Source: Bacteroides sp. (GTDB lineage: Bacteria > Bacteroidota > Bacteroidia > Bacteroidales > Bacteroidaceae). Taken from it: 46,413 nucleotides of DNA. The stretch spans positions 1 to 46,413 of the forward strand of contig SUXX01000011.1 of the NCBI GenBank assembly GCA_015060735.1, written 5' to 3'. A program made the translations under genes and the position numbers. The notes beneath the pieces were generated by a model. The model was not told where the DNA came from and searched no databases. It saw only the letters and a list, made by a program, of their open reading frames with translations. The stretch's first letter is position 1. Each line of letters begins with the position of its first letter. Below are positions 1 through 46,413 of the stretch, in pieces.

Positions 1-1
1 T

Positions 2-910
2 CATGCTGTATCTCATATTTTCTCTGAAGCAAGTCCAGACACAGGAACAGTTGAGGCAAATGAAGCTGTAAAAAGTGTTGGACGTATATCGCTCTCAGGC
101 GCTCAGCCCAAATTTTCCATTGTTGTGGATGATGATAAACTACGATATATTCGTGAAGGAGAACAAGGAACGTTCATCCTTAAACCACGTCCTACAGCAT
201 ATCAAATCATAAATAGAGATTTTTGTGTTGCAAACGAGCATGTAACCATGCAAATTGCATCACAAGTATATGGCATTGAAACAGCTGCAAATGCTATATG
301 CTTTTTTAATGATGGTACACCTGCGTATATTACTCGCAGATTTGATGTACACAGCAAGGGCAAATACAAACAAGAGGACTTTGCTGCATTATTGGGTTAC
401 ACAAAAGATAACGCAGGATCTAATTACAAATACGACAAAGCCAGCTATGAAGAATGTGCTGAGGTAATCCATAAATATGTCAAAGCAACACTGGTTGATA
501 TACGCCGATTCTTTCGCATAATCTTATTTAACTTTGTCACACTGAACGATGATGCACACTTGAAGAATTTTTCTTTAATAGAACGTAATGGTGAATATCG
601 ATTATCTCCTGCCTATGACCTAATCAATACATCTTTGCAGCTTATGAATCCTCATATTTTTGCTCTTGACAAAGGTCTTTTTAAGGAAGGTATGGTATTT
701 TCTGATACTCACACAATCAGTCGTTCTGATTTTGAAGAGTTCGGTAAGCGTATTGGACTTCCTATAAAAGTAATAAAACAAGAGATTGATATGTTCGCGG
801 CAGAACAACCGTTAGTTAAAGAATTACTTGGCCGTTCGTTCCTTTCACCATCTTTGCAAAAACAATATTGGATGGCATTCGATTACAGACGTAAAATGCT
901 GAATTTTTAA
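2..910 (+). CDS. HipA-family serine/threonine kinase, 5'-truncated by window edge
   Basis: The reading frame is open from base 2 to the stop at 908-910, giving 302 residues with the N-terminus outside the window. The motif SLSGAQPKF (about residues 32-40 of the visible part) matches the conserved N-terminal signature of HipA toxins. NDDAHLKNF starting near residue 182 fits the catalytic loop, and AYDL near residue 204 fits the metal-binding segment. In the known family these kinases phosphorylate a translation-related target such as a tRNA synthetase and are neutralised by a HipB-type DNA-binding partner. No HipB-like gene lies downstream, so any partner must be upstream, outside the window. 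The ATG at 125 lies inside the domain and is not the real start. Family assignment is firm; toxicity and target are unknown. Confidence 0.85.
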   Translation, partial: HAVSHIFSEASPDTGTVEANEAVKSVGRISLSGAQPKFSIVVDDDKLRYIREGEQGTFILKPRPTAYQIINRDFCVANEHVTMQIASQVYGIETAANAICFFNDGTPAYITRRFDVHSKGKYKQEDFAALLGYTKDNAGSNYKYDKASYEECAEVIHKYVKATLVDIRRFFRIILFNFVTLNDDAHLKNFSLIERNGEYRLSPAYDLINTSLQLMNPHIFALDKGLFKEGMVFSDTHTISRSDFEEFGKRIGLPIKVIKQEIDMFAAEQPLVKELLGRSFLSPSLQKQYWMAFDYRRKMLNF

Positions 911-1472
911 GGCATAAATAAAACAATAATAAATTATCGTTTGCGTTAATATAGCAAACAATGCCGTCGTTTACTTATCGCGCACGATGATTTATAGTAC
1001 TCATACAAAGGAAAAAACTAAATTCACACATTTGTGTAATTTCCAACGATAAACATTGAGTATTATCGCTAAAAAAGCGTACCTTTGCATAAGAAATCAT
1101 TTGGAACGCAAATGCGGTAAGAGGCTGAATATAAATCACTTCAATTTGGCGTTTACCGAAACTTGAAAATGAACTTGAAAAGCGCGGTACAACACGTATA
1201 TCGAAATCGTTGATTTTCAGCACTATGAATTTGTGAGTATTTTCCGTATCATTGTGAAAATGCGAGTTGTACCGATTAAAAGGCTAAAACGCTTTCAATC
1301 AATAGTGTAAATGTGTTGCATCGGAAAATCACATTATACTAAGATTTTGCCATAAAATGCCACTGAAAATAACTCACATTTAATCAAATTCACAATATAT
1401 TGTGAATCTAACTTGTTTTATTCGTTAAAAATTAGCTTTTGAAGATTATGCTTTTAACTATAATGATATCGA
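911..1472. other. Gene-free AT-rich stretch with palindromes and one promoter-like site
   Basis: About 560 bp without a convincing gene. There is a promoter-like TACCTTTG at 1080-1087 on the + strand, a 12-bp palindrome ACACATTTGTGT near 1025 and a 20-bp palindrome at 1388-1407. The + strand around 1155-1240 reads as short peptide stretches in shifted frames, which could be a decayed gene, but I cannot name a source. The longest open frame on the - strand (975-1223) has no recognisable domain. Confidence 0.5.
1388..1407. repeat. 20-bp perfect palindrome
   Basis: The sequence ATTCACAATA is followed directly by its reverse complement TATTGTGAAT. It could be an operator or a short AT-rich hairpin. 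It lies 66 bp beyond the 3' end of the - strand small-protein gene and has no obvious promoter next to it. Confidence 0.5.
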
Positions 1473-1700
1473 TTATCTTATAGAGCGGTTCCGAATCTCC
1501 AAAGTGATATCCATATAGCTCCGCTTACCTTCGATGTAGTCAGCATAAAGTATTTCCGCATCCCGACCTTTCAGGATGCGGCACTTGCCGCAAGCCTCAC
1601 AATCGTGCAGGCATTTCCAGGCGTCAAGCACATAGGCCAGCCTTTCTTCTTTAGTGGAATTATCTATCTTCGGAGGTTGCATGGTTTCTTCAAATAACAT
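1473..1700 (-). CDS. Small Cys-rich conserved protein (75 aa)
   Basis: A 75-residue protein with a central cluster of three cysteines in the pattern C-x6-CxxCGKC-like (CLHDCEACGKC), followed by ILKGRDAEILYADY. Spaced cysteines of this kind can bind zinc or an Fe-S cluster, but no function is established here. I recognise it only as a conserved Bacteroides-type hypothetical protein. It lies 26 bp downstream of the EamA exporter gene on the same strand, so the two are probably cotranscribed. A second in-frame ATG six codons in (MQPPK) is an alternative start. A thiol or metal role is inference. Confidence 0.7.
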   Translation of the reverse strand: MLFEETMQPPKIDNSTKEERLAYVLDAWKCLHDCEACGKCRILKGRDAEILYADYIEGKRSYMDITLEIRNRSIR

Positions 1701-1726
1701 TTTATATAATAATTTTGATTTTAGCC

Positions 1727-2617
1727 TTATCGTTTTGTTGCAGAAATCATAAAGGTTACAGCAACAATGGCAATACCGATGCCCACAACAATGTTTGTAG
1801 TCAAAGGTTCCCCAAACATCAGCGTACCAACAAGGATGGCTGTAATTGGTTCAAATACACCCAACACAGAAGCCTTTGTCGCACCGATATTTCGGGTTGC
1901 GATGGCTAATGTGGCAGTTGAAACAATGGTTGGCAATAGGGCCAAACCTAGTAAATTCAGCCAATCGCCGCTTGTAGTAATGCCTGCAGTGATTGCTGTA
2001 TCCGAAAAAGATATTTTACCCATGAATACTATTGCTCCAATCGTGAGGGCATAGAATGTCAGTAGCGTATTGGATATCTCGGCTATGGCTTTACTGCGGT
2101 TTATGATGACTATAAAAAGAGCATATACTAATGCTGAGCCCAAGGATAGGGCAACACCGATAGGATTTATCGACTCACCGCCGCTCCCTTGTGTCATAAT
2201 TATCACGCCGCCAAATGTTGAAGCAATGGCAAGCCACACGGGCCACGAAGGCACGACACGCAGAAATACCATAATAATCGCTACTAGCACAGGATAAAGG
2301 AATATCAGCGTAGTAGCCAAGCCCGATGCGATATAGTTGTATGCCTCAAAAAGGAAGATGCTGCTTGACGTATACAGCAGACCAAGTGCGAGCAACACAC
2401 CCGCTTGCCGTGCCGTTATCCTGAAACTCTGCTTGGTAAGTATGAGGAACGCACCAAGCAGAACAACAGCGAACGAGTATCGAAAGAACAGTATCGACTC
2501 AATGGTTGCACCGTTATTCATCAAAGGAACGGCAAACAACGGATTGAGTCCGTATGTGATACCGGTAATAATACCGGCCGGATAGCCTATAATAGCGTTT
2601 TTACTCAATGTTTTCAT
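1727..2617 (-). CDS. EamA/DMT-family inner-membrane transporter
   Basis: A 296-residue hydrophobic protein with about ten predicted membrane helices arranged as two EamA repeats, the usual size for the drug/metabolite transporter superfamily. The motif GVFEPITAILVG near the C-terminus, and the GLNPLFAVPL start, are typical of the family. Characterised members export amino acids, metabolites or drugs; nothing here shows the substrate. A TATCTTTG promoter element lies about 48 bp upstream of the start, and the gene for the small Cys-rich protein follows closely on the same strand. The initiating ATG opens MKTLSKNAIIGYPAG, a short cytoplasmic leader before the first helix. Confidence 0.88.
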   Translation of the reverse strand: MKTLSKNAIIGYPAGIITGITYGLNPLFAVPLMNNGATIESILFFRYSFAVVLLGAFLILTKQSFRITARQAGVLLALGLLYTSSSIFLFEAYNYIASGLATTLIFLYPVLVAIIMVFLRVVPSWPVWLAIASTFGGVIIMTQGSGGESINPIGVALSLGSALVYALFIVIINRSKAIAEISNTLLTFYALTIGAIVFMGKISFSDTAITAGITTSGDWLNLLGLALLPTIVSTATLAIATRNIGATKASVLGVFEPITAILVGTLMFGEPLTTNIVVGIGIAIVAVTFMISATKR

Positions 2618-2664
2618 AGTTATTTATCAATATTGCTACTTAATAACTTCATCCAGTTTGTTCT

Positions 2665-2672
2665 CAAAGATA
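2665..2672 (-). promoter_or_regulatory. -7 promoter element for EamA gene
   Basis: The - strand reads TATCTTTG, a perfect match to the Bacteroidetes -7 consensus TAnnTTTG, 48 bp upstream of the EamA start. I found no clear -33 TTTG. Confidence 0.55.
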
Positions 2673-2685
2673 TGGTAGGTTTACT

Positions 2686-3390
2686 CTATTTTTCTAACTT
2701 CCAACCACAGTCTCCATGGTAAATCATCTGCTTGGTCATGCCACCATCGATGCAGATGTTCTCACCCGTGATGAAGCCTGCCTTGTCACTACAAAGGAAC
2801 AACACCATATGGGCAATGTCCATGGGATTGCCCACTCTACCGACAGGTTGCTGCGTGGCATCTGGACCATCGTAAACGGTGTAGGCCGTATCTATCCAGC
2901 CCGGGGAAATGGAGTTCACCCTTGCTTTTCCCGACAGACTGACAGCCAATGCATGCGTGAGTGCAGCAATGCCCCCTTTGGCGGCTGTATAGCTCTCGGT
3001 CTGTGGTTGGCTCATGCGGTCGCGTGACGAAGAGATGTTGATAATGGATGCACCATCCGCCAAATGGTTCTTTAGCAATTTCACCAAGTAGAAGGGTGCG
3101 GTTACTCCCACACTCAGGGCATACTGGAATTCCTCGTAGGAACATTCATCTATCCCTTTCATCAATGGCAAGGCATTGTTGACAATGACATCCACTTTGT
3201 CATGTTTGCTCAACACCTCGGCTGCAAAAGCCTCCAGCACCTCTTTCTTGGAGATGTCTCCAACGAAATGCTCGCCCTCCTGTTTGTCAATCACATAGAC
3301 TACAGCTCCCTGAGAACGGAACTCATCGGCAATGCATCGGCCTATTCCGTTGGCACCACCGGTTACTATAACTACTTTATCTTTAAACAT
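2686..3390 (-). CDS. Short-chain dehydrogenase/reductase (SDR)
   Basis: A 234-residue classical SDR with a Rossmann fold. The cofactor motif TGGANGIG is at residues 10-17, VNNA (the NNAG-like motif) at 70-73, the catalytic serine in SSSRD near 121, and the pair Y134/K138 in YTAAK. The C-terminal FITGENICIDGG is also typical. The acidic D36 after beta-2 (VIDKQ) suggests NAD rather than NADP preference (inference). Its substrate is not evident. Only 15 bp separate it from the upstream HARE-HTH-like gene on the same strand, so the two are probably one transcript. Confidence 0.88.
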   Translation of the reverse strand: MFKDKVVIVTGGANGIGRCIADEFRSQGAVVYVIDKQEGEHFVGDISKKEVLEAFAAEVLSKHDKVDVIVNNALPLMKGIDECSYEEFQYALSVGVTAPFYLVKLLKNHLADGASIINISSSRDRMSQPQTESYTAAKGGIAALTHALAVSLSGKARVNSISPGWIDTAYTVYDGPDATQQPVGRVGNPMDIAHMVLFLCSDKAGFITGENICIDGGMTKQMIYHGDCGWKLEK

Positions 3391-3405
3391 AAGTATATTA
3401 TTCTT

Positions 3406-3684
3406 TTATATCATCAACATTATCCGCCCTTCGGCCTTTGTAAAAGTATCGGGATAGCGACAGATTACCGCATATACTTGATTGGACGTAACGGGTTGCC
3501 CATCCTTGCGGATATGTAGCCGTTGGCGGTTAATCATTTCCGCAATCTGTTCAGTCCGCATCCCTCGGTTGACTTCGTCTTCCTCCTCCTCGCTCGGCAA
3601 AATACAAGCAAGCTTGATTTTGCTCTCACTCGTTCGTCGGTTCTGGCTTGCAAGGCAGTATAGTATGGCTTCTTCGATTTTCAT
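3406..3684 (-). CDS. Small HARE-HTH-like protein
   Basis: Starting at MKIEEAILY gives 92 residues; an upstream in-frame ATG at 3705 would add seven. The segment MRTEQIAEMINRQRL, then KDGQPVTSNQVYAVICRYPDTF, resembles the winged-helix HARE-HTH fold seen in ASXL proteins, RNA polymerase delta and restriction-linked proteins: TEQIAEEIN, KDG.PV...Q, then a YP.LF-like end. Between helix 1 and the next helix lies a charged insert of about 25 residues containing EEEEDE. Expected function is DNA binding or an accessory regulatory role; this rests on motif resemblance only. It precedes and is probably cotranscribed with the SDR. Confidence 0.6.
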   Translation of the reverse strand: MKIEEAILYCLASQNRRTSESKIKLACILPSEEEEDEVNRGMRTEQIAEMINRQRLHIRKDGQPVTSNQVYAVICRYPDTFTKAEGRIMLMI

Positions 3685-3735
3685 AGAGTTACCAGTAAAA
3701 TACAAGCATAATAATTAATATACGGATATTTATAA

Positions 3736-3743
3736 CAAATGTA
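3736..3743 (-). promoter_or_regulatory. -7 element for HARE-HTH/SDR transcript
   Basis: The - strand reads TACATTTG, matching TAnnTTTG, about 50 bp upstream of the MKIEEAI start. Confidence 0.5.
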
Positions 3744-3939
3744 CATTATTTTCGGTTACAATGGTTGCTTTTCAAAAGAAAAAACAACTTTACTTTCACG
3801 AACTTGTTCCCGTTCGACATAGAATACAGGCAATAAAAACGCAACCCGCAACTTTGCAACTTTCGCGATTTTCGCATCGAAGGACAAACACCCCAAAATA
3901 TAATTACCTGTTGTCCTTTTTCATATCAACGAATTTCTC

Positions 3940-3947
3940 TAACTTTG
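3940..3947 (+). promoter_or_regulatory. -7 element for flavodoxin-fold gene
   Basis: TAACTTTG matches TAnnTTTG. A T-rich -33 candidate (TTTT at 3917-3920) sits 19 bp upstream. The start codon is about 105 bp downstream, so the leader is long. Confidence 0.5.
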
Positions 3948-4053
3948 TTAGAAAATAAAGAAGCCTACCAAACTCCGGTTGATAAGTGTGGAAAAGATGG
4001 GCAAAACAATTTGGGCGAAATATCAGTTATAAAAGTATAAACAAACAGAATCA

Positions 4054-4689
4054 ATGAAAAAGATAATCATCATCGATGGCGGGCCGCGAAAGAACATGAA
4101 CACCGCCAAGTTATTGCAGCAATTTGCCGAAGGTGCAAAATCGGCGGGTAGCGATACGGAAGTTAAGACTATACGACTTTATGACCTCGACTATAAGGGT
4201 TGTATGTCGTGTATGGCTTGCAAACTCAAGGGCAAAGCCTCGAACATTTGCCGTTTCAAGGATGCACTGGCTCCCATTTTAGAAGAAATAGCCCAAGCTG
4301 ACGGACTTGTGCTCGGCTCGCCCATCTATTTCGGTGAGGTGACAGGACAAATGCGTGCCTTCCTGGAACGGTTGGCATTCCCGTGGCTCTCGTATAACGA
4401 CTACAGCCTGACAGCCCCCAAGCCGATGCCTGTGGTACTTATCGAAACCATGAACGGTACGCCTGAACGCAACAACAGCAACCACTTCGGCTCCATGGAA
4501 GGATGCATCACCGCAGCCCTTGGCGAACCGCAACGTATCGTGGGCTACAACACTTGTCAGGTAACGAAATATGACCGGTATGAATTAGGAGGATTCTCCG
4601 AGGAGGCCAAACACGCATGGCGGGATGCTCATTGGGAGGAGGACTTGCAAAAAGCATACGAGGCCGGAAAGCGGATGGCTATCTCATAA
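4054..4689 (+). CDS. Flavodoxin-fold NAD(P)H-dependent oxidoreductase
   Basis: A 211-residue flavodoxin-like protein. The N-terminal beta strand and phosphate loop read MKKIIIIDGGPRKNMNT. Cysteines C50, C53 and C56 (CMSCMAC) form the cluster typical of the NADPH-dependent FMN reductase / flavodoxin-family subgroup. GSPIYFGEVTGQMRAFLERL near residue 93 is the FMN-contacting segment. Such proteins bind FMN and reduce quinones, metals or iron-sulfur partners in the cytosol; the acceptor is unknown here. It stands as a single gene with its own promoter, followed by an inverted repeat. Family is firm; physiological role is not. Confidence 0.88.
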   Translation: MKKIIIIDGGPRKNMNTAKLLQQFAEGAKSAGSDTEVKTIRLYDLDYKGCMSCMACKLKGKASNICRFKDALAPILEEIAQADGLVLGSPIYFGEVTGQMRAFLERLAFPWLSYNDYSLTAPKPMPVVLIETMNGTPERNNSNHFGSMEGCITAALGEPQRIVGYNTCQVTKYDRYELGGFSEEAKHAWRDAHWEEDLQKAYEAGKRMAIS

Positions 4690-4734
4690 CCGCGGGAAAC
4701 CAGTCATTGGGCCATGACACCACCCATGCATGTT

Positions 4735-4792
4735 ACAAGAGAAACGAGTCTTTGTTATACTTCAGCAGTAGATTACAGACCGTTTCTCTTGT
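4735..4792. repeat. Inverted repeat downstream of flavodoxin-fold gene
   Basis: Left arm 4735-4751 (ACAAGAGAAACGAGTCT) and right arm 4777-4792 pair over about 16 bp with one bulge and a 25-nt loop. No T-run follows, so it could be a terminator-like or mRNA-stabilising hairpin. Confidence 0.5.
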
Positions 4793-4829
4793 GACGTGGC
4801 ATTTATTGCTCTAAATCGTTGTTTTTACT

Positions 4830-5126
4830 TTAGTTACTGACCCGTTCTCCGTTGGAATAGACTACATTCATTCGTTCAATAGTAATCTTTTCCCACACAT
4901 GTTCTGTCACGTAAATCTCGCTGGCCAAGTATTCATCCACTTCTTCACGATTCTGAAACTCCATAACAAGTACCGAACCTTTCAACTTTCCTTCATCATC
5001 CAGCAGACCTCCCGCACAAATGAGATGTTCTTTCAATCGCTCCATGCCTTCCAAGTGAAGAGGACGCACCTCCATCCGCTTATCCAGCATTCCTTCTCCG
5101 TCGTAAGCTGTTATTACAAATTGCAT
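4830..5126 (-). CDS. YciI-like / YCII-related domain protein
   Basis: A 98-residue single-domain protein of the ferredoxin-like YCII family. Visible features are the opening MQFVITAYDG, a conserved R-x-x-H motif (VRPLHLEGM) at the usual position of the family's active-site-like His, and GKLKGSVLVMEF followed by a C-terminal helix. Members are small dimeric cytosolic proteins, some linked to muconolactone-isomerase-like chemistry; most have no known reaction. It has its own promoter element 67 bp upstream and is divergent from the acyltransferase gene. Confidence 0.8.
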   Translation of the reverse strand: MQFVITAYDGEGMLDKRMEVRPLHLEGMERLKEHLICAGGLLDDEGKLKGSVLVMEFQNREEVDEYLASEIYVTEHVWEKITIERMNVVYSNGERVSN

Positions 5127-5192
5127 AATTATATAAAATAAGTTATTATCTCAGATTCTTATCTATAAGCTATAACGAATTAACGTCGGCAG

Positions 5193-5200
5193 CAAAAATA
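5193..5200 (-). promoter_or_regulatory. -7 element for YciI-like gene
   Basis: The - strand reads TATTTTTG, matching TAnnTTTG, 67 bp upstream of the start codon. Confidence 0.45.
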
Positions 5201-5359
5201 CGAACAATTTCTCTAAATATTTTAGAAAGAACCTATAAAGTTACACGACATAATGTGAATTCCTTTGTTCCTACTCTTCGAAAAAGCAAAAAAGCAAGAT
5301 GCTTTATTTCTTTTATTCCGACTATCTTCCTATCTTAGCGAAAATTTTAAGCATACACC

Positions 5360-6397
5360 ATGAGTAAACACATTCAAAAACGAATTCCGTATTTGGACTT
5401 TCTGAAGTTTTTTGCCATAGTCAGTGTTCTATTGGGACATTCTGTTGAACAAACCACCGGAAATGATTTCTGGGATAATCCTATTTGGGCATTCATCTAT
5501 ACCTACCACATGCCGCTCTTCATGTTGTTATGTGGCTATTTCTTCGGTTCTTCGCTGAAACTCTCTTTCACCGAACTGGTAAAGAAGAAGTTTTCCCAAC
5601 TGATAGTTCCTTCCGTCTCGGCATGGTTGTTAATGTATTTGTTCGTCCATACCACCGGCTATAATCCTTGTCCCGAGTTGATGGACTTCAGTTGGTTTGG
5701 ATTTATGAATGCGGTATGGTTCCTTAAATGCGTATTCTTCTGTTACCTCATCGGATGGCTATTTATGAAGGTGCTAGCCAACGTATGGTTATCCGTCTTG
5801 ACTTCCACCTTATTGGTACACCTGTCTCCCGTTTTCAATACCGATAACATTAACTTCATGCTTCCCATGTTCTGGTTAGGCTATCTCTGCCACCTCTACC
5901 AACCCTGGATAGTCCAACATCGGAAAGCTCTTTCTATCGGTAGTCTAATCATGTTTGCAGCCCTTCTTCCCTGCTGGTCAGGAAGACTAACGGTCTATAT
6001 GGTTCCAATCCAATTCATAGACTGGAACCCTTTACAAATTGACGAACAGAATCTGCTTATCTCCCTATATCGAATGCTTATCGGTATGACAGGAAGCATG
6101 GTGTTCTTTCTCCTATCCCCATGGATATACAATCGCATCAAGCACCTTCCCATTTCACCGATAATTGAACGCATCGGAAAATGTACGCTCGGCATCTATT
6201 GGGTACAAACCTTTTTATTGGAATGTACTTGGCATGGAATAGGTCTATATGTCAACACAGCAAACAGCTTTTGGATAGGACCACTCATCGCCTTGTTCGA
6301 ACTCGTCATCTGCTATCAAGTAGTCTTGCTCTTCAAGAAGAACAAATATACCCGATATCTGTTCTTGGGAGAAACAAGCCCTCTTCAGAAAAAATGA
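5360..6397 (+). CDS. Acyltransferase-3 family membrane protein
   Basis: A 345-residue polytopic membrane protein with about ten helices. The N-terminal signature RIPYLDFLKFFAIVSVLLGHS carries the conserved DxxK/R and catalytic-type His of the acyltransferase-3 family (OafA, OatA, NodX, fucose 4-O-acetylase-like). A second family feature is YTYHMPLFMLLCGYF. Members O-acylate cell-surface glycans using an acyl donor from the cytosol. No glycan gene adjoins it, so the acceptor is unknown. A near-consensus TATCTTAG at 5331-5338 may be its -7 element. Confidence 0.85.
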   Translation: MSKHIQKRIPYLDFLKFFAIVSVLLGHSVEQTTGNDFWDNPIWAFIYTYHMPLFMLLCGYFFGSSLKLSFTELVKKKFSQLIVPSVSAWLLMYLFVHTTGYNPCPELMDFSWFGFMNAVWFLKCVFFCYLIGWLFMKVLANVWLSVLTSTLLVHLSPVFNTDNINFMLPMFWLGYLCHLYQPWIVQHRKALSIGSLIMFAALLPCWSGRLTVYMVPIQFIDWNPLQIDEQNLLISLYRMLIGMTGSMVFFLLSPWIYNRIKHLPISPIIERIGKCTLGIYWVQTFLLECTWHGIGLYVNTANSFWIGPLIALFELVICYQVVLLFKKNKYTRYLFLGETSPLQKK

Positions 6398-6449
6398 CAA
6401 GGTGTTTCCCCTCAGGCATTGTGAGTCCTAAAAATATTGTTATCGAAAC

Positions 6450-6482
6450 TTTGCCTATTTTGCTACGAACAAATTATCTTTG
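6450..6482 (+). promoter_or_regulatory. Promoter for DUF1294 gene
   Basis: TTTG at 6450-6453 and TATCTTTG at 6475-6482 are separated by 21 bp, a good match to the Bacteroidetes -33/-7 pattern. The start codon is 30 bp downstream. Confidence 0.65.
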
Positions 6483-6512
6483 CGACCAATTTAAAACAAA
6501 AAATGATTTGGC

Positions 6513-6788
6513 ATGATTAAAGTTCTGCTCATCTACCTGATTATCCTCAACGTCTTGACGCTTCTGATCTATGGACTAGACAGATTCACATTCTCTAAGA
6601 CCCATTACAAGGGACATCAGCGAGAATACTCCTGGCTGGTACTGGTACTCATCGGCGGAAGCATCGGAGCCTGGATGGGGATGAAGCTTTGGCCACCCCG
6701 AAACATGGCAAAGTTCTTCAAATACTCCGTCCCCAGCATCATTGCCCTTCAAATTTTGACATTTGTCGCACTCAGATACGCTATGTAA
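6513..6788 (+). CDS. DUF1294 family small membrane protein
   Basis: A 91-residue protein with about three hydrophobic segments. The motifs match DUF1294: YGLDRFTFSK near residue 20, a basic stretch, then LVLVLIGGSIGAWMGMKLW and a final helix. In the family the first motif is Y..DK..A and is followed by RR.pE; here the basic segment is HQREYS. Function is unknown. It has its own promoter and converges with the rhamnosidase gene, with seven bases between the two stop codons and no clear terminator hairpin between them. Confidence 0.85.
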   Translation: MIKVLLIYLIILNVLTLLIYGLDRFTFSKTHYKGHQREYSWLVLVLIGGSIGAWMGMKLWPPRNMAKFFKYSVPSIIALQILTFVALRYAM

Positions 6789-6795
6789 AACAATC

Positions 6796-9471
6796 TCATC
6801 GTGTGAACACCAGCTCATAATCGCCCGAGGTCAAGGCCAATCCACTTTGTTCACATGCTGTCTGGCGTCCATTCAACACACATTCGCTGGCCTCGAACGG
6901 AACAATGAAATGAGCCGAAGCATTGGCAGGCACACTAACGTGGAACACTACCCTATCGGCCTCAACCACCCACGACGAGCGTACAGTACCATAAGGTGTT
7001 TCCTTAGTCACCTTTACCCACTCCATACCTTCGGGTATCTGCGGACGGAATATAATTTGCTTATACCCGGGAGCTTCCCAAGTAGGCTGAATGCCGCCCA
7101 AAGCCTGGATGAACCACGAGCCAATACCATTGTAGCAATTATGAATCTTGCTACGATGACCTTCCCAATACTCCCACGTAGTGGTAGCTCCCTGATTAAC
7201 CATATATAGATAACCGGGGTAATCAGGTTTCTTCAGCATCTGGTAAAGAAAATCCACTTCACCAGCCTTCGTAGCCCAGTCCGTAAGAATAGTCACACCT
7301 ACCAAGCCCACACCAATATGGTTGTCCAAATGGTTGCTAGTATAATCCAAAAGCTGTTGGCGTACACGTTCGGCCACTTCGCCCTTCGCAATGTCCACCA
7401 GCATAGGGTAAATCAAATCAATCTGCGTGCCCGAAGCATAACTATTCGTTGTCTCCTTAAAGAATGTACGATGTACCAACTCTTTCAAAGTTCGTTCCTT
7501 GTCCTCATACAAACGTGCATCCGATGATTTTCCTAACAAGTTGGCCATCTTTGCCATTACCTCGTAACAATAGCTCACAAAACAGTTGCTCACCAAATCC
7601 ACCGACTCCTGATTCCGGTAGTCTACCAATTTCTCCGGAGCTAACCAATCTCCAAGATACCAATTCCGATAATCAGTATCAGGCCAACGCTTTAAAAGCC
7701 CATCCACAGTATATTTGTCCACATAGCCCAACCACTGTTGCATCACAGGATAATAACGCTCCAACAAGCGTTTGTCGCCATAGTTCAGATAAGTCTCCCA
7801 CGAGGCTGTAATGATAAAGCCACACCAGTACGGTCCTCCGCCAGCCGGATAAGGATTGGGCACACAATGAGGCATACCACCATCTTCACGCACACAGTCT
7901 GCCCACATCTTCATCCAGTTCTGATAAAGGGAAGCTCCGTCATAAAGCGTTTGGAAACTTCGACACGAAGCATTTCCATCCCCACCATATCCCATGCGTT
8001 CTATCTGCGGACAATCCACAATATACCCACTGAAAGCTAACGGACGGAAAGTATATTTAATCATCGAATAAATGGCATTCATATCAGCATCCGAACTTTC
8101 GAACGAAGAAGCATCCTCGAAATCCGTTCCCACCAAATAAGCTGTCACTTTCTTGGGAGCCACAGGAAGATTACTCAAACGAATGTACTGAAATCCATGA
8201 TGATTGAACTTGTTTCGGAAAACACCTTCTTTCCCTCCTGATGCAATGTATGTATCCTCGTAGTGCGGACTATGATCACCTGTATCATATTCCTCTTGAG
8301 CCATGAAATTGCCTTCTCCATCATGCCAATCACTATATTCGATAGTCACCTTCAAGCTATCAGGTAAAGCCGGAAATTCCACTTCTGCCCAACCGTTCAA
8401 TGCCTTTTCTAATTTCACCACCCACACACTATCTGATACTTGCTTGATCTCTTGTGGATGAATAACCTCAATAATACGATTGGGTTCGCACATTTGAGGA
8501 GAAATTTTCAATTTAGGCACTTCGGCCACCCAAGCCTCTTTCCATTCTTGATCATCCAACGTCGAAGGGTTCACATCAGGCAACATCCGATGGGTATCCA
8601 CACATTCTCCACCAAACTGAGCCGGATACCACCATCCATTGCTGGCATCACCATATTCGCTCGCCCGTGCCTGCCAATCATTGTCCGTAGCAAATTCCGT
8701 AATTACTTCAGCACCGGTTATCACATCCATTTCAGCCTTTACCAATGGTCCTTGATGAACGGCCTTGAAAGTATGTTCACGATACCACCCGGAACCTAAC
8801 CAAATCAGCAAATCATTCTCACCTTCATGAATGTACGAAGTCACATCATAGGCTACCGAATTAACCGTCTTATCCAATTGAGAAACCGAAGGTGCAAGTA
8901 CATCTTCCGTTACTTTCTGTCCATTCACATACACCTCATGATAACCCAACGAAGCCACATGAAGCACGCGAGTAAGTGTGCTGTCCTCCACGTCGAAGGT
9001 ACGTCTCATTTGAGGCGAAGGGCAATCCTTCAGCCCGATGTATTCGCCTTTCCATTCTTCAGCAGTCAGTATACCTATCCCCAATCGTTGCACCGGACTC
9101 CAATCCGATACACGTCCATGATTGTCCCAAACACGTACCTTCCAATAAGCCAGCATTCTCGAGTCCAATTTCTTTCCTTCATAAGGCACCATCACCGACT
9201 CGCTGGATTCCACTTTGCCAGACTTCCATAAATCAGCATCCTGTTCATTCAGCAAGCCTTCTTCGGTTGCCACAAAAATTTCATAATGAGTTTGTGAAAT
9301 CGCCTCCTTATCCGAAATCATCTTCCAACTGAAATGAAGTTGGTCAGAATCAATCGCCACCGGATTATCCAAGTTTTCACATCGCAAATCATACAAAGAC
9401 AAATGATTGTCACAGGTACATCCTGCCATCAAAGCCATAAGCAAAGCCAATAAGCCATAAAGTTTTCTCAT
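6796..9471 (-). CDS. GH78 alpha-L-rhamnosidase, lipoprotein
   Basis: An 891-residue enzyme from MRKLYG; an ATG two codons upstream is also possible. The signal peptide ends in a lipobox (LMAGC, Cys about residue 18), so it should be membrane-anchored. Order of domains: N-terminal Ig-like domain, beta-sandwich around 140-460, then the (alpha/alpha)6 catalytic barrel. The hallmark DCPQIERMGYGGD near 486-498 corresponds to the family motif DCPQRERLGWTGD and carries the catalytic acid (E491 by this numbering). A C-terminal beta-sandwich closes the protein. It removes terminal alpha-L-rhamnose from plant glycans or glycosides. It is divergent from the hexuronate operon across a shared 120-bp promoter region, which suggests a substrate carrying both rhamnose and uronic acid (inference). 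Confidence 0.93.
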   Translation of the reverse strand: MRKLYGLLALLMALMAGCTCDNHLSLYDLRCENLDNPVAIDSDQLHFSWKMISDKEAISQTHYEIFVATEEGLLNEQDADLWKSGKVESSESVMVPYEGKKLDSRMLAYWKVRVWDNHGRVSDWSPVQRLGIGILTAEEWKGEYIGLKDCPSPQMRRTFDVEDSTLTRVLHVASLGYHEVYVNGQKVTEDVLAPSVSQLDKTVNSVAYDVTSYIHEGENDLLIWLGSGWYREHTFKAVHQGPLVKAEMDVITGAEVITEFATDNDWQARASEYGDASNGWWYPAQFGGECVDTHRMLPDVNPSTLDDQEWKEAWVAEVPKLKISPQMCEPNRIIEVIHPQEIKQVSDSVWVVKLEKALNGWAEVEFPALPDSLKVTIEYSDWHDGEGNFMAQEEYDTGDHSPHYEDTYIASGGKEGVFRNKFNHHGFQYIRLSNLPVAPKKVTAYLVGTDFEDASSFESSDADMNAIYSMIKYTFRPLAFSGYIVDCPQIERMGYGGDGNASCRSFQTLYDGASLYQNWMKMWADCVREDGGMPHCVPNPYPAGGGPYWCGFIITASWETYLNYGDKRLLERYYPVMQQWLGYVDKYTVDGLLKRWPDTDYRNWYLGDWLAPEKLVDYRNQESVDLVSNCFVSYCYEVMAKMANLLGKSSDARLYEDKERTLKELVHRTFFKETTNSYASGTQIDLIYPMLVDIAKGEVAERVRQQLLDYTSNHLDNHIGVGLVGVTILTDWATKAGEVDFLYQMLKKPDYPGYLYMVNQGATTTWEYWEGHRSKIHNCYNGIGSWFIQALGGIQPTWEAPGYKQIIFRPQIPEGMEWVKVTKETPYGTVRSSWVVEADRVVFHVSVPANASAHFIVPFEASECVLNGRQTACEQSGLALTSGDYELVFTR

Positions 9472-9494
9472 CACCATAATTCACTAAATTTACG

Positions 9495-9502
9495 CAAAAA
9501 TA
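9495..9502 (-). promoter_or_regulatory. -7 element for rhamnosidase gene
   Basis: The - strand reads TATTTTTG, matching TAnnTTTG, 23 bp upstream of the MRKLYG start. Confidence 0.45.
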
Positions 9503-9555
9503 GAAATTATTTATGTTATAATGCCAAACCAAAGCAGTTTTATCCATTTCTTTCT

Positions 9556-9563
9556 TATATTTG
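9556..9563 (+). promoter_or_regulatory. -7 element for hexuronate operon
   Basis: TATATTTG matches TAnnTTTG, with a TTTT about 15-18 bp upstream as a weak -33 candidate. The predicted transcript start near 9570 favours the kdgK start at 9593 over the ATG at 9578. Confidence 0.55.
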
Positions 9564-9592
9564 TGTGAGTATTATCAATGAAAACATTCAAT

Positions 9593-10615
9593 ATGGGAAA
9601 AATAGTTACAATGGGTGAAATTATGCTCCGTCTTTCAACACCGGGCAACACCCGATTTATTCAGTCAGACTCATTCGATGTTGTATACGGAGGCGGTGAA
9701 GCCAACGTAGCCGTCAGTTGTGCCAATTACGGACACGATGCCTACTTCGTGACCAAACTCCCCAAACACGAAATAGGTCAATCGGCCGTCAATGCTTTGC
9801 GTAAATATGGTGTAAAAACCGACTTCATCACCCGTGGAGGTAATCGTGTAGGTATCTATTACCTGGAAAGCGGAGCCTCCATGCGTCCTAGCAAAGTGAT
9901 TTACGACCGTGCCCACTCGGCCATAGCCGAAGCTGATTCAAGCGATTTCGACTTCGATGCCATCATGCAAGGGGCCGATTGGTTCCACTGGTCAGGCATC
10001 ACTCCTGCCATCTCAGACAAAGCAGCCGAGCTCACCAAACTGGCCTGTGAAGCAGCTAAACGCCATGGAGTAACTGTTTCGGTGGATTTGAACTTCCGCA
10101 AAAAATTGTGGAGCAAAGAAAAGGCACAATCCATCATGCGACCGTTAATGGAATACGTCGATGTATGCATCGGAAACGAAGAAGATGCCGAATTATGTTT
10201 AGGGTTCAAACCTGATGCCGATGTAGAAGGTGGAAAAACAGATGCAGAAGGTTATAAAGGAATCTTCAAAGCCATGGCTCACGAATTCGGATTCAAGTAT
10301 GTCATCTCCACTTTACGAGAATCATTCTCGGCCTCACACAACGGATGGAAAGCCATGATATTCAATGGAAAAGAATTCTATGAATCCAAACGATATGACA
10401 TCTCTCCCATCATCGACCGTGTAGGAGGAGGCGATTCATTCTCGGGAGGTATCATCCACGGTCTATTGACAAAGGACAATCAAGGTGACGCACTCGAATT
10501 TGCTGTAGCAGCTTCGGCTTTGAAACACACCATCAACGGTGATTTCAATTTAGTATCGGCCGAAGAAGTGGAAGCATTGGCAGGTGGAGATGCTAGCGGA
10601 CGTGTACAACGATAA
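9593..10615 (+). CDS. kdgK: 2-keto-3-deoxygluconate kinase (PfkB family)
   Basis: A 340-residue PfkB-family sugar kinase. [12 protein letters not shown] near residue 33 is the N-terminal substrate-binding motif, and [12 protein letters not shown] near residue 280 is the C-terminal motif with the catalytic Asp and anion hole. It phosphorylates 2-keto-3-deoxy-D-gluconate to KDPG with ATP in the cytosol. The KDG specificity follows from its place in a six-gene operon with KDPG aldolase and UxuA/UxaC enzymes. I chose [10 protein letters not shown] as start because the promoter leaves almost no leader for the ATG five codons upstream. It is the first gene of the operon; kdgA begins 16 bp after its stop. 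Confidence 0.93.
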
Positions 10616-10631
10616 TCAAAAAAAGAAATAT

Positions 10632-11303
10632 ATGGCAAGATTTGACAAGATAGCAGTTATGCAAAAAATCGGCTCAACAGGCATGGTTCCTGTATTCTAT
10701 CACAAGGATGTGGAAGTAGCCAAGAAAGTAGTAAAAGCTTGTTACGAAGGTGGAGTACGTGCCTTTGAGTTTACAAATCGAGGTGACTTTGCTCACGAAG
10801 TATTTGGCGAAATAGTGAAATTTGCAGCTAAAGAATGTCCGGAAATGGCCATTGGAGTAGGCTCCATTGTCGACCCGGCTACGGCTGCTCTCTACCTTCA
10901 GTTGGGAGCCTGTTTTGTAGTAGGCCCTTTATTCAACCCCGAAATTGCAAAAATATGTAATCGCCGTTGTGTAGCCTACACCCCAGGATGTGGAAGTATC
11001 AGCGAAGTAGGAGCTGCTCAAGAAGTAGGTTGCGATTTATGCAAGGTATTCCCCGGTGATGTATTGGGAACAAAGTTCGTAAAAGGCTTGATGGCTCCGA
11101 TGCCATGGAGCAAACTGATGGTAACCGGAGGAGTAGAACCCACCTTCGAGAATCTGCAAGGCTGGTTCAAAGCCGGTGTCTATTGTGTAGGCATGGGGTC
11201 TAAGCTCTTTCCTAAAGAATGCATTGCGTCCGAAGACTGGACATACATTACCCGCAAATGTCAAGAAACTCTAAACGATATCCAACAAATCCGGATATCA
11301 TAA
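10632..11303 (+). CDS. kdgA: KDPG aldolase (bifunctional KDPG/KHG type)
   Basis: A 223-residue class I aldolase cleaving 2-keto-3-deoxy-6-phosphogluconate to pyruvate and glyceraldehyde-3-phosphate. Family residues are visible: E46 and R50 in FEFTNR, and the Schiff-base lysine K138 in [16 protein letters not shown] near 97 and VTGGVEPT near 164 form the rest of the barrel's active site. The open frame extends upstream into kdgK, but [10 protein letters not shown] at 10632 is the natural start. It sits between kdgK and the hexuronate transporter, completing the last two steps of the pathway at the front of the operon. Confidence 0.95.
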
Positions 11304-11326
11304 CCCTTTAAAACCAATCTAATTAC

Positions 11327-12787
11327 ATGAAAACATCAAACACCCCGATGACCAACTGGCGATGGTGGATTTGCCTGTTGCTCTTCATTGCAACCACCGT
11401 CAATTATTTGGACCGTCAAGTTCTATCCTTGACATGGAAAGATTATATAGCTCCGGACTTTCACTGGACCGATTCGGATTATGGAACCATCACCGGATTT
11501 TTCTCGTTGTTTTATGCCTTTGCATGCCTGTGTGCCGGACGTTTTGTCGACTGGATGGGCACCAAAAGAGGGTTCCTTTGGGCCATCGGAATTTGGTCGT
11601 TAGGAGCTTGTATGCATGCCGGTTGCGGTTGGCTCACCATGACAATTGAAGGCTTTGAGTCTATGGAAGCTTTGAAAGCTGTAGAAAATGGTTCGATGGC
11701 CGCCGTAACCATAGCAAGCATCAGCGTATGGTTATTCTTAGTTTGTCGAGCCATCTTGGCTTTGGGCGAAGGTGGAAACTTCCCGGCTTCCATTAAAACC
11801 ACTGCCGAATATTTTCCAAAGAAAGACCGTGCCCTAGCTACTTCTTTCTTCAATGCCGGTTCTTCAGTTGGTGCCTTGGCTGCCCCACTCACCATTCCTG
11901 TATTGGCCGATGCCTTTGGTTGGGAAATGGCATTCATCATCATCGGTGCCCTCGGGTTCATTTGGATGTTCTTTTGGGTTTACATGTACGACAAACCTCA
12001 AGTATCCAAGCATGTAAACGAAGCCGAATTAGCTTATATCCAACAAGATGATACGGCCAATCAAGTGACAGAAAAGATACAACCTGCGATAGAAGAAAAA
12101 GCCATCCCATTCCTGAGATGTTTCCGTTACAAACAAACTTGGTCCTTCCTGTTAGGTAAATTCCTGACAGACGGTGTATGGTGGTTCTATCTGTTCTGGG
12201 CACCGGCCTATTTTTCAGAATGTGGATATACAATGCAAACTACAACCGGTAAATTGCTGGTCTTTGTCCTTTACCTCATCGTGACGATTGTTTCATTCTT
12301 TGGAGGTTATCTCCCTAAATATTTCGTTGAGAGAAAAGGCATGGAGCCTTATGCAGGACGTATGCGAGCCATGCTGATTTTTGCTTTCTTCCCGTTGTTG
12401 GCTTTGTTTGCCCAACCGTTACAAGATGTTTCTGTTTGGTTCCCGGCCATCATTATCGGTTTGGCTGGTGCTGGACATCAAGCCTGGTCGGCCAACATAT
12501 TCTCTACTGTTGGCGACATGTTCCCTAAATCCACCATCGCAACCATTACAGGTATTGGCAATATGGCTGGTGGCATCGCCTCTTTCCTTATCAATAAAGG
12601 AGCAGGTATGCTCTTCGTATATGCTGCAGCTCAAGGTGATGCATTCAATTTCCTGGGTTTCCAAGGAAAACCGGCCGGTTACATGATTATATTCTGCATC
12701 TGTGCCGTTGCTTATTTGGTGGCTTGGAGCGTTATGAAAAGTCTGGTTCCCAGACACAAGCCTATCCATCCTAACGAATCGAAGTAA
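11327..12787 (+). CDS. MFS hexuronate transporter (ExuT-like)
   Basis: A 486-residue major facilitator protein with about 12 membrane helices. The start, NYLDRQVLSLTWKDYI near residue 24, is the hallmark of the anion:cation symporter / hexuronate branch (N-Y-x-D-R). A long hydrophilic loop near 230-260 follows helix 6. The family co-transports glucuronate or galacturonate with protons across the inner membrane. Its position between kdgA and uxaC supports hexuronate as substrate. The loop between helices 3 and 4 is longer than in E. coli ExuT, with an inserted segment around residues 105-130. Which uronate it prefers cannot be read from sequence. Confidence 0.9.
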   Translation: MKTSNTPMTNWRWWICLLLFIATTVNYLDRQVLSLTWKDYIAPDFHWTDSDYGTITGFFSLFYAFACLCAGRFVDWMGTKRGFLWAIGIWSLGACMHAGCGWLTMTIEGFESMEALKAVENGSMAAVTIASISVWLFLVCRAILALGEGGNFPASIKTTAEYFPKKDRALATSFFNAGSSVGALAAPLTIPVLADAFGWEMAFIIIGALGFIWMFFWVYMYDKPQVSKHVNEAELAYIQQDDTANQVTEKIQPAIEEKAIPFLRCFRYKQTWSFLLGKFLTDGVWWFYLFWAPAYFSECGYTMQTTTGKLLVFVLYLIVTIVSFFGGYLPKYFVERKGMEPYAGRMRAMLIFAFFPLLALFAQPLQDVSVWFPAIIIGLAGAGHQAWSANIFSTVGDMFPKSTIATITGIGNMAGGIASFLINKGAGMLFVYAAAQGDAFNFLGFQGKPAGYMIIFCICAVAYLVAWSVMKSLVPRHKPIHPNESK

Positions 12788-12807
12788 AACCCAATAAACC
12801 TAAGGAT

Positions 12808-14220
12808 ATGAGTCACATCAAACCATTTATGGATGCCAATTTCTTGTTGACTACAGAAACGGCACAACACCTATATCATCATCATGCGGCCAAGATGCCC
12901 ATCATTGATTATCATTGCCACCTATCTCCGCAAATGATTGCCGAAGATTATCGCTTCAAAACCATTACCGAATTATGGTTAGGAGGAGACCATTATAAAT
13001 GGAGAGCCATGCGTGCCAATGGAGTTTCTGAAGAATACATCACAGGAAATGCCAGCGATTGGGAAAAGTTCCAGAAATGGGCCGAAACAGTTCCCTATAC
13101 CTTCCGAAATCCATTGTATCATTGGACTCATCTGGAATTGCGTACAGCTTTTGGTATAACCGAAACATTGAATCCAGATTCGGCTAAGCGTATTTATGAT
13201 GCCTGCAATGCCAAACTGACCGAGGAAGGCATGAGTGCCCGTGGATTGATGAAACACTATAACGTAAAAGTAGTATGTACGACAGACGATCCGATTGATT
13301 CTTTGGAATATCACCGAAGCATCCGGGAAAGCGGCTTTGAAATCAAGGTACTACCTACCTGGAGACCTGATAAAGCCATGGCCGTAAACGATAGTGCCAA
13401 TTATCAGAAATACATTGCCCAACTAGGACTAGTGACCGGCATCCATATCCAATCCTATACCCAATTACTGGAGGCATTACAAAAACGTCACGACTTCTTT
13501 GCTTCCGAAGGATGTAAAGTGGCCGACCATGGTGTAAGTGCTTTCCCATGGGCCGAATGTACCGAAACCGAAGCAGCTTCATTGTTTGAGAAAGTCATAA
13601 CAGGAAACGAATTGCAAGCCGAAGAAGTGACTAAATTGCAAACTGCCATCTTGTTGGAGCTATGCCGTATGAACCATGCTAAAGGCTGGGTGCAACAATT
13701 CCATTTCGGGCCGATGCGAAACGTCAACTCCCGCATGTTCAGACAATTAGGACCGGACACCGGATTCGATACCATCGGGGATTATACTAACGGACAAGCA
13801 TTGGCTCATTTCCTCGATGCATTGAATGCAGACGGACGACTCACCAAGACCATTCTTTATAACATCAATCCGGGAGAAAACGCAGTTATAGCAGCCATGT
13901 GTGCCAATTTCCAGGATGGAAGCATACCAGGCAAGATACAGTTTGGCTCCGGATGGTGGTTCAATGATCAGATAGATGGCATGGAGCAACAAATGAATAC
14001 CCTTTCTCTCCAAGGATTGTTAAGTCGATTCGTCGGAATGCTCACAGACTCACGTTCCTTCGTATCCTACCCTCGTCACGAATACTTCCGCCGAATATTA
14101 TGCAATCTGATAGGTAAGGACGTGGAAGAAGGTCTGATTCCGGAAAGTGAAATGCCACGGGTAGAAAACATGATTGAAGACATCTGTTACAACAATGCCA
14201 AAGAATATTTTAACTTTTAA
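12808..14220 (+). CDS. uxaC: Glucuronate (uronate) isomerase
   Basis: A 470-residue UxaC, the usual length. The metal-binding motif DYHCHLSP lies near residues 33-40 and is followed by ITELWLGGDHYKWRAMRANGV, typical of the family. TTDDP near 155 and the C-terminal LTDSRSFVSYPRHEYFRR also match. It converts D-glucuronate to D-fructuronate (and galacturonate to tagaturonate) in the cytosol as part of the amidohydrolase superfamily. Because only the UxuB/UxuA branch is encoded here, glucuronate is the likely substrate in this operon. Spacing to its neighbours is 20 bp upstream and 9 bp downstream. Confidence 0.96.
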   Translation: MSHIKPFMDANFLLTTETAQHLYHHHAAKMPIIDYHCHLSPQMIAEDYRFKTITELWLGGDHYKWRAMRANGVSEEYITGNASDWEKFQKWAETVPYTFRNPLYHWTHLELRTAFGITETLNPDSAKRIYDACNAKLTEEGMSARGLMKHYNVKVVCTTDDPIDSLEYHRSIRESGFEIKVLPTWRPDKAMAVNDSANYQKYIAQLGLVTGIHIQSYTQLLEALQKRHDFFASEGCKVADHGVSAFPWAECTETEAASLFEKVITGNELQAEEVTKLQTAILLELCRMNHAKGWVQQFHFGPMRNVNSRMFRQLGPDTGFDTIGDYTNGQALAHFLDALNADGRLTKTILYNINPGENAVIAAMCANFQDGSIPGKIQFGSGWWFNDQIDGMEQQMNTLSLQGLLSRFVGMLTDSRSFVSYPRHEYFRRILCNLIGKDVEEGLIPESEMPRVENMIEDICYNNAKEYFNF

Positions 14221-14229
14221 ACATAGCCT

Positions 14230-15042
14230 ATGAAAAATTTATTTGATATCAAGAATAAGGTCGTTGTCATCACCGGAGGAACTGGGGTGTTAGGACGTGC
14301 CATTGCAGCTCATTTGGCAGAAGAAGGAGCCAAAGTTGTCATTTTAGGAAGAAAAGCAGAAATAGGTAATGCCATTGTTGACGAAATCAAAAACAAGGGT
14401 GGAGAAGCCATGTTTCTGACAACCGACGTGATGAATCGCGAAGCACTGGAAGAAAATCTAAAAGACATTCTGGATGCTTATGGACGAGTAGATGCATTAC
14501 TCAATGCTGCCGGTGGTAATATGCCGGGAGCAATCATCGCTCCTTCCAATACATTCTTCGACCTCAAGGTAGAAGAATATCAACGTGTGCTTGAATTGAA
14601 CTTATTGGGAACCGTATTGCCCACCCAAGTATTTCTGAAACCCATGGTAGAACAAAAGAAAGGTGCCATCGTCAACTTCTCGAGCATGGCTGCTTTTCGT
14701 CCATTGACCCGAGTATGCGGATATGCTTCGGCTAAAGCCGGCATCAGTAACTTTACGGCTTATATGGCTACTGAGGTGGCTAAGAAATTTGGAGAAGGAA
14801 TCCGTGTCAATGCAATCGCTCCGGGATTCTTCCTGACCGAACAGAACCGTTCGTTGCTAACCAACCCGGATGGAACCTATACCGAACGCGGACAAGATAT
14901 CATCCGCCAGACTCCATTCGGACGCATGGGCCGCCCTGAAGAACTCTGTGGCACCATCCAATACCTCATCAGTGAAGCATCAGCATTCGTAACAGGCACC
15001 GTAGCTATTGTCGATGGCGGTTTCAATGTATTTACCATCTAA
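14230..15042 (+). CDS. SDR-type fructuronate reductase (D-mannonate oxidoreductase)
   Basis: A 270-residue [11 protein letters not shown] (15-22) binds the cofactor, NAAGG (92-96) is the NNAG equivalent, and S151/S152, Y165 and K169 form the catalytic set (YASAK). By context it reduces D-fructuronate to D-mannonate between UxaC and UxuA. The classical E. coli UxuB belongs to a different, longer family, so this is a non-orthologous replacement, known in Bacteroidetes and Firmicutes. Its last base overlaps the first base of uxuA (TAATG), implying coupled translation. The reaction is assigned from operon position; the fold is certain. Confidence 0.9.
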
Positions 15043-16229
15043 TGAAAGATTTCGAGAATATGATACTTTGTGAACAAACTTGGCGTTGGTATGGGCCTAA
15101 CGACCCTATCAGCCTATGGGATATTCGACAAGCCGGAGCCACCGGTATTGTCAATGCCTTGCACCACATCCCGAATGGCGAAGTGTGGAGCGTAGAAGAA
15201 ATCATGAAGCGAAAGCAAATGATTGAAGAAGCCGGACTTCGTTGGTCGGTTGTAGAAAGTGTACCTGTACACGAACACATCAAGACACAAACCGGAGATT
15301 TCCAGACCTACATCAACAATTATAAGGAAAGCCTTCGGAATTTGGGAAAATGTGGCGTAAATATTGTGACTTACAACTTCATGCCGGTTTTGGACTGGAC
15401 ACGTACCGATTTGGCTTACGAACTTCCCGACCGAAGCCGTGCCCTACGTTTCGAAAAAGCAGCTTTCGTTGCCTTTGATTTATTCCTGTTGAAGCGTCCC
15501 GGTGCCGAGGCTGAATACACTCCCGAAGAAAAAGCCAAGGCAAAAGCCCGTTTCGAACAGATGAACGAAGCCGATAAAGAACGATTAATCCGAAACATGA
15601 TTGCCGGATTGCCAGGTTCGGAAGAAAGTTTCACATTGGAACAATTCCAACATGAATTGGATCGTTACAAGAACATTACTCCCGAAAAGCTTCGTGCTAA
15701 CCTCATTTACTTCTTGAGTGAAATTTGTCCGGTAGCCGATGAAGCTGGGGTCAAGCTGGTTATCCACCCGGATGACCCACCCAAATCCATCCTTGGCCTT
15801 CCTCGTATTCTCAGTACCGCCGAAGACTTCCAAGCATTGATAGATGCCGTTCCTAACAAGAGCAACGGACTTTGTCTCTGTACCGGTTCGTTTGGCGTAA
15901 GTAGTGCCAACGATTGTGCAGCCATGATGAAACGCTTTGCCGACCGTATCAACTTCGTACACCTTCGAAGTACCCAACGCGATGCTGAAGGCAACTTCTA
16001 CGAAGCCAACCATCTGGAAGGCGATGTAGATATGTACGAAGTAATGAAAGCCTTCCTCCTTTTGCAACAAGAACGGGGCGAATCTATCCCAATGCGTCCG
16101 GACCATGGACATCAGATGGTGGACGATTTGAAAAAGAAGACCAATCCCGGATATAGTTGCATCGGTCGCCTTCGAGGATTGGCCGAACTACGAGGATTGG
16201 AAATGGGAATTGCCAAATCCATTCTGTAA
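15042..16229 (+). CDS. uxuA: Mannonate dehydratase
   Basis: A 395-residue UxuA, close to the family's usual 390-400. Recognisable features are the start [29 protein letters not shown] near 47, the metal-ligand segments HPDDPP and CLCTGSFG, and HLRS near 307. It dehydrates D-mannonate to 2-keto-3-deoxygluconate, which KdgK then phosphorylates. The start ATG overlaps the stop of the SDR gene by one base. It is the last gene of the operon; a strong hairpin begins 21 bp after the stop. Confidence 0.96.
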
Positions 16230-16249
16230 ATTCGCCTTCACGTTTTAAA

Positions 16250-16288
16250 AATACGCCTTGATGTTTTTTAAATTCATCAAGGCGTATT
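16250..16288. terminator. Terminator hairpin after uxuA
   Basis: AATACGCCTTGATG pairs with CATCAAGGCGTATT across an 11-base AT loop (14-bp perfect stem). It lies between two converging genes and can serve both, though a long T-run is missing. Confidence 0.7.
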
Positions 16289-16307
16289 CCGTTAAACAAC
16301 AAGGTGT

Positions 16308-18134
16308 TTATTCTTTCATATCAAGTAACACCTTTCCTGAGGCATCGAGCACCTTAACTTTCAACTCGCCCTTCTTCTTTTCCAGAATCATGACGGTAGC
16401 ATTCTCCAACGTATTTCCGCCTCCGATGATGACCGGATAGTTGTTTTCCGAACTACCTACCGGATGATAGGCAAAGCGATGGGTGTGGGCATGAATGGCC
16501 AGATTGAAAGGAGCTTTATCCAAATAAGGTCGCCACAAAGTTTCACATAAGTTTTTTCCCAACATGCCATAGATAGGAATATGATGCATCAGAATACGCT
16601 TGTCGGCCTTCTTGAATTCCTTTGATGACAATTCTTGTTTCAAGAAATCGACTTGTTCGTGGCGAAGATGCGTGAAGTCGTTCAAACCGGAATATTCACG
16701 ATGGTCATCCGTCTTGTCTTCGCCACAATCCAACATCACGATTCGGGTATCTCCCCAATTGAAGGCTCCGAAAGTACGGCCTCCTACATAATCGAAATGC
16801 TTGCGTAAACCGATAGAATAGACGTTACGGATTTCATGATTTCCTCGCAAGAAGAGTGTCGGGATGCGGTCGCCATGAACGGCTTCGGTCAGCAACTTGA
16901 CAAAACGAGTGGCTTGGTCGTGACTCTTCGGGTCGTCAATGCAATCGCCATTGAACACTACAAAGTCATAATCCACATCCGCTATCTGCTTGCAAAGAGC
17001 CTCGAATACGGGTTGACGCTGGTGAAGGTCGTTGAAGATGATAGCCGTGAACGAATCGGCGTCCGTTCTTGGGGCCACGAATGAATAGAAGGGCGACTTT
17101 GCCGTATTGCCAAAGATTTTATGGTAGGCTGCATAATGAAGGATTTCTTGCGAACAGACACGGTAATAATATTTCTGACCGGACGCCAGGTTATTCAAAC
17201 GTATCTTATGAATAGTTTCGTTGAATTCCACCTGCCCATCCACCAAAAGGCGTACCCGTTCAAGATGAGTGGTGTCTGTACCAAATTCCACCCAACTATA
17301 TGTCGGGATAATTGTTTCCCACATGATAGTCATACCGCCATCTGTCGGATTTTGAAGATAAGGCTTTGTGCGGAACATTTTCTCGGCCTTGATGCCTTGA
17401 CGAAGATTCACAAGCACAGGGCGATGATCGGAAGCAACCGGCTCTTCCAATACCTCTTTCGAAGCTACGGCATATAACGGAGCTGTTTGTTTCCATACAG
17501 CAATATAATCAATCGTATTCTTCGGTGCGGGCGAAGGGTGTGTAGGCTTCTTGACATCATTCAACAATGTAAAATCTTTCTGCAACTCTTTCATCATAGC
17601 CGATTCGGGTACATCATTCAAATCACCGGCCAGATAAAAAGGTTTCTTACTCTTGGAAGCAGATTGACGGATGATTTCCAACGAAGCAATACGGTCTTCC
17701 TCGGTTAAAGAGAGATGGGTACATGCAAACATAAACTCATCATATTCGGCTATTAACAAGGCTCTCTGTTCTTCCCTACCGGGCAATGCCAAAGCCTCTG
17801 TATGCAAAGGCTTCACTCGTGAAAGCAACCCGATGCCATACTTACCACCATCATAATCTATCGCCGGATGATACACCGCATGCATTTGGGCACGCTCGGC
17901 TATTTCACCTAAGACATACTTTCCCCCACTACGTCCTGTCACACTATCCAATTCTTGGACGGCTACAACATCGGGAGCAGCATTGCGAATCACATCGGCC
18001 ACCCGCTGGACATTACACACCCCATCCATTCCATTCGCATTTCTGACATTGTATGTCATCAACTTCAAATATTCTTGCGAAAAGACCGACGATACGGCCA
18101 CTAATGCAAGCAACAAACACCAAACTTTTTTCAT
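16308..18134 (-). CDS. Secreted two-domain phosphohydrolase: EEP plus calcineurin-like
   Basis: Starting at MKKVWCLLLA gives 608 residues with a signal peptide ending near Q20; the longer open frame upstream overlaps the promoter. Residues about 22-246 form an endonuclease/exonuclease/phosphatase domain with TYNVRN, QELD (60-63), THLS (139-142), GDLND (170-174), TIDYI and SDHRP (235-239). Residues about 258-345 resemble the fibronectin-like N-terminal domain of purple acid phosphatases. Residues about 362-575 form a calcineurin-like phosphoesterase with NDLH (368-371), GDCIDD, GNHE (431-434), HH (517-518) and HAHTH (548-552). Both metal sites look intact. It should act in the periplasm or outside on phosphodiesters or phosphomonoesters; the substrate is unknown. 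Confidence 0.9.
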   Translation of the reverse strand: MKKVWCLLLALVAVSSVFSQEYLKLMTYNVRNANGMDGVCNVQRVADVIRNAAPDVVAVQELDSVTGRSGGKYVLGEIAERAQMHAVYHPAIDYDGGKYGIGLLSRVKPLHTEALALPGREEQRALLIAEYDEFMFACTHLSLTEEDRIASLEIIRQSASKSKKPFYLAGDLNDVPESAMMKELQKDFTLLNDVKKPTHPSPAPKNTIDYIAVWKQTAPLYAVASKEVLEEPVASDHRPVLVNLRQGIKAEKMFRTKPYLQNPTDGGMTIMWETIIPTYSWVEFGTDTTHLERVRLLVDGQVEFNETIHKIRLNNLASGQKYYYRVCSQEILHYAAYHKIFGNTAKSPFYSFVAPRTDADSFTAIIFNDLHQRQPVFEALCKQIADVDYDFVVFNGDCIDDPKSHDQATRFVKLLTEAVHGDRIPTLFLRGNHEIRNVYSIGLRKHFDYVGGRTFGAFNWGDTRIVMLDCGEDKTDDHREYSGLNDFTHLRHEQVDFLKQELSSKEFKKADKRILMHHIPIYGMLGKNLCETLWRPYLDKAPFNLAIHAHTHRFAYHPVGSSENNYPVIIGGGNTLENATVMILEKKKGELKVKVLDASGKVLLDMKE

Positions 18135-18163
18135 AGTATTCTTCTTTATCAATTTCAATGAAG

Positions 18164-18171
18164 CAAATTTA
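18164..18171 (-). promoter_or_regulatory. -7 element for double phosphohydrolase
   Basis: The - strand reads TAAATTTG, matching TAnnTTTG, 30 bp upstream of the MKKVWC start. This is why the upstream ATG at 18212 is rejected. Confidence 0.5.
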
Positions 18172-18191
18172 AGGAAAAAAAATGAATTTAG

Positions 18192-18199
18192 TATCTTTG
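18192..18199 (+). promoter_or_regulatory. -7 element for acyltransferase/EamA operon
   Basis: TATCTTTG, a perfect -7 match, 30 bp upstream of the ATG at 18230. The longer frame starting at 18182 would begin inside the promoter. Confidence 0.65.
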
Positions 18200-18229
18200 C
18201 AAGCACTAACATTAAAAGAAGAAAAAAAG

Positions 18230-19321
18230 ATGAAACGCATTGCTTTTTTGGATTACATCAGAGTGTTTGCCTGTTTTCTGGTTATCCTGGTTCATGCCAG
18301 TGAAAATTTCTATGGTGCTCCCGGTTCTACTGACTTAGCTGGTCCTCAATCCTTTTTAGCTAACGAAGCCGACCGCTTATGGGTGTCCATATACGATGGA
18401 TTTGCACGCATGTCCGTACCACTATTCATGATTGTATCGGCCTATCTGCTTGCTCCCATGAAAGAAAACCAAACTTCATGGCAATTCTATCTGCATCGCT
18501 TTACTCGCATTCTTCCTCCCATGTTATTTTTCATGATTCTCTATAGCACCCTTCCGATGTTATGGGGACAGATAGATAGTGCCACCTCTTTAAAAGACCT
18601 ATCTCGACTATTTCTGAATTTTCCGACACTGGCCGGACATCTATGGTTCATGTATCCTCTCATCAGTATCTATTTGTTCATCCCCATTATTTCTCCTTGG
18701 CTGAATAAGGCTACGCCCCGTGAAGAACGCTTCTTCATCGGCTTATTCTTATTGTCCACGTGTATTCCTTTCCTAAACCGTTGGGCAGGTGAAGTATGGG
18801 GGCAATGCTTTTGGAATAATTATCACATGTTATGGTATTTCTCAGGCTATCTAGGTTATCTGGTATTAGCACACTACATCCGCGTTCATCTCACCTGGGA
18901 CAAGCGAAAAAAATTCTTGATAGGCCTTTTCTCTATGATTACAGGAGCTATCATAACCATCTATTCTTTCTATATCCAAGCCATACCAGGCGTGCTTCAT
19001 TCCACTCCGGTCATTGAAGTAGCTTGGGCCTTCTGCACACCTAATTGCGTTCTCCTTACTGCCGGAGCCTTCTTGATGTTCTCTTGCATCACAAGAGAAG
19101 TAGCTCCACGAATTATCACCGATTTATCCCAATTAAGTTTCGGCATTTTCTTGATCCATATCTTTTGGCTTGGCTTTTGGGTGTCTATCTTCAAAGGGCC
19201 ATGGGCTATGCCAACAGGAATCGCCATACCTTGTATCAGCATCACGACTTTCATTTGCTCATACCTTTCATGCAAAATCATTTCCTACCTTCCTGGAAGC
19301 AAGTGGATGATTGGAGCTTGA
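18230..19321 (+). CDS. Acyltransferase-3 family membrane protein
   Basis: From MKRIAFLDY it is a 363-residue polytopic protein with about ten helices. LDYIRVFACFLVILVHASENF carries the family's conserved D, R and His. MSVPLFMIVSAYLLAP and HLWFMYPLISIYLFIPII are further family hallmarks. It is related to surface-glycan or peptidoglycan O-acetyltransferases (OatA/WecH-like group). Residues near 55-70 of the protein are followed by the usual MSVPLFM re-entrant helix. The EamA transporter gene begins 12 bp downstream in the same operon. It is only distantly similar to the acyltransferase at 5360. The acceptor is unknown. Confidence 0.85.
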   Translation: MKRIAFLDYIRVFACFLVILVHASENFYGAPGSTDLAGPQSFLANEADRLWVSIYDGFARMSVPLFMIVSAYLLAPMKENQTSWQFYLHRFTRILPPMLFFMILYSTLPMLWGQIDSATSLKDLSRLFLNFPTLAGHLWFMYPLISIYLFIPIISPWLNKATPREERFFIGLFLLSTCIPFLNRWAGEVWGQCFWNNYHMLWYFSGYLGYLVLAHYIRVHLTWDKRKKFLIGLFSMITGAIITIYSFYIQAIPGVLHSTPVIEVAWAFCTPNCVLLTAGAFLMFSCITREVAPRIITDLSQLSFGIFLIHIFWLGFWVSIFKGPWAMPTGIAIPCISITTFICSYLSCKIISYLPGSKWMIGA

Positions 19322-19333
19322 TTAAATAATAAT

Positions 19334-20233
19334 ATGAAAGAAAAGACAATTGGCCACTTGGCATGTTTCGTGGCATATGCCATCTTCGGCATCAACATCA
19401 TTGTTTGCAAAGACTTGACAAGCAGTCGGCTCATTTCGCCGATTGCTTTGTTCTGTTTACGGTCATTAGGAGCAGGTCTGCTCTTTTGGCTCATCTCATG
19501 CTTCCTACCGAAAGAGAAAGTGGAAAAGAAAGATTACGGTAAGATTCTGTCGGCATCGCTTTTGGGATTCTTCCTCACGCAAGTAACCTTTCTGGTGGCA
19601 ATCCCCGACATCACACCGATGGACTGCTCCATCGTGAGTTCACTCTCGCCCATCTACACGATGTTCATCGCGGCATATGTACTAAAAGAACCGATTACAC
19701 TCCGCAAGGCCGGAGGGGTAGTTATCAGCTTCATCGGAATTATCTATCTGATAATGAACAGTGTAACAGGAACGGGAGGCACCACACAAACCAGTTTCAA
19801 CGGTATTCTGCTGATGATTGCAAACAGTCTTTGCTTCTCGCTCTACTTGGGATTGTTCAAGCCCGTCATCACTAAATATTCGGTCATTACATTCATGAAG
19901 TGGATTTTCCTATACGCATCTGTATTCTCACTTCCGATCGCAATACACGAACTGATGGCATTCGACTATAGCCTTCTTTCGGGCACCTATCTATCGGAAC
20001 TGGCGTTCCTTATCATTTGCTCCACCTTCATCACCTATTTCCTCATCCCATTGGGGCAGAAACGTATCCGCCCCACGTTGGTGAGTATGTACAGCTATGT
20101 ACAGCCCATCATAGCCATTGTTATCAGTATTTGGCTCGGAATGGACACGCTAAGTTGGCAGAAAGTACTCGCAGCAGTAATGGTGTTCGGCGGTGTGGTG
20201 ATGGTGAATTATAGCCGGAGTGCAAAAGGATAG
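19334..20233 (+). CDS. EamA/DMT-family transporter
   Basis: A 299-residue protein with ten predicted helices in two EamA repeats. Typical features are the first helix HLACFVAYAIFGINIIVCKDL, DITPMDCSIVSSLSPIYTMFIAAY at the end of repeat 1, and RPTLVSMYSYVQPIIAIVISI at the end of repeat 2. It probably exports a small metabolite. It is the second gene after the acyltransferase (12 bp gap). It converges with the 187-aa unknown gene with only six bases between stop codons. Similarity to the EamA protein at 1727-2617 is at family level only. Confidence 0.88.
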   Translation: MKEKTIGHLACFVAYAIFGINIIVCKDLTSSRLISPIALFCLRSLGAGLLFWLISCFLPKEKVEKKDYGKILSASLLGFFLTQVTFLVAIPDITPMDCSIVSSLSPIYTMFIAAYVLKEPITLRKAGGVVISFIGIIYLIMNSVTGTGGTTQTSFNGILLMIANSLCFSLYLGLFKPVITKYSVITFMKWIFLYASVFSLPIAIHELMAFDYSLLSGTYLSELAFLIICSTFITYFLIPLGQKRIRPTLVSMYSYVQPIIAIVISIWLGMDTLSWQKVLAAVMVFGGVVMVNYSRSAKG

Positions 20234-20239
20234 AATATT

Positions 20240-20803
20240 CTAATTTTGATATTCTCCCATATTGACTTTTTCGAAATTATACCCCATCCGCTTCAATTGG
20301 ATGGCAGCACCAATGCGGAACATGACTTTGCACGCACGTGAGAAGACATGAAAAGCCAATTCGCTTTGCGGAGGCACTTGCTCGAACCGAATCAAATCTA
20401 CTGCCTTCTCGCCACACGAACGGATGATTTCTTCCAACTCTTTTGCCGTGCGGCTATCAAGTGGCAAGCGAAGCAAATCACGAACAATATGCTCGTCCAT
20501 ATCATCGAATCCCTGTTCGCCATAATAACTCTGATACGGCATCTTCAAGAATGTTTCCCAATCAGCATCCCAACCATATGCTACTGCCAAGCCTAAATAT
20601 GCTGCCCACGAAACAGAAACCGTAGGATAATGAATGATTTCAGGTACAGCATCAGCCATATATTCAGGAGCCAGTATCTTCCATTGCTCATCAATGTCTT
20701 CTGTAGCAAGCAACACTCCCTTCAACGCACCTCGTTGGGTGCAAAGACGCAGAAGTTCATTCTGCATCTTCTCTTCCAAACGAATCAAATATTGTATGTC
20801 CAT
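20240..20803 (-). CDS. Conserved protein of unknown function (187 aa)
   Basis: A soluble, acidic, mostly helical 187-residue protein with no signal peptide or membrane segment. I do not recognise a named domain. Visible features are an N-terminal helix (MDIQYLIRLEEKMQNELLRL), the segment YPTVSVSWAAYLGLAVAYGWDADW in the middle, and a C-terminal helix HVFSRACKVMFRIGAAIQLKRMGY. The pattern looks like a conserved Bacteroides hypothetical protein. It lies downstream of a 132-bp repeat element and converges with the EamA gene. No function can be offered. Confidence 0.7.
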   Translation of the reverse strand: MDIQYLIRLEEKMQNELLRLCTQRGALKGVLLATEDIDEQWKILAPEYMADAVPEIIHYPTVSVSWAAYLGLAVAYGWDADWETFLKMPYQSYYGEQGFDDMDEHIVRDLLRLPLDSRTAKELEEIIRSCGEKAVDLIRFEQVPPQSELAFHVFSRACKVMFRIGAAIQLKRMGYNFEKVNMGEYQN

Positions 20804-20826
20804 AAAAATAATTATTTTTCATTCTT

Positions 20827-20958
20827 GTCATTCAGAACGAAACGAAGACGTGTTGTTGAACGAAGTAAAAATCTCGGTAACACCTACTTTATGTTACCGA
20901 GATTTTTCGGACAGAGTCCTCAACAACTCGTCTTTCTCCCTTCGGTCGTCTGAATGAC
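20827..20958. repeat. Dispersed nested inverted-repeat element, copy A
   Basis: Three nested pairs of arms: outer GTCATTCAG (20827-20835) with CTGAATGAC (20950-20958); middle 20845-20860 with 20920-20934; inner AAAAATCTCGGTAACA (20867-20882) with its perfect complement at 20892-20907. The stretch 20901-20934 recurs almost exactly at 46186-46218. It looks like a miniature inverted-repeat element and may also terminate the oxalate operon transcript. Confidence 0.8.
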
Positions 20959-21009
20959 ATTCGGTTTGTCGTCCACAAAGATAATACATTTATCGGACAT
21001 ACCGAAAAA

Positions 21010-21948
21010 TCAAGCTACCATCCGTGTAATCCAAATCCAGAACGGAGCAGCCACCACGAAAAGCAAGATGCTGAACGCCAAGGACGATGTCCCCGTCCGT
21101 TCGTAAAGCTGGTTCTGATTACCGATGATGATGCCCGAAAATGCCGGAGGCAAGGCACCGGCCAAGACCATCATCTGGAGCTTGTCGGCCTCCATGTGGA
21201 AAAACAACCCAACAAGAAGTAAGGCAGCCGGCATCAGGACGAGCTTTAACACCGTGTTGTATATCACCTCCTTATCCAACTGGAATTTCATTCCGCTCAG
21301 TGTCAAGCCTGCCGCAAAGACCGCTACACCCGAGTTAGCTTTCGCTATCAGTTCGAAGTTCGGGTCGAGAATAGCCGGAAACTTGATGTCGAGCAAGACA
21401 AGTATCACCGCCAGGATAGGTGCCCAACACACCGGCTCCTTCAAAGCATCAATCACCGGATTGCCTTTCTTGGCCTGTTGCACCGAACCACCGTTGTTCA
21501 TCAACGCCAACCCTATCGGGATATTGATGGCATTCACCACGATGGACACGATGGCTACCACCAAGCCTGTCGTTGCCGTTGCTCCATAAATAGGCTCCAG
21601 CACCGCAAAGCCCAGGAATCCGATGGTGGGTGAACCGGAAATCAAGGCACACACTGCCGCCTCGCTCTTGGTGTGACGGAAGAACTTGTAGCACGAATAA
21701 TACGACCACAGGAACATCCCCGTAATCACCACGAGGCTGACCAGCGTCAGCTTCAAATCATCGAACAACATCGCACTGTCAGCCTTCACGATGGACACGA
21801 ACAAGGCTGCCGGAAGGGCATACGTCAGCACGAGCTTGTTCAGCACTTTCGAGTCTTCGGTCTTGAAGACTCCCACCTTCCCTGCCCAATAGCCCAAGAA
21901 CATAATGACGAAGATGGGAAGGATGTCTTTGATTAGAATGTCTATCAT
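21010..21948 (-). CDS. AEC-family transporter (YfdV-like), candidate oxalate/formate carrier
   Basis: A 312-residue protein with about ten membrane helices, the normal size of the auxin efflux carrier (AEC) family. The start [26 protein letters not shown] and the segment [19 protein letters not shown] are characteristic, as is the central [18 protein letters not shown]. Members move organic anions such as malonate, malate or auxin. It lies downstream of oxc and frc on the same strand, the order I recall for E. coli yfdW-yfdU-yfdV, where YfdV is also AEC. Transport of oxalate or formate is therefore inferred. A hairpin repeat of 78 bp separates it from oxc and could reduce its share of the transcript. 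Confidence 0.88.
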
Positions 21949-21975
21949 AATTTTGTTTTTCTTTTATTCCCTAAC

Positions 21976-22053
21976 GTGTCATCCTGAGCAACGCGAAGGA
22001 TCTGATTACACAAATGGATGTATCCAGATTCTTCACTACGTTCAGAATGACAC
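21976..22053. repeat. Dispersed inverted-repeat element, copy B, inside oxalate operon
   Basis: GTGTCATCCTGAGCAACGCGAAGGATCTGA (first 30 bp) faces an imperfect reverse complement ending TTCAGAATGACAC at 22053, with a short loop. It can fold into one long hairpin in the oxc-AEC mRNA. Confidence 0.85.
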
Positions 22054-22063
22054 AAACGGGTAA

Positions 22064-23779
22064 TTATTTTACAGACGAATGTGGATTCAAATTCCCGATA
22101 TGCCCACTTTCCACGCCTACCGACGGGTCGATGACACAGTTGATAAGGCAAGGACACTTCAAGGCCAAAGCTGAACTGAGGGCATCATCCAATTCCTCTG
22201 GTGTAGTGACATGAAATGCCTTTCCTCCGAATGCCTCAATCATCCGGTCGTAACGGGCTTCAGGCATCAGCATCGTGGGAGCAGGGTCGCCATTCGTCCC
22301 GTGGCCTTTCTCATCGCCTCGATAGATACCTCCGTTGTTGAGTATCAGCACCGTCACCGGCAAGCGGTAACGACAGATGGTCTCTATCTCCATCCCACTG
22401 AACCCGAAGGCACTATCTCCTTCGATAGCAAGTACCTGCTTGCCTCCCGTAACGGCTGCCCCGATGCTATAGCCCATACCAATGCCCATCACGCCCCACG
22501 TACCTGTGTCGAGACGCAAACGCGGATGATACATATTCACCACATTGCGGGTGTTGTCCAGGGCATTCGCCCCTTCGTTCACCAAATAGATGTCTTTGTA
22601 GTCCTGCAACACATCGGCCACCACCTTCAAAGCATTGAAGTAGTTCATCGGAGCGGTCGGTGTCGTGAGTTTCTTCTGCATCTTCTCAGCATTGACTTGC
22701 TTCACGGCATTGATGCTGTTCATCCACGCCTCACCGCAACGGATGTTGAACGGTTCCATCTTGCAGAGCATCAAATCCAAGGAAGAGGCGATGTCGCCCA
22801 CTACTGGAGCTTCGATTTCGCGGTTGCTGTCCATCTCTTCGGCACAGATGTCCAACTGGATAAACTTGGCGTTCGGATTCCACTTCTTGCCCTTGCCGTG
22901 ATTCAAGAGCCAGTTGAGCCTTGCTCCTACCAGCATCACTACATCCGCTTGACCAAGTACCAAACTACGTGCCGAAGCTGCACACAACGGATGGTCATCG
23001 GGTAAGACACCTTTCGCCATCGACATCGGCAAGAACGGGATACCGGTCTTCTCAATGAACTCTTTCAACGGTCCTTCCGCCTGTGCGTATGCCGCTCCCT
23101 TACCGATGATAATCAACGGTTTAGCAGCATTGCTTAAGAGCTTCAAGGCACGCTTTACAGCTGTTGAGCAGGGTAGTTGCAAGGGGGCAGGGTCGATAGG
23201 TGTAAAGAGCGAAGCCTGTGCTTCCTGAATATCCATCGTCATACTGAGCATCGCTGTAGTAATGTCGAGATAGACTCCACCGGGCCGTCCCGACAAGGCG
23301 GAACGAATAGCTCTTGCTACACCGATAGCAATGTCCTGTGGTCGGTTGATGCGATAAGCTGCCTTCACAAAGGGTTTGGCAATGTTCATCTGGTCGAGTC
23401 CTTCGTAATCACCCTGTTGCAGGTCGATGATGTTACGGTCACTCGACCCGCTGATTTGTATCATCGGGAATCCGTTGACGGTGGCTTCTGCCAAGGCTGT
23501 CAATCCATTCAGGAAACCTGGAGCAGAGACGGTCAAGCAGATACCCGGCTTTTTGGTCAGGTAACCGCTGATGGCTGCTGCGTGTCCAGCCGACTGTTCG
23601 TGACGGAAGCCAATGTAACGGATGCCTGCCTGTTGAGCATAACGTGCCAAGTCAGTCACTGGGATGCCTACCACGCCAAAGATGTTCTCTACCCCATTCA
23701 TCTTCAAGGCATCGACCAAGAGGTGCATCCCATCGGTAAGGGATGCATTGGGGTTATCTGTAATATAATTCATAGTCAT
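22064..23779 (-). CDS. oxc: Oxalyl-CoA decarboxylase (thiamine diphosphate enzyme)
   Basis: A 571-residue ThDP enzyme that decarboxylates oxalyl-CoA to formyl-CoA and CO2 in the cytosol. It follows the Oxalobacter enzyme closely along its length: E61 in FRHEQSAGHAA activates the cofactor, QQGDYEGLDQ holds Y125/E126 (Y120/E121 in O. formigenes), and GDSAFGFSGMEIETICRY binds ThDP/Mg. LNNGGIYRG carries the conserved active-site Tyr. The C-terminal flap reads GVESGHIGNL: the flap serine is kept (S558), but the position that I recall as Arg555 in O. formigenes is His560. MNYITD, two codons in, is an alternative start. It begins six bases after the stop of frc. Confidence 0.97.
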   Translation of the reverse strand: MTMNYITDNPNASLTDGMHLLVDALKMNGVENIFGVVGIPVTDLARYAQQAGIRYIGFRHEQSAGHAAAISGYLTKKPGICLTVSAPGFLNGLTALAEATVNGFPMIQISGSSDRNIIDLQQGDYEGLDQMNIAKPFVKAAYRINRPQDIAIGVARAIRSALSGRPGGVYLDITTAMLSMTMDIQEAQASLFTPIDPAPLQLPCSTAVKRALKLLSNAAKPLIIIGKGAAYAQAEGPLKEFIEKTGIPFLPMSMAKGVLPDDHPLCAASARSLVLGQADVVMLVGARLNWLLNHGKGKKWNPNAKFIQLDICAEEMDSNREIEAPVVGDIASSLDLMLCKMEPFNIRCGEAWMNSINAVKQVNAEKMQKKLTTPTAPMNYFNALKVVADVLQDYKDIYLVNEGANALDNTRNVVNMYHPRLRLDTGTWGVMGIGMGYSIGAAVTGGKQVLAIEGDSAFGFSGMEIETICRYRLPVTVLILNNGGIYRGDEKGHGTNGDPAPTMLMPEARYDRMIEAFGGKAFHVTTPEELDDALSSALALKCPCLINCVIDPSVGVESGHIGNLNPHSSVK

Positions 23780-23785
23780 CAGTTT

Positions 23786-25057
23786 TTACTTACACACAAT
23801 ATGCTTATCACGGAGAGCCTTGATTTCATCAGCCGTATAGCCGATTTCCTTCAACACCTCATCGGTATGCTCACCCAAGGCAGGAGCCGGCTTTACTTCC
23901 GGTGTATAGCTGGAGAACTTCGGAGGACAGCCGATAGTCAAGAATTTGCCACGTCCCGGTTGATCGACTTCCACAATAGTACCACACTTACGGAGTGATT
24001 CATCTTCAGCGATTTCCTTCATACTCAACACCGGACCACAAGGCACACCGAGTTTACCTAACTCTTCCACGATTGCCATCTTGTCACGGGTGATGGTATA
24101 GGCTTCGATAGCTGCATAGATTTCTTCTTTCACCTTTTCACGGGCATCGGGTGTATTGAACTTCGGATCGTCTATCCATTCCGGCTTACCGATGGCTTTA
24201 GCTGCTGCCGCAAAGGGTTTCATCTCGTTCTGAAGGACGATATAGACAAATGCACTCGGGTCATTTTCCCAACCCTTGCATCGGTAACACCATCCCAACA
24301 CCTGACCGCCTTCCACATTACCGCCACGAGGTACGGTATCGGTAAACTTGCCGTTCGGATATTGCGGCATGTGCTTCAATACACCAGTATGTTCCAGAAT
24401 AAGTTGGTCGCGAAGTTTCACACGACAAAGATTAATGACGGCATCTTGCATGGATTGTTGTACAAAGCATCCTTCGCCCGTTTTTTCGCGTTGCATCAAG
24501 GCTGCCAAAAGGCCGATAAGCAAGTGCATACCTGTATTGCTATCACCCAAGGCTGCTCCCGATTGAGTCGGAATGTCGTACTCGCCCTTGTACCATCCGG
24601 TAGTAGCCGCTGCCCCACCGGCACATTGAGCCACCGGTTCGAATGCCTTCACACTGGCCAACGGTGAATCGTCATTGAAGCCTTTGATAGTACCATAAAT
24701 CACACGGGGATTGATTTTGTGAACTTCCTCCCACGAGAATCCGAGTTTGTCTACGGCTCCCGGATGAAGGTTTTCCACAAAGATGTCGGCAGTTTCAAGC
24801 AATCGGGTCAGAATCTCTTTACCTTCGGAAGTCTTCATATCCAATTCGATGGAACGCTTGTTACAGTTCAATTGCAAGTAATACAAACTGTCCATGTCGG
24901 GATAATCCAACAATTCGGTACGGGTAGGATCACCTAATCCCTTGCGTTCAATCTTGATGACATCGGCTCCGAGCCAAGCCAACATCTGCGTACACGACGG
25001 ACCGGACTGCACTTGAGTCCAGTCAATCACTCTGATACCTTGTAAAGGTGCTGTCAT
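23786..25057 (-). CDS. frc: Formyl-CoA:oxalate CoA-transferase
   Basis: A 423-residue class III CoA-transferase that moves CoA from formyl-CoA to oxalate, so that Oxc can regenerate formyl-CoA. Family residues are clear: Q17 in TQVQSGP, IKIERKG near 35, [12 protein letters not shown] near 64-75, the catalytic aspartate D172 in GDSNTGMH, and [16 protein letters not shown] near 203. The flexible glycine loop is GGNVEGGQ (245-252); the Oxalobacter enzyme has four successive glycines before Gln, here only two. It is first in the frc-oxc-AEC operon and has an AGGAGG ribosome-binding site, unusual in this phylum. Assignment is supported by the adjacent oxc. Confidence 0.96.
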
Positions 25058-25065
25058 AATTCGTT

Positions 25066-25071
25066 CCTCCT
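25066..25071 (-). promoter_or_regulatory. Strong Shine-Dalgarno before frc
   Basis: The - strand reads AGGAGG eight bases before the frc ATG. Most other starts in the window lack such a site, as expected for Bacteroidetes. Confidence 0.7.
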
Positions 25072-25145
25072 ATAATAAATGAATAAAGTTTAGGGGGATA
25101 ACGAATGTTGTAAGAAATGGTTCGACTCAATAAAGACCATTTATA

Positions 25146-25179
25146 AAAAAAGGGATGTTATTCACATCCCCTTATTTTT
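25146..25179 (-). terminator. Intrinsic terminator between the 78-aa gene and frc
   Basis: On the - strand GGGGATG-TGAATAA-CATCCC is followed by seven T residues, directly after the stop of the 78-aa gene. A- and T-runs on both sides make it usable in either direction. It implies that frc has its own promoter or depends on read-through. Confidence 0.75.
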
Positions 25180-25180
25180 T

Positions 25181-25417
25181 TTAATCCGGAAGTTTGACCT
25201 TCTCCGGTTCCTGTTCTTGAAAGACCTGGAAATCGGGAATGACATTCCCTTCCAAATCTTCTATAAAGTCTAAATTACATCCTAACCGTTTAGCTTCTTC
25301 GGCATAGGCCCGAAGAGCAGCCAATGCACATTGGTCGGTTCCTGTCAAGACGAACACAGGTATTTCGTTCAAAACACATCGGTTCAATAACTTTCGTTGG
25401 TCTTTGGTTGCTGCCAT
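25181..25417 (-). CDS. Conserved small protein of unknown function (78 aa)
   Basis: A soluble 78-residue protein opening MAATKDQRKLLNRCVLNEIP and continuing VFVLTGTDQCALAALRAYAEEAKRLGC, then an acidic tail with DFQVFQEQEPEKVKLPD. I recognise no named domain; the pattern beta-strand, TGTD turn, long helix is compact and would suit a small alpha/beta fold. It lies between the acyl-CoA ligase gene and the frc operon, bounded by GC-rich hairpins on both sides. A TATCTTTG element 140 bp upstream may drive it. A link to oxalate metabolism is only positional. Confidence 0.7.
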   Translation of the reverse strand: MAATKDQRKLLNRCVLNEIPVFVLTGTDQCALAALRAYAEEAKRLGCNLDFIEDLEGNVIPDFQVFQEQEPEKVKLPD

Positions 25418-25448
25418 AACAATTGGTTTAATGGTTTATTATAAAAAT

Positions 25449-25474
25449 GCCGGGGACTCATCACGAGCCCCCGA
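25449..25474 (-). terminator. GC-rich hairpin with T-run: terminator or leader attenuator
   Basis: On the - strand GTCGGGGGCTC-GTGAT-GAGTCCCCGGC, an imperfect stem, is followed by ATTTTTAT. It would end the acyl-CoA ligase transcript. Because the next gene's promoter-like site (25557-25564) lies upstream of it, it could also attenuate the 78-aa gene. Confidence 0.65.
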
Positions 25475-25556
25475 CACTAGCTACAAAATACAAATACAAC
25501 TAAACGAGATATATCTTTTTTTCTATTTGAAAATCCTTGTTTTTAACTTTATGTCA

Positions 25557-25564
25557 CAAAGATA
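25557..25564 (-). promoter_or_regulatory. -7 element upstream of 78-aa gene
   Basis: The - strand reads TATCTTTG, a perfect -7 match, just past the stop of the acyl-CoA ligase gene and 140 bp before the 78-aa gene. Confidence 0.5.
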
Positions 25565-25569
25565 TGTAT

Positions 25570-27471
25570 TTATTTAATAGCTTCCAAATTTTCGGCATTA
25601 AAAATTTGCTTTCCTTCCGGAGTATACAAGAATTCGATTCGCTTGGCGTATGCTTTCTCGATTTTACCGCGAACCATCTTCATGGTACTATTAATCATCT
25701 GGTTCTGTTCGGTGAAAGGTTCGGCCAAAATGGCGAAGGTACTCGGCAACCAACGTTCGGGGAACATGCCTTCGAATTCGCCACCCTTCTTATATTTGTT
25801 CAATTCTTCTTCCATCTTCTTCAAAGCGGCTTTGCGTCCTTCTTCGGTATCCAAAGTCAACTTGCTGAATGAAAGTTTACGCTTCAGAGCATCCTTGTTC
25901 GGAACTATCAAGGCGATGGTATAAGGTGACTGGTTGTTGTAAAGCATCACTTGGTCGATGTACTTGGACTGACCTACAAATGCTTCTTCAATGCCTTCCG
26001 GGCTGTACTTTTCACCGTCCGAGGAAATCAAGAGGCTCTTGAAACGTCCCTTTACGTAAAGAAGGCCTTCCTTGGTCATGTAACCCAAGTCGCCGGTGTA
26101 CAACCATCCGTCCTTCACGGTATCAGCGGTTGATTCCGGATTCTTCCAGTAACCGGCCATTACGTTTTCACCCTTTACGACGATTTCACCCATTTCGCCC
26201 AATGGCAATTCTTTGCCTTCGCTATCGCAAATCTTGAGTTCCAATGGCTTCACCAACTTACCACTGGAGCCGAAACGATACTTTTCAGGACCGTTGGATG
26301 AAAGTACTGGGGTGGCTTCGGACAAGCCATAACCTTGGAACATCGGGATGCCGATACCTACGTAGAACTTCTGCAGGTTCTTGTCGAGCAAGGCACCACC
26401 ACCGATGAAGAATTTCAGTTCGCCGCCGAAGTTTTCGCGTACCTTCGAGAAGATGAGTTTGTCGAACAAAGCTACCACCGGCTTCAACAAGTATCTCCAG
26501 CCCTTGAAGTCCAGGTTGCTATCACCATAATAAATCTGACGAACTTTCATACCGAAGTTGAACAGCTTCACGGTTGTATTACCCTTTGCACGGATACCTT
26601 GTTCGATGTTCTTCTTGAACGTCTTGGCCAAGGCCGGCACTGAGAGGATGAAGTGAGGCTTCACTTCCTTGATATTAAGAGGAATGTTCTTCAACGATTC
26701 GAGTGGAGTACGACCTACTTGTACGGTAGCTGCTGTAGCACCCTTCGCCATCATGATGTAGAAGCCTACCACGTGAGCAAAACAGTGGTCGAGCGGAAGG
26801 ATGATAAGGGTACGCCATGTTTCGTCGATGTCTACCAACGTACAAGCCTGTTCTACATTCGATGTATAGTTGCGGTGAGTGAGGACTACGCCCTTCGGGT
26901 CGGCAGTTGTACCACTGGTATAAGTAATGGTAGCATAGTCATCGTTCTGGATGCTCTGAGCCACTTTCAAGAATTCTTCTTGTGTATGTGAAGCCAAAAA
27001 CTCGTCACCCATCTTCTGCACTTCGCTGAGGGCGATTTCCTTTTCTCCGTATTCCGATTGTTCGTCGAATACAATCACTTTCTGCACTTCCGGAAGCTGG
27101 TCGATGATTTTGCGTACCTTCTTCAATTGAGTACCCGACACCATGATAAACTTCACATCTCCGTGGATGAGACGGAACAACAAGTCATTGCTTTCTTCCA
27201 ACTTGATGGACAGAGGAACATTCACCGCACCGGCATAGAACATTGCCAATTCGCCGATGACCCACATGTTTCGTCCTTCACTCAACAGAGCCATATTATC
27301 GCCCTTCTTCACGCCCAAAGCCTGAAGTCCGGCACCCAACTGATAAACTTTTTCCTTTACTTGTGCGTAAGTAGTAGGTTCGAACACTTTGCCGGTCTTT
27401 TCCAACAAGAATGTGTTGTTGGGATACAATCTTACCGACTCTTCAAATAAATCTACTAAGGTTTTCTTCAT
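25570..27471 (-). CDS. AMP-dependent long-chain acyl-CoA synthetase
   Basis: A 633-residue ANL-superfamily ligase activating a carboxylic acid to its CoA thioester through an acyl-AMP. Motifs: P-loop TYTSGTTADPKG at 184-194; GYGLSEATPV in the middle; GWLYTGDLGY and KGRFKSLLISSDGEKYSPEGIE leading into the mobile C-terminal domain. STMKMVRGKIEKAY near 605 carries the candidate catalytic lysine. The size and the FIGGGALLDKNLQKF segment fit the FadD15-like long-chain group. Fatty-acid activation at the membrane is most likely. It lies upstream of the oxalate genes on the same strand, but hairpins separate them, so a role in making oxalyl-CoA is unlikely though not excluded. A TATCTTTG element lies about 50 bp upstream. 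Confidence 0.92.
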   Translation of the reverse strand: MKKTLVDLFEESVRLYPNNTFLLEKTGKVFEPTTYAQVKEKVYQLGAGLQALGVKKGDNMALLSEGRNMWVIGELAMFYAGAVNVPLSIKLEESNDLLFRLIHGDVKFIMVSGTQLKKVRKIIDQLPEVQKVIVFDEQSEYGEKEIALSEVQKMGDEFLASHTQEEFLKVAQSIQNDDYATITYTSGTTADPKGVVLTHRNYTSNVEQACTLVDIDETWRTLIILPLDHCFAHVVGFYIMMAKGATAATVQVGRTPLESLKNIPLNIKEVKPHFILSVPALAKTFKKNIEQGIRAKGNTTVKLFNFGMKVRQIYYGDSNLDFKGWRYLLKPVVALFDKLIFSKVRENFGGELKFFIGGGALLDKNLQKFYVGIGIPMFQGYGLSEATPVLSSNGPEKYRFGSSGKLVKPLELKICDSEGKELPLGEMGEIVVKGENVMAGYWKNPESTADTVKDGWLYTGDLGYMTKEGLLYVKGRFKSLLISSDGEKYSPEGIEEAFVGQSKYIDQVMLYNNQSPYTIALIVPNKDALKRKLSFSKLTLDTEEGRKAALKKMEEELNKYKKGGEFEGMFPERWLPSTFAILAEPFTEQNQMINSTMKMVRGKIEKAYAKRIEFLYTPEGKQIFNAENLEAIK

Positions 27472-27521
27472 TTCTTTATCATTATTAATGGCTTCGCAAA
27501 GCCTTTTTCTTTAAAGCGGTG

Positions 27522-27529
27522 CAAAGATA
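27522..27529 (-). promoter_or_regulatory. -7 element for acyl-CoA ligase
   Basis: The - strand reads TATCTTTG, a perfect match, 51 bp upstream of the ligase start. Confidence 0.6.
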
Positions 27530-27676
27530 GCAAATTTTTCCTAATAAATCGAATAATCGGACAAATATCGCACGTTTTGAGGCAAAATGTGCAATTTTCA
27601 GAAATCCTTTCATCATCGAGCCGAAATTCATTCGAGAATTCTCTCATTCGATAATCGGCTTTTCAAAATATTCCTT

Positions 27677-27684
27677 TATCTTTG
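27677..27684 (+). promoter_or_regulatory. -7 element for GDPD-sbcD-sbcC operon
   Basis: TATCTTTG, a perfect match, 110 bp upstream of the first start codon. No -33 TTTG is visible at the usual distance. Confidence 0.55.
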
Positions 27685-27793
27685 TTGAATGGGGTAAAAA
27701 CAGTCTTTTTCAAAACGCCAAGGCATTTTAAAAAAGGCCAAAATACATCTCATCAAACAACAAGTAGTTTATCCAACCTTAAAAATAGAACAT

Positions 27794-28555
27794 ATGAAAA
27801 AACTTATCTGTCTTTGGAGTCTGATACTGATTACATGTACGGCCATGGCTCAGACACAAATCATTGCCCATCGTGGATTTCATGCCACACAAAACTCTGC
27901 CCACAACTCGCTATCGGCCTTGCAACATGCACAGGACTTCGGAGCTTATGGCTCGGAATGTGATGTCAACGAAACATCAGACGGTGTACTGGTGGTGGCT
28001 CATGGAGCTTATCACGGAGATTACATCATCCAAAAGACCGACTTCCAAACCTTGCGAAACGTCAAACTGAAGAACGGTGAAATCTTGCCTACACTGGACG
28101 AATACCTGCAACAAGCAACCAAGAATACCGCTACCAAGCTAATCATCGAAATCAAGGACCACAACACCCCCCAACGCGAAGCCCGTGTTGTGAAGAACAT
28201 TCTGAAGGCCGTCAAGAAGTACAAACTTCAGAAGGATGTGGAATACATCGCCTTCCGCCAGAACGTGTGCGACGAATTGCTGAAACAAGGTCCGAAAGGC
28301 ATCAAGGTAGCCTATCTGAACGGAAACCTCACTCCGGAATATTGCCATGCCTTGGGCTATACCGGCATCGACTACAACATCGGCGTAATGAAAAAACACC
28401 CCGAATGGGTGAAAGAATGTCATGACCTGGGCCTGACGGTAAACGTATGGACAGTAAACAAGACCGAGGACATGAAATGGTGCGTAGACCACAACGTAGA
28501 CTACATCACTACCGACAACCCGGAAGAAACCGCCCGAGTAATCGCCAATAAATAA
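27794..28555 (+). CDS. Glycerophosphodiester phosphodiesterase, exported
   Basis: A 253-residue GDPD-family TIM-barrel enzyme with a signal peptide ending AMAQ (residue 20). AHRGFH (25-30) carries the first catalytic His, ECDV (55-58) the metal-binding Glu and Asp, and H70 in VVAHG the second His. The usual PENT motif after HRG is replaced by QNSAHNSL. IEIKDH near 118 supplies another acidic ligand, and VNVWTVNKTEDM near 215 ends the barrel. It hydrolyses glycerophosphodiesters to glycerol-3-phosphate and an alcohol in the periplasm. It is the first gene of an operon with sbcD, which starts two bases after its stop. That pairing has no obvious biochemical reason. Confidence 0.92.
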   Translation: MKKLICLWSLILITCTAMAQTQIIAHRGFHATQNSAHNSLSALQHAQDFGAYGSECDVNETSDGVLVVAHGAYHGDYIIQKTDFQTLRNVKLKNGEILPTLDEYLQQATKNTATKLIIEIKDHNTPQREARVVKNILKAVKKYKLQKDVEYIAFRQNVCDELLKQGPKGIKVAYLNGNLTPEYCHALGYTGIDYNIGVMKKHPEWVKECHDLGLTVNVWTVNKTEDMKWCVDHNVDYITTDNPEETARVIANK

Positions 28556-28557
28556 AG

Positions 28558-29733
28558 ATGAAGATTCTGCATACCAGCGATTGGCATCTGGGACATCAGT
28601 TGTACAATTACGAACGCACGGAGGAACAACTCGACTTCCTCCGCCAACTGACCGACATCATCGCCTCTGAACAACCGGACGTAATGGTGGTGTGTGGAGA
28701 CGTGTTTCATCATGCCTCCCCCTCGGCCGGTGCCCAACGGATATACACAGATGCCTTGCTGAAAATGCACGAAGCCTGCCCCACCATGGAAATGGTTATT
28801 ACCGCCGGAAATCACGACAGCCCTTCCAAACTGGAAGTGGATAGAAACCTATGGTCACACTTCCGGGTACACATCATCGGGAAACCCGAAAAGGCACAGC
28901 TTCAGAAACACCTTATATATATTAAGGAGAAAGGCTATGTAGTAGCCGTTCCCCACATCTATCCGCAAAACTTCCCGATACTGACCGAAGATACTCCTCG
29001 CGAAGAACGTTGCAACCGTTTCTTCCAAGCCTTGCTGGACGAAGTAAAGCAACAGAACAAAGACCGGCTTCCGGTCGTATTGATGGCTCATCTGACCATC
29101 AGTGGAAGCGACTCTACCGGTCACGAAGAACCCATCGGAGGCATGGATTATACCCCCATATCGGCTTTAGGAGAAGGATATGATTACTTGGCTTTGGGAC
29201 ACATCCATTGTCCGCAAAACATCAAAGACAGCACCCATCATGCCCGATATAGCGGTACTCCCCTCCCCGTCAGCTTCGACGAACAATATCCTCATTCGGT
29301 AACGATAGTCGAAATCACCCACCACGGTGATAAGCCGGAAATACACACCCTACCCATTCACAATCCGAAGCCACTGCTGGTCTTCCCCAAAGAACCAAAA
29401 CCTTTCGAGGAAGTTATGGAAGACCTACAAGCATTGGATGCCAATCTGCCGGCCTACCTGCAAGTAAACGTAAAGGTCAAGGATTATCTGACACCCGATT
29501 GCAACGAACGCATCTCGGCTCTATTGAAAGACAAAGCCTGTCGCTTTTGCCACATCAAACTGAATTGGGAGCACAACGGAGAGCGTTCCTCGGACATCCA
29601 ACTATCCTTGCAGGAAATGAAGCAGACTTCCCCACTGGAAGTAGCCAAACTCTATTACCGGGAAAAGTTTGGTAGCGATATGGACGATGAATTATGCAAT
29701 CTGTTCCAACATGCATTAACCGACCCATCATGA
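28558..29733 (+). CDS. sbcD: Exonuclease subunit SbcD
   Basis: A 391-residue Mre11-type nuclease subunit. TSDWHLGH (6-13), CGDVFHHASPS, GNHDSPSK, the mid-protein AHLTISGSD and GHIHCPQNI supply the metal ligands of the calcineurin-like phosphoesterase fold. The C-terminal part is the SbcD capping domain. With SbcC it forms the complex that opens hairpins and degrades double-strand ends in an ATP-controlled way. Its last four bases (ATGA at 29730-29733) overlap the sbcC start, indicating coupled translation. Confidence 0.96.
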   Translation: MKILHTSDWHLGHQLYNYERTEEQLDFLRQLTDIIASEQPDVMVVCGDVFHHASPSAGAQRIYTDALLKMHEACPTMEMVITAGNHDSPSKLEVDRNLWSHFRVHIIGKPEKAQLQKHLIYIKEKGYVVAVPHIYPQNFPILTEDTPREERCNRFFQALLDEVKQQNKDRLPVVLMAHLTISGSDSTGHEEPIGGMDYTPISALGEGYDYLALGHIHCPQNIKDSTHHARYSGTPLPVSFDEQYPHSVTIVEITHHGDKPEIHTLPIHNPKPLLVFPKEPKPFEEVMEDLQALDANLPAYLQVNVKVKDYLTPDCNERISALLKDKACRFCHIKLNWEHNGERSSDIQLSLQEMKQTSPLEVAKLYYREKFGSDMDDELCNLFQHALTDPS

Positions 29734-32603
29734 AACTCAAGAAACTAACCATACACAACATCGCATCCATCGAGGAAGCAATGATCGACTTTGCCAACGG
29801 TCCTTTAGCCGAGGAATCCATCTTTCTGATTTGTGGAGAAACGGGAGCAGGTAAATCGACCATTCTAGACGCCATCTGTCTGGCCTTATACAAGGATACA
29901 CCTCGCATGAAACGCACCAATCGCGAAGCCTACCAAGACCCGACCATCACTTCGTTGGACCATGTACAAACGAATGATTGTCGACAATTGGTACGTCGAA
30001 ATGCCAAGGAAGCCTGGGTAGAACTGGAGTTTGAAGACCAAGAAGAAATAACCTATACAGCTCGTTGGAGCGTGGACAGAGCACGTACCGGTAACCTGAA
30101 GAAAGCCGAATGGCAATTATACAACCACCGTACTGACGAGAGCCTACACAAGGATGCAGAGATTGAATCAACCATCCGTCGCATCATTGGGTTGGACTTC
30201 GAGCAGTTTTGTCGCACCACCTTGCTTGCTCAAGGCGAATTTACCCGTTTCCTCCAAAGCAACTCCCATGAAAAGGCCGACATCCTGGAACGATTGACCA
30301 ATACTGACATTTATTCGCAGATAGGGACACGCATCTTTGATTGTTGGAAAGAACACAAGACAAATTACGAAACACAGAAAATCAAACTGGAGCAAGTCCA
30401 TTTGCTTTCTGATGAAAAGAAAAACGAGTTAAGAAGTTCAATAACTATCAAGGAAAAAGAAATTCATGCATTACAACTCCAACTGGAAACAATGACTATC
30501 CAACTCCAATGGTTAGTTCAGGAACAACAACTGACAGACAAGATAAAAGATGCCTACCAGACGTATGAATCCACTCAAAAGGCTTTGCAATCCGATGGTT
30601 TCCAAGAAGCAGAAAAGTTGCTGAAAGATTGGGATTTATCAGCAGAAGCACGTACCCATTACCGAGAAAGCCAACGCTTGCAACAACAGTTTAAATCCGA
30701 AGAGAACGAACTTCAGGGACTAATTCACAAGATACATCTGCTCCATCCGGATTGTCCACCTAATACTCCTCTCCTTCCATTGCTTGAAAAAGAAGAAGAA
30801 GGGTATCGCCTCCATTGTCAGAAGCTTCAGCAAGCAATAGCAGTCCTTCAAACAGAGATTGCCCAACAAGAAGAACATTTAAGAGCCTGGAAACTGGAAG
30901 AAAAAGAAATCAGGAAAGAAGAACTACAGAAACAACTGGAACAATTAAAAGAATTACAGAATCGGTTCAGCCAATTGGAAGAAAAGAAGAAGCTTCAACA
31001 AGAATCAGAAGCGGAAATCAGTACTCTCCAACAACAACTCGCAAATCTGAAAGAACAATCCGAATCACTTCTAAAAGAAGTAAACGAAACGGAACAAAAA
31101 CGTCTGATGCAGGAACGCCTGGTTCTCAAGCTAAAGGAAGCTACGGAAAATTGGGCAAAAGAAGCTCGTCGGAAACTGACTGAAGGAGACCAATGTCCGG
31201 TATGCGGACAAACAATTGCTCATTTGTTCAGTGATGAAACTTTTCAGTCACAACTGGAAGGTCCGGAAAAAGAATTGGAAGAACTACGCAAACAAGAAGA
31301 TAACATTCGTAACCGGTTTAACCGTATAGTTGCCGAAGAAAACCAACATCGGCATACCTGCCAAAGAATGGTAAACAAACAACTAGAGGCACTTAAAGTG
31401 CTTCAGTCATTGCAACAGGAAATAGAAGATACCAGCAAAGCCTTACAGCTTCCGGAAGCTAGTTTAAAGACCGTAGGAACAGCTATTTCCACACGAAACG
31501 AAGAATCTGCCACCATTAGTCAAGCATTGAAATCCGGGAAGGAAATGATGCAGGCCATCGCTAACAAGCAAAAGGACACCCAACAGTTGCAACAAGTGTG
31601 GACAAAAGAAAACGAAAAACGCCATGCTTGTCGTCTACGGATTGAATCATACCACTCCCTCAACGAACAAAGCAAAGCCCTACGGAAACGTCAGGAAGCT
31701 ACACAGAGCGAAGTTAACGCCCTACAACAGAAGGTGCATACATTCGTCACTACACATCCTTCCATATCCATAGATCGCTTATGCAAACTGGTTTCGTATC
31801 CGGAAGAGAAAGTACAAAACATGCGTCAACGCATGCAGCAAACCCGGGAAGATTGTATCAAGAAAGAAACCACTTTACGAAATCTTCAAAAAGAACAAGA
31901 AGATTTCCGCAAGAAGAAGCCCCTATTCCCTCCTGAATGTACACCGTTCGGATTAAACCAACAAAAGGAAGAGGAAGAAAAGAAATTGAGACTATTATTT
32001 CAAGAAATAGGACAACTGAAACAAACGCTCCAACAAGACAACGAAGCCCGTATCCGACAAGAAAAGGAACTCAAACAATTGAAAGAAAGTTACCAGACCT
32101 ACCAGCAATGGACTCGCTTGAAAGAACTGTTCGGCAGTGCAGATGGTAAAACATTCCGTGCCATTGCCCAAAGCTTCATCTTGAAAGAATTATTGCAGAA
32201 TGCCAACTTCTATTTGAAACATTTCACTGACCGCTACCAATTGGAAGGACAAGGTATCACCCTGACCATCCTTTTACGCGACTTCTATGAAGGTGGTATC
32301 ACTCGTCCGGTGAGTACGCTATCCGGAGGTGAAAGTTTCTTGATCTCACTGGCTTTGGCTTTAGGACTTTCCTCGCTCAATCGCGAACAACTGTCCATCG
32401 CCACCTTGTTCATCGATGAAGGGTTTGGTACTTTAAGCAGTGATTACTTGCAGACAGTAATGGATACCCTCGAAAAGTTACATCAATTAGGAGGCAAAAG
32501 AGTGGGTATCATCAGCCATGTAGAAGGACTTCGTGAACGCATCCGTACACAGATTCAGGTAAGACGAATCGACAATTCACGAAGTGAAGTAGTAGTCGTT
32601 TGA
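29730..32603 (+). CDS. sbcC: Exonuclease subunit SbcC (SMC-like ATPase)
   Basis: From MKLKKLTIHN, the start that overlaps the sbcD stop, the protein has 957 residues. Walker A GETGAGKS is at 36-43, and QGEFTRFL, typical of the family, follows near residue 168. Long coiled coils flank the zinc hook CPVCGQ at 489-494. The ABC signature LSGGES is at about 864, and Walker B LFIDEGFGTL near 893. An open frame upstream (29694) would add 12 residues inside sbcD and is not needed. SbcC holds DNA ends while SbcD cuts; the pair cleaves hairpins formed by long palindromes. The gene ends inside a perfect 54-bp palindrome. Confidence 0.96.
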   Translation: MKLKKLTIHNIASIEEAMIDFANGPLAEESIFLICGETGAGKSTILDAICLALYKDTPRMKRTNREAYQDPTITSLDHVQTNDCRQLVRRNAKEAWVELEFEDQEEITYTARWSVDRARTGNLKKAEWQLYNHRTDESLHKDAEIESTIRRIIGLDFEQFCRTTLLAQGEFTRFLQSNSHEKADILERLTNTDIYSQIGTRIFDCWKEHKTNYETQKIKLEQVHLLSDEKKNELRSSITIKEKEIHALQLQLETMTIQLQWLVQEQQLTDKIKDAYQTYESTQKALQSDGFQEAEKLLKDWDLSAEARTHYRESQRLQQQFKSEENELQGLIHKIHLLHPDCPPNTPLLPLLEKEEEGYRLHCQKLQQAIAVLQTEIAQQEEHLRAWKLEEKEIRKEELQKQLEQLKELQNRFSQLEEKKKLQQESEAEISTLQQQLANLKEQSESLLKEVNETEQKRLMQERLVLKLKEATENWAKEARRKLTEGDQCPVCGQTIAHLFSDETFQSQLEGPEKELEELRKQEDNIRNRFNRIVAEENQHRHTCQRMVNKQLEALKVLQSLQQEIEDTSKALQLPEASLKTVGTAISTRNEESATISQALKSGKEMMQAIANKQKDTQQLQQVWTKENEKRHACRLRIESYHSLNEQSKALRKRQEATQSEVNALQQKVHTFVTTHPSISIDRLCKLVSYPEEKVQNMRQRMQQTREDCIKKETTLRNLQKEQEDFRKKKPLFPPECTPFGLNQQKEEEEKKLRLLFQEIGQLKQTLQQDNEARIRQEKELKQLKESYQTYQQWTRLKELFGSADGKTFRAIAQSFILKELLQNANFYLKHFTDRYQLEGQGITLTILLRDFYEGGITRPVSTLSGGESFLISLALALGLSSLNREQLSIATLFIDEGFGTLSSDYLQTVMDTLEKLHQLGGKRVGIISHVEGLRERIRTQIQVRRIDNSRSEVVVV

Positions 32604-32652
32604 TTGAAAACAGAAAGCGGAGTACGTACTCCGCTTTCTGTTTTCAATCAAA
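32599..32652. terminator. Perfect 54-bp palindrome, bidirectional terminator sharing two stop codons
   Basis: Bases 32599-32625 are exactly complementary in reverse to 32626-32652, with no spacer. It contains the TGA of sbcC (32601-32603) and, on the other strand, the TGA of the converging Gate-domain gene (32648-32650). Each direction has a GC stem (CAGAAAGCGGAG...) followed by TTTTC, so it should terminate both transcripts. Confidence 0.9.
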
Positions 32653-33799
32653 TCAACGAATACAGGATAAACATCCAGTGAGCGGCAATCGCTGCTACCA
32701 GCCCGCCAATCGTATGAGCCAGGATCGCTTTCGAAGTCAGTTCACGATAGCCTAACGAATCGAGCATAGCTGTATGTGTACTCAAATATCCACTCCAGCA
32801 CATGCCGATAGCCGTAAATACTGCAATGGCATTACCATCTGCCCAACCTTCGGCAATGAAGCTGGGAACCAAGCCCAACGCTGCTCCTACTGCACCCAAG
32901 GCTGTAATCGGGAAGGCTACCAAGTGCGGGTCTTGGAAACCGAACAACCATTCGAAAACGATATTGATCTTACCGGCCAGGAAAGGCAACAGCTCGATAC
33001 CTTCATAGGCTTCACCATTATAGACACCATCTGCACCGGCACCGAATGTCAGAATCATCACCAAGGTAGAGATTATCAATACCCCCGGAATGATGGCCAT
33101 ACCTACATACACCCCTGTCTGCCCACCGTCCAGCAAGGCATTCAAAGTACGGATGAACTTGGACTTTTCTTCTACTACTTCTTCCTTTTCTTCTGCAAAC
33201 TTCACATTACCTTCGATGGCATTTTCTTCCAGGAAACTCGGATAAGCCTTCACCACAAAGCGTTGCATCAAACGGGTCGATACGATACAGCCGAAAAATG
33301 CCCCCATCAAACCGATGAACGGTTCGGCATAGAAGCCTTGTCCCACCATGAAGACGATGACCAACAAGCCCATACCAAAAGCCGTACCGAAGTTGGTCAA
33401 CGAAATGTACTGGTATTTCTTGAAATAACTGCTGAAACGTTTGTCTTGCGACAACGAGATAATGGCCGGATTGTCCGACAAGAAAGTCATGACAGCACCC
33501 AACGCTGCCACACCCGGCAAGTTGAAGAGCGGACGCATCAACGGACGGAGCAAGCCTTCGAGCAGCTTCACCACCCCGAATTCCACAAACAGTTTACCGA
33601 TAGCACCGGTAATCACACAAATTGCCATCAAGTAGAAACAAGTGTTCAGCAACAGGTCGTGTGCCGTCTTCATGATGGTGTTCAACATTTGGGGTACACC
33701 CATCTGCATACCGATGAAAGTAAACAGACCAAACACGATTACTAAGCAAGGAATGCCGTCGGGAATGTATTTCCAAATTCCCTTTTTCTTTTCAGCCAT
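32648..33799 (-). CDS. Gate-domain (nucleoside-recognition-like) inner-membrane protein
   Basis: A 383-residue membrane protein with roughly ten helices in two halves joined by a charged loop near 200-220 (EEKEEVVEEK). MTFLSDNPAIISLSQDKRF near 114 and MCWSGYLSTHTAMLDSLGYRELTSKAI near 338 are hallmarks of the Gate/nucleoside-recognition-type family (CD0519/CD1768-like, related to spore maturation A/B). Its substrate is unknown. The porin-like gene ends two bases before its start, so outer- and inner-membrane proteins are made from one transcript and may handle the same solute. Confidence 0.82.
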   Translation of the reverse strand: MAEKKKGIWKYIPDGIPCLVIVFGLFTFIGMQMGVPQMLNTIMKTAHDLLLNTCFYLMAICVITGAIGKLFVEFGVVKLLEGLLRPLMRPLFNLPGVAALGAVMTFLSDNPAIISLSQDKRFSSYFKKYQYISLTNFGTAFGMGLLVIVFMVGQGFYAEPFIGLMGAFFGCIVSTRLMQRFVVKAYPSFLEENAIEGNVKFAEEKEEVVEEKSKFIRTLNALLDGGQTGVYVGMAIIPGVLIISTLVMILTFGAGADGVYNGEAYEGIELLPFLAGKINIVFEWLFGFQDPHLVAFPITALGAVGAALGLVPSFIAEGWADGNAIAVFTAIGMCWSGYLSTHTAMLDSLGYRELTSKAILAHTIGGLVAAIAAHWMFILYSLI

Positions 33800-33801
33800 A
33801 G

Positions 33802-34833
33802 TTATTTAAAGATTTTATTGGTTATCGAAAGAATGTCCATTTTCCATTTCAAACCTACGTCTACCATTGTCTGGTCAGGCAACATCGTTCCAGACGGATT
33901 GCCGTTCTCACCAAAAGCCTGACAAACATAAGCATGTACACGCAAGTTCTTATTTCCCTTAGGCAACGGATAATATTCCAAACCGGCTCCTACTCGGGTC
34001 AGTTCCGTACCGGGCAACACACACAAATCCCCGACACTGTTGGTGCGGTTCACGTCATAGGTCACCTTCCCATAGATATTCAGTTTATCTTGAATCATAT
34101 ACGACAACTCTCCCATCACGGAACAATCCTTCAGAAAGAAAGCATGTCCCTCGGTAGCACGATTCATAAAGTCCAACTGTAACTTGGCATTGCCCATCTT
34201 GAATTCATTTCCTAATGCGATGTAATAGATGAACTCACCCGGAGCATACTCCTGTGCATTAACCGACCAGATGCTGTTATACCACCCGTGCGAGCCATAC
34301 CACATCAAGTTGTAGGCATACAGGTCTTCGTTCATAAAGTTGAACGGACTTTCACAGAGTTGTGCCATGAAGCTGTCATTACCTTTATTAGTGGTATAGG
34401 TAGCACTCACTCCAAACTGATAGCAAGGGATGTTGTTCCAATACTCTGAACAGAAATAAAGGTCGATGGGGGCACGGTCGTATTCATAACCACCGATACC
34501 TACTACTTGCTTTCCTCCGGAGAAGCTCCAGTTCTTGTTCAGCTTGTATGTCAGGTAAATCCAGTCTGTTGCATCAAAGAAACTTTGGTCGGCATGGGCT
34601 TTATTCAAGCGTTGACGATAGGAATAAGAAAAATGTTCATTCAAATTTCCTTTCAGAATGACATTCAGATATTTGCCTTTAAAACCGGAGTTCGGCTTCA
34701 CAGCTTCTCCGTCCAGATATTCGCGTTGGTAGTCGAAACGTACCTCTGTCTGTAGATTCACCAAAGAACTTTCTTGGGCAGAAAGACGCATGATGCCAAC
34801 GACCATCAGCAGTAGAAAGATGACTTTTTTCAT
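33802..34833 (-). CDS. Outer-membrane beta-barrel, porin-like protein
   Basis: From MKKVIFLLLM it has 343 residues with a signal peptide ending LSAQ (about residue 20). The longer open frame starts in upstream sequence beyond the promoter and is rejected. The mature part shows alternating beta-strand patterns rich in aromatic residues (FSYSYRQRLN, DWIYLTYKLNKNW, LNIYGKVTYDVNR), as in phosphate-selective porin O/P-type barrels. It ends in KIFK rather than the usual terminal aromatic residue. Alternative: a Tsx-like or DUF5020-like channel. It is cotranscribed with the Gate-domain protein. Confidence 0.75.
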   Translation of the reverse strand: MKKVIFLLLMVVGIMRLSAQESSLVNLQTEVRFDYQREYLDGEAVKPNSGFKGKYLNVILKGNLNEHFSYSYRQRLNKAHADQSFFDATDWIYLTYKLNKNWSFSGGKQVVGIGGYEYDRAPIDLYFCSEYWNNIPCYQFGVSATYTTNKGNDSFMAQLCESPFNFMNEDLYAYNLMWYGSHGWYNSIWSVNAQEYAPGEFIYYIALGNEFKMGNAKLQLDFMNRATEGHAFFLKDCSVMGELSYMIQDKLNIYGKVTYDVNRTNSVGDLCVLPGTELTRVGAGLEYYPLPKGNKNLRVHAYVCQAFGENGNPSGTMLPDQTMVDVGLKWKMDILSITNKIFK

Positions 34834-34886
34834 CGAAAGAGTTTTCTTTTTGTTTGATAAAATTAGGCTATTTTTGAAAAATCGTG

Positions 34887-34917
34887 CAAATATACTTTTC
34901 TTTTGTCTTGCAACAAA
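34887..34917 (-). promoter_or_regulatory. Promoter of porin/Gate-domain operon
   Basis: On the - strand TTTG (34914-34917) and TATATTTG (34887-34894) are 19 bp apart, a full -33/-7 match, 53 bp upstream of the porin start. Confidence 0.65.
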
Positions 34918-34925
34918 AGAAAAGT
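34894..34925. repeat. Perfect inverted repeat overlapping the porin promoter
   Basis: ACTTTTCTTTTGT (34894-34906) and ACAAAAGAAAAGT (34913-34925) pair over 13 bp with a six-base loop. It fills the space from -33 to -7 of the porin promoter. It could be an operator, or an AT-rich terminator for the upstream esterase gene. Confidence 0.7.
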
Positions 34926-34951
34926 AACAAAAGAAAAAGAAAAACCAGCCA

Positions 34952-36109
34952 TCAGAACAATCTCGGTGCAAACATCGACAGATAGATACGCCAATTACGC
35001 CAGATGTGTCCGTCACCATTTTCAAAGTACTCGTACTTCAAACCGTTTTCGTCCAAGACCTTGCGGAATTCGGCATTTGCTTTGTATAAGAAATCATCCT
35101 TACCAATAGCAATCCAATACAATTTCGGATTTTTGGCAAACTGTATCTTCAACTTACCCAAGATGTTTTCATAAACAGGTGAAGCTGAGTTCGCATTGGA
35201 ATTCAGTCGGATGGATGACGAGAACAAACCGACATAGTCGAACATGTCCGGATATTCCTTGGAAATCTGCAAGGTGTGACCACCTCCCATCGACAAACCG
35301 GCAATGGCACGACCGGATTTCTTCTTGATAGTACGATAATGCTTATCGATATAGTTCACGATTTCCGGGAACGATTCCTCGAAGGCCCCTGCCTTTCCTC
35401 TGGCCGTACGGTTATCCGGTTGCTTCATACCACCCGATGCCTGACTTGGAGTAGCTTCCCGTCCACCATTACCATTGGTCATAACCACAATCATTGGTTT
35501 AGCCTTACCTTGGGCTATCAAGTTGTCCAAAATCTGTGCTGTACGTCCCAAGTCCATCCAGGCTTCTTCGTCACCACCGCTACCGTGCAACAAATAGAAC
35601 ACCGGGTAACGCTTGCCACTTGTTTCGTAACCGGCCGGAGTGTACACAGTCATACGACGTCTTTTTTCCAGTACCTTGCTGTCATACCACACTTTCGATA
35701 CCGTACCGTGAGGCACATTATTCACCTGATACAAATCACCTTGACCGCCACCGATGATAAAGATGTTCACCACTGTGTTCACATCACGGTTCAAGAATAC
35801 ATTACTCGGGTCCAACATACGCAGACCGTCCACAATAAAAGCATAGCTGTACAATTCCGATGCCAACGGTTCGGGAGTTGTAAATTCCCATACACCATCC
35901 TTACCTTCCTTCAGGTCGGCCACCCCTTGTGGTAAGAAATCTCCTGTCAGTTGCACCTTGACAGCTTTCGGAGCACTCAGACGAAAAGTCACCGTATTAT
36001 TATCATGGATTTCAGGCGAAACCACATTGCTTCGTCCCCACAACGCTTGCTGAGCAAAACTTGCCATGCAGAACAGCATACAAGCAATGAAAGTGATTGT
36101 CTTTTTCAT
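34952..36109 (-). CDS. Secreted esterase with N-terminal CBM48-like domain (CE1/feruloyl-esterase type)
   Basis: From MKKTITFIAC it has 385 residues; an ATG two codons upstream is possible. The signal peptide ends ASFAQ (20). Residues 30-115 form an E-set/CBM48-like domain (VTFRLSAPKAVKVQLTGDF, WEFTTPEPL). Residues 135-385 are an alpha/beta hydrolase of the esterase-D type: YLLHGSGGDE near 173, nucleophile S273 in GLSMGGG, acid D338/D339 in IGKDDF, His368 in GDGHIW. This architecture is typical of Bacteroidetes xylan-related feruloyl or acetyl esterases. It is downstream of the MaoC-like gene with an 18-bp gap. No xylan genes adjoin it, so the substrate is uncertain. Confidence 0.87.
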   Translation of the reverse strand: MKKTITFIACMLFCMASFAQQALWGRSNVVSPEIHDNNTVTFRLSAPKAVKVQLTGDFLPQGVADLKEGKDGVWEFTTPEPLASELYSYAFIVDGLRMLDPSNVFLNRDVNTVVNIFIIGGGQGDLYQVNNVPHGTVSKVWYDSKVLEKRRRMTVYTPAGYETSGKRYPVFYLLHGSGGDEEAWMDLGRTAQILDNLIAQGKAKPMIVVMTNGNGGREATPSQASGGMKQPDNRTARGKAGAFEESFPEIVNYIDKHYRTIKKKSGRAIAGLSMGGGHTLQISKEYPDMFDYVGLFSSSIRLNSNANSASPVYENILGKLKIQFAKNPKLYWIAIGKDDFLYKANAEFRKVLDENGLKYEYFENGDGHIWRNWRIYLSMFAPRLF

Positions 36110-36127
36110 AAGCATATCATTAAAAGG

Positions 36128-36595
36128 TTAAATTTCGAAGTAATACAAGAAAATAGCCACCCCTTCCAAAGCCGGCTTCTTCTGATCTTCTATTTCAATC
36201 TTGAACTTGATTTCGGCCTTGGCTGTTCCACGCAGATTCTGCAGGCTCTGCAGGGTGGTACGCAATCGGATACGCTGTCCCGACAACACTGCCTGACCGA
36301 ACTTCATCTTGTCCATACCGTAATTAATCATCATCTTCAGGTTGTGCACCTCAATGATTTGGTTCCACATATGCGGAAGCATGGACAATGTGAGATACCC
36401 GTGTGCGATGGTACTCTTGAACGGACTCTCTACAGCAGCTTTTTCCGTGTCCACATGAATCCACTGATGATCCAGTGTGGCATCTGCAAAGAGGTTGATA
36501 CGTTCCTGATCCAAGGCCACATAATCCGACACACCCAATTCCTGACCTACATATTTTTCAAATTCTGCATACGAGCTGATAACAAGTTTTCCCAT
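36128..36595 (-). CDS. MaoC-like hotdog dehydratase
   Basis: From MGKLVISSYAEF it has 155 residues, the usual size; the upstream frame would add nine. The hydratase motif is ADATLDHQWIHVD with D42 and H47, followed by HGYLTLSMLPHM, the substrate-binding segment of MaoC/R-hydratase proteins. These enzymes hydrate trans-2-enoyl-CoA (or related) thioesters in the cytosol. It precedes the secreted esterase in a likely two-gene transcript. A TAAATTTG element lies about 67 bp upstream. Confidence 0.88.
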   Translation of the reverse strand: MGKLVISSYAEFEKYVGQELGVSDYVALDQERINLFADATLDHQWIHVDTEKAAVESPFKSTIAHGYLTLSMLPHMWNQIIEVHNLKMMINYGMDKMKFGQAVLSGQRIRLRTTLQSLQNLRGTAKAEIKFKIEIEDQKKPALEGVAIFLYYFEI

Positions 36596-36661
36596 TTTTC
36601 TTTTTACATTTTTATTTGTCAATCCGATTAATTAATTTTGCGGTTACAAAATTTCAAAGAA

Positions 36662-36669
36662 CAAATTTA
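36662..36669 (-). promoter_or_regulatory. -7 element for MaoC/esterase transcript
   Basis: The - strand reads TAAATTTG, matching TAnnTTTG, 67 bp upstream of the MGKLVISS start. Confidence 0.45.
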
Positions 36670-36731
36670 GTCATTTTTTTTGAATTTTGCATATTTTTCT
36701 GCACACATTTTCAATCATTGAGCAAAAAAAG

Positions 36732-38135
36732 ATGATACATCCTTATCAAACGGACATCCGTTCCCTGGCTCTACCCGAGCTATTCACCTACCCTTTCCAC
36801 TACACGCCCCACCCGTTGTGTGTACAGGCCTCTCAGGAAGTACAGGCCTATCTGCAGTCGCGTACCGATTGGCACGATGAACTGCAACAGGGCAAGATGT
36901 TCGGTGTATTGGTAGTCCGCACGCCGGATGGCACCATCGGCTTCCTGGCCGCCTTCTCGGGCAATTTGGCCGGAAGCAACTACCACGATTATTTCGTCCC
37001 CCCGGTCTACGACCTCCTGAACCCAGACGGCTATTTCAAGGAAGAAGAAGCCCGGATTTCTTCACTCAGTGTCATTCTTCGCTCCGCTCCTCTGAATGAT
37101 ACATATCTCGAATCACTCAAAGAAGAACGGAAGAACCGTTCCATTGCCCTCCAGCAATGGATTTTCCAACAATTCCGTCTTCGCAATGCCTTGGGCGAAG
37201 AGCAAGACATCCACACCATCTTCGCCGAAACGGCCCACCGCAACCCACCTGCCGGGACAGGCGAATGTGCCGCTCCCAAGCTGTTGCAATATGCTTACCT
37301 GCATCAATTACAGCCATTGGCCATGGCCGAATTCTGGTGGGGAAACTCCCCAAAAGGAGAAATCCGCCGTCACGGACATTACTATCCGGCCTGTCGCAAC
37401 AAGTGCGAACCCATTCTTGGGTTTATGCTGCGAGGAATCGAGGTAGAGCCTAACCCGCTCCTCATTTCGAATACCGATGCTACCCAACTCGAAACCGTTT
37501 ACGAAGACGAATACTTGCTGGTGGTCAACAAACCTGCCGGCATGCTTTCCGTACCCGGAAAGACCGGTCAGGCCTCCGTACTGAGTATCCTGCAGGAACG
37601 TTATCCCGAAGCCACCGGTCCGCTATTGGTTCACCGGCTCGACATGGCCACCTCCGGCCTACTCCTTGCAGCCAAGGACAAGGATACCCATGCCCTACTC
37701 CAAAAACAGTTCGAAGGAAGAACCGTCAAGAAACGCTACATCGCCTTACTCGATGGCCTTGTTACCGGAAAGGAACCGAAAGGCTTCATCCGCCTCCCCC
37801 TCCGGCCCGACTTCGACAATCGTCCCCTGCAAATGGTCTGCTTCGAATACGGCAAACCGGCGGTTACACGTTATGAGATTATCAGTGTCATCCTGAGCGA
37901 AGCGAAGGATCTGAATACACCTCATTATACCCGCATTGCCCTCTACCCCGAAACCGGCCGTACCCACCAGCTTCGTGTACACGCCGCCCACCCTGACGGA
38001 CTGAACTGCCCCATCGTAGGCGATCCCCTCTACGGCCAACCGGCCGACCGCCTCTATCTTCATGCCGAACGATTAGAGTTCAAACATCCGGTGAGTGCCA
38101 AATACATGCACATACAAAAAGAGGCTCCTTTTTAA
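36732..38135 (+). CDS. RluA-family pseudouridine synthase with N-terminal extension and two repeat-encoded segments
   Basis: From MIHPYQTDIR it has 467 residues. Residues 1-240 are the Bacteroidetes-type N-terminal extension, including GECAAPKLLQYAYLH (177-191), AEFWWG and HYYPACRNKC. Residues 256-467 are the RluA domain: NKPAGMLSVPG, the catalytic D304 in HRLDMATSG, and TGRTHQLRVHAAHP. It should convert uridine to pseudouridine in rRNA or tRNA. Residues 113-124 and 385-394 (both beginning SVIL) are encoded by copies of the dispersed repeat. The second lies between beta strands before the conserved RTHQLRVH motif. A longer coiled-coil, as I recall it in homologues, appears shortened where the first lies. 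The ORF extension upstream of 36732 is rejected. Confidence 0.9.
   Translation: MIHPYQTDIRSLALPELFTYPFHYTPHPLCVQASQEVQAYLQSRTDWHDELQQGKMFGVLVVRTPDGTIGFLAAFSGNLAGSNYHDYFVPPVYDLLNPDGYFKEEEARISSLSVILRSAPLNDTYLESLKEERKNRSIALQQWIFQQFRLRNALGEEQDIHTIFAETAHRNPPAGTGECAAPKLLQYAYLHQLQPLAMAEFWWGNSPKGEIRRHGHYYPACRNKCEPILGFMLRGIEVEPNPLLISNTDATQLETVYEDEYLLVVNKPAGMLSVPGKTGQASVLSILQERYPEATGPLLVHRLDMATSGLLLAAKDKDTHALLQKQFEGRTVKKRYIALLDGLVTGKEPKGFIRLPLRPDFDNRPLQMVCFEYGKPAVTRYEIISVILSEAKDLNTPHYTRIALYPETGRTHQLRVHAAHPDGLNCPIVGDPLYGQPADRLYLHAERLEFKHPVSAKYMHIQKEAPF
37069..37102. repeat. Dispersed repeat copy C, in-frame in RluA-type gene
   Basis: GTGTCATTC...GAATGATAC: 34 bp with inverted ends like those of copies A and B. 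It encodes residues 113-124 of the pseudouridine synthase, between the N-terminal part and the helix beginning LESLKEER. Confidence 0.7.
37885..37914. repeat. Dispersed repeat half-copy D, in-frame in RluA-type gene
   Basis: Thirty bases from GTGTCATCCTGAGCGAAGCG to GGATCTGA, identical to the left arm of copy B except at two or three positions. It adds the peptide SVILSEAKDL to the catalytic domain without breaking the frame. Confidence 0.85.
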
Positions 38136-38142
38136 GGAGCCT
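38122..38142 (+). terminator. Terminator hairpin overlapping the RluA-type stop codon
   Basis: AGGCTCCTT-TTT-AAGGAGCCT, a 9-bp perfect stem with the TAA stop (38133-38135) in its loop and right arm. It is also downstream of the converging smalltalk gene. Confidence 0.65.
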
Positions 38143-38173
38143 AGCTGCACCACTATCAGCGTGAGCTTACGGT

Positions 38174-38281
38174 TTACCCTACGCAGGCCGTTACGCCCAG
38201 TGCTCCTGCCAAGGCCGAAGCTACTGCAATGATGATTCTCAAAATCACTTCCCATGTGTTTTTCTTTTTTTCTGTATCCAT
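38174..38281 (-). CDS. Smalltalk protein (35 aa)
   Basis: A 35-residue peptide, MDTEKKKNTWEVILRIII then AVASALAGALGVTACVG. A basic N-terminus precedes one hydrophobic helix, as in the family named smalltalk protein in Bacteroides genomes. Its role is unknown; a single-pass membrane peptide is likely. It lies 32 bp downstream of the HU-like gene on the same strand. In many Bacteroides genomes, as I recall, an N-acetylmuramoyl-L-alanine amidase gene comes next; here the converging RluA-type gene does instead. The peptide is below the usual length cut-off for gene finders. Confidence 0.88.
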   Translation of the reverse strand: MDTEKKKNTWEVILRIIIAVASALAGALGVTACVG

Positions 38282-38313
38282 ACTATTTTCTTATTTTAGG
38301 CACGGGTTTTAAT

Positions 38314-38757
38314 TTAAGCGTCCGGAATCACATCCTCTCCGCTTTCTTCACTCTCCTTCACAGCCTTCTTGGCAACTTTGCTGTAGCTGAGTTCGGTCAA
38401 CAGACCACTGAGGGCAATGCCGGGACGGAAGTTGATGCGTGCCTTGGTGATGAGCGAAGGAGTATAATCTTCTTCGGTCAACGCTCCCTTGCCGCTCAAG
38501 CCGATGCGGAAAGTGCCGAGGTCGCCCAAACGGACTATTTCGCCACTCTTCAGGGCATCAATCATCGTGTCTTCCAATGCCACCAATACAGCGTGTACGT
38601 CAGCCTTGTGTACGGTACACGTTTGTTGGATGCGTTCAGACATCTCGCGGATAGTTACATCGCCACTGGCCTGAGCCTGGGCATAATACTTCGGACTGGC
38701 GTCCTTGTCTCTCGGGTTCAATCGTGGAACCACTGAATACGTTACTGATCTTGACAT
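38314..38757 (-). CDS. HU-like DNA-binding protein (Bacteroidetes long form)
   Basis: A 147-residue HU/IHF-fold protein opening MSRSVTYSVVPRLNPRDK, the family start. SGDVTIREMSERIQQTCTVHKADVHAVLVALEDTMIDALKSG forms the helical dimerisation part, and GEIVRLGDLGTFRIGLSGKG the first strands. KARINFRPGIALSGLL completes the fold, and an acidic tail of about 20 residues ends in DVIPDA. It should bind DNA in the cytosol as a dimer, though this branch is uncharacterised. It is divergent from the DUF4248 gene across 250 bp and precedes the smalltalk gene. Confidence 0.9.
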   Translation of the reverse strand: MSRSVTYSVVPRLNPRDKDASPKYYAQAQASGDVTIREMSERIQQTCTVHKADVHAVLVALEDTMIDALKSGEIVRLGDLGTFRIGLSGKGALTEEDYTPSLITKARINFRPGIALSGLLTELSYSKVAKKAVKESEESGEDVIPDA

Positions 38758-38764
38758 AATAGTT

Positions 38765-38799
38765 TATAAATGATAGTTAATAAATGATAAATGATAGTT
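38765..38799. repeat. AT-rich leader repeat, left copy
   Basis: Contains AAATGATAG two to three times, in the leader of the HU-like gene. It is the reverse complement of the right copy at 38972-39004, so both divergent transcripts begin with nearly the same leader. Confidence 0.65.
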
Positions 38800-38832
38800 G
38801 CCTTCCGGACGGCAATTCTTCATTTTCTAAGA

Positions 38833-38840
38833 CAAAGATA
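38833..38840 (-). promoter_or_regulatory. -7 element for HU-like/smalltalk transcript
   Basis: The - strand reads TATCTTTG, a perfect match, 76 bp upstream of the HU-like start. Confidence 0.6.
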
Positions 38841-38956
38841 CAGCGGCTTAAAACGTCATTGTCGGGGCTTGAAGAGAATGGTAAAGAATGGTCTGGCAAT
38901 GTAGAGAATTGTCAGTATTTTCCCTTGAAAATCAAGGAAATATACCGATTTTTTTG

Positions 38957-38964
38957 TATATTTG
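38957..38964 (+). promoter_or_regulatory. -7 element for DUF4248 gene
   Basis: TATATTTG matches TAnnTTTG, 46 bp upstream of the GTG start. Confidence 0.55.
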
Positions 38965-38971
38965 TACAAAC

Positions 38972-39004
38972 AAACTATCATTTATTAACTATCATCTATC
39001 ATTT
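38972..39004. repeat. AT-rich leader repeat, right copy
   Basis: AACTATCATTTATTAACTAT and the following bases mirror the left copy at 38765-38799. It forms most of the DUF4248 mRNA leader. Confidence 0.65.
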
Positions 39005-39010
39005 AAAACA

Positions 39011-39232
39011 GTGGAAGAAACATTCAGATTAAAGGCATACACCAAGGCCGATCTGGCCTTGCTTTACAGTCCGCACAGCGGAACGGCCACGGCCTTGCAA
39101 AACCTGTACCGCTGGATGAAGCGGAACCAACCCCTCATGAACGACCTTCAGGCCGTGGGCTACAACAAGTACCGCCACAGCTTCTTGAAACAAGAAGTAG
39201 GAATCATCGTCAAATATTTAGGGGAGCCTTAA
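39011..39232 (+). CDS. DUF4248 family protein
   Basis: A 73-residue protein with a GTG start giving (M)EETFRLKAYTKADLALLYSP, the usual opening of DUF4248; an upstream ATG at 38888 would begin before the promoter and is rejected. ALQNLYRWMKRNQPLMNDLQAVGYNKYRHSFLKQEVGIIVKYLG forms the rest, a small helical domain with basic patches that suggests nucleic-acid binding (inference). In Bacteroides it is regularly found beside HU-like, smalltalk and primase-like genes, as here. A strong hairpin follows 22 bp after the stop. Confidence 0.85.
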   Translation: MEETFRLKAYTKADLALLYSPHSGTATALQNLYRWMKRNQPLMNDLQAVGYNKYRHSFLKQEVGIIVKYLGEP

Positions 39233-39254
39233 ACATACCTTTATTAAATTTATA

Positions 39255-39291
39255 ACGCATCAAGGTGCGTAAAAAAAACACCTTGATGCGT
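39255..39291. terminator. Bidirectional terminator between DUF4248 and primase-like genes
   Basis: ACGCATCAAGGTG (39255-39267) pairs perfectly with CACCTTGATGCGT (39279-39291) across an A-rich 11-base loop. It lies between two converging genes. Confidence 0.75.
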
Positions 39292-39356
39292 GGAGGCAAA
39301 CAACTAAGTATCTGAGGGTTATCGGCCGGAGGTGTATCGCGGTATCAGCAGTATCA

Positions 39357-41798
39357 CTATAGACCGAACTTGCCTTCTCGCGACTGCTTGCGGAGCCACT
39401 TCTTCCGCACCACCCGATAACGGTTCTCGTTCTTGCGAAGCAGCTTCATCTCGACCAGCCGGGGAATCTTCCGCTTGGCAGTGGACTCGCCCATGCCGGC
39501 AGCCACCAGGGCACGAACCAACTCCATATACGTAAACTCGGACGGCATGGAGAGCAGCACTTTGACCACCCGGAAATAGTTGCGTGCTTCGCGTTGGGGT
39601 ACCCGCTCCTGGTACATCGAGGTGGTGAGCATCAGGCTGTGTTGTACCACGACCTCGATGACGGCCAGAGCCACTTGAAAATCGTCGTCGCTACACCCGA
39701 TGTCGCGGTAGCTGAACTCGGCTTCGCACTTGCGGAGGGCAGTGAGTATCATGGCGATACGGGCGGCCATCACGGCATGACGGAGCACAATGCCCACAGG
39801 TTCTTCCATACCCTCGACCCGCACCCGTAGCAACAGAGCCTCGAAGAAGGAACTGTGCAGCTTCCACTGTTCTTCGCTGAACTGCACCTCTGTGGGATAG
39901 GCCGCAAGGTAACGGTAATGCCGCAACAGCTCGTCGGCCAATTGGCGGTACCGCTTCCGCACCTGCTTCATCTCGTCGGTAGGCATCTGTGAGAGGAACT
40001 CCACCCGTTGCTCGCCGAAGTAAATCATCATGCGGCTCATCATGCCGTTCTCGGTGGACGGAATGAGGCGGATAATCTGGTCGGGAGTGCCGGCTGCACA
40101 GAAGGCCAGCTTAGGACTGTAGACCACGTAGGGATGGTCGTCCACCTTGAAGTCTGACCCCACCGGCTCGTTGTGGAAACAGGCTCGCATCAGTTCGTCG
40201 AACTTGCCGTAGTCGGCCTTCATGGCACTGGTTATCATGTCCAACTCGCTGACGTTCAGCACCACCCCGTCGGGATTGTTGTAGAGGTTGATGATGAACC
40301 GGCTCCGCGAGATGTTTGCCTGCATCAGCAGCACCCGGAAGGCAGGCTTCTCAGGACAAAGCTTGAGGTTGGGTTTCCGCTTGGCCTTCGCAGCCTGTTG
40401 GCGTTCCTGCTCCCAGTCGAGCATCTTCTCCTTGTACTCCTGCATGCTGCGGGTATTCTCTTCCTGCAGATAGCGGTCAATCCCTTCGAGCAGACGGGCA
40501 GCCTGGGTGACGATTCCTTTTCCACTGCCCGACGAGGCCAGGGCTGCGAAATACAGGTGCGGATACATCACCGAACTGCCGTAGTGCATCTTCACCCGTG
40601 GCAAGGCTCCGCTCAGGTTAGTGAGGATGGCCAGAAAGAGCATGTCGCGTTGTCGCTTGGTCTGCATGCCTATCAGCGACCGACGGATGAAGGGAGGCAG
40701 AAGGTCGAAGATGCGGTCGGGCAGATAGGGGGCATTCCGACGGGTTTCGAGGTTTTTCTCCTGCAAGGTTTCAGCCGAATCGTCTTCGTCTGTCGGAGGG
40801 GATAGCGGTACATCGCGATACCGATGAGACAACGACACCGAATGGCGACCGTTCTTCGCCGGGTCTTTCTGCATAAAACGGTAAGCATCAGCGATGGTAG
40901 CCCGGATTTCGGGAGCCGGACAGTCGGGCATTTCGAGTTGCGACACCACCAGCGAGGTCAGCTCGTCCAGGTCGTCCGTGTTCATGCCGAAACGGTGAGC
41001 TTCCCGTCCCAACTTCAGCAGAAAATTGTGACGGTAATGCGGCACGTAGGGATTGTGTTTCATGAAGCGGCGGAAGAAGTTAGGGATGATGTCCGAAGGC
41101 TGCTTCGCGGCATCGGAGTTCGCAGCATCGGAGTTTGCAACCGATGATGCGGATGCTGCGACAGCCGGTGGGGCTTTCGGAGTGCCATCGGGGTTCAAGC
41201 CCTGCAAGGCCAGTTCCTCGGCCCTCTCCCGCCAGGGAAAGACCTCGCACGTGGTTTTCAGAAACGCTTCGGGGTCGTAGGCCGCATAGCAGGTGCGTGT
41301 CAGGTCCTTGCACTGCATGTCCACGGGAGCATCCAGCATACGGCCCACATGGGCGGCCACGATGGGATAAGCCATCTGTTCGTACTCCTCTCGGGTAGTC
41401 GCGTCGATGCGGATAATCAGCTTGATGCCGTTGCCGGAGATGCTTACCCACCCGGCATAGGCCCAAGGGTAAGCTTGCAGTAACTGCAACAGTTGGTGAA
41501 CATCGCCGGGATAGTGGTCGATGTCCATCATCAGGTAGCCGCTGAAGGTGCGGAAGTTGGCTTTGGAGTGTCCGCCACTGCACACTCCGGCCACCACCAG
41601 TGCCGGCATGTGGTTCTTGATGAAGTGTGCTCCCCGCTCGTCGCCCCGCTTAATGAGTAACCGATATTCGAGCACCTTGTCTTTCCAACGGTCGCTACGA
41701 ATGGCGGTTACAAACTGTGCGATGTCTATCACTTCGTTTTGCATCGCCTTGTTAGTCACATAGTAGGAACATTGTCCCGGTCTTAATTCTCTTTGCAT
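39357..41798 (-). CDS. BT4734/BF3469-type primase-like protein with DUF3987 ATPase domain
   Basis: An 813-residue protein. Residues about 20-190 match the VirE-N / BT4734-BF3469 domain, related to archaeo-eukaryotic primase folds: YLMMDIDHY near 90 is the metal-binding strand, and SISGNGIKLIIRID follows. A low-complexity linker near 215-235 contains NSDAANSDAAK. Residues about 350-700 form the DUF3987 helicase-like ATPase, with Walker A ASSGSGKG near 420. A C-terminal winged-helix-like part ends it. It probably acts on DNA, but its biological role is unknown. It has a full promoter and belongs with the HU-like, smalltalk and DUF4248 genes. Confidence 0.88.
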   Translation of the reverse strand: MQRELRPGQCSYYVTNKAMQNEVIDIAQFVTAIRSDRWKDKVLEYRLLIKRGDERGAHFIKNHMPALVVAGVCSGGHSKANFRTFSGYLMMDIDHYPGDVHQLLQLLQAYPWAYAGWVSISGNGIKLIIRIDATTREEYEQMAYPIVAAHVGRMLDAPVDMQCKDLTRTCYAAYDPEAFLKTTCEVFPWRERAEELALQGLNPDGTPKAPPAVAASASSVANSDAANSDAAKQPSDIIPNFFRRFMKHNPYVPHYRHNFLLKLGREAHRFGMNTDDLDELTSLVVSQLEMPDCPAPEIRATIADAYRFMQKDPAKNGRHSVSLSHRYRDVPLSPPTDEDDSAETLQEKNLETRRNAPYLPDRIFDLLPPFIRRSLIGMQTKRQRDMLFLAILTNLSGALPRVKMHYGSSVMYPHLYFAALASSGSGKGIVTQAARLLEGIDRYLQEENTRSMQEYKEKMLDWEQERQQAAKAKRKPNLKLCPEKPAFRVLLMQANISRSRFIINLYNNPDGVVLNVSELDMITSAMKADYGKFDELMRACFHNEPVGSDFKVDDHPYVVYSPKLAFCAAGTPDQIIRLIPSTENGMMSRMMIYFGEQRVEFLSQMPTDEMKQVRKRYRQLADELLRHYRYLAAYPTEVQFSEEQWKLHSSFFEALLLRVRVEGMEEPVGIVLRHAVMAARIAMILTALRKCEAEFSYRDIGCSDDDFQVALAVIEVVVQHSLMLTTSMYQERVPQREARNYFRVVKVLLSMPSEFTYMELVRALVAAGMGESTAKRKIPRLVEMKLLRKNENRYRVVRKKWLRKQSREGKFGL

Positions 41799-41853
41799 TT
41801 TTTATTCGTTGATAAATGATTGTCTTGAGGAGATTTGTTCTTGCCATCCGTGA

Positions 41854-41885
41854 CAAAACTATGCATTCGGCATCTATCTCGCAAA
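41854..41885 (-). promoter_or_regulatory. Promoter of primase-like gene
   Basis: On the - strand TTTG (41882-41885) and TAGTTTTG (41854-41861) are 20 bp apart, a full -33/-7 match, 55 bp upstream of the start codon. Confidence 0.65.
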
Positions 41886-41969
41886 ACTGTTAAGACCGTA
41901 CAGTTTCAGTTTCTTACTCGCTTAAATATCAACAAAATACGCCAATAACAGTGTACAAAAACCAAGAGA

Positions 41970-42224
41970 TTAAAGCCATTTTTTCTTTACCTTTGCCTGC
42001 TGGGTTCGGGCCTGTTTGGGAGTCATCTTTCCTCTCTGCTTTTTTTGTTGGATTACGGCTAGTTCCATCTTCAGAATCAAAACTCGTAACTTCCTGTAAA
42101 TCCGCTTTATTACACGTAAACTCTCGTCCGTAAAATATCCTTCTGACACCTCTGTTATCCGGTTCAATTCTGCCTCTACATAGCGGTAAAAATGCAGAAT
42201 TTCGCGTCCTCTCTCCATGGTCAT
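41970..42224 (-). CDS. Small basic helical protein of unknown function (84 aa)
   Basis: An 84-residue helical protein opening MTMERGREILHFYRYVEAELNRI and ending in a lysine-rich tail (MTPKQARTQQAKVKKKW). No named domain is recognised; the charge suggests nucleic-acid binding or association with the membrane surface. It lies upstream of the primase-like gene on the same strand, separated by that gene's promoter. A near-consensus AATCTTTG lies at 42261-42268 on its strand. The overlapping 110-residue frame (41929-42261) shows no family resemblance and is rejected. Confidence 0.6.
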   Translation of the reverse strand: MTMERGREILHFYRYVEAELNRITEVSEGYFTDESLRVIKRIYRKLRVLILKMELAVIQQKKQRGKMTPKQARTQQAKVKKKWL

Positions 42225-42301
42225 ATTTATGAATTATTAATACATTTGTTAATTTCTCCACAAAGATTAAGCAAGAGGCATGTTTATTTATAACAAATCT
42301 A

Positions 42302-42337
42302 AAAAGAACCTTGATATTCTGAAATCAAGATTCTTTT
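42302..42337. repeat. Inverted repeat between divergent genes
   Basis: AAAAGAACCTTGAT (42302-42315) pairs with ATCAAGATTCTTTT (42324-42337) with one mismatch. It resembles a terminator but lies between two diverging genes, where it may insulate them. Confidence 0.6.
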
Positions 42338-42373
42338 AATACAAACTAAGCGTGTTATGTGAAAGTATTTTCG

Positions 42374-42381
42374 TATCTTTG
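42374..42381 (+). promoter_or_regulatory. -7 element of exopolysaccharide operon
   Basis: TATCTTTG, a perfect match, 51 bp upstream of the SLBB protein start. I see no inverted repeats flanking it, so it does not look like a phase-variable capsule promoter. Confidence 0.65.
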
Positions 42382-42432
42382 TACCTTAAATGAGCGAACC
42401 TTTAATTTACAACAACGTATCATAGAACAACT

Positions 42433-44997
42433 ATGTCTAAAAAATCTTTGATTATCTGCCTGTTGATGCTTTGCTTTGCTTCTGCAACCGTATGGGCACA
42501 AACAGGCAGCATGACCGACCAACAGGTGATGGAGTATGTGGAAATGGGGATGCAACAGGGCAAAAGCCAGCAACAGATTGCAACCGAGTTGGCACGCCGT
42601 GGGGTAACCCGCGAACAGGCCGAACGAGTGAAAAAACTCTATCAACAAGGTCAAAAGAGTGGTAAAACCGGTGCTTCAGCTAAAAACGAAAAACGGACAC
42701 GTACGAATGTGAATGATGATTTGGCATCGGACAAGGAATATATGGGACGTGATTTCAACTTCGACAACGGGGATGAAACCGGAACAGCCAAGAGCAAGGT
42801 TTACAAATATGTCACAACCCAAGAGTTTGAATTGCCCGTAGGTAAAGACTCTATCAACTTCTCACTGGACAAGAACGGCAACCTGGTATCCAAAGAAATT
42901 ACATTCTTCAAAGAAGATTTACCGGAAGACATGGTGTTTGGTCGGAATATCTTCAATACCAGCAATTTAACTTTTGAACCTAGTACCAATCTCCCAACTC
43001 CAAGCAATTACCGCCTGGGAGCCGGTGACGAAATCATCATCGACATTTGGGGGGACAGCCAGACTACCATCCAACAGACTATTTCGCCGGATGGTACCAT
43101 CAACGTGGAAAACCTGGGATTGGTATTCCTGAACGGCATGACCGTGAATCAGGCTACCAGCTACCTACGCAAGGAACTGAACAAGATTTATGCCGGACTG
43201 GACGATGAAAATCCGACTTCACAAATCAAAGTTTCGCTGGGCAACAGTCGCACCATTCAGGTGAACGTAATGGGTGAAGTATATCAACCGGGTACGTATG
43301 CCCTCTCGGCTTTCTCGACTGTATTCCATGCACTCTATAGTGCCGGTGGGGTAAGTGACATCGGTAGCTTGAGAAAAATTCAGGTGGCTAGAAACGGTAG
43401 AAACATTGCTACCGTGGACGTGTATGACTTCATTATGCACGGAAAAACACAGGATGACATCAGCCTGCAAGAAGGTGACGTGATAATCGTTCCCCCTTAC
43501 GAAGCATTGGTGAAGGTGGAGGGTAACGTGAAGCGTCCGATGAAATACGAAATGAAGAATGACGAAACAGTGGCTACCCTGTTGAAATATGCCGGAAACT
43601 TTGCCAGCGATGCTTACACCCGTTCGCTCAAACTGGTGAGACAGAACGGCAAGGAATACCAGATTTTCACCGTAGACGACATGGATTACTCGGTATTCAA
43701 GTTGAAAGACGGTGATGTATTGACTGCAGAAGCCATTCTGGATCGTTTTGAAAACAAGTTGGAAATCAAAGGTGCAGTATATCGACCGGGAATCTATCAG
43801 TTTGGAGGTGACTTGAACACCGTAAAGCAATTGGTGCAGAAAGCAGATGGTGTGATGGCCGATGCCTTCCTGGGACGTGCAGTATTGCATCGCGAACGAG
43901 AAGACTTGACCAAGGAAATCGTTCAGGTAGACTTGAAGGGTATCTTGGGTGGTACCAAGCCAGACATCGAACTGAGACGAAACGATGTGTTGTACATCCC
44001 AAGTATTCACGACTTACAGGACTTGGGTAACATCGAAATATTCGGAGAAATTGCTCGTCCGGGTAAATACATCTATGCTGACAACATGACACTGGAAGAC
44101 TTAGTGATTCAAGCCGGTGGTTTGTTGGAATCGGCTTCGACCGTGAAAGTGGACGTAGCCCGTCGTATCAAGAACAGCCAGAGTACCGAATTGCCAAGTA
44201 CTACGGGAGAGATGTTCTCGTTTGCACTGAAGGATGGTTTTGTGGTGGATGGAGAACCGGGATTTATCCTGGAGCCATACGACCAGGTTTATGTACGCAA
44301 GAGTCCGGGATACCAGCCACAGCTAAACGTACAAGTAACCGGTGAAATTCTGTATGAAGGTACATATGCCTTGACTACCAAAAGCGAACGTCTGACCGAC
44401 TTGGTAAAAAAAGCCGGTGGAGCAACCCAATATGCATATGTGAAAGGTGCGAAGCTGATGCGTAAAGCCAATGAGGAAGAAATGAAACGTATGGCAGATG
44501 TGATGAAAATCATGCAACGGGAAATGGGTGCCTCAACAGATTCATTAAAACTGGAACTGGATAGCCTCTATTCGGTAGGTATAGATTTGGAAAAAGCATT
44601 AGCCAAACCCGGTGGAGATGCAGATATCGTACTTCGTGAAGGCGATCAGTTAGTCATTCCGGAAATGACAAATACAGTTAAAATCAACGGTGCTGTGATG
44701 ATGCCAAATACGGTTTCGTACACACATGGCAAATCTGTGAAATATTACATCAGTCAGGCCGGTGGTTTTGCCAATGGTGCACGAAAGACCAAAGCCTTTA
44801 TCATCTATATGAATGGACAGGTAGCTAAAGTGAAAGGATCTGGTAAAAACCAAGTAGAACCAGGATGTGAAATCGTAGTTCCTGTAAAAGACAAATCGAA
44901 AGCAGACAAATGGAGTATTCAAACCATCTTGGGTATAGCCTCGTCTATCGGTTCATTGGGCTTAACAGCCGCTTCAGTTGCTAACATCTTAAAATAA
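42433..44997 (+). CDS. SLBB-domain polysaccharide export protein (Wza-like)
   Basis: An 854-residue exported protein with a signal peptide ending VWAQ (23) and no lipobox. A Gln-rich helical segment follows at 26-70. The poly-export domain begins at YRLGAGDEIIIDIWGD near 196. Several SLBB repeats follow, each marked by V.G.V..PG.Y or related (GEVYQPGTY, GEIARPGKYIY, GEILYEGTYAL). A hydrophobic C-terminus (SIGSLGLTAASVANIL) may anchor it. It should form the outer-membrane export pore for capsule or exopolysaccharide. It is longer than E. coli Wza because of extra SLBB repeats, which is typical of Bacteroidetes. It leads the operon; wzz starts six bases after its stop. Confidence 0.93.
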   Translation: MSKKSLIICLLMLCFASATVWAQTGSMTDQQVMEYVEMGMQQGKSQQQIATELARRGVTREQAERVKKLYQQGQKSGKTGASAKNEKRTRTNVNDDLASDKEYMGRDFNFDNGDETGTAKSKVYKYVTTQEFELPVGKDSINFSLDKNGNLVSKEITFFKEDLPEDMVFGRNIFNTSNLTFEPSTNLPTPSNYRLGAGDEIIIDIWGDSQTTIQQTISPDGTINVENLGLVFLNGMTVNQATSYLRKELNKIYAGLDDENPTSQIKVSLGNSRTIQVNVMGEVYQPGTYALSAFSTVFHALYSAGGVSDIGSLRKIQVARNGRNIATVDVYDFIMHGKTQDDISLQEGDVIIVPPYEALVKVEGNVKRPMKYEMKNDETVATLLKYAGNFASDAYTRSLKLVRQNGKEYQIFTVDDMDYSVFKLKDGDVLTAEAILDRFENKLEIKGAVYRPGIYQFGGDLNTVKQLVQKADGVMADAFLGRAVLHREREDLTKEIVQVDLKGILGGTKPDIELRRNDVLYIPSIHDLQDLGNIEIFGEIARPGKYIYADNMTLEDLVIQAGGLLESASTVKVDVARRIKNSQSTELPSTTGEMFSFALKDGFVVDGEPGFILEPYDQVYVRKSPGYQPQLNVQVTGEILYEGTYALTTKSERLTDLVKKAGGATQYAYVKGAKLMRKANEEEMKRMADVMKIMQREMGASTDSLKLELDSLYSVGIDLEKALAKPGGDADIVLREGDQLVIPEMTNTVKINGAVMMPNTVSYTHGKSVKYYISQAGGFANGARKTKAFIIYMNGQVAKVKGSGKNQVEPGCEIVVPVKDKSKADKWSIQTILGIASSIGSLGLTAASVANILK

Positions 44998-45003
44998 CGG
45001 ACT

Positions 45004-46128
45004 ATGGCAGAAGATAAGAATTATACCAACGCTCCGTTGGAAGAAAGCGAATTGGAAATAGACTTGATGGAATATGCCCGTAAGTTATGGGCTGCCCGCA
45101 AACTGTTATTGAAAGTAGCCGGTATAGCTGCAGTAGTAGGTTTGGTTATTGCTTTTAGCATTCCTAAAAAATATACGGCTGAAGTAATTCTTTCGCCGGA
45201 ACAGAAAAAAGGTGGAAACAGTAGCCTGTCGGGGATGGCTGCGATGTTGGGTATAGGCAATGTGGGCATGGGGGCAGATGCTAACGCATTGAACTTTTCC
45301 ATGGCTTCGGACATTCTTGCCTCTACTCCATTTATTTTGGAACTATTCGATACACAGGTGCAGACCTTAGATGGTGAAATGGATACTACATTGGTAGCTT
45401 ATTTGGCTACCGAAAGTAGACCTTGGTGGAGTACGGTAATGTCACTTCCAAGCATGGCTATCGGAGGTATCAAATCACTATTTATAACCCAAGAAGAAAC
45501 TGTAGAAGAAAAACCTATTGACCCCTTCCGCCTAACCAGATTACAAAGAGGACAAGTAGGAAGAATCAAGAGCGTCATAACAGCGGAATCGGATAAAACG
45601 GGAATGACCAAGATTGGTGTAACCCTGCAAGACCCTTTGGTAGCAGCCACACTGGTAGACACTGTATTGGTAAAACTGCAGAAATACATCACCAACTACA
45701 AGACTTCGAAAGCACAGGAAGATTGTAAATACTGGGAACAGTTGTACCAAGAAAGACAAAAAGAATATTACGAAGCCCAGGAAAAATATGCTAAATATTC
45801 GGATGCCAACCAAGGGGTAATCCGCCAAAGCGTGAAAATCGAACAAGAACGCCTGCAAAACGAACAAAGTTTGGCTTTTCAAGTTTTCAGTCAGGTAGCT
45901 ACCCAATTACAAATGTCGCGTGCCAAGTTGCAAGAAGAAAAACCGGCCTTTGCAATATTGGAACCGGCAAGCGTTCCATTACTACCCTCAGGGACTAGCC
46001 GAAAGATTATTCTGGTAGCTGTTGTATTCCTGGCATTGGTAGGTACATCTGCATGGATTCTTTTTGGAAAAGACCTTTGGGTAAGTTTGAAAGAGGGGCT
46101 GAAAGAACCAAACGAAGAAAAAGAATAA
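45004..46128 (+). CDS. Wzz-like polysaccharide chain-length determinant protein
   Basis: A 374-residue inner-membrane protein. ELEIDLMEYARKLWAARKLLL leads into TM1 near 36-56, followed by IPKKYTAEVILSPEQK, the family's periplasmic start. A coiled-coil-rich region lies at about 225-300. TM2 (LPSGTSRKIILVAVVFLALVG) at about 330-355 is followed by a short cytosolic tail. It sets the chain length of exported polysaccharide and partners with the SLBB protein just upstream. No tyrosine-kinase domain is attached. The next gene, gmd, follows after a 149-bp gap that contains a repeat element. Confidence 0.92.
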   Translation: MAEDKNYTNAPLEESELEIDLMEYARKLWAARKLLLKVAGIAAVVGLVIAFSIPKKYTAEVILSPEQKKGGNSSLSGMAAMLGIGNVGMGADANALNFSMASDILASTPFILELFDTQVQTLDGEMDTTLVAYLATESRPWWSTVMSLPSMAIGGIKSLFITQEETVEEKPIDPFRLTRLQRGQVGRIKSVITAESDKTGMTKIGVTLQDPLVAATLVDTVLVKLQKYITNYKTSKAQEDCKYWEQLYQERQKEYYEAQEKYAKYSDANQGVIRQSVKIEQERLQNEQSLAFQVFSQVATQLQMSRAKLQEEKPAFAILEPASVPLLPSGTSRKIILVAVVFLALVGTSAWILFGKDLWVSLKEGLKEPNEEKE

Positions 46129-46132
46129 TTTT

Positions 46133-46246
46133 GTGTCATCCTGAACACTGTGAAGGATCTGAGTACACAAACGTAACGGTATTCAGATTTTTCGGACAGG
46201 TCCTCAACAACTCGTCTTCACTTCATTTTATTACGCTCAGAATGAC
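46133..46246. repeat. Dispersed inverted-repeat element, copy E, between wzz and gmd
   Basis: Begins GTGTCATCCTGAACACTGTG and ends CTCAGAATGAC, with inner arms GGATCTGAGTAC and GTATTCAGATTTTTC. Bases 46186-46218 match 20901-20934 of copy A almost exactly. It is inside a likely operon. Confidence 0.8.
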
Positions 46247-46277
46247 TAATAAATAAAATCTTTTCAATAGGAAAGAA

Positions 46278-46413
46278 ATGAAAAAAGTAGCATTGATTAC
46301 CGGTATTACCGGACAGGACGGCTCATTCTTGGCCGAATTCCTGATTGAGAAAGGATATGAAGTGCATGGCATCATGCGTCGTTCATCTTCCTTCAACACA
46401 GCACGTATCGAAC
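46278..46413 (+). CDS. gmd: GDP-mannose 4,6-dehydratase, 3'-truncated by window edge
   Basis: Forty-five codons are visible before the window ends. [21 protein letters not shown] is the nucleotide-binding start of GDP-mannose 4,6-dehydratase, and [15 protein letters not shown] is diagnostic of the family. The enzyme makes GDP-4-keto-6-deoxymannose, the precursor of GDP-fucose and related sugars, in the cytosol. Its position after the export genes suggests that the operon makes a polysaccharide with fucose or another 6-deoxyhexose, though a housekeeping role in fucosylation is possible. Confidence 0.93.

Follow-up and report, generated by a model that had tools for sequence, protein, structure and literature searches.

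Two loops of an RluA-type pseudouridine synthase in Bacteroides sp. are probably translated from remnants of a dispersed palindromic element

We analysed a stretch of 46,413 nucleotides from a Bacteroides sp. assembly (contig SUXX01000011.1; hereafter the window), which carries a gene for an RluA-family pseudouridine synthase on the forward strand at 36732–38135. Translation from the ATG at 36732 yields a protein of 467 aa, in which the PseudoU_synth_2 catalytic domain (PF00849) spans residues 261–420 (37512–37991, forward strand, E 5e-31); TIGR00005 matched the synthase at 160.6, below its cut-off of 192.7. Site 1 (37068–37103, forward strand) encodes residues 113–124, SVILRSAPLNDT, with S113 starting at 37068, and contains at 37069–37102 (forward strand) a repeat remnant in which a left end is fused to a right half. 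Site 2 (37884–37922, forward strand) encodes residues 385–397, SVILSEAKDLNTP, with S385 starting at 37884; it comprises a left half-element and the start of the spacer, encodes the peptide SVILSEAKDL and lies within PF00849 directly before RTHQLRVH. Both repeat starts share one reading frame of the synthase. An earlier inspection of the DNA without database searches (the sequence-only reading) had described two SVIL-type peptides (SVILRSAPLNDT and SVILSEAKDL) in a shared frame, the second inside the catalytic domain before RTHQLRVH, and the coordinates, the translation and the extent of PF00849 all agree with that description. In an alignment to 2i82, the window protein has additional residues at site 2. 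Searches against Rfam at gathering cut-offs returned nothing in the window. Elsewhere in the window, a perfect, spacer-less 27-bp inverted repeat between convergent ORFs (32599–32652) is possibly a terminator, and AT-rich inverted repeats lie approximately 170–195 bp apart at 38756–39008 (TTATAAATGATAGTT...).

Site 2 harbors an exact 26-mer of a dispersed repeat (GTCATCCTGAGCGAAGCGAAGGATCT, 37887–37912, forward strand, 0 mismatches). In the genome that contains the window (G000, 2.45 Mb, 96 contigs, 80.9% complete), this 26-mer was found at 72 places with up to 3 mismatches, itself counted (42 forward, 30 reverse), and the reversed-pattern control gave 0 matches, which confirms the second stretch as a copy of the repeat. 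Degenerate patterns identified 154 half-units in G000, or 163 if A was allowed at one stem position (reversed control, 0). Rescanning up to 1.5 kb on either side of all 72 places, plus the window, yielded 115 half-units grouped in 69 elements; 107 of the 115 matched the degenerate pattern with 0 or 1 mismatch, as compared to 163 genome-wide, so that gene placement as given below covers about two thirds of the copies. Simple head-to-head (+−) pairs accounted for 43 of the 69 elements and one further pair was part of a triple, giving 44 pairs, whose usual form (27/44) is a 79 bp head-to-head pair GTGTCAT...ATGACAC. Half-units follow the pairing scheme ATCCT-GA-GC-NNN-GC-GA-AGGAT, with a stem of 5 bp, G.A/A.G mismatches and then 2 bp, and a loop of 3 bases. 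Among the 115 half-units, the first two stem pairs are A-T (n = 111) and T-A (n = 106), pair 11–17 is G-C (n = 70) or A-T (n = 45) and never mixed, and pair 6–22 is C-G (n = 61), T-A (n = 47) or other (n = 7). The stem thus shows covariation. A G/C-type half is joined to an A/T-type half in 37 of the 44 pairs, the TGTC end tag is present at 44/44 left and 42/44 right ends, and the tail is mostly CTG, with CTC in CAG-type copies. Extension of the palindrome into the flanks did not significantly exceed that of shuffled sequences (mean 0.76 vs 0.51, p 0.064).

The window itself contains, on the forward strand, the three intergenic copies that had been placed near 20827, 21976 and 46133. The element at 21974–22053 is complete, a head-to-head pair with a spacing of 48 and a DNA fold z of −3.4. 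Its long relative at 20826–20962 has an added inner palindrome (DNA fold z −9.8), and the element at 46133–46248 has a long right half, the fold of 46133–46245 being like that of shuffles (z 0.2). Folded as single-stranded DNA, site 1 was weakly better than shuffles (z −1.9) and the single half-element of 30 nt in site 2 was no better (z −0.55). The elements at 20826 and 21974 are missing from the syntenic places of a related genome, G175, and one G175 copy is without match at the corresponding place of the window. No clean target-site duplication was seen, the syntenic empty places in G175 being too diverged. The repeat had no match in phages at E 1e-5; one element relative each, 78–81% identical, is present on the plasmid records OY725989.1 and OY725998.1 of Phocaeicola massiliensis.

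The repeat lies mostly between genes, and two loops of the synthase are encoded by copies of it. An ORF with a total flank of 100 aa or more spans seven of the 69 G000 elements (nine ORF rows); judged by reading these ORFs, a single element (1/69) is internal to a conserved gene, namely the one at site 2 of the synthase, and the others fall in N-termini, doubtful ORFs and one C-terminus. At locus L162 (G000:C45:3002-3027), the repeat encodes the C-terminal end (CHPEQSEGSGNK) of a protein judged TtcA-like by eye. In the related genomes G172 and G174, 58 distinct elements were present in 60 loci (of 88 and 120 matches, respectively), 18 of them within ORFs that have 80 aa or more of flank; clearly internal among these 18 were the G172 elements in the RluA gene and in a BT4734/VapE-like protein. 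Several repeat-spanning ORFs of G174 and G176 (e.g., L193, L202, L301) looked spurious by eye and were excluded from the gene counts. Repeat DNA also occurs in the N-terminal region of two S41 peptidases (L205, L219) and a member of the endonuclease/exonuclease/phosphatase family (L189), where it may supply part of the signal peptide, e.g., RSFATLWMTILLTFLLPSC, the starts of these genes being uncertain.

Site 1 resembles the repeat less directly. An ungapped search matched 19–20 of 26 bases, within the range of shuffles, and a gapped comparison to 97 distinct half-elements matched 23/23 bases with one 3-nt gap and a score of 39, as compared to a maximum of 26 over 300 shuffles; the earlier suggestion that this stretch is a half-copy is borne out by this score. 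A chance match as source of the sites is ruled out by the gapped score and by the 26-mer control of 0. The left end of site 1 (GTGTCATTCT) meets the right half at ATTCT. The arm ATYCT is present once per half, on the same strand, and the distance between the two arms is 48 bp in 27 of the 44 pairs and a multiple of three in 30; with arms mostly 48 bp apart, a slippage deletion there would therefore keep the frame. In the lineage of the window, slippage probably shortened a formerly full site 1 element, whose arms contain two ATTCT direct repeats between which the deletion would have occurred; this step we infer. At site 2, just the left half of an element remains. The homologue P0008 retains the left part (SVILNEVKNDTYLES) and the window the right part (SVILRSAPLNDTYLES) of site 1, and the two are, judged by these peptides, possibly reciprocal trims of one element.

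To place the sites in the RluA family, we built a tree from 430 core columns with the sites left out, including all 120 homologues listed of at least 7990 scored and 20 proteins from loci (140 in total). The sequence-only reading had placed the first stretch where homologues have a longer coiled-coil. A coil is indeed present in 15 tree proteins, all with 102–105 aa at site 1 and with a repeat-like peptide at neither site, and is absent from the remaining 125, which includes the clade of the window, a clade that appears to have lost it; site 1 thus looks like a trimmed element that sits in place of the missing coil rather than an insert into the coil. By regular expressions that were composed after reading the sequences, site 1 was classified as short (n = 80), coil (n = 15), left+right (n = 25), left (n = 10) or right (n = 10), and site 2 as none (n = 92), left (n = 31), CCCC-like (n = 11), left+right (n = 4) or right (n = 2). 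The minimum number of state changes on the 140-protein tree is at least 21 for site 1 and at least 15 for site 2, an evidence of turnover that is largely at protein level and mostly from metagenome proteins, with DNA seen for five clade genomes. Turnover in this clade is fast at both sites: proteins P0039 and P0090, with 99.5% identity in the core, are distinguished at site 1 by an element-like peptide that has both halves. Among homologues, the two sites are thus found empty, with a full element, with a left or a right half, or filled by an unrelated family, in line with the earlier proposal of a tolerated peptide insert in coding DNA. Had the peptide been native to the protein, distant relatives should carry it; site 2 was readable in 79 of 80 relatives, of which two matched a loose peptide pattern by chance, both with loops of ordinary length, and a native ancestral peptide at site 2 was rejected.

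At DNA level, G000, G175, G174, G176 and G172 each have an in-frame palindrome at site 1, site 2 or both. Site 1 holds an identical right-half remnant in G000 and G175, elements with both halves in G176 and G172, and in G174 (L117; G174:C84:61540-61578) a perfect 18-bp inverted repeat that is read in frame and of which a search of 8 genomes, allowing up to 2 mismatches, found no further copy. Site 2 holds the left half in G000, an element read partly in a different frame in G174, CCCCCTTACGAAGGGGG in G176 and no insert in G172; G175 has a possible short remnant, GTCATTCAG. The same sites are filled in sister genomes by a CCCCCTTNNGAAGGGGG palindrome family or a single-copy inverted repeat. Site 2 is also empty in 458-aa proteins, whose loops, like that of G172, resemble outgroup loops. 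The genomes G178, G201 and G140 have 104, 81 and 45 repeat matches, respectively, yet are without a repeat-like peptide at site 2, and copy load alone therefore does not predict insertion; the G178 synthase has the coil, and the match spacing in G201 and G140 fits a coil.

The CCCCC palindrome family and the REP-like repeat are unrelated in sequence. The former is itself dispersed: G176 has 102 matches and G172 has 30, with many places scored once per strand, and the six further genomes in the search had none; the reversed control gave 1 match, in G181. Thirty G176 stretches around CCCCC places contain 34 CCCCC elements, of which four are internal to long ORFs, namely RluA site 2, the VapE-like gene and two paralogues; a fifth ORF over a CCCCC element (L301) looked spurious. 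In the two paralogous long ORFs (L277:933-3101, L278:1679-3982), elements of the family of approximately 99 bp lie in frame (IPLVKGGGGC...PLPPSEGG), and the one paralogue that was profile-tested had a sub-threshold BT4734-like_N match only (21.7 vs 22.4 bits).

The BT4734/VapE-like (primase-like) gene (L226:477-2639 in G172, L252 in G176, L253 in G174) has one variable linker loop, placed between QCEI-WK and ITDRDENT, which at DNA level contains the REP in G172 and a CCCCC palindrome in G176 and is empty in G174. In G176, this gene and RluA are on one contig. In an alignment of 121 sequences, made up of the G172 protein and 120 listed of 300 homologues, patterns composed after seeing the alignment identified 15 sequences with REP-like peptides (EILRYALND, QILRDAQDD) and nine with CCCCC-like ones (PLHKG, PPCEGG); the segment is at most 34 aa long in 73 of 121, and the others have different fillings. 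We tentatively propose, as a possibility that we ourselves regard as doubtful, that a few Phocaeicola loops (RluA sites 1 and 2 and the linker of the BT4734/VapE-like gene) are shared landing sites of unrelated palindromic families, that palindromes as such, rather than the sequence of any one element, are inserted or retained there, and that turnover is rapid enough for near-identical genes to differ.

Shared loops could arise in more than one way. They may be true insertion hot spots, to which hairpin-directed copying or the local DNA or transcription state attracts palindromes, beyond mere tolerance by the protein. This would account for the REP in site 2 of G000 and G174 as opposed to CCCCCTTACGAAGGGGG in G176, for the single-copy 18-bp inverted repeat in site 1 of G174, for the REP, CCCCC and empty states of the primase-like loop in G172, G176 and G174, and for the sole conserved-gene-internal case among 69 G000 elements falling in a gene that bears a second remnant. 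Selection alone could, however, produce the pattern, as insertions elsewhere in genes would be lost, and the 69 elements are about two thirds of the copies; we consider hot spots rather unlikely. Alternatively, each site may go back to one ancestral element that was varied locally through trimming, duplication and conversion, with no repeated insertion. Many site 1 variants, short ones included, begin like the left end of the element (N/S-V-I-L), and P0008 and the window could represent reciprocal trims, but the CCCCC family shares no sequence relationship with the REP, and site 2 is empty, with outgroup-like loops, in G172 and the 458-aa proteins. This explanation is conceivable, with the balance of probability against it. 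A study on Rickettsia japonica (PMC3767692) prefers divergence from a single ancestor as the origin of the different coding palindromes at a site and leaves hot spots possible; it also reports that RPE-4, -6 and -7 alternate in the same genes of different species.

Two further explanations concern the fate of the peptides. The synthase gene is under purifying selection: dN/dS outside the sites was 0.07–0.19 in the nine of 15 pairs that were computable (five clade genes and one outgroup), synonymous sites being saturated in the other six pairs and near saturation in several of the nine. Judging by these values, the inserts probably leave the enzyme active. RluA is known to modify 23S U746 and tRNA position 32. 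The peptides or mRNA hairpins might have been co-opted, altering enzyme activity or mediating autoregulation of an RNA-binding synthase, and PMC3733652 lists pseudouridine synthase genes of other bacteria among the hosts of intragenic REPs; turnover in several reading frames and the empty alleles in relatives speak against this, and we regard co-option as improbable. Removal or bypass of the insert before the mature protein would fit the mere occurrence of palindromes in coding DNA. All orthologue rows listed in a genus search were without inside stops and their inserts keep the frame, which points the other way; the protein database, which could have shown stop-free forms alone, was not counted against removal or bypass, an explanation to which we give very little credence. 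Least credible of all is an assembly artefact, even though the G000 assembly is fragmented and incomplete, because the 95% identical protein P0002, from a separate record, carries the same site 2 peptide and G175 has identical site 1 DNA.

Both stretches very probably derive, in our judgement, from a palindromic element that is dispersed and apparently non-autonomous, and of which they are remnants translated as tolerated loop peptides. Identity with the repeat, its dispersal, the covariation of its stem, its in-frame reading, the differing states in close relatives and the purifying selection on the gene are direct observations. A TGTC-tagged REP-like unit, usually an approximately 79-bp head-to-head hairpin pair, would have entered two permissive loops of the synthase, where its peptide would be made and tolerated in the manner reported for Rickettsia palindromic elements; we infer this mobility, the slippage, the actual translation of the peptide, and loop tolerance as the explanation of the sites.

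A mobiliser was searched for in several ways. A RAYT-type transposase (PF01797) was detected in none of 11 repeat-bearing genomes, G000 included, nine of which are less than 90% complete, and RAYT is therefore not needed in each present host. Among 151 genomes of the family, 10 of the 19 with any repeat match and 44 of the 132 lacking one had a Y1 match (Fisher p 0.13), which is compatible with a RAYT link as well as with none. Four stretches in which copies are neighbours, inspected by eye for an IS bearing the element ends, had no obvious transposase.

CGTC/TGTC-like REPs that behave like Rickettsia palindromic elements are, by comparison of features, the best reading of the class of the element. 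With the CGTC REP superfamily, the repeat shares the TGTC tag variant, the A/T first two stem pairs and the predominance of head-to-head dimers; the superfamily has stems of 8–9 bp, loops of 4–5 bases and the tail CCA, whereas the present repeat has 5 bp plus mismatches plus 2 bp, a 3-base loop and the tail CTG or CTC. PMC3733652 further states that CGTC repeats occur in Bacteroidetes too, that CGTC REPs have no dedicated transposase, and that different REPs lie near the same recB site in two Xanthomonas species. Rickettsia palindromic elements, which are covered in a review (PMC10969869), are similar in that the palindrome is intergenic as well as in frame in conserved genes, has ATGAC ends and is represented by different groups in one gene across species. 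They differ in their hosts, the present one being Phocaeicola-type and not of the Rickettsiales or Wolbachia, and in that here an unrelated palindrome family occupies the same loops and states differ between near-identical proteins. GTAG REPs with RAYT likewise form paired palindromes, some of them intragenic, but none of our 44 pairs has a GTAG end and no RAYT-type gene was detected in the 11 genomes. The repeat is short, terminally inverted and dispersed like MITEs, yet a clean target duplication was not seen and a partner transposase was not found.

Coding REPs and RPEs are already known; what is new is that unrelated families occupy the same loops, in two genes, and that turnover sets near-identical proteins apart. 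In the literature searched, which covered few subscription papers, we came across no description of coding palindromes from Bacteroidales. Annotators should bear in mind that, in this group, repeat DNA can encode peptides resembling SEAKDL, CHPERSEGS and ILRSALDD. Bacteroides are genetically tractable. The origin of coding palindromes, one ancestor or hot spots, becomes testable in relatives of Bacteroides, and if the proposed sharing of loops is true, these genes would be a natural assay for it.
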